Shown: positions 1 through 64,000 of the stretch, piece after piece
How positions within the stretch are numbered: the first letter of the stretch is position 1
Layout of the letters: each line of letters begins with the position of its first letter
Assembly: GCA_903813345.2 (NCBI GenBank)
Contig: CAIIXF020000007.1
Location: 36,300,538-36,364,537, forward strand
Direction: 5' to 3'
Source of the DNA: Owenia fusiformis
Taxonomy: Eukaryota > Annelida > Polychaeta > Sabellida > Oweniidae
Length of the DNA stretch: 64,000 nt
The notes under the pieces: generated by a model
What the model was told of the DNA's origin: nothing
Databases searched by the model: none
The model's input: only the letters and a program-made list of their open reading frames with translations
Made by a program: the position numbers and the translations under genes

Positions 1-175
1 AGTGGATTTAAAATCTGTACTGTACTCTATGGTGGGTCTTAGAGTCTATACTATATTAGATAGTGAGTTTTAGACAATAATCTATGGTGGGCTTTAGATA
101 TACACTGTATTCAATAGTGAGTTTTAGACTATATTCTATGGTGGGTTTTAGAGTCTATACTACATACACTCTAGT
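1..175. repeat. Degenerate minisatellite at left edge
   Basis: Imperfect units built on TGGTGGGTTTTAGAGTCTAT and TAGTGAGTTTTAGAC recur about every 30-60 bases. The array is cut by the window edge and lies in the RAB3GAP1 intron after exon 8. Confidence 0.7.
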
Positions 176-213
176 CATTATTAACAATTAGAGAGACATC
201 TATTGGCACTTAC

Positions 214-3200
214 CTTACAGGGTCCTGGCACGCCCCAAATGGCAATGTCTCCAAGTCTGTCATCCCAACGTTTGTACCACTCCCAGCATCAAAATCTGAA
301 AACATTTTATAGCTTTTAAATCTCCAAGACTACTCCATAATGTTTCCAAACCAATTTCCAACTTGCAGAGTTGCAGAGACAACTTTCACAAACCCATGGG
401 GTCGGTATTTTTTCCGCCGTTTACCGTTTGGTATAATACATTATTAGTATACAAATAGTGACTGCCATTGAGGGCAATAGTGTAAATTATTTCCCTGAGG
501 GAATATCCTCTAAAATGTACTATTCCCGAAGCCGCAGAGGGAATATAACTATCGAAGGGAAATAGTAAATCTATTTTGGGACACATGACTAGGTATTGAC
601 CAATCAGGATTAGTGTTACATATTGCGTATATAATAATATTAGTCTTGCAGTTTATAGAACTTTCATGTAAAAGACCTCAGTGCAAGTATGCAATTAAAT
701 AATCAAACCTATGAGGCTAACATGTAGTAAACATGTATGAGTCTTGCATGCATGAGACTGATGCATGTATGATGCTTGCATATACAACCATTCATGTCTG
801 AGACTTGTATGTAAAATACTTGCATGTAAGACCTGATTTATGTAAGTTACTTGTAACTAAGAGACTTGTATGTATCAGTCCTACCTGGAGGCACTTGTGT
901 CCAAGAATAATGTGGCCAATCTTGCAGGACAAATGTAAACCTTATGGACACTTGTACTGGTGAGGAGGCTGACAAGGAAGAGCAATTCTGAAAAAGTTAT
1001 AAAATTATAAAAGTTATTAAAAAGTTATAAAATCATCATTGTCTAAAATGCAGAAAACTTGATTGCATTTGTGTACAAGCTTTTCATTTACTTTTCATTT
1101 GCCTTGGAAATAATATACTGTATAAAACATGGCCCTTTCTTTGAAAATTTTGAGGCATGTTATAGAATGTTTGTAGCTATTGTTAAAGGATTGAGGCTAT
1201 TTGTAGCTATTGTTTCAAAAACTGAAGCTATTTTTAGTCATTGTTTCAAAAATTGAGGCTATTTTTAGACCGTTCTCTTGGCCTCAATATCAATAGATTT
1301 TGTCAATTATTTCTGAACGCCGAGGAGAGTGCGTTTCTCCAGACTACCAACTTCACTTTGTATGTATGGTGCTGGATTGAAACATACAGTATTCTTACCA
1401 GCTTAGCTTTGAACATATCAATCAGTCCTGATAAATGATTGTAGGCTGGAGGAATATGCTTCAAGTGTACCATCTCAAAGTTGGTGCGCAGTCCAGGGTA
1501 TTCACTCAGTCCGAAGTACAATCTGCGCCATTTTTCGTGCACTTGGACAAATAATGGAATATGACTGAAAATTAAATAAATTGTAGGAATTTTGTTGGGA
1601 TTAATATGAATATAAAACCATAAATGCACTCAATTTATAAAAAGCAATATGATCTTTATTGAATTGCATTTTTTGACTTTTTAAGAGAATGGGAGAATTA
1701 TCTGTTTTTTGGTTCTATACACCAAATTGGTTAACATTATTCATTGATTATCAAACCAAACAAAATTTTCAATTGGACCAGGACTCACCTTTTTGAAATA
1801 AAATGAGCAAAATTGTAATAAGCAAAACGGTAAAGATTATCGCATATTTTCAAACATTATCGCATATTTTCACGTATCATCACATACTTACCATCCTGTA
1901 TTGTTCAGTGCAATTGCGATAGAGCTAAGGACAAGATTGCTCCTGCTTTCCGCCATAATAGCCTCATTCTGGGCAGCGGGACTCATGATCACAAAATCAC
2001 GAAGGCCATACCTGTATGAAAAAATTAAAGCAACAAAATAAGATGGCAAAAAGAACAACCAAAACATAATTGTAATAAAATGAAAAAATATACGAGAAAA
2101 CAAAAGGAATTTAACTTTCATGGAATCTGGAGAAAAAACATTTGAAATGATCACCACTGATAGACAAATGTGTGTTCAGATTATCAGGTGTTCACTTTTT
2201 ATTTTTATGGTTTTTAACATGTGAATCAATGGGATATAACTAGTCTGGGACCAAGAAGTGTTCGCATTATGAGATGTTCAGATTAGAGAGGTGTTCAGAT
2301 AATTATACAGGTATCATGGCATAAATTTATGTAAAAAAGCTTACCAGCGACTTATGCAATGAGCGCGGGATGGGAAATCATTCTCCATGGAAACCACATC
2401 CTGTAGTACCGTAGGAACAGTTTCTACAAACAAAATGACACGCTATAAAACAAAACACAAAATGAAGTTGTATCCTCACTTGACATTCTGTTCAGGTTCT
2501 TTTCTTATTTTCAAAAGTTTTAAAATATTCAAGGTAAAATCTATTTTATCTGATCTGTAGTAAGTATACACAGTGTTGTTTATACACTGTTCCATATTTC
2601 ACATAAAGATTTATTTCAGAAGTCTAAGTGCATTATGGGGGGGGGGGTAAAAGTTGGGATTCTCCTTTGAAGAATCAGAGGGGCAAAACTTCATTCTGAC
2701 CCCCCCCCTATACAAAAAGAATTATATAAATGTAAAACTAAATATATGAATCCCATTTGAGACTCAGTTCACACCATAGGATATAGAAGGATCATTTGCA
2801 AAGGGAATGGTGTAACAAGTCAGGATAAAGTAGGATCAAACTTCATTCTAGCCTCCCCATATGGAATAGAATAAATCAATGTACCATGAACCCCAAATGA
2901 GACTGCCCCATAGGAGATATAAGAATGATTGGGGAGGGTCCAATTAAGACAAGATAAAGAAAGGTTCAACCTCATTCTGGCATCCCTACACAAAGAAGAA
3001 TATAAAAAACTATTTCCAATTAACCTACCATTTTGGTCATCCTCGGGTATGTCAACTTCTTGTTCTTGACTTTTCAGATAATGCCGCGTAACATTGAATT
3101 TAAAGTCAGCAAATGTAATTATTTCCGTTTTATCAATCCAAGTCCCAGAGAAATCCCCCTGAAAAAATAAATGACATAATTTAAACAAATGGTCACAAGT

Positions 3201-6200
3201 TATTGGCAAATAAACAACATTCGTTAAATTTTCTAAAAATTAGGGGAAGGGAAGACAATTGTTGATAGTGCTCACATTATGGACACCCCGTATAGAGGTT
3301 GAGACTAACACAATGCATTTGTTGGTTCTAGATATTCAAGAAACTAGAAGATTGCAAGCAATCTTACGGAGGCCCTGTAGGCATTGCCAATTAGAAGGTC
3401 AAAGGTTAAATATCAAATTTAAGATCATATATGAACTCCAGACAACTTGTAGATGATTTTAAAAAAGATTTGGTCGAATTAATGCAAGTTGAAATTTGAC
3501 CTTGAAAAATTCTGAAATTTGACCTTTTTTCAGTTTTTGAGCTATAATATCTCAAAACTGGAGCCAAATTTTAATAGATAATCAATTGCTAATATGTGTA
3601 GAACCTTTAGTGGAATATATATTCTGACTTTCAGTAAAAAATTGATTTGTAGTCTCCAATTTTGAGAAACTTAGAAAACACAGTTTGTGATTTAGTTTGA
3701 TGACCTTGACCTTTGACCTTGCAAATTTCACTTTTCTAGACCTCAGTGGGTCCTTCGTGATCAAATATACCTAAATTTGAATCCAGAAAATCAATTTGAA
3801 AAAACAACTTTTTTTACCTTTCGAAGGTCACCGAAGGTCAACCAAAGGTTGGAGGTCAAAAGTAAGGACATATTTGAGTTCCTGAGATCTTGTAAATGAT
3901 TTTTTAACAAAAATCTGGTTCATATGAAGCAAGTTGAAAAATAACTGATTTTTGCCGATTTTTGACGTCAAATATCTCAAAAACGGTAAAAAATTAATGC
4001 ATACATATAGTGAGCAATTTGTAGAGAATGCTTATATCTAGTTACATTTTAATTCATCGCAAGAAATAATGAAGTATGAGGACGAAATCTGAGAAACTTA
4101 GAAAACACAGTTTGTGATCTTGTTTGATGACCTTGACCTTTGACCTTAAAAATTTTACTTTTTTAGACCTCAATATATCTTTTCTGGTTGAATAAACTTC
4201 AATTTGAATCCAGAAAATCGATTTGAAAAATCAACTTTTTTGACCTTTCGAAGGTCACTGAAGGTCAAGTAAAGGTCATAGGTCAAAACTAAGGCCAGAT
4301 TTGAGTTCCTGAGATCTTGTAGATGCATTTTAAAAAAAAGTTTGGTCAATTTAGAGCAAGTTGAAATTTGACCTTGAAAAATTTCGAAATTTGACCTTTT
4401 TTCAGTTTTTGAGTTCTAATATCTCAAAACTGGAGCAAAATTTTAATAAATTGTCAATTGCTAATATGTGTAGAACTTTTAGAGGAATACATATTCTGAC
4501 TTTCAGTAAAAAAATTGATTTGTAGTCTCCAATTTTGAGAAACTTAGAAAACATAGTTTGTGATTTTGTTTGATGACCTTGACCTTTGACCTTGCAAATT
4601 TTACTTTTTTAGACCTCAGAAGGTCTTTTGTGAATAAATGTACCTAAATTTGAATCCAGAAAATCGATTTGAAAAATCAACTTTTTTGACCTTTCGGAGG
4701 TCACTGAAGGTCAACCAAAGGTCAAAGGTCAAAAGTAAGGTTAGATTTGGAATCCTGGGAACTTGTAGATGAGTTTTAAAAAAAAAATTGGTCAATTTGA
4801 AGCAAGTTGAAATTTAGTCTTGAAAAGTTTCGAAATTTGACCTTTTTTCAGTTTTTGAGTTCCAATATCTCAAAACTGGTACACAATTGTAATAAATAGT
4901 CAATTGCTTATATGTGTAGAACCTATAGAGGAATATATATCCTGACTTTAATTCAAAAATATTGATTTGTAGTCACAAACTTTGAGAAACTTAGAAAACA
5001 CAGTTTGTGATCTTGTTTGATGACCTTGACCTTTGACCTTACAAATTTTACTTTTTTAGACCTCAGTGGGTCCTTTGTGATCAAATATACCTAAATTTGA
5101 ATCCAGAAAATCAATTTGAAAAAACAACTTTTTTTACCTTTCGAAGGTCACCGAAGGTCAACCAAAGGTCGGAGGTCAAAAGTAAGGACATATTTGAATT
5201 CCTGAGATCTTGTAGATGATTTTTAAAAAAAAATCTGGTTCATTTGAAGCAAGTTGAAAAATGACCGATTTTTGCCGATTTTTGACGTCAAATATCTCAA
5301 AAACGGTAGAAAATTAACGTGTACATATAGTGAGCAATTTTTAGAGAATGCTTATATCTAGTTATATTTTAATTCATCGCAAGAAATAATGAAGTATGAG
5401 GACGAAATCTGAGAAACTTAAAAAAGCTTAGATTTGACCTAGATTTTGAACTTGACCTAGATAAAAATTCCTTTCCCGCCAAGTTCAGCCCAGGTCCTTA
5501 GTAGGACTATGTAGTAGCTAGTTGAAAGTTAGTCGGAAGTAGGAGAAAAAGAGGGAGGAAGAATAAATAACTAGACTTTGGAAATTGAACGAAGTTCAAT
5601 TTCAGACTCCAGATCTAGACTTTTTTAAGCCCAGTCATCTAAAATAAGCCGAGTCATCCAGAATAAGCTGAGTCATCCAGAATAAGATGGATGGATAAAA
5701 TAGGAAGGTAGGATAGGATAGAATGGGAAGGAACGATAGGATAGAATTAGAAAGAAGGATAGGATAGAACAGAATAGGAAGAAAGGATATGATAGGAGAG
5801 GATAGGAAGGATAGGAAGGAAAGGATACGAAGGAAGGATAGATAGGAAGGATAGGATCAGATAGGAAGGATGGATCGATGAATTTTTCAATATTTTCTTC
5901 TCTACTCTTGACTTTCTATCAGGATACCATCAGATCAATTTTCCGAAATTTCAAAACGCCATAACTTCCGAACCGGTAGTCGGATCGAAATTTGATTTAA
6001 AGATTCGGATTCCTGACAAAGTTCTACCCCTAATTCATACGTTAAATTTGGCGAATTTTTATTTTGACCTACTTTTGGACACGCCATAACTTCGGAACCG
6101 GAAGTCGGATCGAAATTTAGTTTGCAGATTCGGATATCTCAGAAAATTCTATTCTTAATTCATAACTCAAACGTTAAATTTGAAGAACTTTTTATTTTGA

Positions 6201-9200
6201 CCTACTTTTCGGACACCATATCTCAAAAGTGGGTCAAAATACTTTCTGACGGCAAAAGGCTAACGCTATTAGCACACTCTTGGCTACATGTATTGGCACA
6301 ATTTCGAAGAATATAATTAAAGTGTAGTGTCAGAATCACAAAAATAAGAAAAAACTTTGAATTTGACCTAGATTTTGACCTAGGCATTTTGGTGTCCAAA
6401 TTTTGAAGCTATGTGGCTTTTGAGGTCCCCTTCTTTTAAAGGCTTTGATTATACGAAGCTGAACTCAGTCTACATTTCTTATTCTTCACTTCAAAAAAAT
6501 CTTTTTTCCCATTGACTTAACATGGGCACCAAATTTAGCGATTTTTGAGCTTTCAAAACGCCATAACTTTTGAACCGGAAGTCGAATCGAAATTTGGTTT
6601 GCAGATTCAGATTCCTGACAAAATTCTACCCCTAATTCATAACTCATACCCTGGATTTGGAGAACTTTTGTTTTGACCTACTTTCTGGACGCCATATTTC
6701 AAAATCGGTAAGAGTAATTAAAAAAAACAGTGACACTTATGAAAGGGCTTTTTCTAAGCTACATGATGAAAAAAAGACGAAGACGTTTCGATAAATAACG
6801 ACGAAGATAATTGATAGAATGTTGAAAATGTAAGATTTGACCTAGTTCTTGACCTTTGACCTAGATAAAAAGTTGACCCAATTTCCGAGAAACTAGATAC
6901 TGGACCTCAATTGACCATATACAGGACTTGACTCAATGTCTTCTAGTTAAGGAGAAAACGTTGGTAGAAGACTAACAATTTTTTTACTTTTGACATTCTA
7001 TAAGGGTACCATCAGATTGATTTTTCTCGAACTTTTAAAACGTCATAACTCCTGAACCGGAAGTCGGATTCCAATTCTGTTTTCAGATTCGGAATCCTGA
7101 GAAAATTTCCTATAAGCCTAATATCCTGGACATTGGATTCGGAGAATTCTTTTTTGGACCTCGTTTTCGGACACTAATATCTCGAAATCGGTTTGAGATA
7201 TCAAAAAACTAAATCGACCCTAGGTTTCCTACTTTTTTATAAGGAACACAATGAAAAAAACCTGGATCGAAAATATTGAAGGACGACTGAGAAAATTGAA
7301 AAAAGTGACAAAGTACTGGATTTGACCTAGTTCTTGACCTTTGACCTAGATAAAAAATTGAACCAATTTCCGAGAAACTAGATACTGGACCTAAATTGAC
7401 CATATACAGGTCTTGACTCAATGTCTTCTGGTTACTGAGAAAACGTGGGTAGAAGAATAAAAAGAATAATAAAGAAGAATACTGGCAAAAACAATAGACT
7501 CCAGATTGACATCTGGAGTCTAATAATAAAGAATAATAAAGAATAATATCTACAAAATTGATAGGAGGCCCCCCGATGGGGCCTCCTAATAATAGAGTTC
7601 CTGTTGTGAATGCTAAATGTAATTAATGTTGAATTTATTGCTGCTTTGTTACATTTTCATTTGCGGTATACGCCCAATGAGACATGCCCACGATTCCCCA
7701 TTTTGTTATTAACAGGACATACACAAATGTAAATATTTAAGAAATCAAGTTATTGTTACAAATGCAAAATTTAATTAGATTTTATTGTTGCTTTGTGATA
7801 CATTAACAATGATAATTAAAATCATGATTAGGACAGATCAAGTGTTCCTCAGGTGTGATATCTGTATTTAATTAATCATTGGAGGGATCCATTATTTGTC
7901 TATTTGGACAAAAGGAATGAAATCACAATCAAACTGTCCATTGCTGGCTCTGAAATTAAATCCATTGTGCAACATGGATCCTGCTGAATCAAGCCATTCT
8001 TCTCAAAATCTAATCAATTTTAAAATCTTCAAAGTGACAAGTATATATTAAAGCCAGAAATGATCAACCATCACTTACAGCACCAACAGTGAGCACGAAC
8101 AACAAGGGACATCAATCGGAGCAACATAAAAATATAGCACGAAATCAAAATCATTGATTCGTTCTGTACTTTGTGAAAGCTGCCATGGAAATTTGAAGGG
8201 ATATAACACACTAAATGTCTGATTTGGACATTCATCCAACATCATTTTAAAAAACTGAACAAGATGGGATAACAAGATAACAAGATGGGATATCAGGCGA
8301 GTAGGTTCCTTATTTTAAACATTTTGCCTCTACTTGTGTGTGTGGAACTAATCACCGCCTCATTCATCCTGCCCTTAACACCTACGGAAACTTCTGACCA
8401 TTCACCTGCAGATCAGGACAAATGCAGGAATTTTCACCAAAGACGTTCATGTCAATATCGCTGTTGTTTTCCTCCACAAACCCACAGAGACCAGTACTTC
8501 TACTGCAACTGTGATGACCTCTGCGTTAAATATGGCGACTGTTGCCATGACTACGAAACAATAGGATGCAACCCTGACTACAACAGCACTCGCGATATCA
8601 TTACCAAGACAACATCATGTAAGATGATATCAAAGGCATTGGGTGTGTATGTTGAATCTGTATGTCCAGAGAAAAATTTAGTGAACAATTCTACAATTCA
8701 ATCATGCGAAAACCCAGGTGATGATATCCTGGATATTACACCAGTGATGGACAATCAGAATGGTCTGCACTATGCAAATATATACTGTGCGATGTGTAAT
8801 GGAATCCAAAATGTCACATTTTGGCAATCGAAAGTCTACTGCACGGAAAATGGGGGCAATGTTTCATGTGACAATCTCAAAGAATCAATCAACAAGAACT
8901 TGCTATGGGACATAGTGACGACAAACTCTCACTGCTCTGTCAATTTCACTTTAAATGATCAGGATTACGACCAACATGCACCACCGAGACCATGTTTCAA
9001 GCCAGCTAAGAACTATCTGGAAGCCTGCGACATTCACCCGTTAGTGAAATTAGCTGATGATTGTAGGAATGTCATTTATGAGCCAGTCTTTGCTAATATA
9101 TCAAACGAAGCTGTAATGTTACCAAACCTCATATGTGCATTATGTCTGAGCACAGAAGAAACTGGCCCTGAGTGTGTCCATCTTCTTGACAAGGATGTTG

Positions 9201-12200
9201 TTGGTGATAGCCTAAATGTTATTTTCTCATATGAACTAGAAATCACATTAGAAAAGCCAGATGAAGTGGTCTACCAACACAAACAAATAACAAAGGGTGC
9301 CCAAAGATTTGATGCATTCGCTGAGGTTTGTCCGATTGGTGGAGATGGATGCCAGGTTGTCTCATGCCCCACATACTACATAAAACATGGCGACAGATGC
9401 ATCTTTAATGAAGATGTTGTAGAATTGAGTATATCTTTGACCACTGGACTGCTGAATGATCAAATCTTAGGCGGCCACTCGACAGTAGAACTAGACATGC
9501 AACCATTCACTGTTGTTGCTCTGAATAACTTATTTAAGGATATCCCAGTATTTGGACAACCAAAAAGTGGTATGAGTTCCGGTTGCTCCTTAATACCCTC
9601 AGAAAACAGACCAGAAGAAAAGGCTTGCAAGTATTTTTTCACCATTGATGTGAAGGTAATGAAGGCACTAAACAACTCGCAGAAGGCCCTTTTGATGGAT
9701 GCCTACGCAAAGCAACTGCAAAGATCTATGGAGGCCATCTCATGGGGATATTTCACACTTAACTACACCGTGAAACGCAAGATCATGCCCTCCAAAAGTT
9801 TGGTTCTCAATGTACCATCAGGAACTAATATTTCTGAATCATTTGAAGTACAGATCACCACAGTGAGTGGACCAAACCAGATGAATGAACCGAGAAACAA
9901 AATCTGGAGAATGATAAATGGAACAGTGGGAGATGCAGTGAAACTGGTAAATGATACAAGAAATAAAATTGCCATTTCTAACAGCAGCAAAACATCAGGT
10001 GTTTTCAGGTTGATTCTTGGGATGTTTGTTTTCTTTCTAATTATATCTGAATTTGGCGACTAATGGAATTCAGATAAATTAATCAAAATGACTTGTCACT
10101 ATTTTGTCTAGAAGCAGTTTTCTATTAATGTTCGATTTATCGCCACAGCAAACAATAAACAACAGTGCATTACCCTAGTAACCATTTCGAGCCATTAAAT
10201 AGGGTTGTAGTTGTAGGTGGAAGCTAGCTCTAAATAACTAATTACATGACAGCTATAAAAACTTGATAGTGATATCTAACAGAGCGGTTGAAAGCATATG
10301 AAGATCAGAACTCTGAAACTGAAACTGCAAAGGGAAAAACACTACACTTTCACAAAGACTACGAGCTCTACTTAAATAATGCTAGGATAAATCTTAACAA
10401 GCCATTTCACCAACAAATGCCAATTGCTATAGACACCAATTGCCATTTGTTACAAATGCCAACCACCGAACAACAGTCACCAAACACCATCCACCAACAA
10501 CATGTTTGAGACATATGAAATACATTGAACATTCCACTTACACTCAATCGTGTAAAGAGGGACATCAGTATAGAGTCTCACTTTTAAACAATGTATGATT
10601 TTTATGATTGTAAACGAAAGTTTAAGCGAGACCATAAGAATGAATTATCTCAGTTACTTGAAAATGAATATGGCTTACATACAGGGTGTATATGTAACTG
10701 ATGTGATTTTTCACAATTTGACAATTTTAAGACTAACAAACTCTTTAGGGAACATTTCAAAATTTCAATGTAGGATTACTAACTGTATTTGAACAGCTAA
10801 TCTGTGATTCCCCTCCCTCCCCCTCATAACTGTATCTGAGAAATGTTAAAATGCATCAATGCATTAAGTCATCTATCTATCTAAGATAATTTGTAATACA
10901 GTCAATTTTCTATAATTATTCCAATCTGTATTTTTGTACAGTATGAGCCTAATATTATCTATTGTAATGTGTCTCACTGTAGAATCCTGAGTTTATATCC
11001 AACAAAATTTGCTGAAACAAATTTCCCGGGAACGATGTCGGAAAGCTATATTTTAAGGCTAATGACCCCCTACCCTCATGACTGTTAATAACAGTAACTT
11101 TCCAGCATTCATCTTTTGAAATGCTCCCTTAGATGCCTCAACTTGATAAATTAAAGTTCCGATTTCATTTAACCTAAAAAACTTTGAATCTTTCTGCATT
11201 TATCTTAGCCATTTCATCCAAAGCTTGAGGTAAAATTGGAAAGCCGACATTACGACTGAGACCATTCAAGGTTTTTTCCAAAAGTTTTGATTTCATGACA
11301 TGTCAGTGTTTAAATATTTGAGTAATCTTGTCTGAAACATATTTATAAAAAGTGTTCAGATAAGACAGGTTAGTTTTTCAAATACTATGTACAGTACGTC
11401 TGTTCACCATTCAAATTGTGATGTGTTTACATTTCAACGTTTTGTAATATGGGAGTCAATGGGAGGACAAAATGGGACCAAAAAGGTGTTCAAATTGGGA
11501 GGTGTTCAGATATACAGGTTAAATAACTGTGCGATGTATGTCATTTTTAAAATACAGAGCACCTGTGTAAAAGGAACATCCCCTTTATTCCACTAAATAG
11601 TGTTCTACTTTAAGTAAATTCAAATTAATATAAAAAAATTATGATGATTTTATAAGGCAGTCATAAACTTACCATTTTCAGTGGTTGAATGGTATGGACA
11701 TACATACATACGGACGGACGTGCCTAGGCTGACAATATGGTCCGGACTATGTGGTGGGGACATAAAAAAAATTATGATGATACAATGCAGTTACAAACTT
11801 ACCCTTTTCAGTGGTTGACTGGTATATTGCTTGTTCAGTCTCCATTCATGAATCACTTCCTCAATACGTGCAATGAATCTTTCCCACTCTGACGCTGTTG
11901 TAAAATCAGTAATTTCAAAGACGTCAGACTCCTGTAAATTGAATATAAATAGAATGTATACATTTACTGATATACTAAACTCACGCGTCTTATTCATAGC
12001 TGGATAGTAGTAAAGTTTGTAAAAACATGTAAATCTGTTGATTACGCGAAATTTTCATGAAAATCAGGGATTTTGCCGTGGAAGTTTTGACAAATTCTGT
12101 CCACAACCTGGAGTTATGGAAAACTACAGTAGTGATCTGTATTTAGACTCTAGACGTAAAAAATGATGAAAATAATTATCAAAAAATAACAAAGAAAAAG

Positions 12201-14951
12201 AGTCAGATCTTGTATATCTAGGTCATACAATTTCTACCCAGCAGTAACCCAGTAGGCTAGGCTACTTTTTTCTTAAACAAGATAATCCAGTGACGCTAGA
12301 AAAATATGAAAGCTATAATGATGATATGTGGAGAAAACTGGGTAATATGTAGTTGATGTCATACAGTTAGTCAACTTAATTTGGCGCAATTTACTTTCAA
12401 TTGTGAATTGAAAAATTTGCGGAGATTTAACTTGGCGAATTTAGCAAGAATAAATGGCTGTGAAATTGGTGAATTTCCCAAGTGAACCAGTATCAACGGT
12501 TGTCATTCCAACAGAACATAAGCCAAGTGGATAGAAGATTGAAAAAGGAATCTAATGTGGCAATTAAAATTGATTTTCTTCAGAAAATGATTAGAAAATT
12601 GTTTTATTCAGATGGGTGATAAGTAATGCTTTTATACCTTCTAAATGTATCTAAATGAAAAAATAAGCTGTACTTATCAACTGGAGGGTTTTTGTAAAAA
12701 AAATGGGTGACTGGGTAACAGAGTAGCCGGTTGACAAGGTACACAACGTTTCTACCAGGGTTAGGAATCTGATTTTTTCATTTTATGCCTCAAAACGCTA
12801 AAACTCAATCAATAAATCAACCGACTGACATTATTGTATGTGTAAACTGTTAACTGTACCCAAGACTTCCGATTCAGTCGTTTCATTATTTGTTTATTCA
12901 GAGGATATCTTGTGTAACCAGGTAACCAATAACCATTTAATTTTTTCTGATATTGATAAAGTAGCCGATTATTAAAATAATCTCTTACAGGTTCTTGGTA
13001 AAAATGATATGTTTAAATATCGAACGGTAGTCTATACTTGGGAGACTATATGCCTGTTTAGTGCTTGACAGGTCAATTGGCTACTATATTCTAGGGAAAA
13101 AGTGCAACCCAGCCACCCTTTTTTACACTAACCCTCAACTGGATGCTGTCTTATTGCGACTTTCTTACACCAAATGGTCCAATTTATTGGATAAATCAGA
13201 TCTTGAACATTTGAACCGCGATACACCATTTTTCTGAACATAAATTACATTTTACAAAAATTTCCCGGGGATTTCTAAGAAAATGGTTACGACATGATTT
13301 CGTTGAAATTTTGCAATTCACCAAATTCGCCAAGTTAAATCGGTCACAAAATTAAGTCAACTAATAGTAGTTGATCTGATATGTCATATCTTTGATTCAC
13401 AATCACATCAAATGACGACTTATATATGGTTGCCTTAACAATTTGCCATGCTATCAAAGGCAGGCCGGATGTCACATGAATGGTTCAAACCTGTTCCATA
13501 GTACGAAGAGCTCCACCCACTTCGTAGAAGTCCTTTTTTAAAAAATCTTAAAAGAACTCATTTTAATGTTTTTAGCACGGACGTCAAGTAAGTTTCTGGC
13601 AAGTAAGTTTCTCATAGATTATAAAGAGGACTGGAAACAAGATGGCAGTCTATTTCAAATCTGCCAACTCGTGTTGGCCTATTTATCACTATTGACTCAG
13701 TTGTTCATCTAGTTTTACTTACCTTAGATGCTTAGTAATCTATTTAGTATCATATTGTTTCCAAAATTATTGTCATTTGCGATAATTAGTACTAAAAGTA
13801 CTTTGAACAGGTCAGCTGCCATTTGCTTGGCCTAATCGTACCAGTCCACAAAAACAGTGAAATCATATTAAAAATACCAATAAAACTTTAAAATTGAGGC
13901 AGGTACGATACAAAGAGACTTTATTAATACAGATATACAGGTTACAGTCACCAAGATAAGATAATTTCAGGCGAGATTCGGGAAATAAAAAGGTAGGTCA
14001 TTCTTGTTTCCAGTCCTCTTAATAATCTATGCTCCAGCTTTCGCCAGAAACTTACTTGACGTCTGTGGTTTTTTGGTTTGACAAAGGGTTTGTGTAAAAA
14101 ACCGGGTGACTGGGTAACCGGGTACCCGGTCGACCGGGTACCCAACGTTCCTAGCAAGGTTACCAACGTTCCACATTTCCCCCGATATTTACTAATTTGG
14201 TCCATATGTGACGTAACTCAAACGTTAAAATTCAACGTTGTCAAAACAGGCTTTTAATATCAAAATATTTGTTGGTGGAAAAAACACGACAAAAACTTTG
14301 TGTTCTCACTTAGTCGGTTCATTTCCGACGTATTGTTAATGTTAAAATTTAACGTTGTCGAAATGTTTTTTTCGATTTGAAATAACCTCAAAAGTGACGT
14401 CAATAATGACATTCATGGACTGTATTGATCTGACGTTATTTAAATATTCAGCAAAACGTCGATGGATGGTTGAAATTTCAACATTGTGGAAATGGCTTCA
14501 AAATATTTGTGAGTCAAGGAAACGTAACAAAGACGTCAATATGTTCTCACTAAATCGGTTCATTACCTACGTTATTTTAACGTTAAAAGTTAACTTTGTC
14601 AAAACATACTTACGATGTGAAATAACCTCAAAACGTGACGTCGAAAATAACGTACATGTATCGTCCAGATCCAACGTTATAAACCAAAAAAAATCCTAAC
14701 CCTGCTTAGAACGTTAAGTACCCGGTCACCCGGTTTTTTACACAAACCCTTTGATAAAAAATAAGCTTTTATTTCTATGTCATATATTATGTTTGCTAGA
14801 ACACATGTCAAGTATCAAAACGATTGCATCTTAAGATAAACTTATTTCCATTATCTAAGTGACAAGATAACATAAATATATGAAACGATTCAAGAGATAA
14901 TGAAGAAAAATCCATATATTTTGGAAATATTATTTTTACCTCTTCCGCCAT
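214..14951 (-). CDS. RAB3GAP1: Rab3 GTPase-activating protein catalytic subunit, N-terminal exons (gene continues beyond left edge)
   Basis: RAB3GAP1 is the catalytic subunit of the complex that inactivates Rab3 in vesicle traffic and, with RAB3GAP2, acts on Rab18. Eight coding exons are readable on the minus strand: 14951-14940, 11931-11803, 3158-3029, 2423-2345, 2011-1892, 1564-1399, 987-885 and 295-214. All introns are GT..AG and all phases agree, giving 273 codons plus 2 nt. Landmarks that match the vertebrate protein in order are FEITDFTTASEWERF (exon 2), FADFKFNVTRHYL (exon 3), NDFPSRAHCISRWYGLRDF (exons 4-5), IPLFVQVHEKWRRLYFG (exon 6), RFTFVLQDW (exon 7) and LPFGACQDP (exon 8). The start is the MAEE exon, with purine-rich context GCAGCAATGG. 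Vertebrate RAB3GAP1 is about 980 residues, so roughly the first 28 percent is here; the catalytic C-terminal part is outside. The 8.6-kb intron 2 carries a satellite and an antisense gene. Exon 1 is only 12 coding nt, so it is the least certain exon. Confidence 0.93.
660..870. repeat. Degenerate GAGACTTGTATG / CTTGCATG repeats
   Basis: Short variants of GAGACTTGTATGTA and CTTGCATGTA recur many times within RAB3GAP1 intron 7. No gene signal. Confidence 0.55.
1150..1268. repeat. Short minisatellite, unit about 38 bp
   Basis: Three to four copies of GAGGCTATTTTTAG..CATTGTTTCAAAAATT in tandem, within RAB3GAP1 intron 6, 130 bp from exon 6. Confidence 0.65.
2160..2315. repeat. Dispersed GTGTTCAGAT / AGGTGTTCA element
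   Basis: Member of a family whose diagnostic parts are ATGGGAnnnnANTGGGA, GGACCAAGAAGTGTTC and GAGAGGTGTTCAGAT followed by ATACAGG. Related copies lie at 11385-11525, 31430-31565, 33470-33575 and 62680-62880. Non-coding. Confidence 0.65.
2620..3010. repeat. Three degenerate repeats of about 125 bp with G/C runs
   Basis: The block AACTTCATTCTGAC...AAGAATATA...CCAAATGAGACT recurs at about 2690, 2840 and 2960. A G(9) and a C(9) run flank the first copy. Directly downstream of RAB3GAP1 exon 3. Confidence 0.5.
3400..5470. repeat. Intronic satellite, 427-447-bp monomers in a 1320-bp higher-order unit
   Basis: The block GAGAAACTTAGAAAACACAG recurs at 3663, 4090, 4540 and 4983. TGACCTTGACCTTTGACCTT recurs at 3701, 4128, 4574 and 5021. 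Monomers differ: the version with TTTTTGACGTCAAATATCTC appears at about 3960 and 5280 and sits 1320 bp from its like, with two other monomers between. Each monomer carries many AGGTCA half-sites. Lies in RAB3GAP1 intron 2. A diverged relative is at 40080-40320, and related sequence is inside the MITE at 20052. Confidence 0.85.
5690..5875. repeat. GGATAGGAA simple repeat
   Basis: Imperfect tandem AGGATAGGAA / GGAAGGATAG units, following the satellite array. Confidence 0.75.
5900..7450. repeat. Second degenerate tandem array, about 470-bp units
   Basis: The block ACGCCATAACTTCNGAACCG followed by GAAGTCGGATCG recurs at about 5950, 6085, 6560 and 7030. A second block, TTTGACCTAGTTCTTGACCT followed by AATTTCCGAGAAACTAGATAC, is at 6835 and 7320. 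Shares the TGACCTTTGACCT motif with the adjacent satellite. Confidence 0.7.
7485..7600. repeat. Two short hairpins
   Basis: GACTCCAGATTGACATCTGGAGTC (7498-7521) and AGGAGGCCCC..GGGGCCTCCT (7561-7589) are near-perfect stem-loops. They resemble transposon ends more than any known RNA. Confidence 0.5.
8285..10063 (+). CDS. Intronless somatomedin-B domain protein with C-terminal membrane anchor, nested in RAB3GAP1 intron 2
   Basis: A single uninterrupted ORF of 592 codons. Residues 1-25 form a signal peptide (hydrophobic FLILNILPLLVCVELITA). Residues 47-95 form a somatomedin-B domain: cysteines 56, 60, 74, 76, 80, 86, 87 and 95 fit the eight-cysteine pattern ending in DCCHDYETIGC, and extra cysteines 47 and 61 could pair. 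A long ectodomain follows, with many N-x-S/T sites and two similar cysteine patches (YANIYCAMCNGI; MLPNLICALCLS). The last about 20 residues are hydrophobic (VFRLILGMFVFFLIISEFGD), fitting either one membrane span or a GPI signal. The SMB plus YxNxYCAxCN layout recalls ectodomains of invertebrate class-B/Methuselah-like receptors, but no seven-helix part is present here or in the 1 kb downstream. Start: ATG 8285 (AACAAGATGG) leads directly into the signal peptide; an earlier ATG at about 8264 is followed at once by TAA. A poly(A) signal AATAAA lies at 10153. The ligand or partner is unknown. Confidence 0.85.
   Translation: MGYQASRFLILNILPLLVCVELITASFILPLTPTETSDHSPADQDKCRNFHQRRSCQYRCCFPPQTHRDQYFYCNCDDLCVKYGDCCHDYETIGCNPDYNSTRDIITKTTSCKMISKALGVYVESVCPEKNLVNNSTIQSCENPGDDILDITPVMDNQNGLHYANIYCAMCNGIQNVTFWQSKVYCTENGGNVSCDNLKESINKNLLWDIVTTNSHCSVNFTLNDQDYDQHAPPRPCFKPAKNYLEACDIHPLVKLADDCRNVIYEPVFANISNEAVMLPNLICALCLSTEETGPECVHLLDKDVVGDSLNVIFSYELEITLEKPDEVVYQHKQITKGAQRFDAFAEVCPIGGDGCQVVSCPTYYIKHGDRCIFNEDVVELSISLTTGLLNDQILGGHSTVELDMQPFTVVALNNLFKDIPVFGQPKSGMSSGCSLIPSENRPEEKACKYFFTIDVKVMKALNNSQKALLMDAYAKQLQRSMEAISWGYFTLNYTVKRKIMPSKSLVLNVPSGTNISESFEVQITTVSGPNQMNEPRNKIWRMINGTVGDAVKLVNDTRNKIAISNSSKTSGVFRLILGMFVFFLIISEFGD
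10153..10158 (+). promoter_or_regulatory. Candidate poly(A) signal of the somatomedin-B gene
   Basis: AATAAA lies 90 bases after the stop codon of the somatomedin-B ORF. It is the first canonical hexamer downstream; cleavage-site evidence is absent. Confidence 0.45.
11385..11525. repeat. Dispersed GTGTTCA element, copy 2
   Basis: Contains ATGGGAGTCAATGGGAGGAC, GGACCAAAAAGGTGTTCAAA and GGAGGTGTTCAGATATACAGG, matching the copy at 2160. Confidence 0.65.
11645..11710. repeat. Partial duplicate of RAB3GAP1 exon 2 end with its splice donor
   Basis: About 60 bases match 11772-11835, including 20-odd bases of exon 2 and an intact donor reading AATG|GTAAGTTT on the minus strand. The copies are 130 bp apart and separated by a CATA/CGGACGGACG stretch. 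Confidence 0.75.
12363..13373. mobile_element. Inverted-repeat element in RAB3GAP1 intron 1 with a smaller element nested in it
   Basis: Ends carry TTAGTCAACTTAATTT (left) and AATTAAGTCAACTAA (right), each followed inwards by a GGCGAATTT/AACTTGGCGAATTT block in inverse order. No ORF. A second element (about 12684-13137) lies inside. No target duplication was identified. Confidence 0.5.
12684..13137. mobile_element. Old GGGTTTTTGTAAAAA-ended MITE nested in 12363-13373
   Basis: Left end GAGGGTTTTTGTAAAAAAAA with GGGTGACTGGGTAAC, right end CCACCCTTTTTTACACTAAC. Both ends are preceded or followed by TCAACTGG-like sequence. Same family as the elements at 14083 and 22361. Confidence 0.55.
13577..14066. 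repeat. 70-bp inverted repeat pair
   Basis: ACGTCAAGTAAGTTTCTGGC ... AGAGGACTGGAAACAAGA at 13579-13650 is found inverted at 13995-14065. May be the ends of an element of about 490 bp; the right end abuts the MITE at 14083. Confidence 0.6.
14083..14753. mobile_element. MITE with CAAAGGGTTTGTGTAAAAAA termini
   Basis: About 37-bp terminal inverted repeats: left CAAAGGGTTTGTGTAAAAAA then CCGGGTGACTGGGTA; right TACCCGGTCACCCGG then TTTTTTACACAAACCCTTTG. The interior has three AACGTT-rich repeated blocks (about 14220, 14350, 14560). No ORF and no clear target duplication. Confidence 0.8.
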
Positions 14952-15399
14952 TGCTGCATATAACGGGAGAAATTGAGATGTAACAAAAAACTTGCGCAAA
15001 TTGTATTTTAGTTATTTATGACCTCCTTGTTTTGAATTAACATTTCAAGAACAGATTTGTAAGCAGGAGAAATACTTTCTTATTTTACTGTAGAGATTCA
15101 TGCGCAATATGTACGGTAAATGTTAACATATGGTGCAAAATTAGTTCCTTGACAATCTACTTCCGCCTCCGGTTGAAAAATCAAAACAAAATGGGAGTCG
15201 GGGCAATCTGCGCGAGATTCGTTTTTTACTTGGTTCGGTTTTTCATTAAAGGAAGTACTCCATTCCCATGATTCAAAGTACTTTTCTGCCATCGGTTCGG
15301 TTTATGTTTGTACCAGACACGTCTACGAACCCGGGGCAGGTTGATATTATGTCATTTCATTTGTTTTGGGTGTATACTTTTTGTTTTTACACTAAACAG

Positions 15400-15625
15400 A
15401 AATATTCCCGCAATATATGGTGCATTATGGGTAGAGACTGCTGTGAAATAATGAGCATAAGTGACATCTATCTCAAATTAAATATTCTAACTAAGTTATT
15501 AATTGCGCATGCGTTATAATAATTTGAACCAATTAAATTACTGGATTTAATGCGCATGCGCTAAAAACCGAACCAAAAAATGGAATCTCGCGCAGATTGC
15601 CTCTAGTGCAAAATGGGAGTTTGCA
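15400..15625. repeat. Dispersed repeat, copy 1 (partner at 17765)
   Basis: GGTGCATTATGGGTAGAGAC through ACTGGATTTAATGCGCATGC to AAAAAATGGAATCTCG matches 17765-17945 with about 80 percent identity. Located upstream of RAB3GAP1 exon 1. Confidence 0.65.
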
Positions 15626-15659
15626 ACTGCAACAGGTGCTCTAAATTTTCCAGTCCCTC

Positions 15660-17120
15660 CAAACGTATTGATCAGAATGCGATATAAGTAAGTCTTTATA
15701 TAAGTGTTAACATTGTTTTCTAATTTGTTCTGACTGTATGTTCATATTCGTATTCGTAACTAGCATTTGGTAAATACGACCGGTACAAACACCGAAAAAA
15801 AACCGAGACGGAAATGGAATTTGTTGTTTTTGGAGGGTGGGGGGGGGTTGCCCCACTTAGTCCATTTGACAATACATGTCTCCATCTAGTCTACATGTAG
15901 TTTCATCTTAGAATTTTTTCTTGTAAAATCACGATTGTGGGAAGTCCTATTATTAGCCACAGATATTGGCCAGATCGTTTTGTAGTAGGATCTCATAGGC
16001 TCAAAGAATAATACAGAAGATGCGTCACTAAATTGGAAAATTTCAAAAAAAAGTGACCACCTTTCAAAACGTTCCTTATACAAAATGTTACCTGCTTCCC
16101 CGTGACAGATTTTGCACTTATTTTATAGCTGAGATCTTCATCTTTCTTTTTCTACTTGTTTGGTTCGAGTAAATAAGCTATGGATGCAGTTATTTGACTT
16201 TTAATACGGCAAATATTTTTCACGAAATCCGGACTCTTGTGTGTCCAAATATCATTGTACTGATGACGTCACATTTCTGGAACCACGGGAGCACCATTCA
16301 GATTTGGACAGACAAGAGTCTGGCGATAAAATATCACTGTTTTGGCCTCTTATCAACGCAGTATTGCTTGAATAACGATCATTGGTGATAAAAAAGGTAA
16401 AGAATAACAAGACCCTTCGAATGAGGTATGATTTGTCTCATATTTTTCAGAAATGGCTCCAGAATCGTCATTTTAAAATTTGAAATTTTCTGAGGTGTCT
16501 CATCTTGAGGAATATTTATTGAGCTACTGATCCTACCTCAAAATAATCTGGCTGGGATCTATGTTATTAGCTGATTATATTCACAGGTTATGAAGTTGAG
16601 GCAGCTGACATGGGCATAGCGCTATTTTTCTAAGTAGTACGCCACCACCACAGGAACAAGAGTCAAGAATCAAAAAACGAGAATTCAGTGGGGTCTTGGG
16701 GTTCTCCGCCAGGAAATTTTTGAAATTTGTTTGGATTTGGAGCGGATTTGCAACCATCTGGTACGCCTGTGCATACCCAGCGTACCGGGCGCTACGCCCA
16801 TGGCTGAGTCTATTGCCAAAGAATATAAAACATACGTGGGGGGGGGGGGGGGGGGGGGGTTGAGAGTTCTTAGTTTTAACACTATAGGAAAATATTCCCC
16901 CAAAATAGCAGTACATATGTATGTATCCAACAGACTGACTAGAAGTTAGTCTGTTATGATGTACTACTTTCCCGTGGAAATTGCAGTGAAATTTTTTGCA
17001 CAAAATTATCAATTAGAGGAACCATTTCTTCAATAAAATAAACATTACAAAATTTCAATTCAGTAGTAAGGTACAATTAAATGCAATAAAAAGTAACACA
17101 GCATATTGTCAAGTGGAAAT
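15660..17120. other. Intergenic, no gene seen
   Basis: Contains G-runs at 15838 and 16841-16859 and an MITE-end-like CTACGCCCATGGCTGAG at 16793. Open frames across the G-run encode only proline or glycine runs. No supported gene. Confidence 0.6.
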
Positions 17121-17135
17121 AAAGCTAGTTGAAGT

Positions 17136-17603
17136 TAGTGTTGTCGCGATTAATCGATACATCGCGATATACATCGCCAAAGCTGGTTCTGGCGATGCAT
17201 CGATGTCTGAAACAAAACATCGATGTTTTTAAAAAATTTTAATTTGCTAAAAATCGCCCTTTCTTATCTTATTTTGATGCAAATTGCTTACCTTTTTTCA
17301 TGTCTTATTTCATTTTCAAATGTTTTCTGATATTCTTTCGCTTTAAAACTGTTTTAGCTAGTCGAAATGAACCATTAATCTAAAAAAATTACTTTACTTT
17401 CATTTCACCTTTACTATGTTCCCGGATGTACCAGCATACTCTTATTAATTTGTTCTGTTCGATATTTTAGTGCATTAGCGTTCGGTATTTCAGTGCACTT
17501 TTCTCGAACTTTTCCTCGATGTACATCGCGATATGCATCGATGTTTACTACTGAAAATTGCCGATGCATCGATGTACGATTATGGCACATCGCAACAACA
17601 CTA
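17136..17603. mobile_element. hAT-type MITE with 8-bp target duplication
   Basis: Terminal inverted repeats TAGTGTTGTCGCGAT (left) and ATCGCAACAACACTA (right) differ at one base. Both sides carry the 8-bp duplication GTTGAAGT (17128-17135 and 17604-17611). Sub-terminal regions are dense in ATCGATGTACATCGCGAT-type palindromes. 468 bp, no transposase. Confidence 0.92.
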
Positions 17604-17764
17604 GTTGAAGTAACAAATATGCAAATTAATTTTACCCAATCGGTCATTTTGAATAGCACTTCCTATGTAAACAAATATTTAGTAATTACCAAACTTTAAC
17701 AAAGGTGCCTTATAATATAGTCTGAATATAATTCAGACTAAATAGGATATAGTCTACCCAAAAT

Positions 17765-17945
17765 AGGGTGCATTATGGTAAGGGACTGCTGTGAAATAAT
17801 AAACACAAGTGATATCTATCTACATCTTGTAAAAATATATGTAGTTATTTTATAATTATATTTAACTAATAAAATTGCTGGATTTAATGTGTATGCGCAA
17901 AAAAACAAACCAAAAAATGGAACCTCGTGCAAATTGCTCCTTGTG
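17765..17945. repeat. Dispersed repeat, copy 2 (partner at 15400)
   Basis: AGGGTGCATTATGGTAAGGG through GCTGGATTTAATGTGTATGC matches 15418-15600. Confidence 0.65.
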
Positions 17946-18384
17946 GAAATTTCCCTTTCATCCACGGATTGTGAGAAGTCCTACTATTAGCTGATTATAT
18001 TCAGAAGGTGGTTATGAAGTTGAAATTCCCCTTTCATATCTTCATGGCTACTGCGCATGTGTCTGTATGCGGCATACGATTTGATTGGTTCAACCACTAA
18101 TTTACTAAATACATGTAAGGTGCTTCAAATCTAGAAAACAAATTTTTGATGGTTTTAAATGTTCAGTATTATCTGGCCAGATTAGCAAGATTGAGGTTTG
18201 AATTATTTTTTCCTATATCATTAAGGGTTATCTCGGGCTTGTATCTGGTTGCTTAAACTAGATAATCAAACTTGTTTGTTTGTGTCATTTGATTCAGCAC
18301 ACTATCATTTTCTGTATCTTGTAAACACTATTATGCTTGTTAGATATAGTCATTCCATTTAGACTGTGAAAGATCCAAGGGGCC

Positions 18385-18615
18385 ATGAATTTGTACAATC
18401 CCCAATCCAATTCTTTTAGGATAAATCTTGGATTACTAATCTGATAAATATTTGGTGAATTCATACAATCCGAGGATTATGAGGGGGAATCCCCAAGATT
18501 TATCCAATTTGCATTGAAAATTGGAGAGAATTTATCCAAAAAGTAATCCACCTTAAGAGGTGGATTGAGATTTATCCTGAGATTAATCCCAGGATCGTAC
18601 AAATTCACCGATTTT
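18385..18615. mobile_element. MITE with GAATTTGTACAATCC ends
   Basis: Left GAATTTGTACAATCCCCAAT and right GGATCGTACAAATTC are inverted. The interior contains several inverted GGATAAATCTTGG / CCAAGATTTATCC blocks. No ORF. Confidence 0.65.
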
Positions 18616-18649
18616 TGGATAGATTCTTGGATTAATCCCACAATGCATC

Positions 18650-20050
18650 ATTACCATGACAAAATTTATCCGGATCTGATAGCGGATCATATGAATTCAT
18701 TATACGAATTGCATATACATGTATCTGATAAAAACTGCATATATCTGATAAGAATACCATGGACAAATGCATTGCCAGGAAGTTCTCTTTTTTTGGAGCT
18801 AGTAAGAGCATTTTCATCAACGAAATTAAGGTCATTAAGTGCAGTGACCCCAGAATGATACAAAAAATTAAGTCAGAATTGTTACTGCAGACATGCTCTT
18901 AAATGAGATTTGATACTTGAAAATAGTGTAAACATTTGAGAATTTAGCAATGTTATCAATCAATCATCTGTTGTTTTGAGAAATGAGGATTTCAGTAAGG
19001 TGTATTGATTTAACAATGGATAGGCACCATTGACTTAACATAGAGGTATACATATAATCATGATATCCCTTTGCTATCAAGTGACTATCATAAAAATTAA
19101 AACACTATGACCTTAACAGATATGAACTCAATAATTTCACAATATACCACAAATGGTCTGTATCACATCAAAAATGAAGTTTTCTGTCGATTCAGGTCAT
19201 ACTTAAATTAAAAGAAACAAATTGTTTGAGGTTACAAATTGTTGATATATCTATATATTTTCATCAGGTAAACTGAATTCCAACATTTTCAAATAACTGA
19301 ATAAATAGATAACCTAGGCGATAAAACATAGAATTGTAATAATTTATAGAACTTCTTATAATGCTCAACAGCCTCGGCCTCCACAATCTACCGTAAGTAA
19401 ATAAAAAACATGTACCTAAAAAAAGTCTTATTTTGTTGGCAAAATATGGATTTGTTTCATTAAATTGATGTATAAATATTCAACAGGTGTGATAAGTAGA
19501 AAATAGGCATTCATAGAAAACTTATATCTGAATAGAATCAATTTTGAAAATCAAATAAATAAGGCTTTGCATTTTCATTTTAAGTGAAAGTTATTGTGGC
19601 GTTCTCCCATACTATATGTTTTACAGTCAATATAAGGCTCAGCTTAATATTTCTAACATAAAAATATATTGTACAATAAAATCACAAGCTGTGGCATACT
19701 TCTGTATTCTAGAGGTCATTCATACAATCAGGTACATGTATCTAAGATCGAGGAATGATTTTATATGAATGAGTAATGAACTAGATACAGTGAACAAGAA
19801 AAACTAGGATGAAAAAAGTCTGAACTTTTCTCTTTTGCTAATGGCTAGTAATGGGAGATTAGAAATTTTATCTATTCGTATGAAAATCTGCAGTTGGTCT
19901 CACATAATAATTCTGATACTCATCACATTTTTCTGTTTCTCTTAAAACATCTCATGGCTCTGCAAAAATGAGATGTCCATGGTAAAACATGATGAATATA
20001 ATGGCCCAATCCTTATGGCCATATATTTATCAAATCCTTTAGCGAACACT
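18650..20050. other. Intergenic, nothing recognised
   Basis: AT-rich sequence with no supported ORF, RNA gene or clear repeat. Confidence 0.6.
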
Positions 20051-20051
20051 C

Positions 20052-20290
20052 ATTAAGGCCTTGGTCATATTTGTTCTGATTCATCAGCTGGTGCCCGGCT
20101 GATTGAGTATTTTGTTCAAAATTGAAGGTCAAATCTCAAATTTGAGGTCAGATGTTAACTCCTGAGAACTTATACATGGTTTAAAAACAAGTTTGGTCAA
20201 TTTGTAGCAAGTTGAAATCAGTTTTGAGCAAAAATCTGCAATTAGCCGGACGCCGGCCGATGAATCAGAGCAAAACCTAGGCATAAAATT
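20052..20290. mobile_element. GCCTTGGTCA MITE carrying AGGTCA sequence
   Basis: Left AAGGCCTTGGTCATATTTG..TGATTCATCAGC and right CCGGCCGATGAATCAGAGC..CCTAGGCAT match the ends of the MITE at 47805. The interior (GAAGGTCAAATCTCAAATTT, AGCAAGTTGAAATCAGTTTT) is related to the satellite at 3400-5470. Confidence 0.65.
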
Positions 20291-20299
20291 TGGACTTCG

Positions 20300-21050
20300 A
20301 GCTTATGGGAGTAGCCTGATAAAAAGATCGGTGGTAAATGCAAATCAAACCAAGTCTACTGTGACATATTTGGAGCCACAATTCACCCAAAGTGAGCAAT
20401 AAAGATGTGTCAATGAGAAGGTACTAGATTTTGTGAGGGTTTCTCATCAAATTCTTTGTATCTTTTGTGAAGGAAAACATTTGAATGTTGGCTTCATTAT
20501 TATTGAACAACATGCTAAAAGTACGTATTAACATGCCAGGAAGTGCTGGTATCCACAATATGCTGCCTTTAGAATTTAATAAATATGGATAAACATTCTG
20601 TAATGATAAGGGTCAATGGTAAGTTCAGTTTTCCAATAAATCAATTTAATTTTTGCTATCGGTTTGGAGGGTCTACAGGGGTTGAAGCAAATTAATATAT
20701 TTAGATCAGTTTTCTCATGATTTCTATCGAATCACGATAATTTGCTATCATTGAATCTTGGGTCATGTCTATTTCCATGTCTTAGAGAGACAGCTGGGAG
20801 AGTACATTTAAATGAGGCAGGAGCTGATGCAAAGCAATAAGACATAAACATCGAATAGCAATTTCAAACATTTTTTAATAAGTAATATCATGAACCCTTT
20901 TCTTTATGCTTATAGGTTCGAGTAAAAACATCCGAGAAAAAGAAAAACTGTCATTGAAGATGTTGTTGTATTGCAACAACACATAGTAGAGAGTATCTAT
21001 AGAGACTTAGAACAATACTTCAACAGTACAAAACAGTCTGTTGAAGGAAT
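20300..21050. other. Upstream region of SLC38A11
   Basis: AT-rich, no ORF. Expected to hold the promoter and 5' UTR of SLC38A11, but no confident TATA or initiator was found. Confidence 0.4.
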
Positions 21051-21057
21051 CGTGCAC

Positions 21058-21242
21058 AGAAATAGTTCAGGACAAGACTGTTGCAGAAGTAGTTCATGAT
21101 AAGACAATTGCAGAAGTTTAGAACAAGACTGTACAGCAAGAGTAACTCGTAACAAGACTGTTGCAGTAGTTCATGACAAGACTGTTGCAGGAGTAATTCA
21201 TGACAAGACTGTTGCAGACGTTCATGACAAGACTGTTGCAAA
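21058..21242. repeat. Minisatellite abutting the SLC38A11 start codon
   Basis: Seven imperfect units of 20-27 bp, best form TTCATGACAAGACTGTTGCA. The last unit runs straight into AAAATGTCT, the start codon. Probably transcribed as 5' UTR. Confidence 0.85.
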
Positions 21243-24200
21243 ATGTCTGAAAAAACAGTAGAGGGGACTACCTCAAATGGGGTACAGCTTGAACTGATGA
21301 AGGATGCTAGTAAAGTACCTACTTATAATGGGGAGGATGCCATAAAGGTAAGCTCTAGAAAATAACACTAATTTCAACAATCAGATTATTACATGTATAC
21401 ATATAATATAATATTTTGAGATATAGTTATGAATTGCTTAAATAAAAGTTTTTTTCTTTATATGAAGAATGTATTAGTATTAAGAACTAACGCCAAAAAT
21501 TGTTTCAGTACTTATTTAACAATATTGTTTTAGATTCCTATCAGATATTGGACTTGATTAAAGATAAATGCAATGCCTTCTCTTCTTAAGAACCCCTGTC
21601 CTTCCTTACAAGTACTGTACATTGCCCCCTTTAGACTACCTTCACTATATTCCATGTTTTATGTGAATAATATTTTGTAAAAATGTCCATGTATCCTAAA
21701 ATGCTCTCTTGCAACTGAAAGATTCTGATTCTAGATTCTGTTGAAATTAATGAAACCAATAAGCTGATAAGTACTTATGCAGGCGTTGTTTTCTAAAAAT
21801 ACTGAGTCCAGGGCTTAAATCCTTAAGTTGTCAATGTCCTTAACATCAAATCAAAATGAGAAATTCTTCTGAATCTGGGCTTCAATATGAAAACATTCAG
21901 AAATTCTTAAATTTCTAATGCAGTTTACATTTTACATCAGATGAGCAGAGCTGTCAAGTGTCCCGCCAGTGGCGGGATTATCCCGCAAGTTTGATCAAAA
22001 TTAGGCTAATTCGCGTGTCGCGCATTGTCCCGCGAAGTCCCGCAAAATGTGGCTTTGACCTCCGCGAATTTCCGAAATTGTTGCAATCCCCTATATTTTG
22101 ATTATCTTATCTGATATAAGAAGCTAAGTTTTTGCACTTTTGAGGAGTAAAGTTTACCTAATTTTAAGTACCTAGCATATGCTGTTGTTTGGTATCAAAA
22201 TAAAGGGGAAGGGTTCAACTTTCATTTTAATTACGAAAATAGGGATGTAGGTCACAAATAGTTCCAACGTTGGCCTTTTTACTACCCGTGTGGCCTTCAT
22301 CTCAGAACTGAGCAAATGTTAGCAAACGCGAGTTACAATAAATGTACGCTGATATCTAGAAAGGGTTTGTATAAAAAACCGGGTACCGGGTAGTAAATCC
22401 TCCATGCTGGGTTCAAACTTGGTACCCGGTACCCGGTCAAAAAAACGGGTACCCAAAAAACGAAAAATACGAATATATAACATAATTAGATTATGAGAAA
22501 ACGTGTAAGATTTGTTTTGAATTTGCAAAAATGTATGTAACATGATTCAAAATTGAGCTAGAAGCTTCAAATAAAAAGCATATTTTAAGGCACTTTTCTT
22601 CCTCTATCGTTATGGCCATATTTTCATTGGTTATGGGGGGGGGGGTGCGATCGCACCATCGCACCATCGCACCCTCTCCTGGCTACGCCTATGACATTGT
22701 AAGACATAACAATTTACAATTCAGTGGACATTTTGTCATAAATTGGGATAACTTAAATTATGATTAATAATCAAAATCTTACACGTTGCATCATGCAAAT
22801 TAACACACGTCACCTCTCTGCTAAAGCAACGATAGCTATTTACAGATTTAAATCATAATCAAAACAATTCACGTACCAACATACGAACTATTGAAAATAG
22901 AGTAAGATTGATTTGTCTTGTTTTTCAAATTGTCTTGCAATGTCATTGGCGTAGCCAGGTGGGGGTGCGATTGCACCCCCCCCCCCTTCATTACCAATGG
23001 AAATATGACCAAGATGATAGAGGAAGAAAAGAGCCTTAAAATGCTTTTTATTTGAAGCTTCTAGCTCAATTTTGAAGGAAGTTACATACATTTTTGTAAA
23101 TTCAAAACAAATCTTACACGTTTTCTAATGATCTAATTATGTTGTGTATTCGTAAATTTCGTTTTTTGTTTTTTTTCGACCGGGTACCAAGTTTGAACCC
23201 AGCATGGAGGATTTACTACCTGGTACCCGGTTTTTTATACAAACCTTATCTAGAAAATTAACCTCATTCCCTATAATTTGATGTAGATTAATCGAACCCC
23301 TATATCATGGGCTTTCAATTGAAAGCCCATGCCTACAGTATATGAATAGGTACATTTTAATATATAACATTATGGGGGTAAGCGTTTCATAGTTGGTCAC
23401 GACGCCAGAAGTGCAAAGTATTGTTCCGAATTTTTGAATTTCGTGTTAGATTACGGTAATCACACCTGAAGCATGGTTTTTGTTTTTGATAAATTACAAT
23501 AAAGTTTAATAATATTCCTATGCGTATTTTGTGAAATTGTGTTGACGTTTATTTAAGTTACAATGTAACGGTGCATTATATTTGATTAATCAGTATCTGA
23601 AAGTTTGATTTAAGTACTTCTACACGCTTTTACATTAGTCACAATCACGCAAATCCCTTGAATGTCCCGGGACATCCTGCAAATTTATGTGGATGTCCCG
23701 CGAAATCCCGCAAATTTAGGGCACTTTGTCTAAAAAATCTGTCCCTCTATGAAGTTTTTGGTGATACACCTGTTAACTGTCCCGCAATTAGGGTGTTTGT
23801 CCTTCGAATGGTCCCGCGAAATCCCGCGAATTTGATAAAAAAAATCTCCTATTAGCGCAATCACGCAAATCCCTTAAATGTCCCGCAAAATCCCGCGAAT
23901 TTAGTAGATGTCCCGCAAAATCCCGCGAATTTTGGGCACTGGGTCTAAAAAATCTGTCCCGCGAGAAAATCTTTAGGGGTTGACAGTACTGGATGAGGGA
24001 CACAACTATTTCTGATCATAAATTCTTATTTTTAGGCTTCTGAAATGAACAGCTCTAATTCCGAGCCTGTGGCTAATATGGATACATCAGGACTCGTTGA
24101 TGAGGATGCATCTAACGATCCACATAAAGATGTAGAGACTAGCAACATTCCCATGGCAACGTTTAACATTATCAACTCTATTATTGGATCGGGACTTATT

Positions 24201-27200
24201 GGTAAGAGATATGGGATTTATTCATCTGAGAGCTTGACTCAGAAAATAGTTTGGGAAATTTTTCAAGGAAATTTTAAATGAATGAAACGGGAAGTGGGGA
24301 AACACTAAGTGAAAAGTACTAAAATCATGCATCGTACAAAATACAGGCCTGTAGCCAGGATTTGCCAAGGGGCGGTTCAATTTTCAAAAATTTCCAGGGG
24401 GGGTTCACATTTGACAATTTTGGCCCAAATATGACTAAAATCACTTGAGAAGTGCTCAAAATGGTGAAAAACTGCATGATTTTGAAAGAATTTTTGGCTG
24501 GGGGGGGGGGGTCCGAACCCTGCTAACCCCCACCTGGCTACTGGCCTGAAATATTACCATAAACTCAAACATGAGTGTAAATGACTAATTTGTATGATAA
24601 AATACATTCAGTGAATGAACATGTAATTTTGACGTTGATGAAATTCAAGCTTGAATCATATGAAAAGTGTATACAGTTCTACATAACATGTATTAATATT
24701 TTAGGCATTCCATATGCTGTCCTACAATCAGGCATCGGCCTTGGGGCTTTCCTCCTTGTGTTTGTAGGTGTAATCACAGGTAAATATATAGAGGTTATTT
24801 ACTGAGAGGGATATAATATGTGTTTTATTCAGAGAGAAAATATGATAATTTGAGGATTGGAAGATGGAAAGTGATTTTCGAATAGCAGGTGTTCGAATCA
24901 GATATATATACATTGAAAGAAATCCCTGGGGATTGCTGATGAGTGGGTGATATATATATATATCTCCTGCTCACCTCCGTGGGAGGTTTATATAACACCC
25001 CCTCACCTCAGATATCGATTATATTCATATTCCTTCATGCTATTACTAGGTATGAGATAAACAAGTTGTTTATCGCCGTGTTTATTTGCAGATTATTCCC
25101 TTAGTTTACTGATTGAAGGTGGAATTATTATGAAAACTAGGAGTTACCAGGTAATTGATTTATTTTTTTAATAATAAATGTAAATTATTAATACCTTATT
25201 AAATAAAGCATGTATTATTATATTCTAGATACGCTACTTTTTGTGTAGAAAAAACTCAACTCTTATCCAGCTGATAGATCGTTTGCCTGAAATATTGACT
25301 ATCAAATGTTATGCTTTATTAATGAGTATTAGTTCATATACCTAAGAGATGTATTATGTACCAAATGAAAGTCATGATTTTGTTTGATCAATTTATCGAT
25401 TAATTTATTTGTAAACTATTTCTTTGGATGTGTTTGGTTTTTGAATTTTAGGAGAACAATGTGTGTATTTGTTTTGTGAATGTTGCCTTGATTCAACAAC
25501 ATTGTATGAAAAATTGCAGTATGATTTGTAGATCTAAGCAAATTTAAATAATTGTGTAAACATTTCCTTGAAATCAATTAGATTTATGATTTTTTCAAGT
25601 AATTATATTGTACCTTTTATGAATTTTAGGGGCTTGCAAGAGCAAGTTTTGGAAAAATAGGATTTGGTGTAATCACTTTATTGCAATTCACAACGCCCAT
25701 ATTTGGTAAATTTGGATAAGTTATAAATTCAGGGTTCCCACAAGTGGTGTCATATACATTTTCATTTTTGTTCTTATGTGATTAATGTTTGTTTCACATT
25801 TCACAAATAACCACTTTGACCCTTGACTTTTGGCACCTTTAGTTTCATAGTCTTAAGTTCTTTTCCAATGGTATGCACTGATGGGGTGATTCATGTGGAA
25901 AGATTCATGTTTTTAAGTTTACTGGCCACAGGGTTCTCATATATATTTTTGCTCCCATCATTTTATGACTGCAGGTCTAAGGCCATTAAAATTAATTTTT
26001 TTCTATGTAAAGAGTTTTATTGATAGTACATGTCAAGAAATCTATTATTGTGCCTATTCTGAATTCAACATAAATTATATAGGCTAAATCATCGCTAAAT
26101 CAGCTTTATAAAAATCTAGGGGATGTTTAAATTTTCCGCTTATACCCTCAGTGTTTCATTTAGCAACTTTAAATGCATGAATAGTCAAGAACACATTATA
26201 TTAAGTTCTTTTGGATTTTTTTTTATTTATTTATTTTTTTATTCAGCAGTAATCAATACATCTAATTTCTTGCAAGAGTTTTTTTATTACTCACATGGTG
26301 AGCCCATAATATCATCACCTTATATATCTATCTGCAATTTTTTGGGCAATAGAACAATAAATTTATCATATCCATAATATCCACGTAATTTACTTCATTG
26401 GTTCCAGCTCCTCCTTTTACCTAATTTTGGTAATAGCTTTTTTTTACCATGTGAGCCCAACAAACAGTGCCATCTTTACATAAAAAACAATAAGCATCTT
26501 AACCCAATATTACCCTTTAATCTAACTGACCATGTAAATGATAATATATCCTATATTTTCATGCTAAGAGATAAAGATCCTGTGTTACATGCTGATGTCA
26601 CTGTATTACATATAACTGTATATAATGCTACAACATCCAAATCATCTTATTTTCTTCTGGAAAAATTTAAAACAACATACATGTACATGTAGAGTATAAA
26701 AGAATAAAGAACATTGAATAAGTTCTCTTAGAATACAGACTCTTGGCTGCCCGAGAAATTCAGTAAATCACTGATTATTTACTTGGCAGTAATTACAAGG
26801 TACATGTATTGTATTACTGTAAGGATATGTCCAGTATCAGGAATCAAACATCTTCTCAATCACTATTGACATATTCACCCTAGTTGCAGGGTTTATTCTG
26901 AATATAACTATTTACATATTCACCCTAGTTGCAGGGTTTATTCTGAACATAAACTATTTACATATTCACCCTAATTGCAGGGTTTATTCTTAATATAAAC
27001 TATTGACATATTCACCCAAATTGCAGGTTTTATTCTGAACATAAACAATTGTCATATTCACCCTAATTGCAGGGTTTATTCTGAAAATAAACTATTGACA
27101 TATTCACCCTAATTGCAGGGATTATTCTGAACATAATCAATTGACATATTCACCCAAATTGCAGGGCTTATTCTGAACACAAACAATTGACATATTCACC

Positions 27201-30200
27201 CTAATTGCAGGGATTATTCTGAACATAATCAATTGACATATTCACCCTAATTGCAGGTTTTATTCTGAACAAAAACTATTGACATATTCACACCCAAATT
27301 GCAGGGTTTATTCTGAACACAAACTATTGACATATTCACCCTAATTGCGGGGTTTATTCTGAACAAAAACTATTGACATATTCACACCCAAATTGCAGGG
27401 TTTATTCTGAACACAAACTATTGACATATTCACCCTAATTGCGGGGTTTATTGTGAACATAAATTATCATGAAATATTCACCCAAATTGCAGGGTTTATT
27501 CTGAACATAAACTCTTGACATATTCACCCAAATTGCAGGGTTTATTCTGAACACAAACTATTGACATTCACCCAAATTGCAGGGTTTATTCTGAACACAA
27601 ACTATTGACATGTTCACCCAAATTGCAGGGTTTAGCAAAGGAGACCTTTGGAAACATAGGATATGGCGTCGTCTCTGCCACTCAGTTTTCTCAGCCTTTC
27701 TTCTGTGAGTTTTAATGTCTCAACTTCTAAAAATGTTTAACTCAGAATAAAACTTGGCAACCTGTAACTCATTAATTAGACTCATAGGATATTTAAGAGT
27801 GAACAACTTGCTTGCATAATTTTTCTAGTTCTTTGATTTTTACCAACATTTTGTTTTATGACAAACTTTTGTTGGTGAAAAAAGAGTAAGAGTTACAGGT
27901 TGAGCTAGTTTGTTTGCAATAAATGTTGCTTGTGCGCTTGGATGTCTAATAAACAGATTAACTTTAAAACCTGCATAAGTGGAACACCTTTGGCCCCTTG
28001 AAAAGTACTTACTTTTCATTTAACATCATTTAACATCGAGCCAATGGGAAGTGTTCCACTTATAGATATGTTGGATTAACATGTTGACATAAGACTTTGG
28101 TGTGACTAATAGAAAGGGGGAGGGCAATACAACAACCACCAAGATTAAACTTACTATCTACTAAACTAAATGCTAACAATAAGCCTTGCTTTATTTGGTG
28201 TGCTTTTTAAACTTATGAAACATTTCTATCAGCCATATCAGCTTCCTTCTTATAAAGTTAATGAATATGTGCTTCATGGAATATGGCATCTGCGAATGGA
28301 TGTTGACCTTTTGACCCTTATGGACTATAAAGCTGGATTTTGTCTGTCTCGTATTATTTGAGACTGAATATATTTTACGTTAAAAATATTGGGAATCTTT
28401 TTGGTTCTCCAACTTATAAGACTATACCTTGCATTTGGTGTTCATGAGCAACCCATTTGGCTTATTAGTAATGATTGTGTTATTTGTTTTATTGTCTGTT
28501 CCTTATTAATGGTTTATTGAATGACTGTTAGATGTTAACAATTAGACAAACAGAGTATCTTTTGCATATCAGATTTTGGAAATTCATGAATTGTTATCTG
28601 AGTTTTCTGTTTTTGATATTAAATAATTCTGAAAAAAGTAAATTACTTTTTAATAATTTGAATGATCGTGCTTGACAGACAAGATCTGAGTGTTTTTTGT
28701 TTGGTTTCTCAAAATTCTTTCCACTTCAATATCTTGCATCAGCATAATCTAGCTGTACTGTGTAGCTGTACTGTGTTGCTGCACTGTGTAGCAGCTGCAT
28801 AGTTTAGTTGTAGTGCAGTTGTACATATAACATCTAGATATGAATAACATTAAATCAAATATATATTTGAAATAACACACATCAAAAATCCTACACATCA
28901 AATGATGACTCATCATTAATTGCAATAACTAATATTTTCCATTTTTCCATCTTACAGTTCTTCCTATGTCATCAGAATCTGTTCTTTCCTTAATTTGGTG
29001 GTTGGTAACCATGGTAATGGTAGCCTAGTAACTGTGATGCAGTTATAATTGGGAGTGGGTTAAAGGTAATGTGAACGCATGCCGAATACTTAGCATTTTA
29101 TAATTTAGGAGTGTGTACTTCACAATCTTAATATGTGCAAATTAATTTTATCTGAAAATTAACAGCACACAATAGACACACACTATTATTTATTTCCAAA
29201 TTAAAAGCAAAGTGTTGGTATTATCTGAAATTATTGTTAAATATATTTTATATTGATGAAGTCTCATTCACATGAAGGAAAAATGATTAGAGTTTGTTCA
29301 AAGAACTACCCCTGTTGTATCCCACATTTAATTGCAAATTACCTGTATAATTATAGAAATACCTTATTTGACATAAGGAGTGTCCAACCCCAATAAGGCC
29401 CCCTGTACTCTATTTCTATTTGATTGACTCTCAGCAGTGCCCCCTGTACTCTATTTCTATTTGATTGACTCTCAGCAGTGCCCCCTGTACTCTATTTCTA
29501 TTTGATTGTCTTTTAGCAATGGTAGCCTACAACGTCATCATAGGGGATACAATTACAAAGCTTGTCAAGAGGGCAGGAGGAGGTACTGTCATCTTTACAT
29601 CTTTCAAAATAACTATAGTATATCAGGCCTGTAACCAGCGGAGGGAGAAGCTGCTCCCCCCTGGCCAGAAATTCTTTCAAAATCATGCAGTTTTTCATCA
29701 TTCTGGGCACTCTTCGCATTATTTTTTGCCAAAAATTTACAAAAAGCTCCCCCCTTGGCAAAACCGCCTCCCCCCTGATAAATCCTGGCCTGTATATCTC
29801 AATGTATTGTATTTTAAGCACATGGAATAAACACAAACAATATGCTTTTATAAGAATTGAGAATGATAAAATTGAGTCTAAACTTCAAAGAGTTTGGCAG
29901 CCAATCATAGAAATAGACACAAGAACTTACATTCCTGTCGTAAGACAATCATTATAAATAATGAAATCAAAGAATGTCGCTCTTATGCAAATAATTTTAT
30001 CTTCAAAAGTGAGCTAATTTATTCTTAGAAAAATATTTTGTTCTAGACATATAAAAATAGGATTATCATATTATTTGTTGTCATGTTTTATACGTGTGGC
30101 ATTCGGTACTGCTTTTGGGCCCATATTTATCATGTACAATGCACATCAATGATATAATATGTTCAAGTTCAATAATTAATATGTAATTTTTGAGCATAAT

Positions 30201-33200
30201 TTTATTATTAATACCAATATATATATCAATGTTGGTTTCACTTTGGGCATTTTCTCAGTTCTGTACTCGATCATTGAATTTCATTGACAACCCATTATCT
30301 CCAATTGTAATTTGGTATATTTTTCAAAAAATTACCAAATTAAATAGAATGTCACTGTTCAATGCCACCAATTTGAAAGTATGTGTACCTAAAAATTAAA
30401 CAGTTAGTGATAAAATAGGTTAATTTGAACAGATATCTTTTCCAAAGGGACATCCTTTCTGAAGAGATATCCCCTATGAAAATAGATCCTCTCTTAAGAG
30501 AAATCCTCTCTAAAGAGATATCCTCTGAAGAGAACTCTCTTTAGAGTAATCCTCTATGAAAAAAAATATCCCCTATGAAAAGAGATCCTCTCTTAAGAGA
30601 TATCCTCTCTGAAAAGATATTCTTCCTGAAGAGAAATCCTCTCTTTAAAGATGTGCTCTCTGAAAAGATATCCTCTAAAGAGAAATCCTCTCTTAAAAGA
30701 TGTGCTCTCTGAAGAAATATCCTCTGAAGAGATATCTTGCCTGAAGAACACCCGTGTCTTCACCTGTATTAAATGTCTTTCTGTATGAACACCTACCTAC
30801 AGTGACCACTGTAGCTCCATAGATGTTCAATGTGCATAGGTTTTTCCTGTATTAACAGACAAAGGACGATTCTCGGTTTGGAGAACGAAGTTCATCAATC
30901 TAAATGAGCATTATCCCTGCTTCGGACAAATTTGATTTTTTTACATAATATAAATTTGAATGTTTTCTTTTGAATAGTCATAATTTAATTTGGGTAATAT
31001 TTCTAGATTTTTCGCAAAAAAATATTAGCGCAGTACACTGATGAACTTCTTTCCCCAAATCGAGACTTGTATTTTATTGAATCGGTCTAATTGAGCGTTA
31101 TCCCTACTTCAGACCAATTTGTTATTTTTACATCTTGTAGATTTGAATGTCCTCTTTTGAATATTCATAGTTTAATTTGGGTAATATTTCTATATTTTTC
31201 ATGAAAAAAATTATTAGCCAAGGACACTGTTCTCCAAACCGAGAATCGTCCTTTCTCAAAAAATGTCTCAGCGATTCACAATTGAAGAATGACTTGGGTC
31301 AAATATAAAAAAACCTGATCAGGACTCCAATTTTAAAAAGGTTTGTGTCCCAGGGACTCCAAAAAATTTTGTTTAGCGCTAGCACTAAAACTTTATACAG
31401 CGAATACTTATTAAGCCACAAAAATGTGTGTGTTTACTGTAGTAGGTGTTCACTACAGATGGGGCAATTTATACAGAAGTCTGTAGAGTATGTGTGGAGG
31501 AAGGATGTCCACTAGAGACAGTTCACTCGAGAGAGGTGTTCACTAAGACAGGTTTTACTGTACATGTTTAACCAAATGTTGGTCTTTGTTGTTGTTGTAG
31601 AAGCAATCAAGAACTCTGTGCTGACTAACCGACATTTCATAGTTTTCCTGGCTACTCTGTTTGTGACGCTACCTCTTTCCCTTTACAAGAACATAGCAGC
31701 TCTAAGCAAGGTCAGCTTACAATTTCTATGTATTTCTAGTGATTTTGTATAGCCCATTATCATGTCACCACAATAAGTGGTGACACATTGTTATTGTCTC
31801 CAGTTTTTTTGTTGACAGTTTTCGGCAGTTGGTGTACGGTGTCTGGCATCTGTAACAAATGGCAGGTGGTGACATTTTGCATGTTAATGCCTTATATTTC
31901 TTTGTTTTTTTTCAGTGGGGTCTTGCCTCTATAGTGTTAATCTCTTCACTGATAGTCTTCATCATTATTAAGCTGGCCCTTATGGGAAATAGCATGTAAG
32001 TAAAATAGCATTCTTTGGAGTTAAACTAGCACCAGGGAATCAGTCATTTTCCTGATTTTTTTGCCAAAAAGGCTTGTTGTCAGTTTGTTTTTATTCTTTA
32101 ATTTTAAGCAGTATGGTAAGACTGGCATCTAGTCAGTTTTAGACTGGCATTTTGTCATGATCAGACTGGCATCTAGTCATTAATACAAAGATACACATCG
32201 GAAATTTAAGATGATTACTCACCCCTTTGGTATTCCTTAAATTAATTAAGAGTGGGGGGTTAGGGTGATTTCTAAAATTGCTCAACGTGTATGACTGAAG
32301 CATGTTTTTACTCAGATGTGTACAGGTTGGTACATTAAGTGTATTATTAAATCAAAAAACTATAATATAGATGTCATGCGAGTATGAGTACATCACAGTT
32401 GTTCAAAAGTTGTTAAATTCTTATTTATAAATATAATATAATCACAATAACATATAATCATTTATGTTTCAGACCAGATGTTGAGGGTGACTGGGACTTT
32501 GGTAAAGGGTCCTTTGTTGTAGCGATTACTATAATGTCACATGGTATGTCAGTTTTCTAATTCGAGTAAAAACTGCTCAATGGAACCTTTTGATAGTTCA
32601 ATAAAACCTGAAAAGAGGAACAGCTCTTTAAAGATGTAATAAAATGGCTTTACTCGATTTAGATTATACTGTATTCTTTCTACCTTACCATATTAAGGTC
32701 ACTCACTGAAATTGCTAAATATAACTTTATTATGTAATCTGAGATATAAAGTCAGCACTTATCAGTTTTTGCTGCAAAATTGATTTCAACTTTAGAACAA
32801 CCTTTTCGTGTCATGTGACAGGATTGTAAATTGATGAATCAAAACTTTATCAATTTGCCGCTAAGTATGATTATGTAAATAAGAATAAAACCTTGGCCTT
32901 TTGACTGCGAGTTATTAAAGGATTTAACCCCTGGACTCAATGCGTGGTCATGCAAAGGTTTGGAAACAACACGCCTGAGTGGAATGAAGCAGCTAATGTG
33001 AAAAATCCATTTATCACCATGACAACTGTTTAACTAGTGACCTTGCATGTGTTATTGATATTTCACACACTGTTCATTATGTGAATACTCTATTCGGATT
33101 AGCTGGAATCGGACCTTGCCTAGCTTTGTGTGAATACAATTTAAAGTGAACCACTATCTTTAAAATAGTTTTAACTAAGCGTAGGTGGAGATGAGTAAAT

Positions 33201-35803
33201 TTCAATTCATTGATTCATCCCAGTGTTGTAGTCTATGAATGTAAAATATGAATGTTAGATGACAAAATTGGGATTGAGAAAAAAGTGTTCACATGGGGAT
33301 GTGTTTGTATTAGAGGGGTGTTCATATATATAGGATTTACTGAAAATCAGACTTCACTAATTCTCTACCCAAAAGATCCACCGAATAAACATTGCTTATT
33401 TCAAGGGTACACTAGAATCTGCCTTATCTGTACACCACTTGGACCATTCAAAGGTCTTTAGATTGACAGGTGTTCACATTTCACTATTTTTAAAGATTAG
33501 AATATTGAACCAAAAAGTGTTCATATGAGAGTTGTTCAGATTAGTGAGGTGTTCAGATATACAGGTTTTATACTATATATTTAAGTTAACATAAACTATG
33601 TGCATTTTTACTTCAGCTTACATATGCCATCACAATGCATTTCTTGTCTATGAGTCGCTGTCTGAGAGAACACTTAACACTTGGAACAAAGTGACACATC
33701 TTAGCTGTTTATACTCTGCCTTATGTTTGATTCTAACAGGAATCTGTGGTTATTCAACATTCAAAGGATATACACAAGGTAATAAACAAATGGGTCATAC
33801 TCAGTAAGGAAGTTTTCGAGAATAGTAACTTTTAGAAACAGATATTTTTCTAAAATTGCAATAATTACTTCAAGGTAAACAATGATGAAATAACACACTT
33901 TGAAAATATATTTATTCTTGCAAGTTTTATAGTTCCCTGAAATATATGATTGAGAGGTCTATTCTATTCTGTTTAGTACTTTTTCAGCATTCAACTTCAT
34001 TTTAGATCATCATTTTTTGCATTTTAGGTGATTTACTTGAGAACTATTGCTACAAAGATGACTTCGCAAATGTTTTCCGTGTTGTCTTCACAGTTATAGT
34101 TGCCTTGACATATCCAATAGAATGCTTTGTCACAAGAGAGGTGAGTTTATCCCACATTTATAGTTGCCTTGACATATCCAATACAATGCTTTGTCACAAG
34201 AGAGATGAGTTTATCCCACAGTTATAGTTGCCTTGACTTATCCGATAGAATGCTTTGTCTAGAGAGAGGTGAGTTTATCCCATAGTTATATTTGCCTTGA
34301 CATATCCAATAGAATGCTTTGTCACAAGAGAGGTGAGTTTATCCCACATTTATAGTTGCCTTGACTTATCCAATACAATGCTTTGTCACAAGAGAGGTGA
34401 GTTTATCCCACATTTATAGTTGCATTAACTTATCCAATACAATGCTTTGGCACAAGAGAGGTGAGTTTATCCCACATTTATAGTTGCCTTGACGTACCCA
34501 ATACAGTGCTTTGGCACAACATTGACTCTACATTCAAAAACGCATAGCATCCAATTAAGCAAACATATATAGTCATACAGTAGTCAATTTTTTTTTTGAT
34601 TCAATTAATTCTCACTGTTGTTTCATTGTTTCAGGTGATTGAAAATGTCTTCTTTTCTAAGTACAAGGAGTCTACAATACGACATGCTATTTTGACAATA
34701 GTACTAGTTGGAGTTGCATTCGCTGCTGCTACAATAACAGACTGTTTACATATAGTGCTCTCTATAAATGTAAGTAATGGATTCTCAGAATGTAAACATA
34801 TTGGATAGAACAAATAAAAAATGGATAGATACCAAGTACACACCTGAAAACAAACAAAATGTGTTGATGGAAATCACCTGATTTTTTGAGAAAAGAAGCA
34901 AATGTAACAGATTTATTTTTGTCATGAGAAAGTTTACAGATCAAAATTGCAAATTGGATTTTCTTGCTATAAACAACTTCTCTCTCATCACATTTTGTTC
35001 TTTTTAACTAGAAAATAAACTCAGATATTCCAAACAATGATTTAGCATACTAATAAACAGTGTCCAACAACCTCCCTCTTTTCAGGAACCACATTTCTAC
35101 AAAAACACATATTTTGTTTTTCTAAATTTTTTATTCTCAAAATTTGAAATTAGATACATGGTTAACACTTTTCTTTAAAAAGTGTGTCAGCGTGAAAAAA
35201 GTTTGTACTCTGAGTCAAATAGAAAAAAATCAATGTATAAAATCTTTTACTCAGTCTAAAGAGAATAAAACCAGTTATGCTTCACAAGATGTACATATAT
35301 GTTAGTTTATAATTCAGTTTTTTTATATTTTGATAACATAAAATAAAATTCTTGTGTAAACAATTTTTGTGTCTCATGGTCATAAAATCGTATGTTTGGA
35401 GTAAATTGATTTTCAAATATGTCCACAGAAAACCTGTAAGGTAATGAGTATTTAAGGGTAATGTTGAACAAAAATATATTCAAAATTAAATTTGATTTTA
35501 ATTTTTCAGGGATCTATATCTGCCGTGCCTTTGATTTTTATCTTTCCTGCACTGTTTTACATGAAAGTCCGTGAAGAAAAGCTACTCCATTGGAAGAACA
35601 TCCTCCCCCTGTTTCTCATATTACTTGGAATATTTCTGTCTATTGGTGGAATCTTCTTCAGTATACAGTCAATATTATCAGGAGACACATGCAGCCATGG
35701 GGAGGAACTCTGGTATTGTAAAGAGCCTATTATTGGCAATATCACAAGCAGTATGCCTAGCATTACAACATTAGCAAGTACTAGTACTACAAGGATACCA
35801 TAG
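21243..35803 (+). CDS. SLC38A11: SLC38A11-like sodium-coupled neutral amino-acid transporter, complete, 503 codons
   Basis: SLC38 proteins are 11-helix membrane transporters that move neutral amino acids, usually with sodium. Coding exons: 21243-21347, 24036-24201, 24705-24779, 25092-25150, 25630-25705 (5a) or 27629-27704 (5b), 29517-29582, 31601-31710, 31916-31995, 32473-32543, 33617-33778, 34028-34140, 34635-34769 and 35510-35803. All introns are GT..AG and phases close to one 503-residue ORF with either exon 5. Matches to vertebrate SLC38A11 in order: FNIINSIIGSGLIGIPY (helix 1, with the substrate/ion-site N residues at about 79 and 82), VAYNVIIGDTITK, RHFIVFLATLFVTLPLSLY, YICHHNAFLVYESL, GYSTFKGYTQGDLLENYC, LTYPIECFVTREVI, and a C-terminal C-x-HGEELWYC. 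The N-terminal cytosolic tail is about 75 residues. The exon 7 donor (AAG|GTCAGC) is weaker than the others. Several exon edges lie in tandem repeats, described separately. A 5' UTR exon further upstream cannot be excluded. Confidence 0.93.
21946..23991. mobile_element. 2.05-kb inverted-repeat element in SLC38A11 intron 1, interrupted by a nested element
   Basis: Ends CAGAGCTGTCAAGTGTCC (left) and GGGGTTGACAGTACTG (right) are inverted. Both flanks carry GATGAG (21940-21945 and 23992-23997). Sub-terminal regions are made of repeated TCCCGCGAATTT / TCCCGCAAAA units. The right end is 45 bp before exon 2. Element 22361-23246 is inserted inside. Confidence 0.8.
22361..23246. mobile_element. Fold-back element with about 330-bp arms and 8-bp target duplication
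   Basis: Starts AAGGGTTTGTATAAAAAACC and ends in its complement. Inverted identity continues for about 330 bp on each side (for example CAGCATGGAGGATTTACTAC, GAAGCTTCTAGCTCAATTTT), including poly-G/GCGATCGCACC. TATCTAGA flanks both ends (22353-22360, 23247-23254), fitting hAT-type insertion. No ORF. Confidence 0.9.
24344..24548. mobile_element. CAGGCCTGTAGCCAGG MITE, copy 1
   Basis: Perfect-ended inverted repeat: CAGGCCTGTAGCCAGG left, CCTGGCTACTGGCCTG right. The interior includes AAAAACTGCATGATTTTGAA and G-runs. In SLC38A11 intron 2. Other copies: 29624, 44762, 63788. Confidence 0.85.
25630..25705 (+). CDS. SLC38A11: SLC38A11 alternative exon 5a
   Basis: Acceptor TTTTAG|GGG and donor TTTG|GTAAAT bound a 76-nt exon (25 codons plus 1 nt) encoding GLARASFGKIGFGVITLLQF and TTPIF. 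This corresponds to the third transmembrane region of SLC38A11. The last base G joins exon 6 CA to give alanine. It competes with exon 5b (27629-27704), which has the same length and phase. Confidence 0.85.
26872..27628. repeat. 17-copy, 46-bp minisatellite duplicating the exon 5b splice acceptor
   Basis: The unit is built on TATTCACCCTAATTGCAGGG plus TTTATTCTGAACATAAACT. The 17th copy ends in the real acceptor AATTGCAG|GGTTTAGCA of exon 5b. Fifteen of the 16 upstream-and-final acceptor-like cores keep CAG apart from two copies that read GCGGGG (about 27345 and 27437). Confidence 0.95.
27629..27704 (+). CDS. SLC38A11: SLC38A11 alternative exon 5b
   Basis: Acceptor AATTGCAG|GGT and donor TTCT|GTGAGT bound a 76-nt exon encoding GLAKETFGNIGYGVVSATQF and SQPFF, homologous residue by residue to exon 5a (12 of 25 positions identical). 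The last base T joins exon 6 CA to give serine instead of alanine. Its acceptor is the last copy of a 46-bp minisatellite. Confidence 0.85.
29399..29521. repeat. 3-copy, 41-bp repeat duplicating the exon 6 acceptor
   Basis: CCCCCTGTACTCTATTTCTA plus TTTGATTGACTCTCAGCAGTG at 29399, 29440 and 29481. The third copy has mutated to TTGTCTTTTAG|CAATG, the real acceptor of exon 6. Confidence 0.93.
29624..29792. mobile_element. CAGGCCTG MITE, copy 2
   Basis: CAGGCCTGTAACCAGCG left, AATCCTGGCCTG right; interior AAATCATGCAGTTTTTCATC. In SLC38A11 intron 6, 40 bp after the exon. Confidence 0.8.
30440..30745. repeat. AGAGATATCCTCTC minisatellite
   Basis: About 18 imperfect units of AGAGATATCCTCTCTGAA, internally palindromic. 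In SLC38A11 intron 6. Confidence 0.85.
30861..31254. mobile_element. MITE with perfect 26-bp inverted termini
   Basis: AAAGGACGATTCTCGGTTTG plus GAGAAC at the left is perfectly inverted at 31229-31254. The interior is a tandem pair of about 190-bp units (GAGCATTATCCCTGCTTCGG / GAGCGTTATCCCTACTTCAG). No clear target duplication. Confidence 0.85.
31430..31565. repeat. Dispersed GTGTTCACT element, copy 3
   Basis: GTAGGTGTTCACTACAGA, AGAGAGGTGTTCACTAAGAC and GGTTTTACTGTACA match the copy at 62680. Ends 35 bp before SLC38A11 exon 7. Confidence 0.6.
31755..31893. repeat. GTGGTGACATATTG family, copy 1
   Basis: ATGTCACCACAATAAGTGGTGACA ... AGGTGGTGACATTTTGCATG. Further copies at 38630-38745 and, with an insertion, 39885-40375. 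In SLC38A11 intron 7. Confidence 0.7.
32185..32400. repeat. Dispersed repeat shared with 52010-52215
   Basis: GGTATTCCTTAAATTAATTA, GTGATTTCTAAAATTGCTCA and ATAGATGTCATGCGAGTATG match 52060-52200 in the same order. Confidence 0.65.
33240..33575. repeat. Dispersed GTGTTCAGAT element, copy 4 (two partial copies)
   Basis: GTGTTCACATGGGGATGTGT at 33288 and AGTGAGGTGTTCAGATATAC at 33542, with CCAAAAAGTGTTCATATGAG between. In SLC38A11 intron 9, ending 40 bp before exon 10. Confidence 0.6.
34099..34520. repeat. 7-copy, about 64-bp repeat duplicating the end of exon 11 and its donor
   Basis: TTATAGTTGCCTTGACATAT..CAATAGAATGCTTTGTCACA..AGAGAG|GTGAGTTTATCCCACA. Copy 1 is the true exon 11 end (34099-34140). 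Six further copies follow at about 34162, 34222, 34285, 34350, 34414 and 34477; four keep GAGAGGTGAGT exactly and one reads GAGAGATGAGT. Confidence 0.95.
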
Positions 35804-36286
35804 TCCTTTAAGTCATGGGGAGGAACTCTGGTATTGTAAAGAGCCTAGCATTGGCAATATCACAAGCAGTATGCCTAGCATTACAACATTAGCAAGTACT
35901 AGTACTACAAGGATACCATAGTCCTTTAAGTCATGGGGAGGAACTCTGGTATTGTAAAGAGCCTAGCATTGGCAATATTACAAGCAGTATGCCTAGCATT
36001 ACAACATTAGCAAGTACTAGTACTACAAGTATACCATAGTGCTCTCAAGTCATGGGGAGGAACTCTGGTATTGTAAAGAGCCTAGCATTGGCAATATCAC
36101 AAGCAGTATGCCTAGCATTACAACATTAGCAAGTACTAGTACTACAAGGATACCATAGTCCTTTAAGTCATGGGGAGGAACTCTGGTATTGTAAAGAGCC
36201 TAGCATTGGCAATATTACAAGCAGTATGCCTAGCATTACAACATTAGCAAGTACTAGTACTACAAGGATACCATAGTGCTCTCAAG
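35696..36286. repeat. 5-copy, 118-bp repeat of the SLC38A11 C-terminus, stop codon included
   Basis: CATGGGGAGGAACTCTGGTA ... ACAAGGATACCATAG begins at 35696, 35814, 35932, 36051 and 36169. Only the first copy is translated; the TAG at 35801-35803 ends the ORF. Copies 2-3 and 4-5 share variants, so a 237-bp dimer was duplicated. Confidence 0.95.
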
Positions 36287-36389
36287 TCATCATCTAGATA
36301 TGGAACCTGGCATATAACCAGAGTTAATTTATAACAAACATTCCATTACAGTGTGCTCATTATATAAATAATATAAATATTGTGGGCAT

Positions 36390-36640
36390 ATATAGTTGAA
36401 TCTCGAACCAATTACCCCATTACATTGGGACCATAATGTTCATAGTATAAGAATGGTGGACATAATATCAAAACTTGAATCTCAAACCCAGCTTTTCCTT
36501 TACATTGGGACTAGAATGCTCATAATAAAAACATGGTGGGTGGGTATGATATAGTTGAGTCTCAACACTACCTTAACATTGGGACCATAAGTGCTCGTCA
36601 AATGAACATTGGGACCATAAGTGCTGGTCATATGAATATG
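36390..36640. repeat. Degenerate CATTGGGACCATAATG repeats
   Basis: Four to five imperfect copies of ACATTGGGACCATAATGCTC about every 60-100 bp, in the SLC38A11 3' flank. Confidence 0.65.
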
Positions 36641-37855
36641 GTAGGCATGAAAGTTGTACCATAACTATATGGTGGGTCAGTTCACATGTTACAACTATAT
36701 CTTATTATACTATAACATCATATCCTAACTGCTATATTTTTCCATATTATTATATAGAAAAATTCCAATTATTAATTTAATTTAGATTAGATTTATTTTT
36801 TTAATCACTAATAAGTTATAACTACAGGGTGCGTCATGATGACCATACCCCCTTTACAATCCATGTAAGCCCATATAACACTATGATCTACAATTATTTT
36901 TAAGCTTCTGCATGTACAGACCATAATGACCCACAACTTTCCTTAATCTAGGCCTATACATCATTTTAAAGCTGATTCAATTCTGGAGTATGTGGCCCAA
37001 ATAGTGACATGACTCATGGATTAACATTTATTTTCACTCATTTTATTTTCACTTATTTTATTTTGACTCATTTGCTTGTTTTATGTCTTCTAGTCCAGTC
37101 CTGCAGAGCTTTTATTACAAAAGATGCATTACTAGATTCAGCATTTCCCTATATATCTTCATCTATATATCTCTATTTCTATACTATTTATCCCAGGCAA
37201 TGGGGGGATGAGGGAACTCTAGGAGGTTGTTTCAAGGGTATGGGGGTTGAAAGAACTCTAGGATGTTGTTTCAGAATATGGGAGGGGGGTTGAGGGAACT
37301 CTAGGATGTTGTTTCCGAAAATAAGGGGCTATGGGTTATTTATTGAAGCACCCTGTACTATATACTTTTATCCATAACAACTGATGTTAAGATGATGCTT
37401 GTAAAGGAAAATCAAAATGTTTTAAATTGTTGTTATATATATATTGTTATTTGGCATAAATTTGCAGTATTTAGAAATTGTTGATGGGATTTTAGAATCC
37501 ATTGTAGGTCTTTCTGTACATTGTGAATTGTACATATTGAATTTATGTGAATTTTGGAACTTTTTCAACATCTTATTCTTGATTAAATGTTTCAAAAACA
37601 TGTTTGCATAGTGAAGGAATGGGAAGGCAAGGTATGCATAAGATTATTATTATTCAGTGAATCTAATTTTTGGAATAACGTTTTGTTTGTCAAATTGTAC
37701 TGTAAATAAGGTCATGGTTATAATATGTACATGTACAAAACAATTCTCATGGAATTATTTGTTGAAATGTTATTATTTTGGCATGCAACTATTTGTAGAA
37801 ATCTCATTATTTACAATACAAATATGATAGACATCTCATTATCACACCGGAATAG
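36640..37855. other. Intergenic, no gene seen
   Basis: AT-rich; three short GGGAACTCTAGGATGTTGTTTC copies at 37209-37310 are the only structure noticed. Confidence 0.55.
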
Positions 37856-37857
37856 CC

Positions 37858-38350
37858 TGACAACGGTAAAGTCAGATACTGTTGTCACAAATGGCGGACA
37901 TAACCGTTGCTTCAACTGTTTAATCACTTGGTCCTCATTTCATGGGATTTTATCATTGCTAATTCTGTGCATGTATTATTAAGCTCTTGTGATGATGTTT
38001 CATATGAAATTCCAATTTTGATCAAATTGGGTCGTGAATCGCCACAATATAGTGTCTTCGATATCGTTAATGACATCGGAATCTGAATTCGAGTAATTTA
38101 GAAAGACAACGGCATATGGTAATTACAGTGTCCATTGTCCCGTATCTCATTTTGATGGTTAAATTAAAGACTTTATTTCGATGGTAGAACATTATTGACT
38201 GTACAATGAGTATTAAGACACTTTGATTGATTGTTGTTCTAAAGGGATTTAGTCTAGGTGTTCTCTTAAACATACAGTTCATGAAAATCTATTTGAAGCG
38301 ACGGTTATGTCCGCCATTTGTGACAACGGTATCTGACTTTACCAATGTCA
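37858..38350. mobile_element. MITE with about 58-bp inverted termini
   Basis: TGACAACGGTAAAGTCAGAT followed by GTTGTCACAAATGGCGGACA at the left; the inverse at 38295-38350. 493 bp, no ORF, no clear target duplication. Confidence 0.85.
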
Positions 38351-38629
38351 TACTTGGCATACAAATATTTGAAAAATCGTAATATTTTGTCATAGAAACA
38401 TTTATACAAAATCTATTCATGCTTGTGCATTAGTTAGATTTATTTCATCATTAGCTTACATGCAAGTACAACGAGATGCAAAGCAAGTATCCATGTATTT
38501 TAAAATTGCTGCTTTTGAGATCAATAAGTATTATAACAAACTACAATTGTTTTTTTCATTTGGAAGTGTGTTAAAACGTCTATTTTTGGTGAATGGAGTA
38601 GAATAGCCAGTTTTTCAGTATATAAATTT

Positions 38630-38745
38630 CTATGTCACCACCAAAAAGTGGTGACATATTGTTTATAGTCTCCATTTTTGTGATGGAGGTTGGCTGACTG
38701 CACTTGGTGTCTGTAACTTGTGGTGGTGACATTTTGCATGTAATG
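38630..38745. repeat. GTGGTGACATATTG family, copy 2
   Basis: ATGTCACCACCAAAAAGTGG ... GTGGTGGTGACATTTTGCATG, matching 31755. Confidence 0.7.
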
Positions 38746-38890
38746 CCTTGTTAATTTATTTATTTCATAATATACGTACATACAAATACAATGAATTGTG
38801 TAGTCCCAAAGATTGAGTAAAATGCAAAGTATGGTGGATTGCAGTTGCGAGTATCTGCCATTGCTTTCTCTCGGCATAATATGAGGTTAT

Positions 38891-39054
38891 ATAATGGTTG
38901 ATTCTGTATATCGTGTTTATACTCAATTGAGTATATGCATGGGCTTTCAAGAGCTGTTGAAAGCCCATTGTACAGTATATGATATATTCTCGAGTGACTG
39001 AGTGAATATATCATATACTCACGAGAGTATAACGATATACAGAATCAACCATTA
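38891..39054. repeat. Palindromic fold-back element
   Basis: ATAATGGTTGATTCTGTATA (left) is inverted at 39035-39054. A second hairpin, GGGCTTTCAAGAGCTGTTGA-AAGCCC, sits inside; GGGCTTTCAATTGAAAGCCC also occurs at 23309. Confidence 0.8.
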
Positions 39055-39069
39055 TTATATATGATCTTA

Positions 39070-39258
39070 TTATCCCACCCTAAATCTAAATTGAGCAGTT
39101 GTATATCAAGTCGAAGCGTTGTATACGCTGCCCAGGAGTTGTATACGCTGCCCAGGAGTTGTATATCTTTGTAAGAGTTGTATATGATGAGTGTTGGTTT
39201 TATATTGCAGTTATACAATGCTATTATACAATCATATAAAGCATGTAGGGTGGGATAA
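39070..39258. mobile_element. TTATCCCACCCTA MITE
   Basis: TTATCCCACCCTA left, TAGGGTGGGATAA right, 189 bp. The interior has four GAGTTGTATA units. Confidence 0.75.
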
Positions 39259-39595
39259 AATACAATATGTGCCATCAAAAAAGAATTCAAGTTGTAATAA
39301 ATATTGATATAATGTTGTTCTTTGAATATTTAGGACCACTAAAACACGGACTTGCAGAAAGTATGTGTGCATTTACCATAGTAGGGTCATGTAGAAAATA
39401 TATAAACATTAAAAGATAAATTATTTTGTATGCAAATATACATAAGGTGACACGTTGAGCTAGATTAGCAATAATTTAATAAATTCAGTACAAATATTTC
39501 AAATTCGGTTGTTATTATGTTTAGAATATTACACTTGGCCATATTCTAAGAATATACAAACTTTTGATTAAGCAATGAAAGTTGTTGCTTTTAAA

Positions 39596-39785
39596 TACAC
39601 CCCCCTCCATAAGTTTGGCAAAAAGAAGCCCCAGCTTATTCTTGTTTGGCATTTAAACAGAATTCATCGAATTTGTCAAATATTTCAATTTTCTTATTGA
39701 AGAACGAAATTAAGATTCAAACCGATGTGTTCATATGCTTTCCAATATAAATATCCCGGTTGCCATATTTATGAAGAGGAGTGTA
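39596..39785. mobile_element. TACACYCCYCTCCATAAGTT MITE
   Basis: TACACCCCCCTCCATAAGTT left; CATATTTATGAAGAGGAGTGTA right (inverted). A related left end is at 50269. Confidence 0.7.
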
Positions 39786-39884
39786 GCTTGTAATGAAAAG
39801 TCGTCTGCTTAACTGATACTTAAAATCTTTATTGTGAAATATTACATAGTTCTCAATGTAATGAAGTCACAATTTATGACACAA

Positions 39885-40375
39885 TTTTTATGCTACCACA
39901 CAAAAAGTGGTGACATATTGATAATGGCTCCATTAATTTTAGCTGAGACTAACATAAAATATGTTTCATGTTAGTCTCAGATTTTAGTGATGGCGGTTGG
40001 TGGGTGGCGGTTGGTGGCCATGGTTAACTCACAATTTGTAATTAACAGATACTGTTTAGACTCATAGTGTCTTCAATATTTTTTAAAATCATCTACAAGC
40101 TTTCATTCTCAAGGTCAAAAAGGTCAAAAGGTATTTTTCAACTTGCTTCAAACTGACCATTTTTTTTCAAAATCATCTACAAGTTCTCAGAAATTCAAAT
40201 CTGATTTCACTTTTAGCTTTCAGATTTCACCTTCAATGACCTTCTCAAGATCAACAAGGTATTTTTCATTTTGCTTCAAATTGACCATTTTTTCAAAATC
40301 ATCTACAAGTTCTCAGAAGTTCATGTCTGAGCAACTAGGTGGTGACATTTTGTCAAGTAAAAGCCTTTGTATATC
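39885..40375. repeat. GTGGTGACATATTG family copy 3, split by satellite-related sequence
   Basis: Starts CACACAAAAAGTGGTGACAT and ends TAGGTGGTGACATTTTGTCA. Between them, 40080-40320 holds two copies of TTTTTCAACTTGCTTCAAAC / TTTCAAAATCATCTACAAGT, the reverse complement of the RAB3GAP1 intron satellite. Confidence 0.65.
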
Positions 40376-40429
40376 TTAATATCACTGCAGATTAATTAAG
40401 ATTGTTTTTTAAATCATCAAATTTTCAGA

Positions 40430-42450
40430 AATGTGTCTGTTTGATTTTCTTTAAATCAATATATTAAACTATCAGAATCTACAATATTAGAAAATTCCAT
40501 AGTAGATTTTTTTAGAAAAGGATACTTAACACCACCATGGTCACATGATCAGTTGTGTGGAGGTAAGCTCCCAGTTGAAATAAAAGCACTGTCCTCCTTT
40601 GGTTTCTGTGAAAAGTAGCTAATACCCTCATGTATTGGTCAGTTTGTGTGTCACACGACTAATCCATACCATATGCTTCATTCAACATATTTTATGCTAT
40701 TGAGCTGCATATATAAACAGTACTTTGCAACTAAGGTCATACAGTATACTTACCCCTTGCAAATTGTAATTTATTGAATTCACAGTAAACCCATCAATTT
40801 TTAAGAAAACAAAGAATATTGTTCTCATGGATCTATTATTTATGTTAGACTAACTATGAAAATATAAATATGAAATAATATGTTAGCTTGAAGTCATATA
40901 TAAGATGAAAATATATGTTCATGCATTTGCATTTTTCCAAAGGGAATATTCCCATGTAAGTAAATACAGGTGCAATATATAATTTATATGTATATCTATG
41001 TCATCTGTCTATACATGCGCGTATAGCCTAGTGTTACATGTGAACAAGATGGTTCTGGAAAGAAATGAACGTGGAAGATTTGCTAAAAAGCCACATACAC
41101 CACAAAAGCAAGCCCAATTTGAAAGTAAGTTCATTATTCTCAAGGGTACACTTCAAGTGAAAGCTACATTGCTACAGGGTGGCCTATCATTCTGAGACAA
41201 ATGTATTATCCAACGATTGTGATTTTCGGAGCTAAAATATGATATCTTGAGCAGATGGAAATACATTCCCATGAGATATGTATATATAGTCAAAACTGAT
41301 AACTATTTATTGAGTGTAATGAAATGTATCCTTCGCTAACTGCTTTTGTTTGAGATAATTATCATGAAATATTTTTAAATTAATTTTTATGTGTGTCATT
41401 GATCCTAATCCACCCTGTAGTCTGGTGTTTGTAGAGCATTGCACCTCGTACAACTTATTCTCACAAATTTCAAACCTCATTTACTAATTAATTTTTTGTG
41501 TGAATATGAAGAGTCCAAGCATTGCTTTTTTATGTTTATTGTATAGCTACATTTAGCCTTGATATCCATGATTTTTTAAAACAAAATCTCACCGTTAGAT
41601 TTCGAGCTATTCATGTTTACTCATTTTTCTAATTGGAAAACAATGCAAATCTCATTTTTTCAAAAGAAAAAATTGAAATTCTAAGACGGTGAAAAATCAT
41701 TAAAAAATACACAGATTGAGAATCCGGCAAGCATTTTCCCTTATTCCTCTCCGTTAAGAAGTTTTGTAAGGTGGTGGATCCCTTTAAGTAAAGGCATATT
41801 GATATCGGTTTATAATGGCAGCCAATATGCGGATTTTCCAAAATTCAAACGCCAATATCTTTTGAACTAGGTAAAAGAAAAAATTTAACCCTTCTGATTA
41901 TAAAGATAATCATGTTTTTGGAACATACTTGGAATATGGGCTTTATTGCTCTAGAAATGTTATGCAGGGGGTATTTTGAAGATTTATAAATTAACATGGA
42001 GCTCAACGTAAATGTAAAAATCTTTGAGGCATGCTATTATGAAACCGGGGCCACTTTTCAACACCACTTCATTAGATATCAAAACTATATGTATTATATA
42101 GCAAGTGCAATTTAACAGCTAAATGGCCCAACTATTTGCCATTATCGATTGATATAAGGCAGTGCACAAATTGTAGTTGCATTTATGGAAAATATATACA
42201 TATTGAAAATGCTGTAGCACATTCAATGTTTTCATTTTACGATAGGCCCAGGATCATTGGATACAGTCCTTGTTGCTCCTTTGAATTCATTCTGTCATTC
42301 AAGCTTTAAATAAACTCCTAGATTCAAAGTCTTTCTCAGTGATAATGATAAACAACCTCTCAATTTTTAAATTACAATTGAAGGTAGTTTCACAAAAATG
42401 AAGTCATTTATCACTATAATATGTTCCCATTCCCTTAGCTCTAATTCGAG
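40430..42450. other. Intergenic apart from the possible exon at 41049
   Basis: Holds fragments of a dispersed repeat (40440-40530 and 41770-41880) that is contiguous at 48880-49045. Otherwise featureless. Confidence 0.5.
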
Positions 42451-44095
42451 TGTCCTCTGTTGGTATATCGTGCGTGACATTGTGAATTTATTAGAGAGAT
42501 ACTCCCGGGGAGATACTCTTATTTTGGACAAAGTTTCATGTCAACCTTTTTGAAAGAATAGTAATGATTGTTAGGTGAGCCAATTGTGTTTGGCCAGTTG
42601 TACCATATCACACACTTACCAACAGCAGGGCACACCGCATTAGTACTATACAAACTAAACAGATTTGAACGATAGCAATAACCATACCACCAAGCCCCTT
42701 TATTATCAATAGCACAATTGATGGGTGATAAATCATTATCACGGTCCTTTGTGGTAAATCCCAAACCATTGTGGAAAGCAAGAGAGTCCCCTGCATCTCC
42801 ACTATAACCCCCAATCGTTAGTCTGTAGTTATCACTTTCATCACTCACATCAAATATTGAGTATTCAGCATGGCGTGTTTCATTCTGTGGGGGCCACATT
42901 GTAAGATCAATTCTGAGATTGTAATTACCTTGACTTAATAACCCATGGAGGTTGTCTAGGCCAATGAAATGTTCTCCTAAAATACTTCCGAACCCTCTTT
43001 GATACTCTACCCAGCCTTGGTAGAAATCTACACTCCCGTCATATCGCCTAGCCATGGAGATACATCCCCCACTGCAGTACACATTGAAAGGTTCTTGTCC
43101 CAGTAGTTGGATAGTTTTAACACCACTAAAGCTTGTGTCATCACTACAGTCAGGAGGGGCAGTTACTGAAAAACATATGACATCGTGCACATTTTAAAAT
43201 ATTGTTAAATCATCAAGTATCAGGTTTGTTTAGATTTCTGGATCAGTTATGCCTGTACAAAGACTTTTTGTTTTCTTTTCCATTTCATTTTTTATGAATG
43301 ATACATTTTATACATTTTTTCTTATAATATTTTGTAAATATGCCAAACCTACAAAATAAAGCATTGTTGTTGCGTTGAACTACCGAGGCCGATAGGAATT
43401 TAACATTGTTTCAATTTATTTATTCTATTATTTACAGACAGCCAAATTAGATGGGGCCCCTTAGATGCACGTATACATAAAATCGAAACAGAAAAAGCCG
43501 CATTACTCAACCAGAGTTCCTACAACGAGGTCAATCAACATAAGAAACATTCCATTCCAAACTGGAGAAAATGTGAAAAGAAAGGTAGACACTGACACTG
43601 AGGAGACACTGATTTCTGAATGGCTTGAATTAAAGCATTCGATACTGGTTATGGCAGAACGCTCTAGACAAGATAGTCTACCAGCTGGTGTGGTGAAAGT
43701 TACATCAACAGATACAAAGGTGAAAGCACTAAGGAACAAGTACCGCTTGAGAGATAAAGTAAAGTTCCAGAATGTGTTTCTGCATGGTGCAAAGACACAC
43801 GAGGAACGATTAATCGAACTCAACACCAACGAATTACTTAGGAACATGCCCAAAGGACACCAATATACATTTACAGGGAGTGACAGACAGAAAGAAATCA
43901 GAGGCTGGGAAATGGAATAGACAAACAATAACACCTGAACAACAAGATAAAAATGAAAGGAGCACACCCGATGGGAATGAGATTATCCAGACTCAAACAG
44001 AACCATCGATAAACAACAACAGGTCTTGGGGCCGAGGAAGAGGATCACGAGGTGGCGGGAGAGGATCTAATATAAGAGAGCATCGATTGCGTTGA
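41049..44095 (+). pseudogene. Broken mobile-element-like ORF with RGG tail, antisense to the fibrinogen gene
   Basis: Not firmly recognised. A possible first exon 41049-41124 (MVLERNERGRFAKKPHTPQ.., donor GAAA|GTAAGT) can join the acceptor TTTACAG| at 43437 in phase and read to a stop near 43590. A second frame, 43465-43920, carries a basic helical stretch with RNKYRLRDKVKFQNVFLHG and THEERLIELNTNELL, which resembles ORF1-type proteins of invertebrate retroelements (impression only). A third frame, 43880-44095, ends in an arginine/glycine-rich tail (SWGRGRGSRGGGRGS). The three frames overlap end to end, as expected for one ancestral coding region with frameshifts. The 43438-44095 part lies inside the intron of the minus-strand fibrinogen gene. 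No reverse transcriptase or transposase was found next to it. Confidence 0.35.
42487..42492 (-). promoter_or_regulatory. Candidate poly(A) signal of the PAN-fibrinogen gene
   Basis: AATAAA on the minus strand, about 27 bases after the fibrinogen-domain stop codon. The 3' UTR would be very short. Confidence 0.45.
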
Positions 44096-47000
44096 TATTT
44101 TTCAAACTACATAAGAAATATGTTTGACATCAGTTCTTAAAAGGGCGATGTTAGATCTGTGTTACCCATACAATGAAATACTCTTTCTATGCATATACCA
44201 TTTGTCTTATATTTTGTATCCTCCAACACACTGGTTGAATTAACATTGCTGATGCATCATTTGCTTAACATTTCGCCAGAAAGTGTTTAAATGACAGACA
44301 ATGAAAACATCAGACAAAATATTATTATTTTTGTGGTGAATTTAGGTTTTGCTGTCCAATACTTTGTATCCTCCAAACATTAAGATTTCATCAATGCACA
44401 TAACTGATTTCAAACAATTATTTCCAGAAATGAGACTAACATGACTAATCCAATGTAGTATTAAACTATTGTTTATACGAATTCTCAAATTTGTTAATGT
44501 AAATTTGTAAATTGAAATGTTGGGCATGTATCGGAGGGTACAAAACATATGGACATTATAAACCGTGTTGTTTCTAATGAGTATGGAATATCAAACAACC
44601 CCTTTTGAAAGCTGTTCGCGGAGACATGTTTTATTAACCAGTTAGAAATTATCGACGGACTTAATATTTATGTATATATTTAATGTCGTTGCCATGGTAT
44701 CAACACACATGGCGCATGATGTCAGGGGGGGGGGAGATTTCCCAATGATGACCTGTAGCTTGCCCGTAGCCAGCTTTTACCAGGAGGGGGAGCTTTTTTC
44801 CAGGGGGGAGCTTTTTCACAATTTTGGCTAAAAATCATGCGAGAAATTCTCAGAATGCTGAAAAACTGCATGATTTTGAAAGAATTTCTGGCCGGGGGGG
44901 GGGGGGCTTCCGCTCCCCCAGCCCCCCCCCCCCCCTCTGGCTACGGGCCTGAGTAGTATTCGGCATGTTCGATGACCAATTTTATCAACAGGCCTCACTT
45001 GGATCTCACTATGTACATTGTTTTATGAGTATTCTCTACAAGTTTGGATAGAGTAACTTCAATAGTATTACCGTAGTTTTGAAATGATGATGTTGAAATG
45101 ATGTTAATTGAAATAAACGCCATTTCCACGATTTCAAATGTTACTTTGCGTATGCGCAGCACTGAATGAGCACGTGCTCATGATTGTTCACGTGATCACA
45201 TCCTGCAATTTGATTGGACGTCATATAATGGGGAATCCCCGAATACAATATAGAATATGAAAGAATTGTGGGAGCTACTCACTTCTTCTGGCATGATGTG
45301 ATAGAATAGCAGAATTCATGGAATTCATGGAATTCCAAAAATATCAATCATCGTTAATTTGCCCATGCACGATATACACATTACTGTATTGATTCTTGAC
45401 TTTGCATTCATGGATACGTACATCTGGCCCATAGGCATAGACGATATCATTCGATCATAAATTGCAATTATAATTTGATATAATAAAAATGCTTATAGAC
45501 TAAATGACCCCATACCCGCATATTTTGACACATTGTATCTTTTTCAAGTGGATTCTGAAACTTTGCAATTAAGTTTTCATAAGGGACAAGATGATATATA
45601 ACATGTCATGTTGGCAATGCTATATGCATGAGTTTAGAGTGGGGTGCATACATATGAAACACCCTGAAAATGTACAGTGCGTATCAAAAAAAACGCAACA
45701 GATTGTTATCTCGGAAAAGCACAAAACCAGTGATAACCGCATCGATTTCATTCAATGCACCATTACGCCATGTGTCTCCTCTTTACAATGATATATCATT
45801 CATTGATATCTGGTCATGGTTGGGCGAGTAATCATTCCATTTGCAAAGTGGGCCAAAATTAGCTTTGCACCAAGTTTTAAACATCGCAAAAGTCAGTGTA
45901 CGGAGCCCGATGCAATATTGGACGAAAACATAAAACCAATGCTGACTGCATCCTTTTCATTCAATGTAGCAAAAAGCCAAATTACTCCTCTTTGCAATGG
46001 AATATCATTCATTCACAGGGAGTCATGGCTGGCCGAATAATGATTAATTTTGCAATATTGGGCAAAATTCAGCTCGGACCCAAGTTTTAAAAAATTGCAA
46101 AAGTCAGTACAAGGGGTATAGGGGCTATTTGAAGAAGGTGTGACAGGTGTGGCACAGACAGTAAAGTGTTCATACTCATACTCTTGCAAGAATACATCCT
46201 TTACCCCTCCAAATTGCCACCACTTCCTTGCACATAAAGATGCGCTCATCTGTCCACGTCATGCATGGTTCAGCCCTGAGTCATCTGTGGGTTAAAGCAG
46301 AGAAAAGCAGTCAATGGGCAATTCTTTCTCGAAGTTTTGCAATATCTGGTGGAGGAATTGTGAGCACAGATGCTCCTGAGATAGCTCCAAAAGAAAAAGT
46401 CACAACAATTCAAGTCAGGGGATTTGCCATTGGCACTTAGCCCTTGCACTGATATTTGCAATATCTAAAACTTGGCCCAAAGCCGATTTTGACCCACTGT
46501 GGGAATGGAAGGATTTCTCACCCAACCATTACCACATGTGAATGAATGGCATATCATTGCAAAGAGGAGAGACGTGGCTTTATGGTACATTGAATGAAAT
46601 TGATGTAGTCATTACTAGTTTTGTGATATTAAGAGGTAACTACTTGTTGCGTTTTTTTGATACGCCCTGTATATAGTCCTTTCTTGATCAGAAAATCGAA
46701 TTCCAGATTATATTGTAAATTGTGGTGTATTGTTAACTTGTACGTTAAAATATTTACTTCCTGTCTCTAAGATACAGAAAAATCAAGAAAAAACAAACAA
46801 CCTGAACACTTATCAAAGAAGTTTAGATCAAATAATCAAATCAATTGAAATTAAAAAAGTTGGTTGGTTGAATTATAATAATGGTAAAAAAGCTCACCTC
46901 GCTCAGCGTAGAAATGATCAGTGAGAGCGCTTGCAACAAGTGGTCCGGCATCTGCTCCATTTATTTGGCATTCGTTTACATCGGTGCCTTCAATTGTTTC

Positions 47001-47207
47001 TAGATTGAACGAACTACAAATCTCCTCGTTTAATAAACAAAGTTTGGCGCAATCATACACAGTGCTGCCGCTAACAGTCTTTGTTATGTTTCCTGTTTTT
47101 TTCGAGTTGGCGACTTTGGTGTAAATTTCTTGTTTCGTTTTAATTGAAATACCGAAATATATAGACAACAGGAACACCAGCAGATTGAAGAGGAGTGTGG
47201 TGTCCAT
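42519..47207 (-). CDS. Secreted PAN/apple-like plus fibrinogen C-terminal domain protein (FReD), 318 residues
   Basis: Two coding exons: 47207-46898 (103 codons plus 1 nt, donor GCGAG|GTGAGC) and 43165-42519 (acceptor TTTTCAG|TA), joined in frame; stop TAA at 42521-42519. Exon 1 gives a signal peptide (MDTTLLFNLLVFLLSIYFGI) and a short PAN/apple-like module whose cysteines sit in CAKLCLLNEEICSSFN and VNECQING. Exon 2 is a fibrinogen-related domain: an early DCSDD cysteine, DGSVDFYQGWVEYQRGFGS, GLDNLHGLL, NYNLRIDL, and the calcium/ligand region DRDNDLSPINCA with WWYGYCYRSNLFSLY. Such proteins are secreted lectin-like recognition molecules; the ligand here is unknown. The usual GGWW is GAWW and the usual CHxSNLNG is CYRSNLFS, so ligand specificity may differ from the classic acetyl-group binders. 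An upstream in-frame ATG at 47312 would precede the signal peptide and is less likely. AATAAA (complement of 42487-42492) lies about 30 bases past the stop. Confidence 0.82.
44762..44951. mobile_element. GCCCGTAGCCAG MITE, copy 3
   Basis: GCCCGTAGCCAG left, CTGGCTACGGGC right; AAAAACTGCATGATTTTGAA and long G and C runs inside. In the intron of the fibrinogen gene. Confidence 0.85.
45675..46669. mobile_element. Tc1/mariner-type non-autonomous element, 995 bp
   Basis: CAGTGCGTATCAAAAAAAAC left, GTTTTTTTGATACGCCCTG right, flanked by TA on both sides. Sub-terminal CACAAAACCAGTGATAACCG / ACTAGTTTTGTGATATTAAG are inverted. About 180 bp is repeated in tandem inside (AAGTTTTAAACATCGCAAAAG at 45872 and a copy at 46083). 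No transposase frame. Confidence 0.82.
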
Positions 47208-47214
47208 TGTGGAG

Positions 47215-47800
47215 TTGCAGAGTATCTTGGTCCGACAGCCTTCGATCCCTTCTCCCAATTCACATTGCATACGTCGCGATTTATCTAATGCCAAATTAAA
47301 TACAGCATCCAATCAAAATTCGATTTGACGATAATCTGATATCTCTCACCCAATACCATTGTTAATCGGCATACTATTGCAGCTAACTATTGACAGTCTT
47401 TACCAAGAGGAGGGAAAACCCCATGATTCAATTGATGACAAACGATTTCCTCCTTCGCGCACCTCCTTTTGTCGAAAACGTAGCCTCCATATTGGTTTTC
47501 AAAGTTTTCAAATTGACCTAGTTTTAAACCAATCAACGATCGACTCGCTAAACCAATCAGCGACGATGTCATCTCAATACAGATTTACATTATAAGCGTA
47601 TGTCATCTTTGAACCCTGGGGTTTCTCCCCCTCTTGTCTTTACCCTTCGTCAGTTCAAAAATTTTACAGGCAGCTGGTGAGATTGATTTTTGCATCTGAT
47701 TGGTCAAGAGGTCCTTACCAATAGCTAAGTCAATCAGAGTGGCCAATAAGTCAATCAGAGTAACGAGCACCTATCATGGTTGGAAGTCGTAGTGGAGTCA
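47215..47800. other. Upstream flank of the PAN-fibrinogen gene
   Basis: Expected promoter side of the minus-strand gene. Short repeats AATCAACGATCGACTCGCTA / AATCAGCGACGATGTC and CAATCAGAGTGGCCAATAAG. No clear core promoter. Confidence 0.4.
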
Positions 47801-47804
47801 GTTA

Positions 47805-47944
47805 TGCCTTGGTCACATTTGCTCAGATTTTCACTACCGCTCCCGGCCGATTGAGTATTTTGTTCAAAATTGAATACAATGTTGAACAAAACACTTAATC
47901 GGCCGGGCGCCGGCCGATGGATCGGATCATATGTGACCAAGGCA
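47805..47944. mobile_element. PIF/Harbinger-type MITE with TTA target duplication
   Basis: TGCCTTGGTCACATTTG left, CATATGTGACCAAGGCA right; TTA at 47802-47804 and 47945-47947. The arms include CGGCCGATTGAGTATTTTGT and its inverse. 140 bp, nearly a pure hairpin. Confidence 0.85.
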
Positions 47945-47974
47945 TTAGGTGTTCAATTGCACATGCTATATATA

Positions 47975-48796
47975 CAGTGCGTCCCAAAAAGCAACAAACA
48001 AATACATTGTAAAATCACAAAACCAGTGATGATTACATCAATTTGATTTAGTTTACCAGGAAGCCACATGTCTCCTCTTTCCAATGGTATGTATCAATTA
48101 TTCATATACGACCACAGACCACTGGATAATCATTCCTTTTGCACAACGTGCCAAAATCTGTTCTGGACTAAGATTTAGACATTACAACAGTTAACAAAGA
48201 GTCACCAATGAGGTTGCTGCTCTCCGCCAGAACCCCAGATGATTCAAAGAGGTGTGCGACATGCCCAGGCGACATGGAAACACAAGCCAGTCTCTGTGTG
48301 TTGAGAATTAGTGGTCATGTGAAAGGGCATGGAATGTAATCTTTAATGAGTAATCTTTCATAATATGACAGACGACGACTGTTTATGCCACTACTTTTTC
48401 CATGTGTTTCGTTAACTGAACCAACAAGTATAATGATGAACACTCAGCTAAATTTTCTTTTCATTCTTTCTTTTTTCTAAGTAAATCTGAATCAAAAACT
48501 GGTGTTGTAAAAATCTTGTGACAAGAATTTAATCCCCAGTACCAATTACATAATGATTTACCTGATTGCATAATCAGGATCAGTTGATTGATATTTCATA
48601 ATTTGGCACAAAGGCCTTTAACCCTTGTACGAAAAAACAATGATTTTTCAGTGGTCCATGATCAGATATGAACAAATGACAAATCATTGGAAATGGGAGA
48701 CACGTGGCTTCATGATAAACTAAATGAAATTGATGAAATCATCACTGGATTTGTGATTTTTTTTCTTTGTTGCGTTTTTTGGGACGCACTCTACTG
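47975..48796. mobile_element. Tc1/mariner-type non-autonomous element, copy 2
   Basis: CAGTGCGTCCCAAAAAGCAA left, GTTTTTTGGGACGCACTCTACTG right, TA on both flanks. Shares sub-terminal ATCACAAAACCAGTGAT and ACATGTCTCCTCTTTCCAAT with the element at 45675. Confidence 0.8.
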
Positions 48797-48879
48797 TATA
48801 GCACCATCTTTGACTTAAGTATTAATAATACATATAATATTGATATCTAACGAAGTGGTGTTTTTGAAAAATCAAAAAT

Positions 48880-49045
48880 CAATACAATAACTATAGAAAT
48901 CTACAATATAAGAAAATTCAATAGTGGAATTTTCGAGAAAAGGATACTTTAGTGAAGCCGTATTGATAGCGATTTATAATGGCAACCAATCGGGGATTTT
49001 CCAAAATTCAAACGGAACTAAATAAAAGGAAAAATGAACCATTCT
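48880..49045. repeat. Dispersed repeat (fragments at 40440 and 41770)
   Basis: ATCTACAATATAAGAAAATT, GAGAAAAGGATACTT and AATCGGGGATTTTCCAAAAT are contiguous here but separate at the other two sites. Confidence 0.65.
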
Positions 49046-49049
49046 CATT

Positions 49050-52000
49050 TTGACATACTAGGAATATACGTAAGTTTAAACTGAGAAAACAAAAAACTCG
49101 TATCCAGGAAGTTAATCCATTTTGTAACATAGACGTTCCGTCTATAAGTAACTTGTTGCGGAACAGTGATAATGAACAGTATTTGGCAACAAATCATAGG
49201 TAATTAATGACATTTTGTTTGTTGCTAGAAATACAAATTACCCGTTCAACTGTCTTCAAAATAGCTCAATAAGTTTTCACTAGTTTAAAATTATTAAAGT
49301 TGGATGTTCCTTTGATTACTAGCTTATAAATGAAAAAAATATACATTTATGACTAGTCCAAGAAATTTCCGAGGAGAAAATCATTAAACATCATGAAAAA
49401 TATCAATTGGAATGGAAACTGACAATGATGATAGGTTTCTACATCTCTAAATAGCGTGATACATTTTTGCGAACCATTATCTGAGTGAACATATCAATGC
49501 ATGAGCTAAATTGAACAAACCATTACTATCATGTAAATATCGGTATTTAATATAGCTAGCTAATATAAATCCTGTGTCAGATTTATCATGAATTGTTGAA
49601 GTAGGTGACAATTACCTTGACATTAGAATTGCACTCCTTTTCTAGAAAACAAAGATTTCCTTTCGCTTTCAGAATTCATTAAAATGAGTTCGTTCAGATA
49701 ACAAATGGTCTTACATATGAAAACGTTTCCTTGTTACTGTCACAATGTCTTATTGTGTCCATTTGCTTCCAAATAATCACAAGCTTGATAATATTTTCTC
49801 ACTTTTGAATGGCACATAACTAACCATTGTTATCGTGTCATCATTAAATATTCATAGTGTCATCGTGTATGTCCGTTTAATCCTTTCCCGACGTGAATAT
49901 AAGAGAAAATGTTGGCCCTCGTGACTGATAAGTAAGAATAGATTTTAGGGGAAAACTGTAAATTACCTCCGCCCCGGGACATATACCTTGAATTTTATCA
50001 CTGAAATACAATTTCTAGTAAGGATTATCACAATAGAACAACTTGTAAAAATTTGGTGTAAAAATACTGAATATAACTGAAGTTATCGTCATTTCATTGA
50101 TGTATATAAATAAAAACAATGGTGCCAAAGGAGCCTATCGTCCTTAAAGGTATTACATAATAGGGCTCCATATGGAGCCCATCGTCGTGCAAGGGTTAAT
50201 CCAAACACTAAAAATAGGGTACATTGACTAGCTTCGATTCAATACAATACAATTCGATACAATACAAGTACACTCCCCTCCATAAGTTTGGCAACCTTTG
50301 CTCCCCATTGAACAAGAACAAGTGGAGCAATTCGTTAAATATACCTTAAAATGGGAATTTAAGGATATTATGATGTCATAATTGCCGGGTGAACAATTGA
50401 AACTGACTAAATAATACATAGGGTGACGGGATATTTTATTACCTTCAATATGGTACCAATATCATTAAAAATAGTTAAAAATTAAAAAAGTTATGGCCAA
50501 TATTGTGTTTATCATACTTTATGGCTAATGAAAAGTGGGCGTGGCACTTTGCATCCGTTTCCATGGTAACGGGCCATTTTTAAAAACTTTTCATTGTCAT
50601 ATTTGGAATCTACATATCAATATTATGAAAGTACAACATGTTTTGAGCGGTTGCAGTCAATCTTAATTAAAGTTCCATATTTGACCCTGCTCCCACTCGC
50701 CTAAAGGCAAGGTTTTAATAAATGAACGTTACGATATGTGATACTTGACTTTTTGCAAACCATTGAATAATTTATAACTTCACTTTGTTCACAACTGCCT
50801 GAATGAAAATAACAAGTAAATTCATTCAGTGACAAGAAATCGCAAGGAAATGGAGAGGAGACGCCCACAGGCATCAAGACCCCCACCAGTCATCAAGTCC
50901 AAGAATCGACCACTAGTCCATGGTATGAAATGTCTACGACGTCTAATAAAGGAGTTGGTAGCACACTATAGCGCAGCACACATATGTCCCCTAATAAAAA
51001 AGGCTGAATTATGCCTGCCATTAACAGAGGTCAAAAAATCACCAAAAAATAAAATCCCAATTTTTCACAATTTGGAGTACACAATGCAACAGAAAATAAT
51101 ACAAAATGATTTTAAATATATGATTTAGGTTTCTAAGCTATAAGTTTGAGTTTTTTTTCTTATCAATACCAAAAATATGTAATCAGTGTATCGACGTTTT
51201 ATATTGTTTCTCAGGTATTAATAGGATAAATGCTACAAATGAATCACTTTTATATTGGAATGACAAATGTTTCAATTATGCTAGTTTTTCACAAAAGGGG
51301 TCTCAATACGTTTTGAGATATGGACTTTTATTCAGCGGTGAAAATTATCAATAAAGGCGGGCCTATTGCTCTTCCTTGACTAATTGGGACTACAGCTTAA
51401 ATTCTATTTCCCGTAGTTAGATATAGCTCAGTTGCTTATAAAACAGCCATCAAGACTTGATCGAATTCATGAATAATTGAGAAAAATCGTTATCATCATC
51501 TTCCTAAAATTTGATTGTATCCAGCGGTAAGGTCAAAGAACAAACAGCCATTAGAAAACTTGATGATAGCCACAAGTAACGTCGAGGAAGAATTTCAAGG
51601 CGTTCGATTGCATATGACTCTAATTGATTATTAGACATGCCCTTGGAATATGTGAACATTCCAATACCTCTGTAACATTTAATTAGATATAAATCGTACC
51701 TATTTGTTATTGTATTATGTTTTGTAAAACATGAACAATAATTTGTTGTTAGACCCCTTGCGATTATATGGAAAAATCTGGTAATAACATGTTTTAAATG
51801 GTAAGAAAACTAATATGTTCCCAATCATAAATAACCTAAATATTCCACATAATTTTGTTGAATCGGCTTGTCTCTGTTTGAAAAATGAAACAAAATCACA
51901 CTTGCATAATTACATTTACTTTTCTCTATAAATAACCAACAACTTTGTTCTGGGCTAAAAGACGATTTATTAATTAAATAATTATAATATAAATGCAAAC
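49050..52000. other. Intergenic, no gene supported
   Basis: Only a single MITE-like end (TACACTCCCCTCCATAAGTT at 50269) was recognised. A 99-codon frame at 50829-51128 is basic and low in complexity at its start and has no family resemblance. Confidence 0.55.
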
Positions 52001-52009
52001 ACAATTAAT

Positions 52010-52215
52010 ACGAAGATACACACAATAAAATTAAAACCTATTAACCGCCCCCTGTGTTGTATTCCTTAAATAAATTAAGGGTGGGGAGGGTTGGGTGATT
52101 TTTAAAATTGCACAACGCGCATGACGGAAACATTTACAGTACATGTGCACAGGTAAGTAAGTACATTGAATTTCACAGGTAAGTATAGATGTCATGCTAG
52201 GATGAGAACTATCCA
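52010..52215. repeat. Dispersed repeat shared with 32185-32400
   Basis: TATTCCTTAAATAAATTAAG, GTGATTTTTAAAATTGCACA, ATAGATGTCATGCTAGGATG. Same order as the intron copy in SLC38A11. Confidence 0.65.
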
Positions 52216-52219
52216 ATCG

Positions 52220-53790
52220 ATCAAAATAAACTTCAATTTATGAATAAAAAATACGCATTAATTAAACACCGACATCTACGGTAAAACTAAATAGTATATT
52301 TTTAAATTATGATAATTTATTTTTGTTCGTATGCTTAGAATAACGGTCTGTGTCTTATAAAATGTATAAAAGTTCGAATCAAAATATTTACGTTTTTGAC
52401 CCCTTGTGATGAAAGACATTTTTCGACCCGAAAGCCGGAAGTTTTTACAGCAAATGGTATTTTAAAAGAATCAAGACATGTACACCTTCATAAATATTGC
52501 TTCAGATGTTGCTGCGCTACAGTGTGCTACGGATCATTCATATTCGGAAGTCATACCATGGACTACACGGGGAAAGAGCAAAAATCATTGGAACCCAAGC
52601 TATATCTCTGAATTAACAAAAACATGTAATAAAATTTAACTTAAACGGTGAATCATGGTATCACAAGAAAGACTGGTGAATGTGAGTCTAATTTTAAGTA
52701 AATAAATATTTCCTTTGTTTTCCGGTGGTAAATTTCATGACTAAGGAACATCAAAGGGGCATAAAGCAAGAAATCTATGATTTCTGTTTTTTCTTGCTAA
52801 AAAAACGGCATGACAAGCTTTTTACAAATTGCAATAAAACAACTGAGGACGTAACTTTGAAATCCAAAACCTCTTTTATCACGCGATTAAAGCAGTGGAT
52901 GAATAGTTTTTGAAGAATATTTCGTGTTGCATATGTGTTGAATCATCATGTTTACAGAATGGCTGTGGTTTCCGCAGGCCTTTTAAATGATGACGCAGGG
53001 GTAACCTTATGCGGGCATGGTTTTAGTGATTCTACCAAGGCAGAAACAAGGCAGTCCCAGATTTTTCGAGAAGCATATTAAATGAAAACCGAATTTTGTG
53101 ACCTATTTTCATTTCTTAAAGATAGTCAGCAAAAAACTAAAAACTCTGTCGTTCAGATTTTGGTTGTTTACTTTATCGTAAAGTAAAACTAGTGAATAAA
53201 ATAATATAAATTGAAAACATAAAACGTCAATGTTTTTCTAAAATACGAGGCAATAATAATACATATTTTTGCTCGTATATGGATACTATTGCCTGGAAAT
53301 AAAGGTCTGGGAACAACACCCCTAAGAATTTAGGTCCGGGACCTGTATCCCTAAGGATATCAGTCCAATTGGGACCACGTACTCTGCCAATGTCCCTAGG
53401 ACCAATGTCTCTCGACATATATGACGGATTGATGCACATACTTTAGCAAGTGGTATTGTTTTTAAACAGTAAGTAATCACTGTTTAAGTTGAAGTCTTAG
53501 ATTTAAAACACGATACCTTCTAAAATGGGTATGGTTCAAATTCACGCTTTAAATGTTAGTGTAGTTATATGTGATACACACAATAAAATGGGGATACATT
53601 CTAACTCTAATATTTTTTATTCAACTATCAACGGTTGATAAGAAAAATGCAAAATGTTGCTGTTGCTAAATAAAAATTATGTTATTTGCTATTTGTATCA
53701 TAATATAGAAAAAGTCAACGCCTTGTTTATGCAAGTGTTCTCCCAGGCTGCTTAACCGAACATGAACATTTCTACGAATTCTGATGCATG
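52220..53790. other. Intergenic, no gene supported
   Basis: Two short plus-strand frames (52396-52611, 52725-52913) have no recognisable domain. AT-rich remainder. Confidence 0.5.
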
Positions 53791-53795
53791 ATACG

Positions 53796-54071
53796 CTACT
53801 CTGTTCTCACTAGATTTATATCTGCAAACGTATCAACGACAGCAAAGCTACAGGAACCTGTCTTATCTGCTTTGTAGTAAAATTCTTCAGCATTGTTGGC
53901 GCTGGACAGTCTTGTCTTGCCATAGTAGACTACCACTCTTTCAAAGTTGTATACATCTTCAAAATCAACTGTAAACTTTTGTAATTCTTTCTTTGCGTTC
54001 GCCTGATCCATTGCATTTTCTTTTTTGTCCTTGCTTGCGATTACGATGTTACGTCCGTTTTGTCGAAATAA
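53796..54071 (-). pseudogene. Displaced C-terminal segment of the rapunzel-like gene
   Basis: An open frame reads FRQNGRNIVIASKDKKENAM, then FTVDFEDVYNFERVVVYYGK, and ends FAVVDTFADINLVRTE with a stop at 53796. It has no convincing start of its own: its first codons lie in a 15-bp inverted repeat (54072-54086) whose partner (57993-58007) interrupts the end of the main part right after VNVCGGHV. Joining the two flanks gives a smooth frame. Assignment to the same gene is an inference from this junction and from the general look of rapunzel-like C-termini. Confidence 0.5.
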
Positions 54072-54911
54072 TGGAGAGGTTAAGCTTTGCATATATAATC
54101 GAAACTGAACCTGTACGTATCACTCGACCATATACAAATTCATGTAGCCTTCTCATATAAATAGCCGTTCAAATCCAGTGTTTGTTTAGACTACACCATA
54201 GCGTCACTGGCATGTAGCGATTATAGCGGTCCTGTCTTGGCTTATTGAATTGTTACGAAGTTACGTATGCGGTGCGGAAGTTAGAGAGCAAATGACCATC
54301 ATTTCAATGTAATAGTTTATGCAGGAAAATTGAGATTAGGCCATTGGAGTATTTGTTTCATGCATTTGTAAAACATTACCCACTCATAGGTCATACTTAT
54401 CGTTAAACCAATAACTCAAATATATGCCCTTGTACACCGATCACCTGTTGAAATTAATACAGGCCGATTTCAACAAATGTAAACGGCGATATATTTAAAA
54501 TCGTATTCAAGCATGACCACGTCCCAACTTCTTTTGTTTTCTTTACAACTAAGCTATGACTGCAGTCTATTCAGTGTTGCGTATCGAACCTTGTTTATTA
54601 TAAAAATAGTGCAACAACAAGCAGAATTCACACATTTACCTTACACTTATTCTCAACTGAAGACATTGAATTTATCTCTTAGGTTTTACATTATAAATAT
54701 CTTAAGATGCAGAATACGAAAATAGAGGCTTAGGCCCAACTTTGTATGAATTTTATGAGAATAGTCTGATTTTAGAGAAATGAAAAGAAAAATATCCACA
54801 CCCTACACAAAATATTTATGGTTCCCCGGGAATACGTATGTGCTGCTTGTATATTAGAATCGTATTCCAGTTACAGAAAGAAGTACATATCATGGTAAAC
54901 TATATACAACA

Positions 54912-55053
54912 GTTATGCACTTGGAGGTTTTGGATACAGGGAATATCCCGAGGGATATATAATATATCTTCCCTTGGTCCCTTCGGTCCCTCGGGAAGAT
55001 ATATTGTATATCCCTCGGGATATTCCCTGTATCCAAAACCTCCAATTGCATAA
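54912..55053. repeat. 142-bp hairpin
   Basis: GTTATGCACTTGGAGGTTTT then GGATACAGGGAATATCCCGA, inverted at 54990-55053 with few mismatches; loop near CCTTCGG. Related hairpin at 56616. Confidence 0.88.
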
Positions 55054-55445
55054 CCCCTATATATTGGCCAAGGGATAATCCCAATATCCTGAACCGCGAC
55101 TATAGGATAATATGTTTATCCCATACCAATCTTGGTCATCTGGTTCACATTGTTAAATCGTGGAAACATTTTAGAATATTCATGTCCAGTTTTGTTTTCT
55201 TGGCCGTGGGCGGATTTTCATGTTCTCTCAAATATTCCCATATTTATTTCTCGAATTTTTTATTGATTAAGTGGATGCTCTTTCCTTTTTTTAACTATCA
55301 AACAGACCCTGATTGTCTGTGTTTTCTCCATTGCCGTTTACAGTCATTCCGCGAATGTTACAAATTATGAACAAATATGCAAGCGGCGATTATGACGTAG
55401 CGGGCAGATATACTATATCTGCCCGCTTGGAGCGGGACGTAAAGC

Positions 55446-56610
55446 TTTATCCCATGGTTGCAAGGAGGATATAGATCGAATATCACATGATGATATATTT
55501 GATATGTGGATCAAGATATCATATTTTAGCAAACAATTTACAAACCATCGAATATCACTTTTAAACTATCGAATATCACATCTTAAATAGAGGATATCCT
55601 ATGATTTATGAGTGATATGATTTTTATCCACGAATGGATATGATATCTGCACGAGTGAGCGTAGCGAGAGAGTGCAGATATCAACATCCATGAGTGGATT
55701 AAAATCATATCACGAGTAAATCATAGGATGTTCTTTATATTCCATAGTTAAAGTCATCATCAGAATCGTCGGGAATTAAGTGATTTAAAACGTATTTTCC
55801 AAACGATACGGCGATATTGACACTTAGCCTCGTTTTGAGTCTGAAGTAGCAAAAATCCATAAACCATGGCATACGGCGCCGTATGTCATGGCTAAAACAC
55901 CGTATGCTATGGTTAAGTGAAAATTTGCCAAAAATATCATATTTTACCACTGATTTCAAAAATACCGTTTTTATTTTGACATGTTATCCTATGGATATCA
56001 TGCTAACTATGGAATAATGTAGGAATATCCTATGGCTCTGAAAAAATATCACTTATATCCATGAGTGGATATTGATATTTTCGCGAGTGAGCGCAGCGAA
56101 TGAGTGAAGATACTGATATCCATGAGTGGATATAAGTGATATTTTTGAAAAACCATAGGATTGTCCGTTTATCCCATTGGGAATTATTATCCAGTGAACA
56201 TTGAATAGTCAGATAAATTGCAATGGAAAATTCCATTTCGTCTGACATTTTGATTGCGATAATTCAACGAACGTCATATACGTGACGTAACAGAGTGGTG
56301 TGTATTTAATGCGAACGCCGTAAAAACAAGATCCCAAAAAATAAAAATATATAATAAATATATAAACAATCGTTTTGCTGAATTAATAAAAAAAATTGAA
56401 AAAATCAAAACCATCGAATATCACCTTTGAAACCATCGAATATCACTTTTGAAACCATCGAATATCACCTTTCAATAAGTGATATTCGATGGTTTCAAAA
56501 GTGATATTCGATGATTTGGGAATTGTTTGCTAAAATATGATATCTTCATCCACGTATCAATTATATCTTCACGTGATATTCGATATATATCCTTGTAACC
56601 ATGGGATAAA
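55446..56610. repeat. 1.17-kb nested fold-back structure
   Basis: TTTATCCCATGGTTGCAAGG and AATATCACnnnnnATGATATA on the left match the inverse of 56476-56610. Two inner palindromes sit at 55612-55733 (centre GAGTGAGCGTAGCGAGAGAG) and 56031-56160 (centre GCGAGTGAGCGCAGCGAATG). Confidence 0.85.
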
Positions 56611-56615
56611 TAAGG

Positions 56616-56756
56616 GTTATGTACTGGGAGGTTTTGGATATGGGGTTTTTCCAGAGGGAGATATGCATATCTACCTGAGGGACCGTAGGGACAGAAAGTA
56701 GATGTGCATATCTCACGAGGGATGAACCCAATATCCAAACCGACCGTACATAACTG
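56616..56756. repeat. Hairpin related to 54912-55053
   Basis: GTTATGTACTGGGAGGTTTT..GGATATGGGGTT, inverted at 56722-56756 (CCAATATCCAAACCGACCGT). The loop side carries GAGGGACCGTAGGGAC. Confidence 0.78.
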
Positions 56757-57990
56757 CTTTATCCTATACCAAGTAGAGTTTTCAGTAGTACAAGGTGTAA
56801 AAAATAAACAAATCATTCATATGCAAAGTCATTTTATTGCATTTCCACTTTTTTTGAAGCGGGAAGATACGCCCCGAAGCGGGAAGATATGCACCGAAGC
56901 GGGAGATATGGAGGTTCTTGATATGGAAACCTCAAAATCAGGATACGGGATATATCTTACCAACTTATCTCCCTAAAACCCTACTTGGCATAGGATAAAT
57001 CAAGATAATTTCTACTCGCATCTAGTCTATTCCACATGTTTGGGAAAAGTGTACAGGAAAATCTCCATGTTCAATTGATGTATGATCAATATATACGAAT
57101 CGAATGTATTCTCGTGTGCATTACAATATCCACATTGAAACATTTTTGGCCTGCAATGGACGTATAATGAATTAGAATATGAGGCCGTGTTATCATTCTA
57201 ATGTAAAGTCATGGTATTTACTGAGGTATTGGGTTGCAAGTTAATATCAGATTCAATGCAAATTAATCATCTAATATCAGATGCGCGATCAGTCCAATAA
57301 TCTAATTTCAGGTCATCAGTTCGATATCTAGCACTTGTTCTAACGACACGGTATTACTAGGCTATCATATTATAAATACACACACATATAAAACAATCAA
57401 ACTGGTACACGATATAAGCACGACTGCTCTTTCAATTGAGTATAAATGTTGATAAACTTTCCCGGAAGCCAAGACATACACGTTTAGACGATGCTATTTT
57501 CAGTTCAGTGTAAGAGTAAATGCCCGGATATCGAGGCTTTTTCGTGTAAAGTTTTAACCAAGCATCTAAAATCGGGTTATATTGCGTGTAGAATTTATCG
57601 ATATCAGGGCCGCTACATGCCAGTGAGCGTGTAATGATTCTATAGTATGTTATTGATGCGGTTTTATAGCTGGTTTTCTAATACATATTTTAAACGAGCT
57701 CGTTTCGTAAGATTTTTGGCGCTAAATCATGCATGACATACATCATCGTGTTCAGCAAGAATTCAACTGTGCATCGAAATCAAAATTGACAGCATAGTGT
57801 TCAATAGACACGAGTAAAATGGTTCCCGTTGACCCAACGTCAAATTTCAAATCTCCCGTTCTAAACCCGAAACTCTGAAGCTGCAAGAGTATCTGAAGTA
57901 GACTAAGCACGCATAAAATTATGAGCGCTCGATACATTCCTTTGTTAATTTTTGTACTTTGCGTTCACGGTTACGTTGTGAAAAACATCG

Positions 57991-59364
57991 TTAGCTTAAC
58001 CTCTCCAATACATGTCCGCCACATACGTTCACTGTATGCTTATCTGAACCAGTAATCGGATTGTAAGTTAAAACAAACCACACCCGCCAATAATACTTTT
58101 TCTCAAGTGAACTGAACAACCCTCTGCTGAATTTTTCATTACTCATTTCGGAATTATCCCTGGCATAATCTAATATTTCCTCTTTAGACTGGGCATGGTA
58201 CTTATTCATAACAGCGACGTCAATCTCTTCTAGTTTTTCTCTTACTTTTTGTACTCGTGTTTCCCATTCTTTCTTCCTTTCTTCTTTTATGGTTGTAAAA
58301 GCATTCATTTCGTAATAAGCAGCTTCAAGTCGAATCGCTTGGAAAATTATATCCATAATCCCAAGAAGAAAATCTTCTGTCTTCTTGCGATCATTTTTTG
58401 TGTACCTCATTTAAACGGCCTGTCCAAGATTCTCATTAAATGTACCTCCTGGGTTAACTATTGCCTGGTACAATTTTGTGCCTGCAACTTATATAGTTGC
58501 TGTCGTAGCTCTTTATAAATAACTCTTTCCTGTTTCCTGATGACGCAGTACTTTTATAAAAAAGACGATATTCTTCCTCCAATGCACCGAGTGCTGTTTC
58601 TATTTCCCCAAATTGAATCGCTGTTTCAGTCCACTTGATTAATCGTTCAACATCATCAAAGCGGGAATCTACTCGGTCGAAGTGGTTGTCAATTTCTTTC
58701 ATCATATTTTTCATAAATTTCATTTCATTTCGTAATAAGCAGCTTCAAGTCGAATCGCTTGGAAAATTATATCCATAATCCCAAGAAGAAAATCTTCTGT
58801 CTTCTTGCGATCATTTTTTGTGTACCTCATTTAAACGGCCTGTCCAAGATTCTCATTAAATGTACCTCCTGGGTTAACTATTGCCTGGTACAATTTTGTG
58901 CCTGCAACTTATATAGTTGCTGTCGTAGCTCTTTATAAATAACTCTTTCCTGTTTCCTGATGACGCAGTACTTTTATAAAAAAGACGATATTCTTCCTCC
59001 AATGCACCGAGTGCTGTTTCTATTTCCCCAAATTGAATCGCTGTTTCAGTCCACTTGATTAATCGTTCAACATCATCAAAGCGGGAATCTACTCGGTCGA
59101 AGTGGTTGTCAATTTCTTTCATCATATTTTTCATAAATTCCAACTCTGCAGATGGCACGAATGTCATAACAAGGCCAATGAATGGACCCAAAGCGCCAAG
59201 AAACCCTTTCATCTCTGTCGCAACTTTTGTTAATGTTTCATGATATTGTGGTCTGCTATTAAACCCCAAATCTCTTTCCCAGTTTGCAAGCCTTTCTTGA
59301 TCGCTTGTTTTTCTGCAACGGTGATGCTTTCAGCTTTTGGCACCAAGGCCAAAATAAACACCAT
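57991..59364 (-). pseudogene. Rapunzel-like protein gene, main part, broken by frameshifts, a stop and an internal duplication
   Basis: Reading leftwards from ATG 59364: a signal-peptide-like start (MVFILALVPKAES) continues as ITVAEKQAIKKGLQTGKEIW, then loses frame between about 59255 and 59232. The next frame (59269-58874) gives ETLTKVATEMKGFLGALGPF and SAELEFMKNMMKEIDNHFDR, typical of rapunzel-like proteins, whose function in invertebrates is unknown. After YDSNYIS a second shift leads to YQAIVNPGGTFNENLGQAV, then an in-frame TAA, then MRYTKNDRKKTEDFLLGIMD and a coiled-coil-like basic segment to the stop at 57991. The segment with the second shift and the TAA is present twice because of a perfect 420-bp tandem duplication. 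A polypyrimidine-AAG site just before 59390 could be a splice acceptor for an upstream exon. The C-terminal segment appears displaced to 53796-54071. Unknown introns or sequencing errors could account for some lesions. Confidence 0.6.
58304..59139. repeat. Perfect 420-bp tandem duplication inside the rapunzel-like gene
   Basis: Bases 58304-58719 and 58724-59139 are identical at every position compared, with period 420 (140 codons). The copy spans the central coding region, including one frame lesion and an in-frame TAA. Confidence 0.97.
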
Positions 59365-59462
59365 AAGGACCCAAAGGGATCGAGGTACATCTTAAATAAA
59401 AACAAAAATAAGTTGAGAGTTTGATGACGTGAAAGTTGCGATAAATGGCGATACTTATAAAA

Positions 59463-59780
59463 TAATGCCTTGGTCAAATATTCTCCGATTTTCACTACGG
59501 CGCCCGGCCGATGAGTATTTTGTTCAAAATGCCCGGGCATCATACGGGCGCCGGGCGATGATCGTCCATCATCGGCCGATTTTAGACATCGTACGGGCGC
59601 CGGCAGAGTTTTATCGCGGAGATAAAAGTTGCCGATGTCTTGGCGATTTTTTCTCAACCAAACTCATCGGTACCTACCCGGCCGTGGCCCCTCCGGTCAT
59701 CGTACGATTATCTTGCGGCGCCCGGTGGCATCGCACGGTCATCTTTGGATTTTGCGTGCTGATTATTTTGATAAATCTTA
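59463..59780. mobile_element. GC-rich TGCCTTGGTCA element, Harbinger-MITE relative
   Basis: Left end TAATGCCTTGGTCAAATATT and CGGCGCCCGGCCGATGAGTA match 47805. The interior repeats CATCGTACGGGCGCCGG several times, far richer in G+C than its surroundings. The right end is not clear. Confidence 0.6.
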
Positions 59781-59789
59781 ATTATGATT

Positions 59790-61640
59790 ACTTATAAAGT
59801 GATATAAAGGTTTTAAAAATAATGATGTAAGGAATTATAATTACTACACACTGTCAGAGATTTTTTATAAAACATAAATGGAACGATTAAGCTTATTGTA
59901 AAACAATGACACACATTTGAATGGCTGGGTGGGTGGGTTGATCTAGTCGTTCTTCATTGACATTAATCGTGTATGTCTGTCATACACATTGAATAGAGTG
60001 ATACATTTTTATGCGTATATTCACTCATGCATATACCATTACAAATCATTTATTTTAAATACCTGAATGTTTTTGTGAGTACAGTATTTTCAAGGGTCAC
60101 AATTCTACTACGAAATTTCACTGTCTCAATTACAACGTTATAATTTCCTTGATCAGTTTGCATTAGTCTTTAATATTCATTAACTCATCATAGTGTATGA
60201 CGTCATCTCTTTACACAGTTAATTTTCGTTAACGTTTAATATGTTTCATCATTCATAAAGTACAGGATGGCGTCAACATTAAGTAATCTTTATGGATCAA
60301 ATAACTATTGTACGTTTTATTTTGCATATTGTTTCTCTTTATTATTGAGTAAGTAACCAAAATGAAAGATCGCTGTTAAGTACATAATTGAAATGATAAC
60401 AAAATAATACAGAACAAAATAATACATGAAAAGTAAACAAACGCCATAGTAACCGTATTACTTTAGAAACATTTAAAGAGCAAAAAAAAACAGAGCAACA
60501 ATAAGTTTCTTTTTTGTATCAAAAGTAAACAACTTATTCACAATGAAAGTTTTTGAAGAGCTAACGCATTGCAATTTAAAATAATGACAAAATTGGTTAA
60601 TGACATAATTTACTATTTTAGCAAAAATAAATTTTAACGATTTCAAAATTCATTTTTAAAATTGTACGAGCGTGAACGTGTAGAATTATAGTCCTCGGTG
60701 GATTAGTGTTTACTTGACCGAGAGATTATAAAGGTATGCTAAAAATAATTGTAACGAGGTCCATCGAAAAGTTAATTGAGAGTTGGTCAGTAATCCACGG
60801 GGCTCAAAATATTACGTGCTCGCGTAAATGTTCTCTTAGAAATGTGTGCTGAATTAAACGCTGTTGCGCTGTCATCCCTATTTATTCCTAACTCACTCTG
60901 CAGCTTCTGAAATCAATGGAGAGGTTTCGCACAACGTGTTAGCTAAAACGTATCCGCATCCGTATCACGTTAAGTTTACGAATACGTATTTCGATAATTT
61001 GCGTTTCGCAGTTTTTGAAGTACGTAATTATAAACGCATCTCAATCCGTGTTTAATAGTAGTGAAAACTAGGATAAAAAAGACTTCATCTTCAGTAAGAA
61101 TTCAATACACCATTGAGAGTGTCAGCTTTCAGAATCACAACTTCAAAAGTAGTATTCACTGTGGTATTGGTGAATGCAAAAATACATATTAACCCTTTCA
61201 TCCCCAAGGGGTCATTTATTAAATCAATTTCAAAATGAAATTACTTATCTTGATTTCTATCGAATGGTGAAAGATATGACCGTCTTCAATCATTTGCTAT
61301 ACTGCACATGGACCTTTAAATTCATGTTTTTCCAGCTGTATATTTTTGTAATAATTCAAGATCAGATAAGTAAAAAGTACCGACTCGGTGGAAGCAAAGT
61401 AACATATTTGATCATCGAAAGTGACACAAATATATCATTTATGCAAAAAGTACATATCGCCTGTTTTGTATATAAAGTCAACAAAAAAACTATATTATGT
61501 AAAAAGATAAATCAGCATTGTTTTTCTTGGAATCATTGAACAACATGAGACCCTCCATCAGAGAATCAGAGAACGACGAAAGGCTAACGCCCATCATACC
61601 AGGTGAATACCTCACACAAGATATTGCATGATATATGAAT
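59790..61640. other. Intergenic, nothing recognised
   Basis: AT-rich. A 121-codon frame (61174-61539) is uncharacterised and shows no domain. Confidence 0.5.
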
Positions 61641-61649
61641 ACATGTAGG

Positions 61650-62550
61650 AACCAAACCTATAACATACTAATAATGTGTACAAACATATTATTATACCCT
61701 TTGATTCTACCCTGAATATACCAACCAACTGATATACCAACAACATAATACCCTAAACCGGCCATTTGTATCTTAAGCCAATAGTACACAGCAACCTGAT
61801 CAACCAAACACAATAGAAAATAACACAGTGACAACATAAACAGAACGCAATAGCGCATAACCCAGCACAAAAGCCAGCAAAGCGCAACCTGACCTGAACA
61901 AAGGCAAACACAACGGATTGTGTACAATCCAACACTAAACAATTAAAACACAATCAGGCACAACCAATAAAACACAACTAAACTAATAAGCACGAAAACA
62001 AAACGAACTGTGATTATCACCACACAATTTGGCACACCCAATGATAAACCAACAAAAGCAAACATAACCCATTTTTCAGGTAACACAACACAATTTTCCA
62101 AATCAGGCACAAGCAATAAAACACAATCAAACTGTAATACCAATATACACAACTAACTTACTCAAATTGGAGACAACGCCAATCACATAACACAATCAGA
62201 CACTATCAGATACCTCACCCTACTAGACACAATCAGCTACCCAATCAACATGGCATATTCACAAGAGAACACAACCCATTATAAAATTAACATGACACAA
62301 TGAACATAACCCGATACTAAATCACCACACTAACAACCATCAAAAGCCGATTCTCAATTTGACACAACACAATTCGGTAAAACCTATACCTACCTCACAT
62401 TAGCCCACCATTACACTACCAGTATCAACTTAATACTAATCGATTTAATCAACCCAACAAAACACAATCAGGTACAACCAATTAACCACAACGAAACGTT
62501 GATACCGATATAATCAACTAATTTATTCCAATTGGAGACAACCGCAAATG
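61650..62550. repeat. A/C-rich, strand-asymmetric degenerate satellite
   Basis: The plus strand is strongly depleted in G. AACACAATCAGGCACAACCA-type units recur at about 61945, 62099, 62170 and 62460, and AATTGGAGACAACGCCAA / AATTGGAGACAACCGCAA at 62165 and 62530. No ORF beyond shadow frames. Confidence 0.6.
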
Positions 62551-62679
62551 TTTCAACAGAAGGTCAGATAAAGATCTCTAATTGACCTTTTGATAATTTT
62601 TGGCAGGTAATATAAACATAAACTGCTTAACTCTGATAAGGCAATTCAGAAAATCCGCGAGAAATCTTATATCTGATTC

Positions 62680-62880
62680 AATGTTCACTAGAGACAGGAT
62701 AATCGGACTGACTTTGCTAAGATTTAGTGTTCACTGTTCACAGTAGGCAGGTGTTGTACTTTAGGATTGTACTTTAACATGGGAGTCGATGGGAGGAAAA
62801 GGTTTTGCCGAGAAAAAACGTTCACTGTCGATAGGTGTTCACTAAAGAGATGTGTTCACTAACTCAAGTTTTACTGTATA
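62680..62880. repeat. Dispersed GTGTTCACT element, copy 5
   Basis: ATGGGAGTCGATGGGAGGAA, GATAGGTGTTCACTAAAGAG and AGTTTTACTGTATA. This copy is the most complete match to the one at 31430. Confidence 0.65.
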
Positions 62881-62956
62881 TAGCAAGACTCTATCTGTTT
62901 TAGCTGATCAAATATTTTGAAAAACACATTTGTTTTTTACATGTTGAAGCTATGTA

Positions 62957-63188
62957 ATTGTGATTATATCAACGGATATTAGATGCAATTCACGATAACA
63001 TCCGGATTGTCGACGTTTATATTTTGAATTTTACGTTTTATTGGGAGTAATAAATAACTTCTGATACTAGTATTTTCAATACTAGTATTGATCATTAGTT
63101 ATGATTATATCACCGGTTATTACATACAATTCACGATAACATCGAGGGTGTCGACACTCATGTTTTGAATTTTACGTTTTATTGATAC
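62957..63188. repeat. Tandem duplication, about 145-bp period
   Basis: CAATTCACGATAACATC and TTTTGAATTTTACGTTTTAT occur at 62982/63026 and again at 63128/63163, with about 85 percent identity. Confidence 0.8.
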
Positions 63189-63194
63189 TAAAAT

Positions 63195-63780
63195 TTATTT
63201 TATTGATTCATGATGAGCTTCAGAGCTCTTCGACATTTACCATTTTGCGACATACGTTTTAATACAGTAGTTATAGATTTTTGAATTCACTTGAATTAGA
63301 TCAAAAACTCCCTTACTCAATGCTTCACTGATCCTAATGTTGAGCACATAGCTGCTGGGGCTGCTGTACTTCGCCATAGTTCTACTTTATTCGCAATTCC
63401 TTTGGTGATCACAGTTGCGATGTTGACCAACTTGTATACATTTTCGGATTATCAGGAGGGTGTATTCATGATGTATTGAACATTTCGAACAATACAAAAT
63501 GATTCCCGGTTTTCATAAATGAATACAACTTGACTGTCTCGTTGCTTCAGATATCTTAATTGACTAGTTGGCCTGTTCGGAGAATTGTCGGCTCATGTGC
63601 GACAGGTCGAGGCTGCGATTTCTGAATGAAAATATCTGCTATTTACTTTTTCAGAGTTCTATAGCCACATGATGTCAGTTTTATAAAAAAAAGTAAAATA
63701 TTAAGGTGTATCTACACATTGTATGGCACATTTTGGTTATCTTGAGATGTTCCGCCAATATACAGTGCATACAATGTATT
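63195..63780. other. Intergenic, nothing recognised
   Basis: No gene, RNA or repeat family was recognised in this stretch. Confidence 0.5.
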
Positions 63781-63787
63781 GTACCAA

Positions 63788-63885
63788 GCCCGTAGCCAGG
63801 GGGGGGGGGCGGAGGGAACGGCGGCTCTCCCCTGGTCAGAAATTCTTTAAAAATCATGCAGTTTTTCACCAAACTGATCATCTTT
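63788..63885. mobile_element. GCCCGTAGCCAGG MITE, partial copy 4
   Basis: GCCCGTAGCCAGGGGG and AAAATCATGCAGTTTTTCAC are present; no inverted right end was found before the window ends. Confidence 0.65.
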
Positions 63886-64000
63886 ACAAAGAATAATCAA
63901 GGTGGTAGAAGCAAATGAGAACCCATTTAAGATTGAAAATTATGATAATTAGTCATCTTGATTCTCAAGGTGTCAATTGCTCCAACTGTATAACAACTTG

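Follow-up and report, generated by a model that had tools for sequence, protein, structure and literature searches.

Tandem arrays at the exon edges of an SLC38A11 homologue in the annelid Owenia fusiformis resemble lancelet mirages

Background

How do several edges of a single gene come to lie in or against tandem repeats, and does their number call for a special mechanism? The question is raised by a stretch of 64,000 nucleotides (C7:36300538-36364537, referred to here as the window) in the 498 Mb genome of Owenia fusiformis, an annelid marine worm. The original prediction for this locus held that the start region, two acceptors, one donor and the stop of one gene each lie inside a separate tandem array that copies the edge itself, and suggested a shared cause such as repair slippage or selection for spare or decoy splice signals. 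We located the arrays with TRF and then set their units against the edges of a gene model, compared the edges with repeat density in the gene and in a sample of the genome, and compared the arrays with systems known from other organisms.

Results and discussion

Gene model and product

The gene comprises 14 exons on the plus strand (21243-35803; Table 1) and has an open frame of 503 codons whichever of exons 5 and 6 is included. Its product is an Aa_trans protein (amino-acid transporter), and most of the named relatives among the first 120 of 433 bear the name SLC38A11. On these sequence comparisons the gene is an SLC38A11 homologue. The best relative among the matches listed is a partial protein of 476 amino acids from O. 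fusiformis itself (P0001), which matches 95% of the query at 100% identity and breaks off within copy 1 of the 118-bp array. P0001 is compatible with the start, acceptors and donors of the gene model, and because the two are identical over the covered query, use of the same splice sites is implied. The Owenia annotation was built from RNA-seq and ab initio models (PMC9977687). The mean identity of P0001 (0.439) is the lowest of 19 aligned homologues, that of Lingula P0008 being 0.441, and would fit weaker constraint on the gene.

Exons 5 and 6 are of equal length and have the same phases, 13 of their 25 residues are alike, and each retains all four residues of that stretch on which the 19 homologues do not vary (exon 5 was compared by eye). 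Use of both exons shifts the frame, so that a message would carry only one of them, and we regard the two as a strong candidate for a mutually exclusive pair. It is the second exon of this pair, exon 6, whose acceptor lies in the 46-bp array. Docking-selector RNA pairing between the array and the intron behind exon 6 was considered and rejected: there are 15-nt matches, but shuffled sequences reach the score (P 0.08).

Table 1. Exons of the SLC38A11 homologue and tandem arrays at its edges (positions in the window)
Feature	Position	Strand	Basis
Exon 1, coding part, start codon at 21243	21243..21347	+	gene model; agrees with P0001
Exon 2	24036..24201	+	gene model; P0001
Exon 3	24705..24779	+	gene model; P0001
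Exon 4	25092..25150	+	gene model; P0001
Exon 5, candidate mutually exclusive with exon 6, 76 nt	25630..25705	+	gene model; unused in P0001
Exon 6, 76 nt, first 6 nt inside 46-bp array	27629..27704	+	gene model; used in P0001
Exon 7	29517..29582	+	gene model; P0001
Exon 8	31601..31710	+	gene model; P0001
Exon 9	31916..31995	+	gene model; P0001
Exon 10	32473..32543	+	gene model; P0001
Exon 11	33617..33778	+	gene model; P0001
Exon 12, last 52 nt inside first 64-bp array copy	34028..34140	+	gene model; P0001
Exon 13	34635..34769	+	gene model; P0001
Exon 14, coding part, stop TAG 35801-35803	35510..35803	+	gene model; P0001 ends within the array's first copy
Degenerate 24/51-bp array, presumed 5' UTR, ends at ATG	21057..21244	+	TRF, unit alignment
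46-bp x 16.7 array at acceptor 6	26862..27634	+	TRF, unit alignment
41-bp x 2.7 array, 100% matches; diverged continuation to ~29520	29398..29508	+	TRF, unit alignment
64-bp x 6.7 array at donor 12	34089..34519	+	TRF, unit alignment
118-bp x 5 array at stop	35696..36290	+	TRF, unit alignment

Five arrays, four of which copy an edge

All five predicted arrays were found by TRF, and the copying of the edge was borne out at acceptor 6, at acceptor 7 (in the diverged end of its array), at donor 12 and at the stop. The start codon, however, is abutted rather than enclosed: the 5' array stops two bases into the ATG and its units do not contain it. The 46-bp array has 17 units with the acceptor region of exon 6, of which the last is the real one, and the AG is kept in 14 of the 16 others. 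The 41-bp array consists of two units followed by a diverged third that carries the real acceptor of exon 7, just past the end of the TRF call. In the 64-bp array the real donor of exon 12 lies in the first copy; GTGAGT is kept in four later copies and the GT is lost in one, while the last copy is truncated. The 118-bp array holds five copies of the last ~36 codons and the stop codon, the first of which is read while the others lie 3' of the stop. None of the unit lengths 41, 46, 64 and 118 is a multiple of three. If the 5' array is transcribed, ATGs at 21096, 21173, 21200 and 21224 would provide upstream starts of short ORFs.

The prediction that the arrays are unrelated in sequence holds. 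For all ten pairs of units the score falls in the range spanned by 40 shuffles of that pair, with the pairs 24/46 and 46/64 at its top, and a common origin of the five units is rejected. Matches within arrays range from 100% (41 bp) through 96% (118 bp), 91% (64 bp) and 89% (46 bp) to 69-78% in the 5' array, and these unlike percentages suggest that the expansions probably differ in age.

Relation to lancelet mirages and other known systems

No described class of this kind was known to the original prediction, but one exists. In lancelets, such arrays have been termed mirages, and they are reported in Adh3 (Canestro et al. 2002, as cited in PMC3087553) and the globins BflGb6 and BflGb9 (PMC3087553), and further in PGBD5 and TnC (PMC3902484). 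Lancelet mirages have units of 10-72 bp and 150-160 bp, vary in length between haplotypes, and occur with regular mRNA (PMC3087553). Taking a mirage as an array with units of tens to ~160 bp that span and repeat a splice junction, we find this size in the 41-, 46- and 64-bp units at splice edges, and a spanned and repeated junction at acceptor 6, acceptor 7 and donor 12. The start and stop arrays contain no splice junction of the gene model and are only analogous. We thus interpret the three splice-edge arrays as putative mirages in the lancelet sense, and the stop array as apparently the same thing at the 3' end.

The likeness to the lancelet cases extends to minisatellite-like tandem duplication of an intron-exon boundary at either a donor or an acceptor, and to splice signals that are kept in many but not all copies. 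In contrast to the lancelet examples, the present case is in an annelid and involves three splice edges in one gene with a sister array at the stop codon. A literature search for mirages under that name returned lancelets only, with no annelid report found.

Two further systems are comparable. In intron gain by AGGT tandem duplication (potato RdRp, PMC4974935) the duplication also carries splice signals, and AG|GT is found at the edge of the 64-bp unit; the Owenia arrays, however, occupy intron sequence or lie 3' of the stop, and the frame of the gene is open. Human internal tandem repeats in segmental duplications (PMC2812944) show that minisatellites can sit at exon-intron borders and alter exon/intron structure. 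Unlike those repeats, which change exon or intron length between paralogues, the Owenia arrays do not lengthen the predicted protein.

Surplus splice sites

The arrays contain 22 intact surplus sites, comprising 14 exon 6 acceptors, four exon 7 AGs (two units with two apiece) and four exon 12 donors. When these were tried singly in a message with exon 6 and without exon 5, none of the 22 gave a full-length protein and all led to a premature stop. The proposal that the copies are spare splice signals is thereby contradicted. Scores of surplus and real sites are comparable: 1.5-4.5 compared with 3.1 for the acceptor of exon 6, 1.2-3.2 compared with 2.7 for that of exon 7, and 8.1 for both surplus and real donors of exon 12. 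Cells would therefore have to choose the exon-proximal copy by context, presumably through exon definition. The edge used in P0001 is the exon-proximal copy, and this public protein is, as a protein record, consistent with use of the proximal sites.

Edges and repeat density within the gene

Repeats cover 16.5% of this gene compared with 6.3% of 200 kb sampled from the genome (20 stretches on ten contigs), and the densest sampled 10-kb stretch reaches 39.6%. In a shift test of the gene's 28 edges, four lie in arrays compared with 2.9 (window) or 4.6 (gene) expected, and with a tolerance of 10 bp five do so compared with 3.2 or 4.9. Over three score cut-offs P ranges from 0.15 to 0.67 and is not significant. 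Placing eight arrays at random in the gene gives 2.65 arrays with an edge compared with four of eight seen (P 0.24). When arrays are barred from holding or lying in a whole exon the expectation falls to 1.45, with P 0.04 for at least four, the number seen, and P 0.005 for at least five, though four were seen in that test. If the genome density of 5.8% is taken as it stands, four edges have P 0.08 and five have P 0.02; with the rate of ~1.9% per edge in the genome sample described below, P is 0.002 for four of 28 and 0.0002 for five of 28. Measured by the low rate in the genome, the SLC38A11 homologue is thus an outlier. It is, however, rich in repeats and was chosen post hoc, and its own repeat density accounts for most of the excess over the sampled rate. 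The number of edges hit does not exceed local repeat density.

Exon edges elsewhere in the genome

As a control we sampled edges from the genome by homology, with 20 hits each to Aa_trans, myosin and p450. The Aa_trans set is the 21 PF01490 hits less the window's own gene (L041); the myosin set is 20 of the best 21 of 92 hits, one with six stops having been skipped; and the p450 set was picked by hand from 106 hits, with intronless-looking ones left out and a few from one gene cluster. Two of the 120 edges were not callable (L034, L056), several called edges score low, and some, such as L022, might instead mark a start, a stop or the end of an intronless gene. Among the remaining 118 edges three lie in repeats, compared with ~7 expected from the 5.8% cover of 340 random pieces of like length. 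By family, these are two of 20 exons for Aa_trans, one of 20 (weak) for myosin and none of 20 for p450. In two or three further cases (L067, L082, L049) an array starts close by, 8 to 22 bases beyond the edge as called.

An ab initio exon caller trained on the homology hits provided a second sample. At threshold 14 it makes 51 calls compared with four on shuffled sequence, and one of 94 edges lies in repeats compared with 5.9 expected; the figures are two of 140 compared with 7.4 at threshold 12, and none of 60 compared with 2.4 at threshold 16. These counts are lowered by leaving out exon calls lying mostly in repeats (eight at threshold 14, nine at 12). The caller misses weak exons: it recovers three of the 12 internal exons of the present gene at threshold 14, five at 12 and ten at 8, the last including one wrong acceptor. 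Combining both samples, four of 214 edges lie in repeats compared with 12.8 at 6% (P 0.003; binomial figures were computed with 120 and 214 edges). Sampled edges are, if anything, depleted in repeats, which is what selection against most such events would produce. The original prediction had allowed that a genome-wide overlap no higher than repeat density would refute it, and in the present sample of the genome overlap elsewhere is at or below that density.

Two of the sampled Aa_trans exons carry clear mirages. In one (L027, C11) the acceptor, together with ~40 bp of exon, is present four times, the units measuring 57 and 66 bp. In the other (L038, C9, minus strand) a 40-bp x 17 array repeats the donor, and its first copy adjoins the exon. 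The myosin case (L061) is a weak 17-bp x 2.2 repeat over a called donor. Both unit lengths of L027 (1324-1559) are divisible by three and the units contain no stop in the frame of the exon, so that inner acceptors could give in-frame variants. Separately, 12 successive myosin-head matches at G000:C9:37986009-37994334, all to one stretch of the profile (~18-84), form the pattern that a cluster of alternative myosin exons would give.

Origin of the arrays

We consider it very probable that the arrays reflect ordinary minisatellite growth, tolerated beside exons in a repeat-rich, divergent gene, with no new splicing device involved. Several independent expansions would have occurred at different times, perhaps through replication slippage or unequal exchange, and the duplicated segment would by chance have spanned an exon edge. 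The message would stay normal while splicing or termination uses the copy beside unique exon sequence, and the other copies would end up in an intron or the 3' UTR, absent from the protein. Being invisible in the protein, such copies may be tolerated under purifying selection, and the array would be free to grow. It counts against this reading that both clear mirages found elsewhere belong to the same protein superfamily as this gene, as do the high number of edges hit relative to the sampled rate and the placement test with whole exons barred. A mutational hotspot tied to exon edges, such as repair slippage at splice-site sequence, would favour arrays at borders; in its favour are the coincidence of four or five edges within a single gene, the same placement test, and two clear mirages among 20 Aa_trans hits. 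Yet the units have no sequence in common, and both genome samples fall below the ~6% density, so we judge a hotspot distinctly unlikely.

The similar scores of surplus and real sites, and the premature stop that follows from every intact one, would also suit functional decoys, which compete with the real site and yield products that are degraded, so that copy number tunes the amount of protein. Such an effect would most plausibly operate at exon 6. However, stops are expected by chance in out-of-frame units, arrays are not over-represented at the edges sampled elsewhere, and pairing between the 46-bp unit and the intron that follows exon 6 falls short of significance; we regard decoys as unlikely. 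The extended proposal, that decoy sites divert part of the transcripts to decay, so that the array length of an allele would determine how much transporter is made and, at exon 6, the ratio of two mutually exclusive isoforms, seems to us highly improbable. Neither a decoy role nor a cause specific to this gene has direct support. It might finally be asked whether the arrays are assembly artefacts, since the region of the 46-bp array is matched once in the assembly, with no second allele to confirm it, and P0001 is partial and breaks off in an array. But scattered substitutions and small indels distinguish the copies, and P0001 lies on a contig of another length (39,792,004, compared with 39,776,147 here) and agrees at the edges it covers, so that an artefact is scarcely credible.

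Other features of the window

Intron 1 contains an inverted repeat of ~100 bases (22356-22480 and ~23130-23260), perhaps a foldback mobile element. Stretches with 'agtggtgacat' recur near short palindromes at ~31766, 38634 and 39890, as noted by eye, and may represent a small mobile element. A satellite-like array of 446-bp units (4.2 copies) occupies 3400-5259. At 58304-59139 there are two 420-bp copies with 100% matches, overlapping minus-strand open frames at 57991-58410 and 58874-59329 that have no Pfam match at E 0.01.

Conclusions

Neither in this gene nor at the sampled edges does overlap exceed repeat density, and the count set against that density is a warning that such coincidences need no special mechanism. 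Putative mirage arrays are here seen in an annelid, with several in one gene. Owenia would be tractable for asking how spliceosomes choose among many near-identical sites, and its arrays would let one ask whether such arrays feed intron gain.
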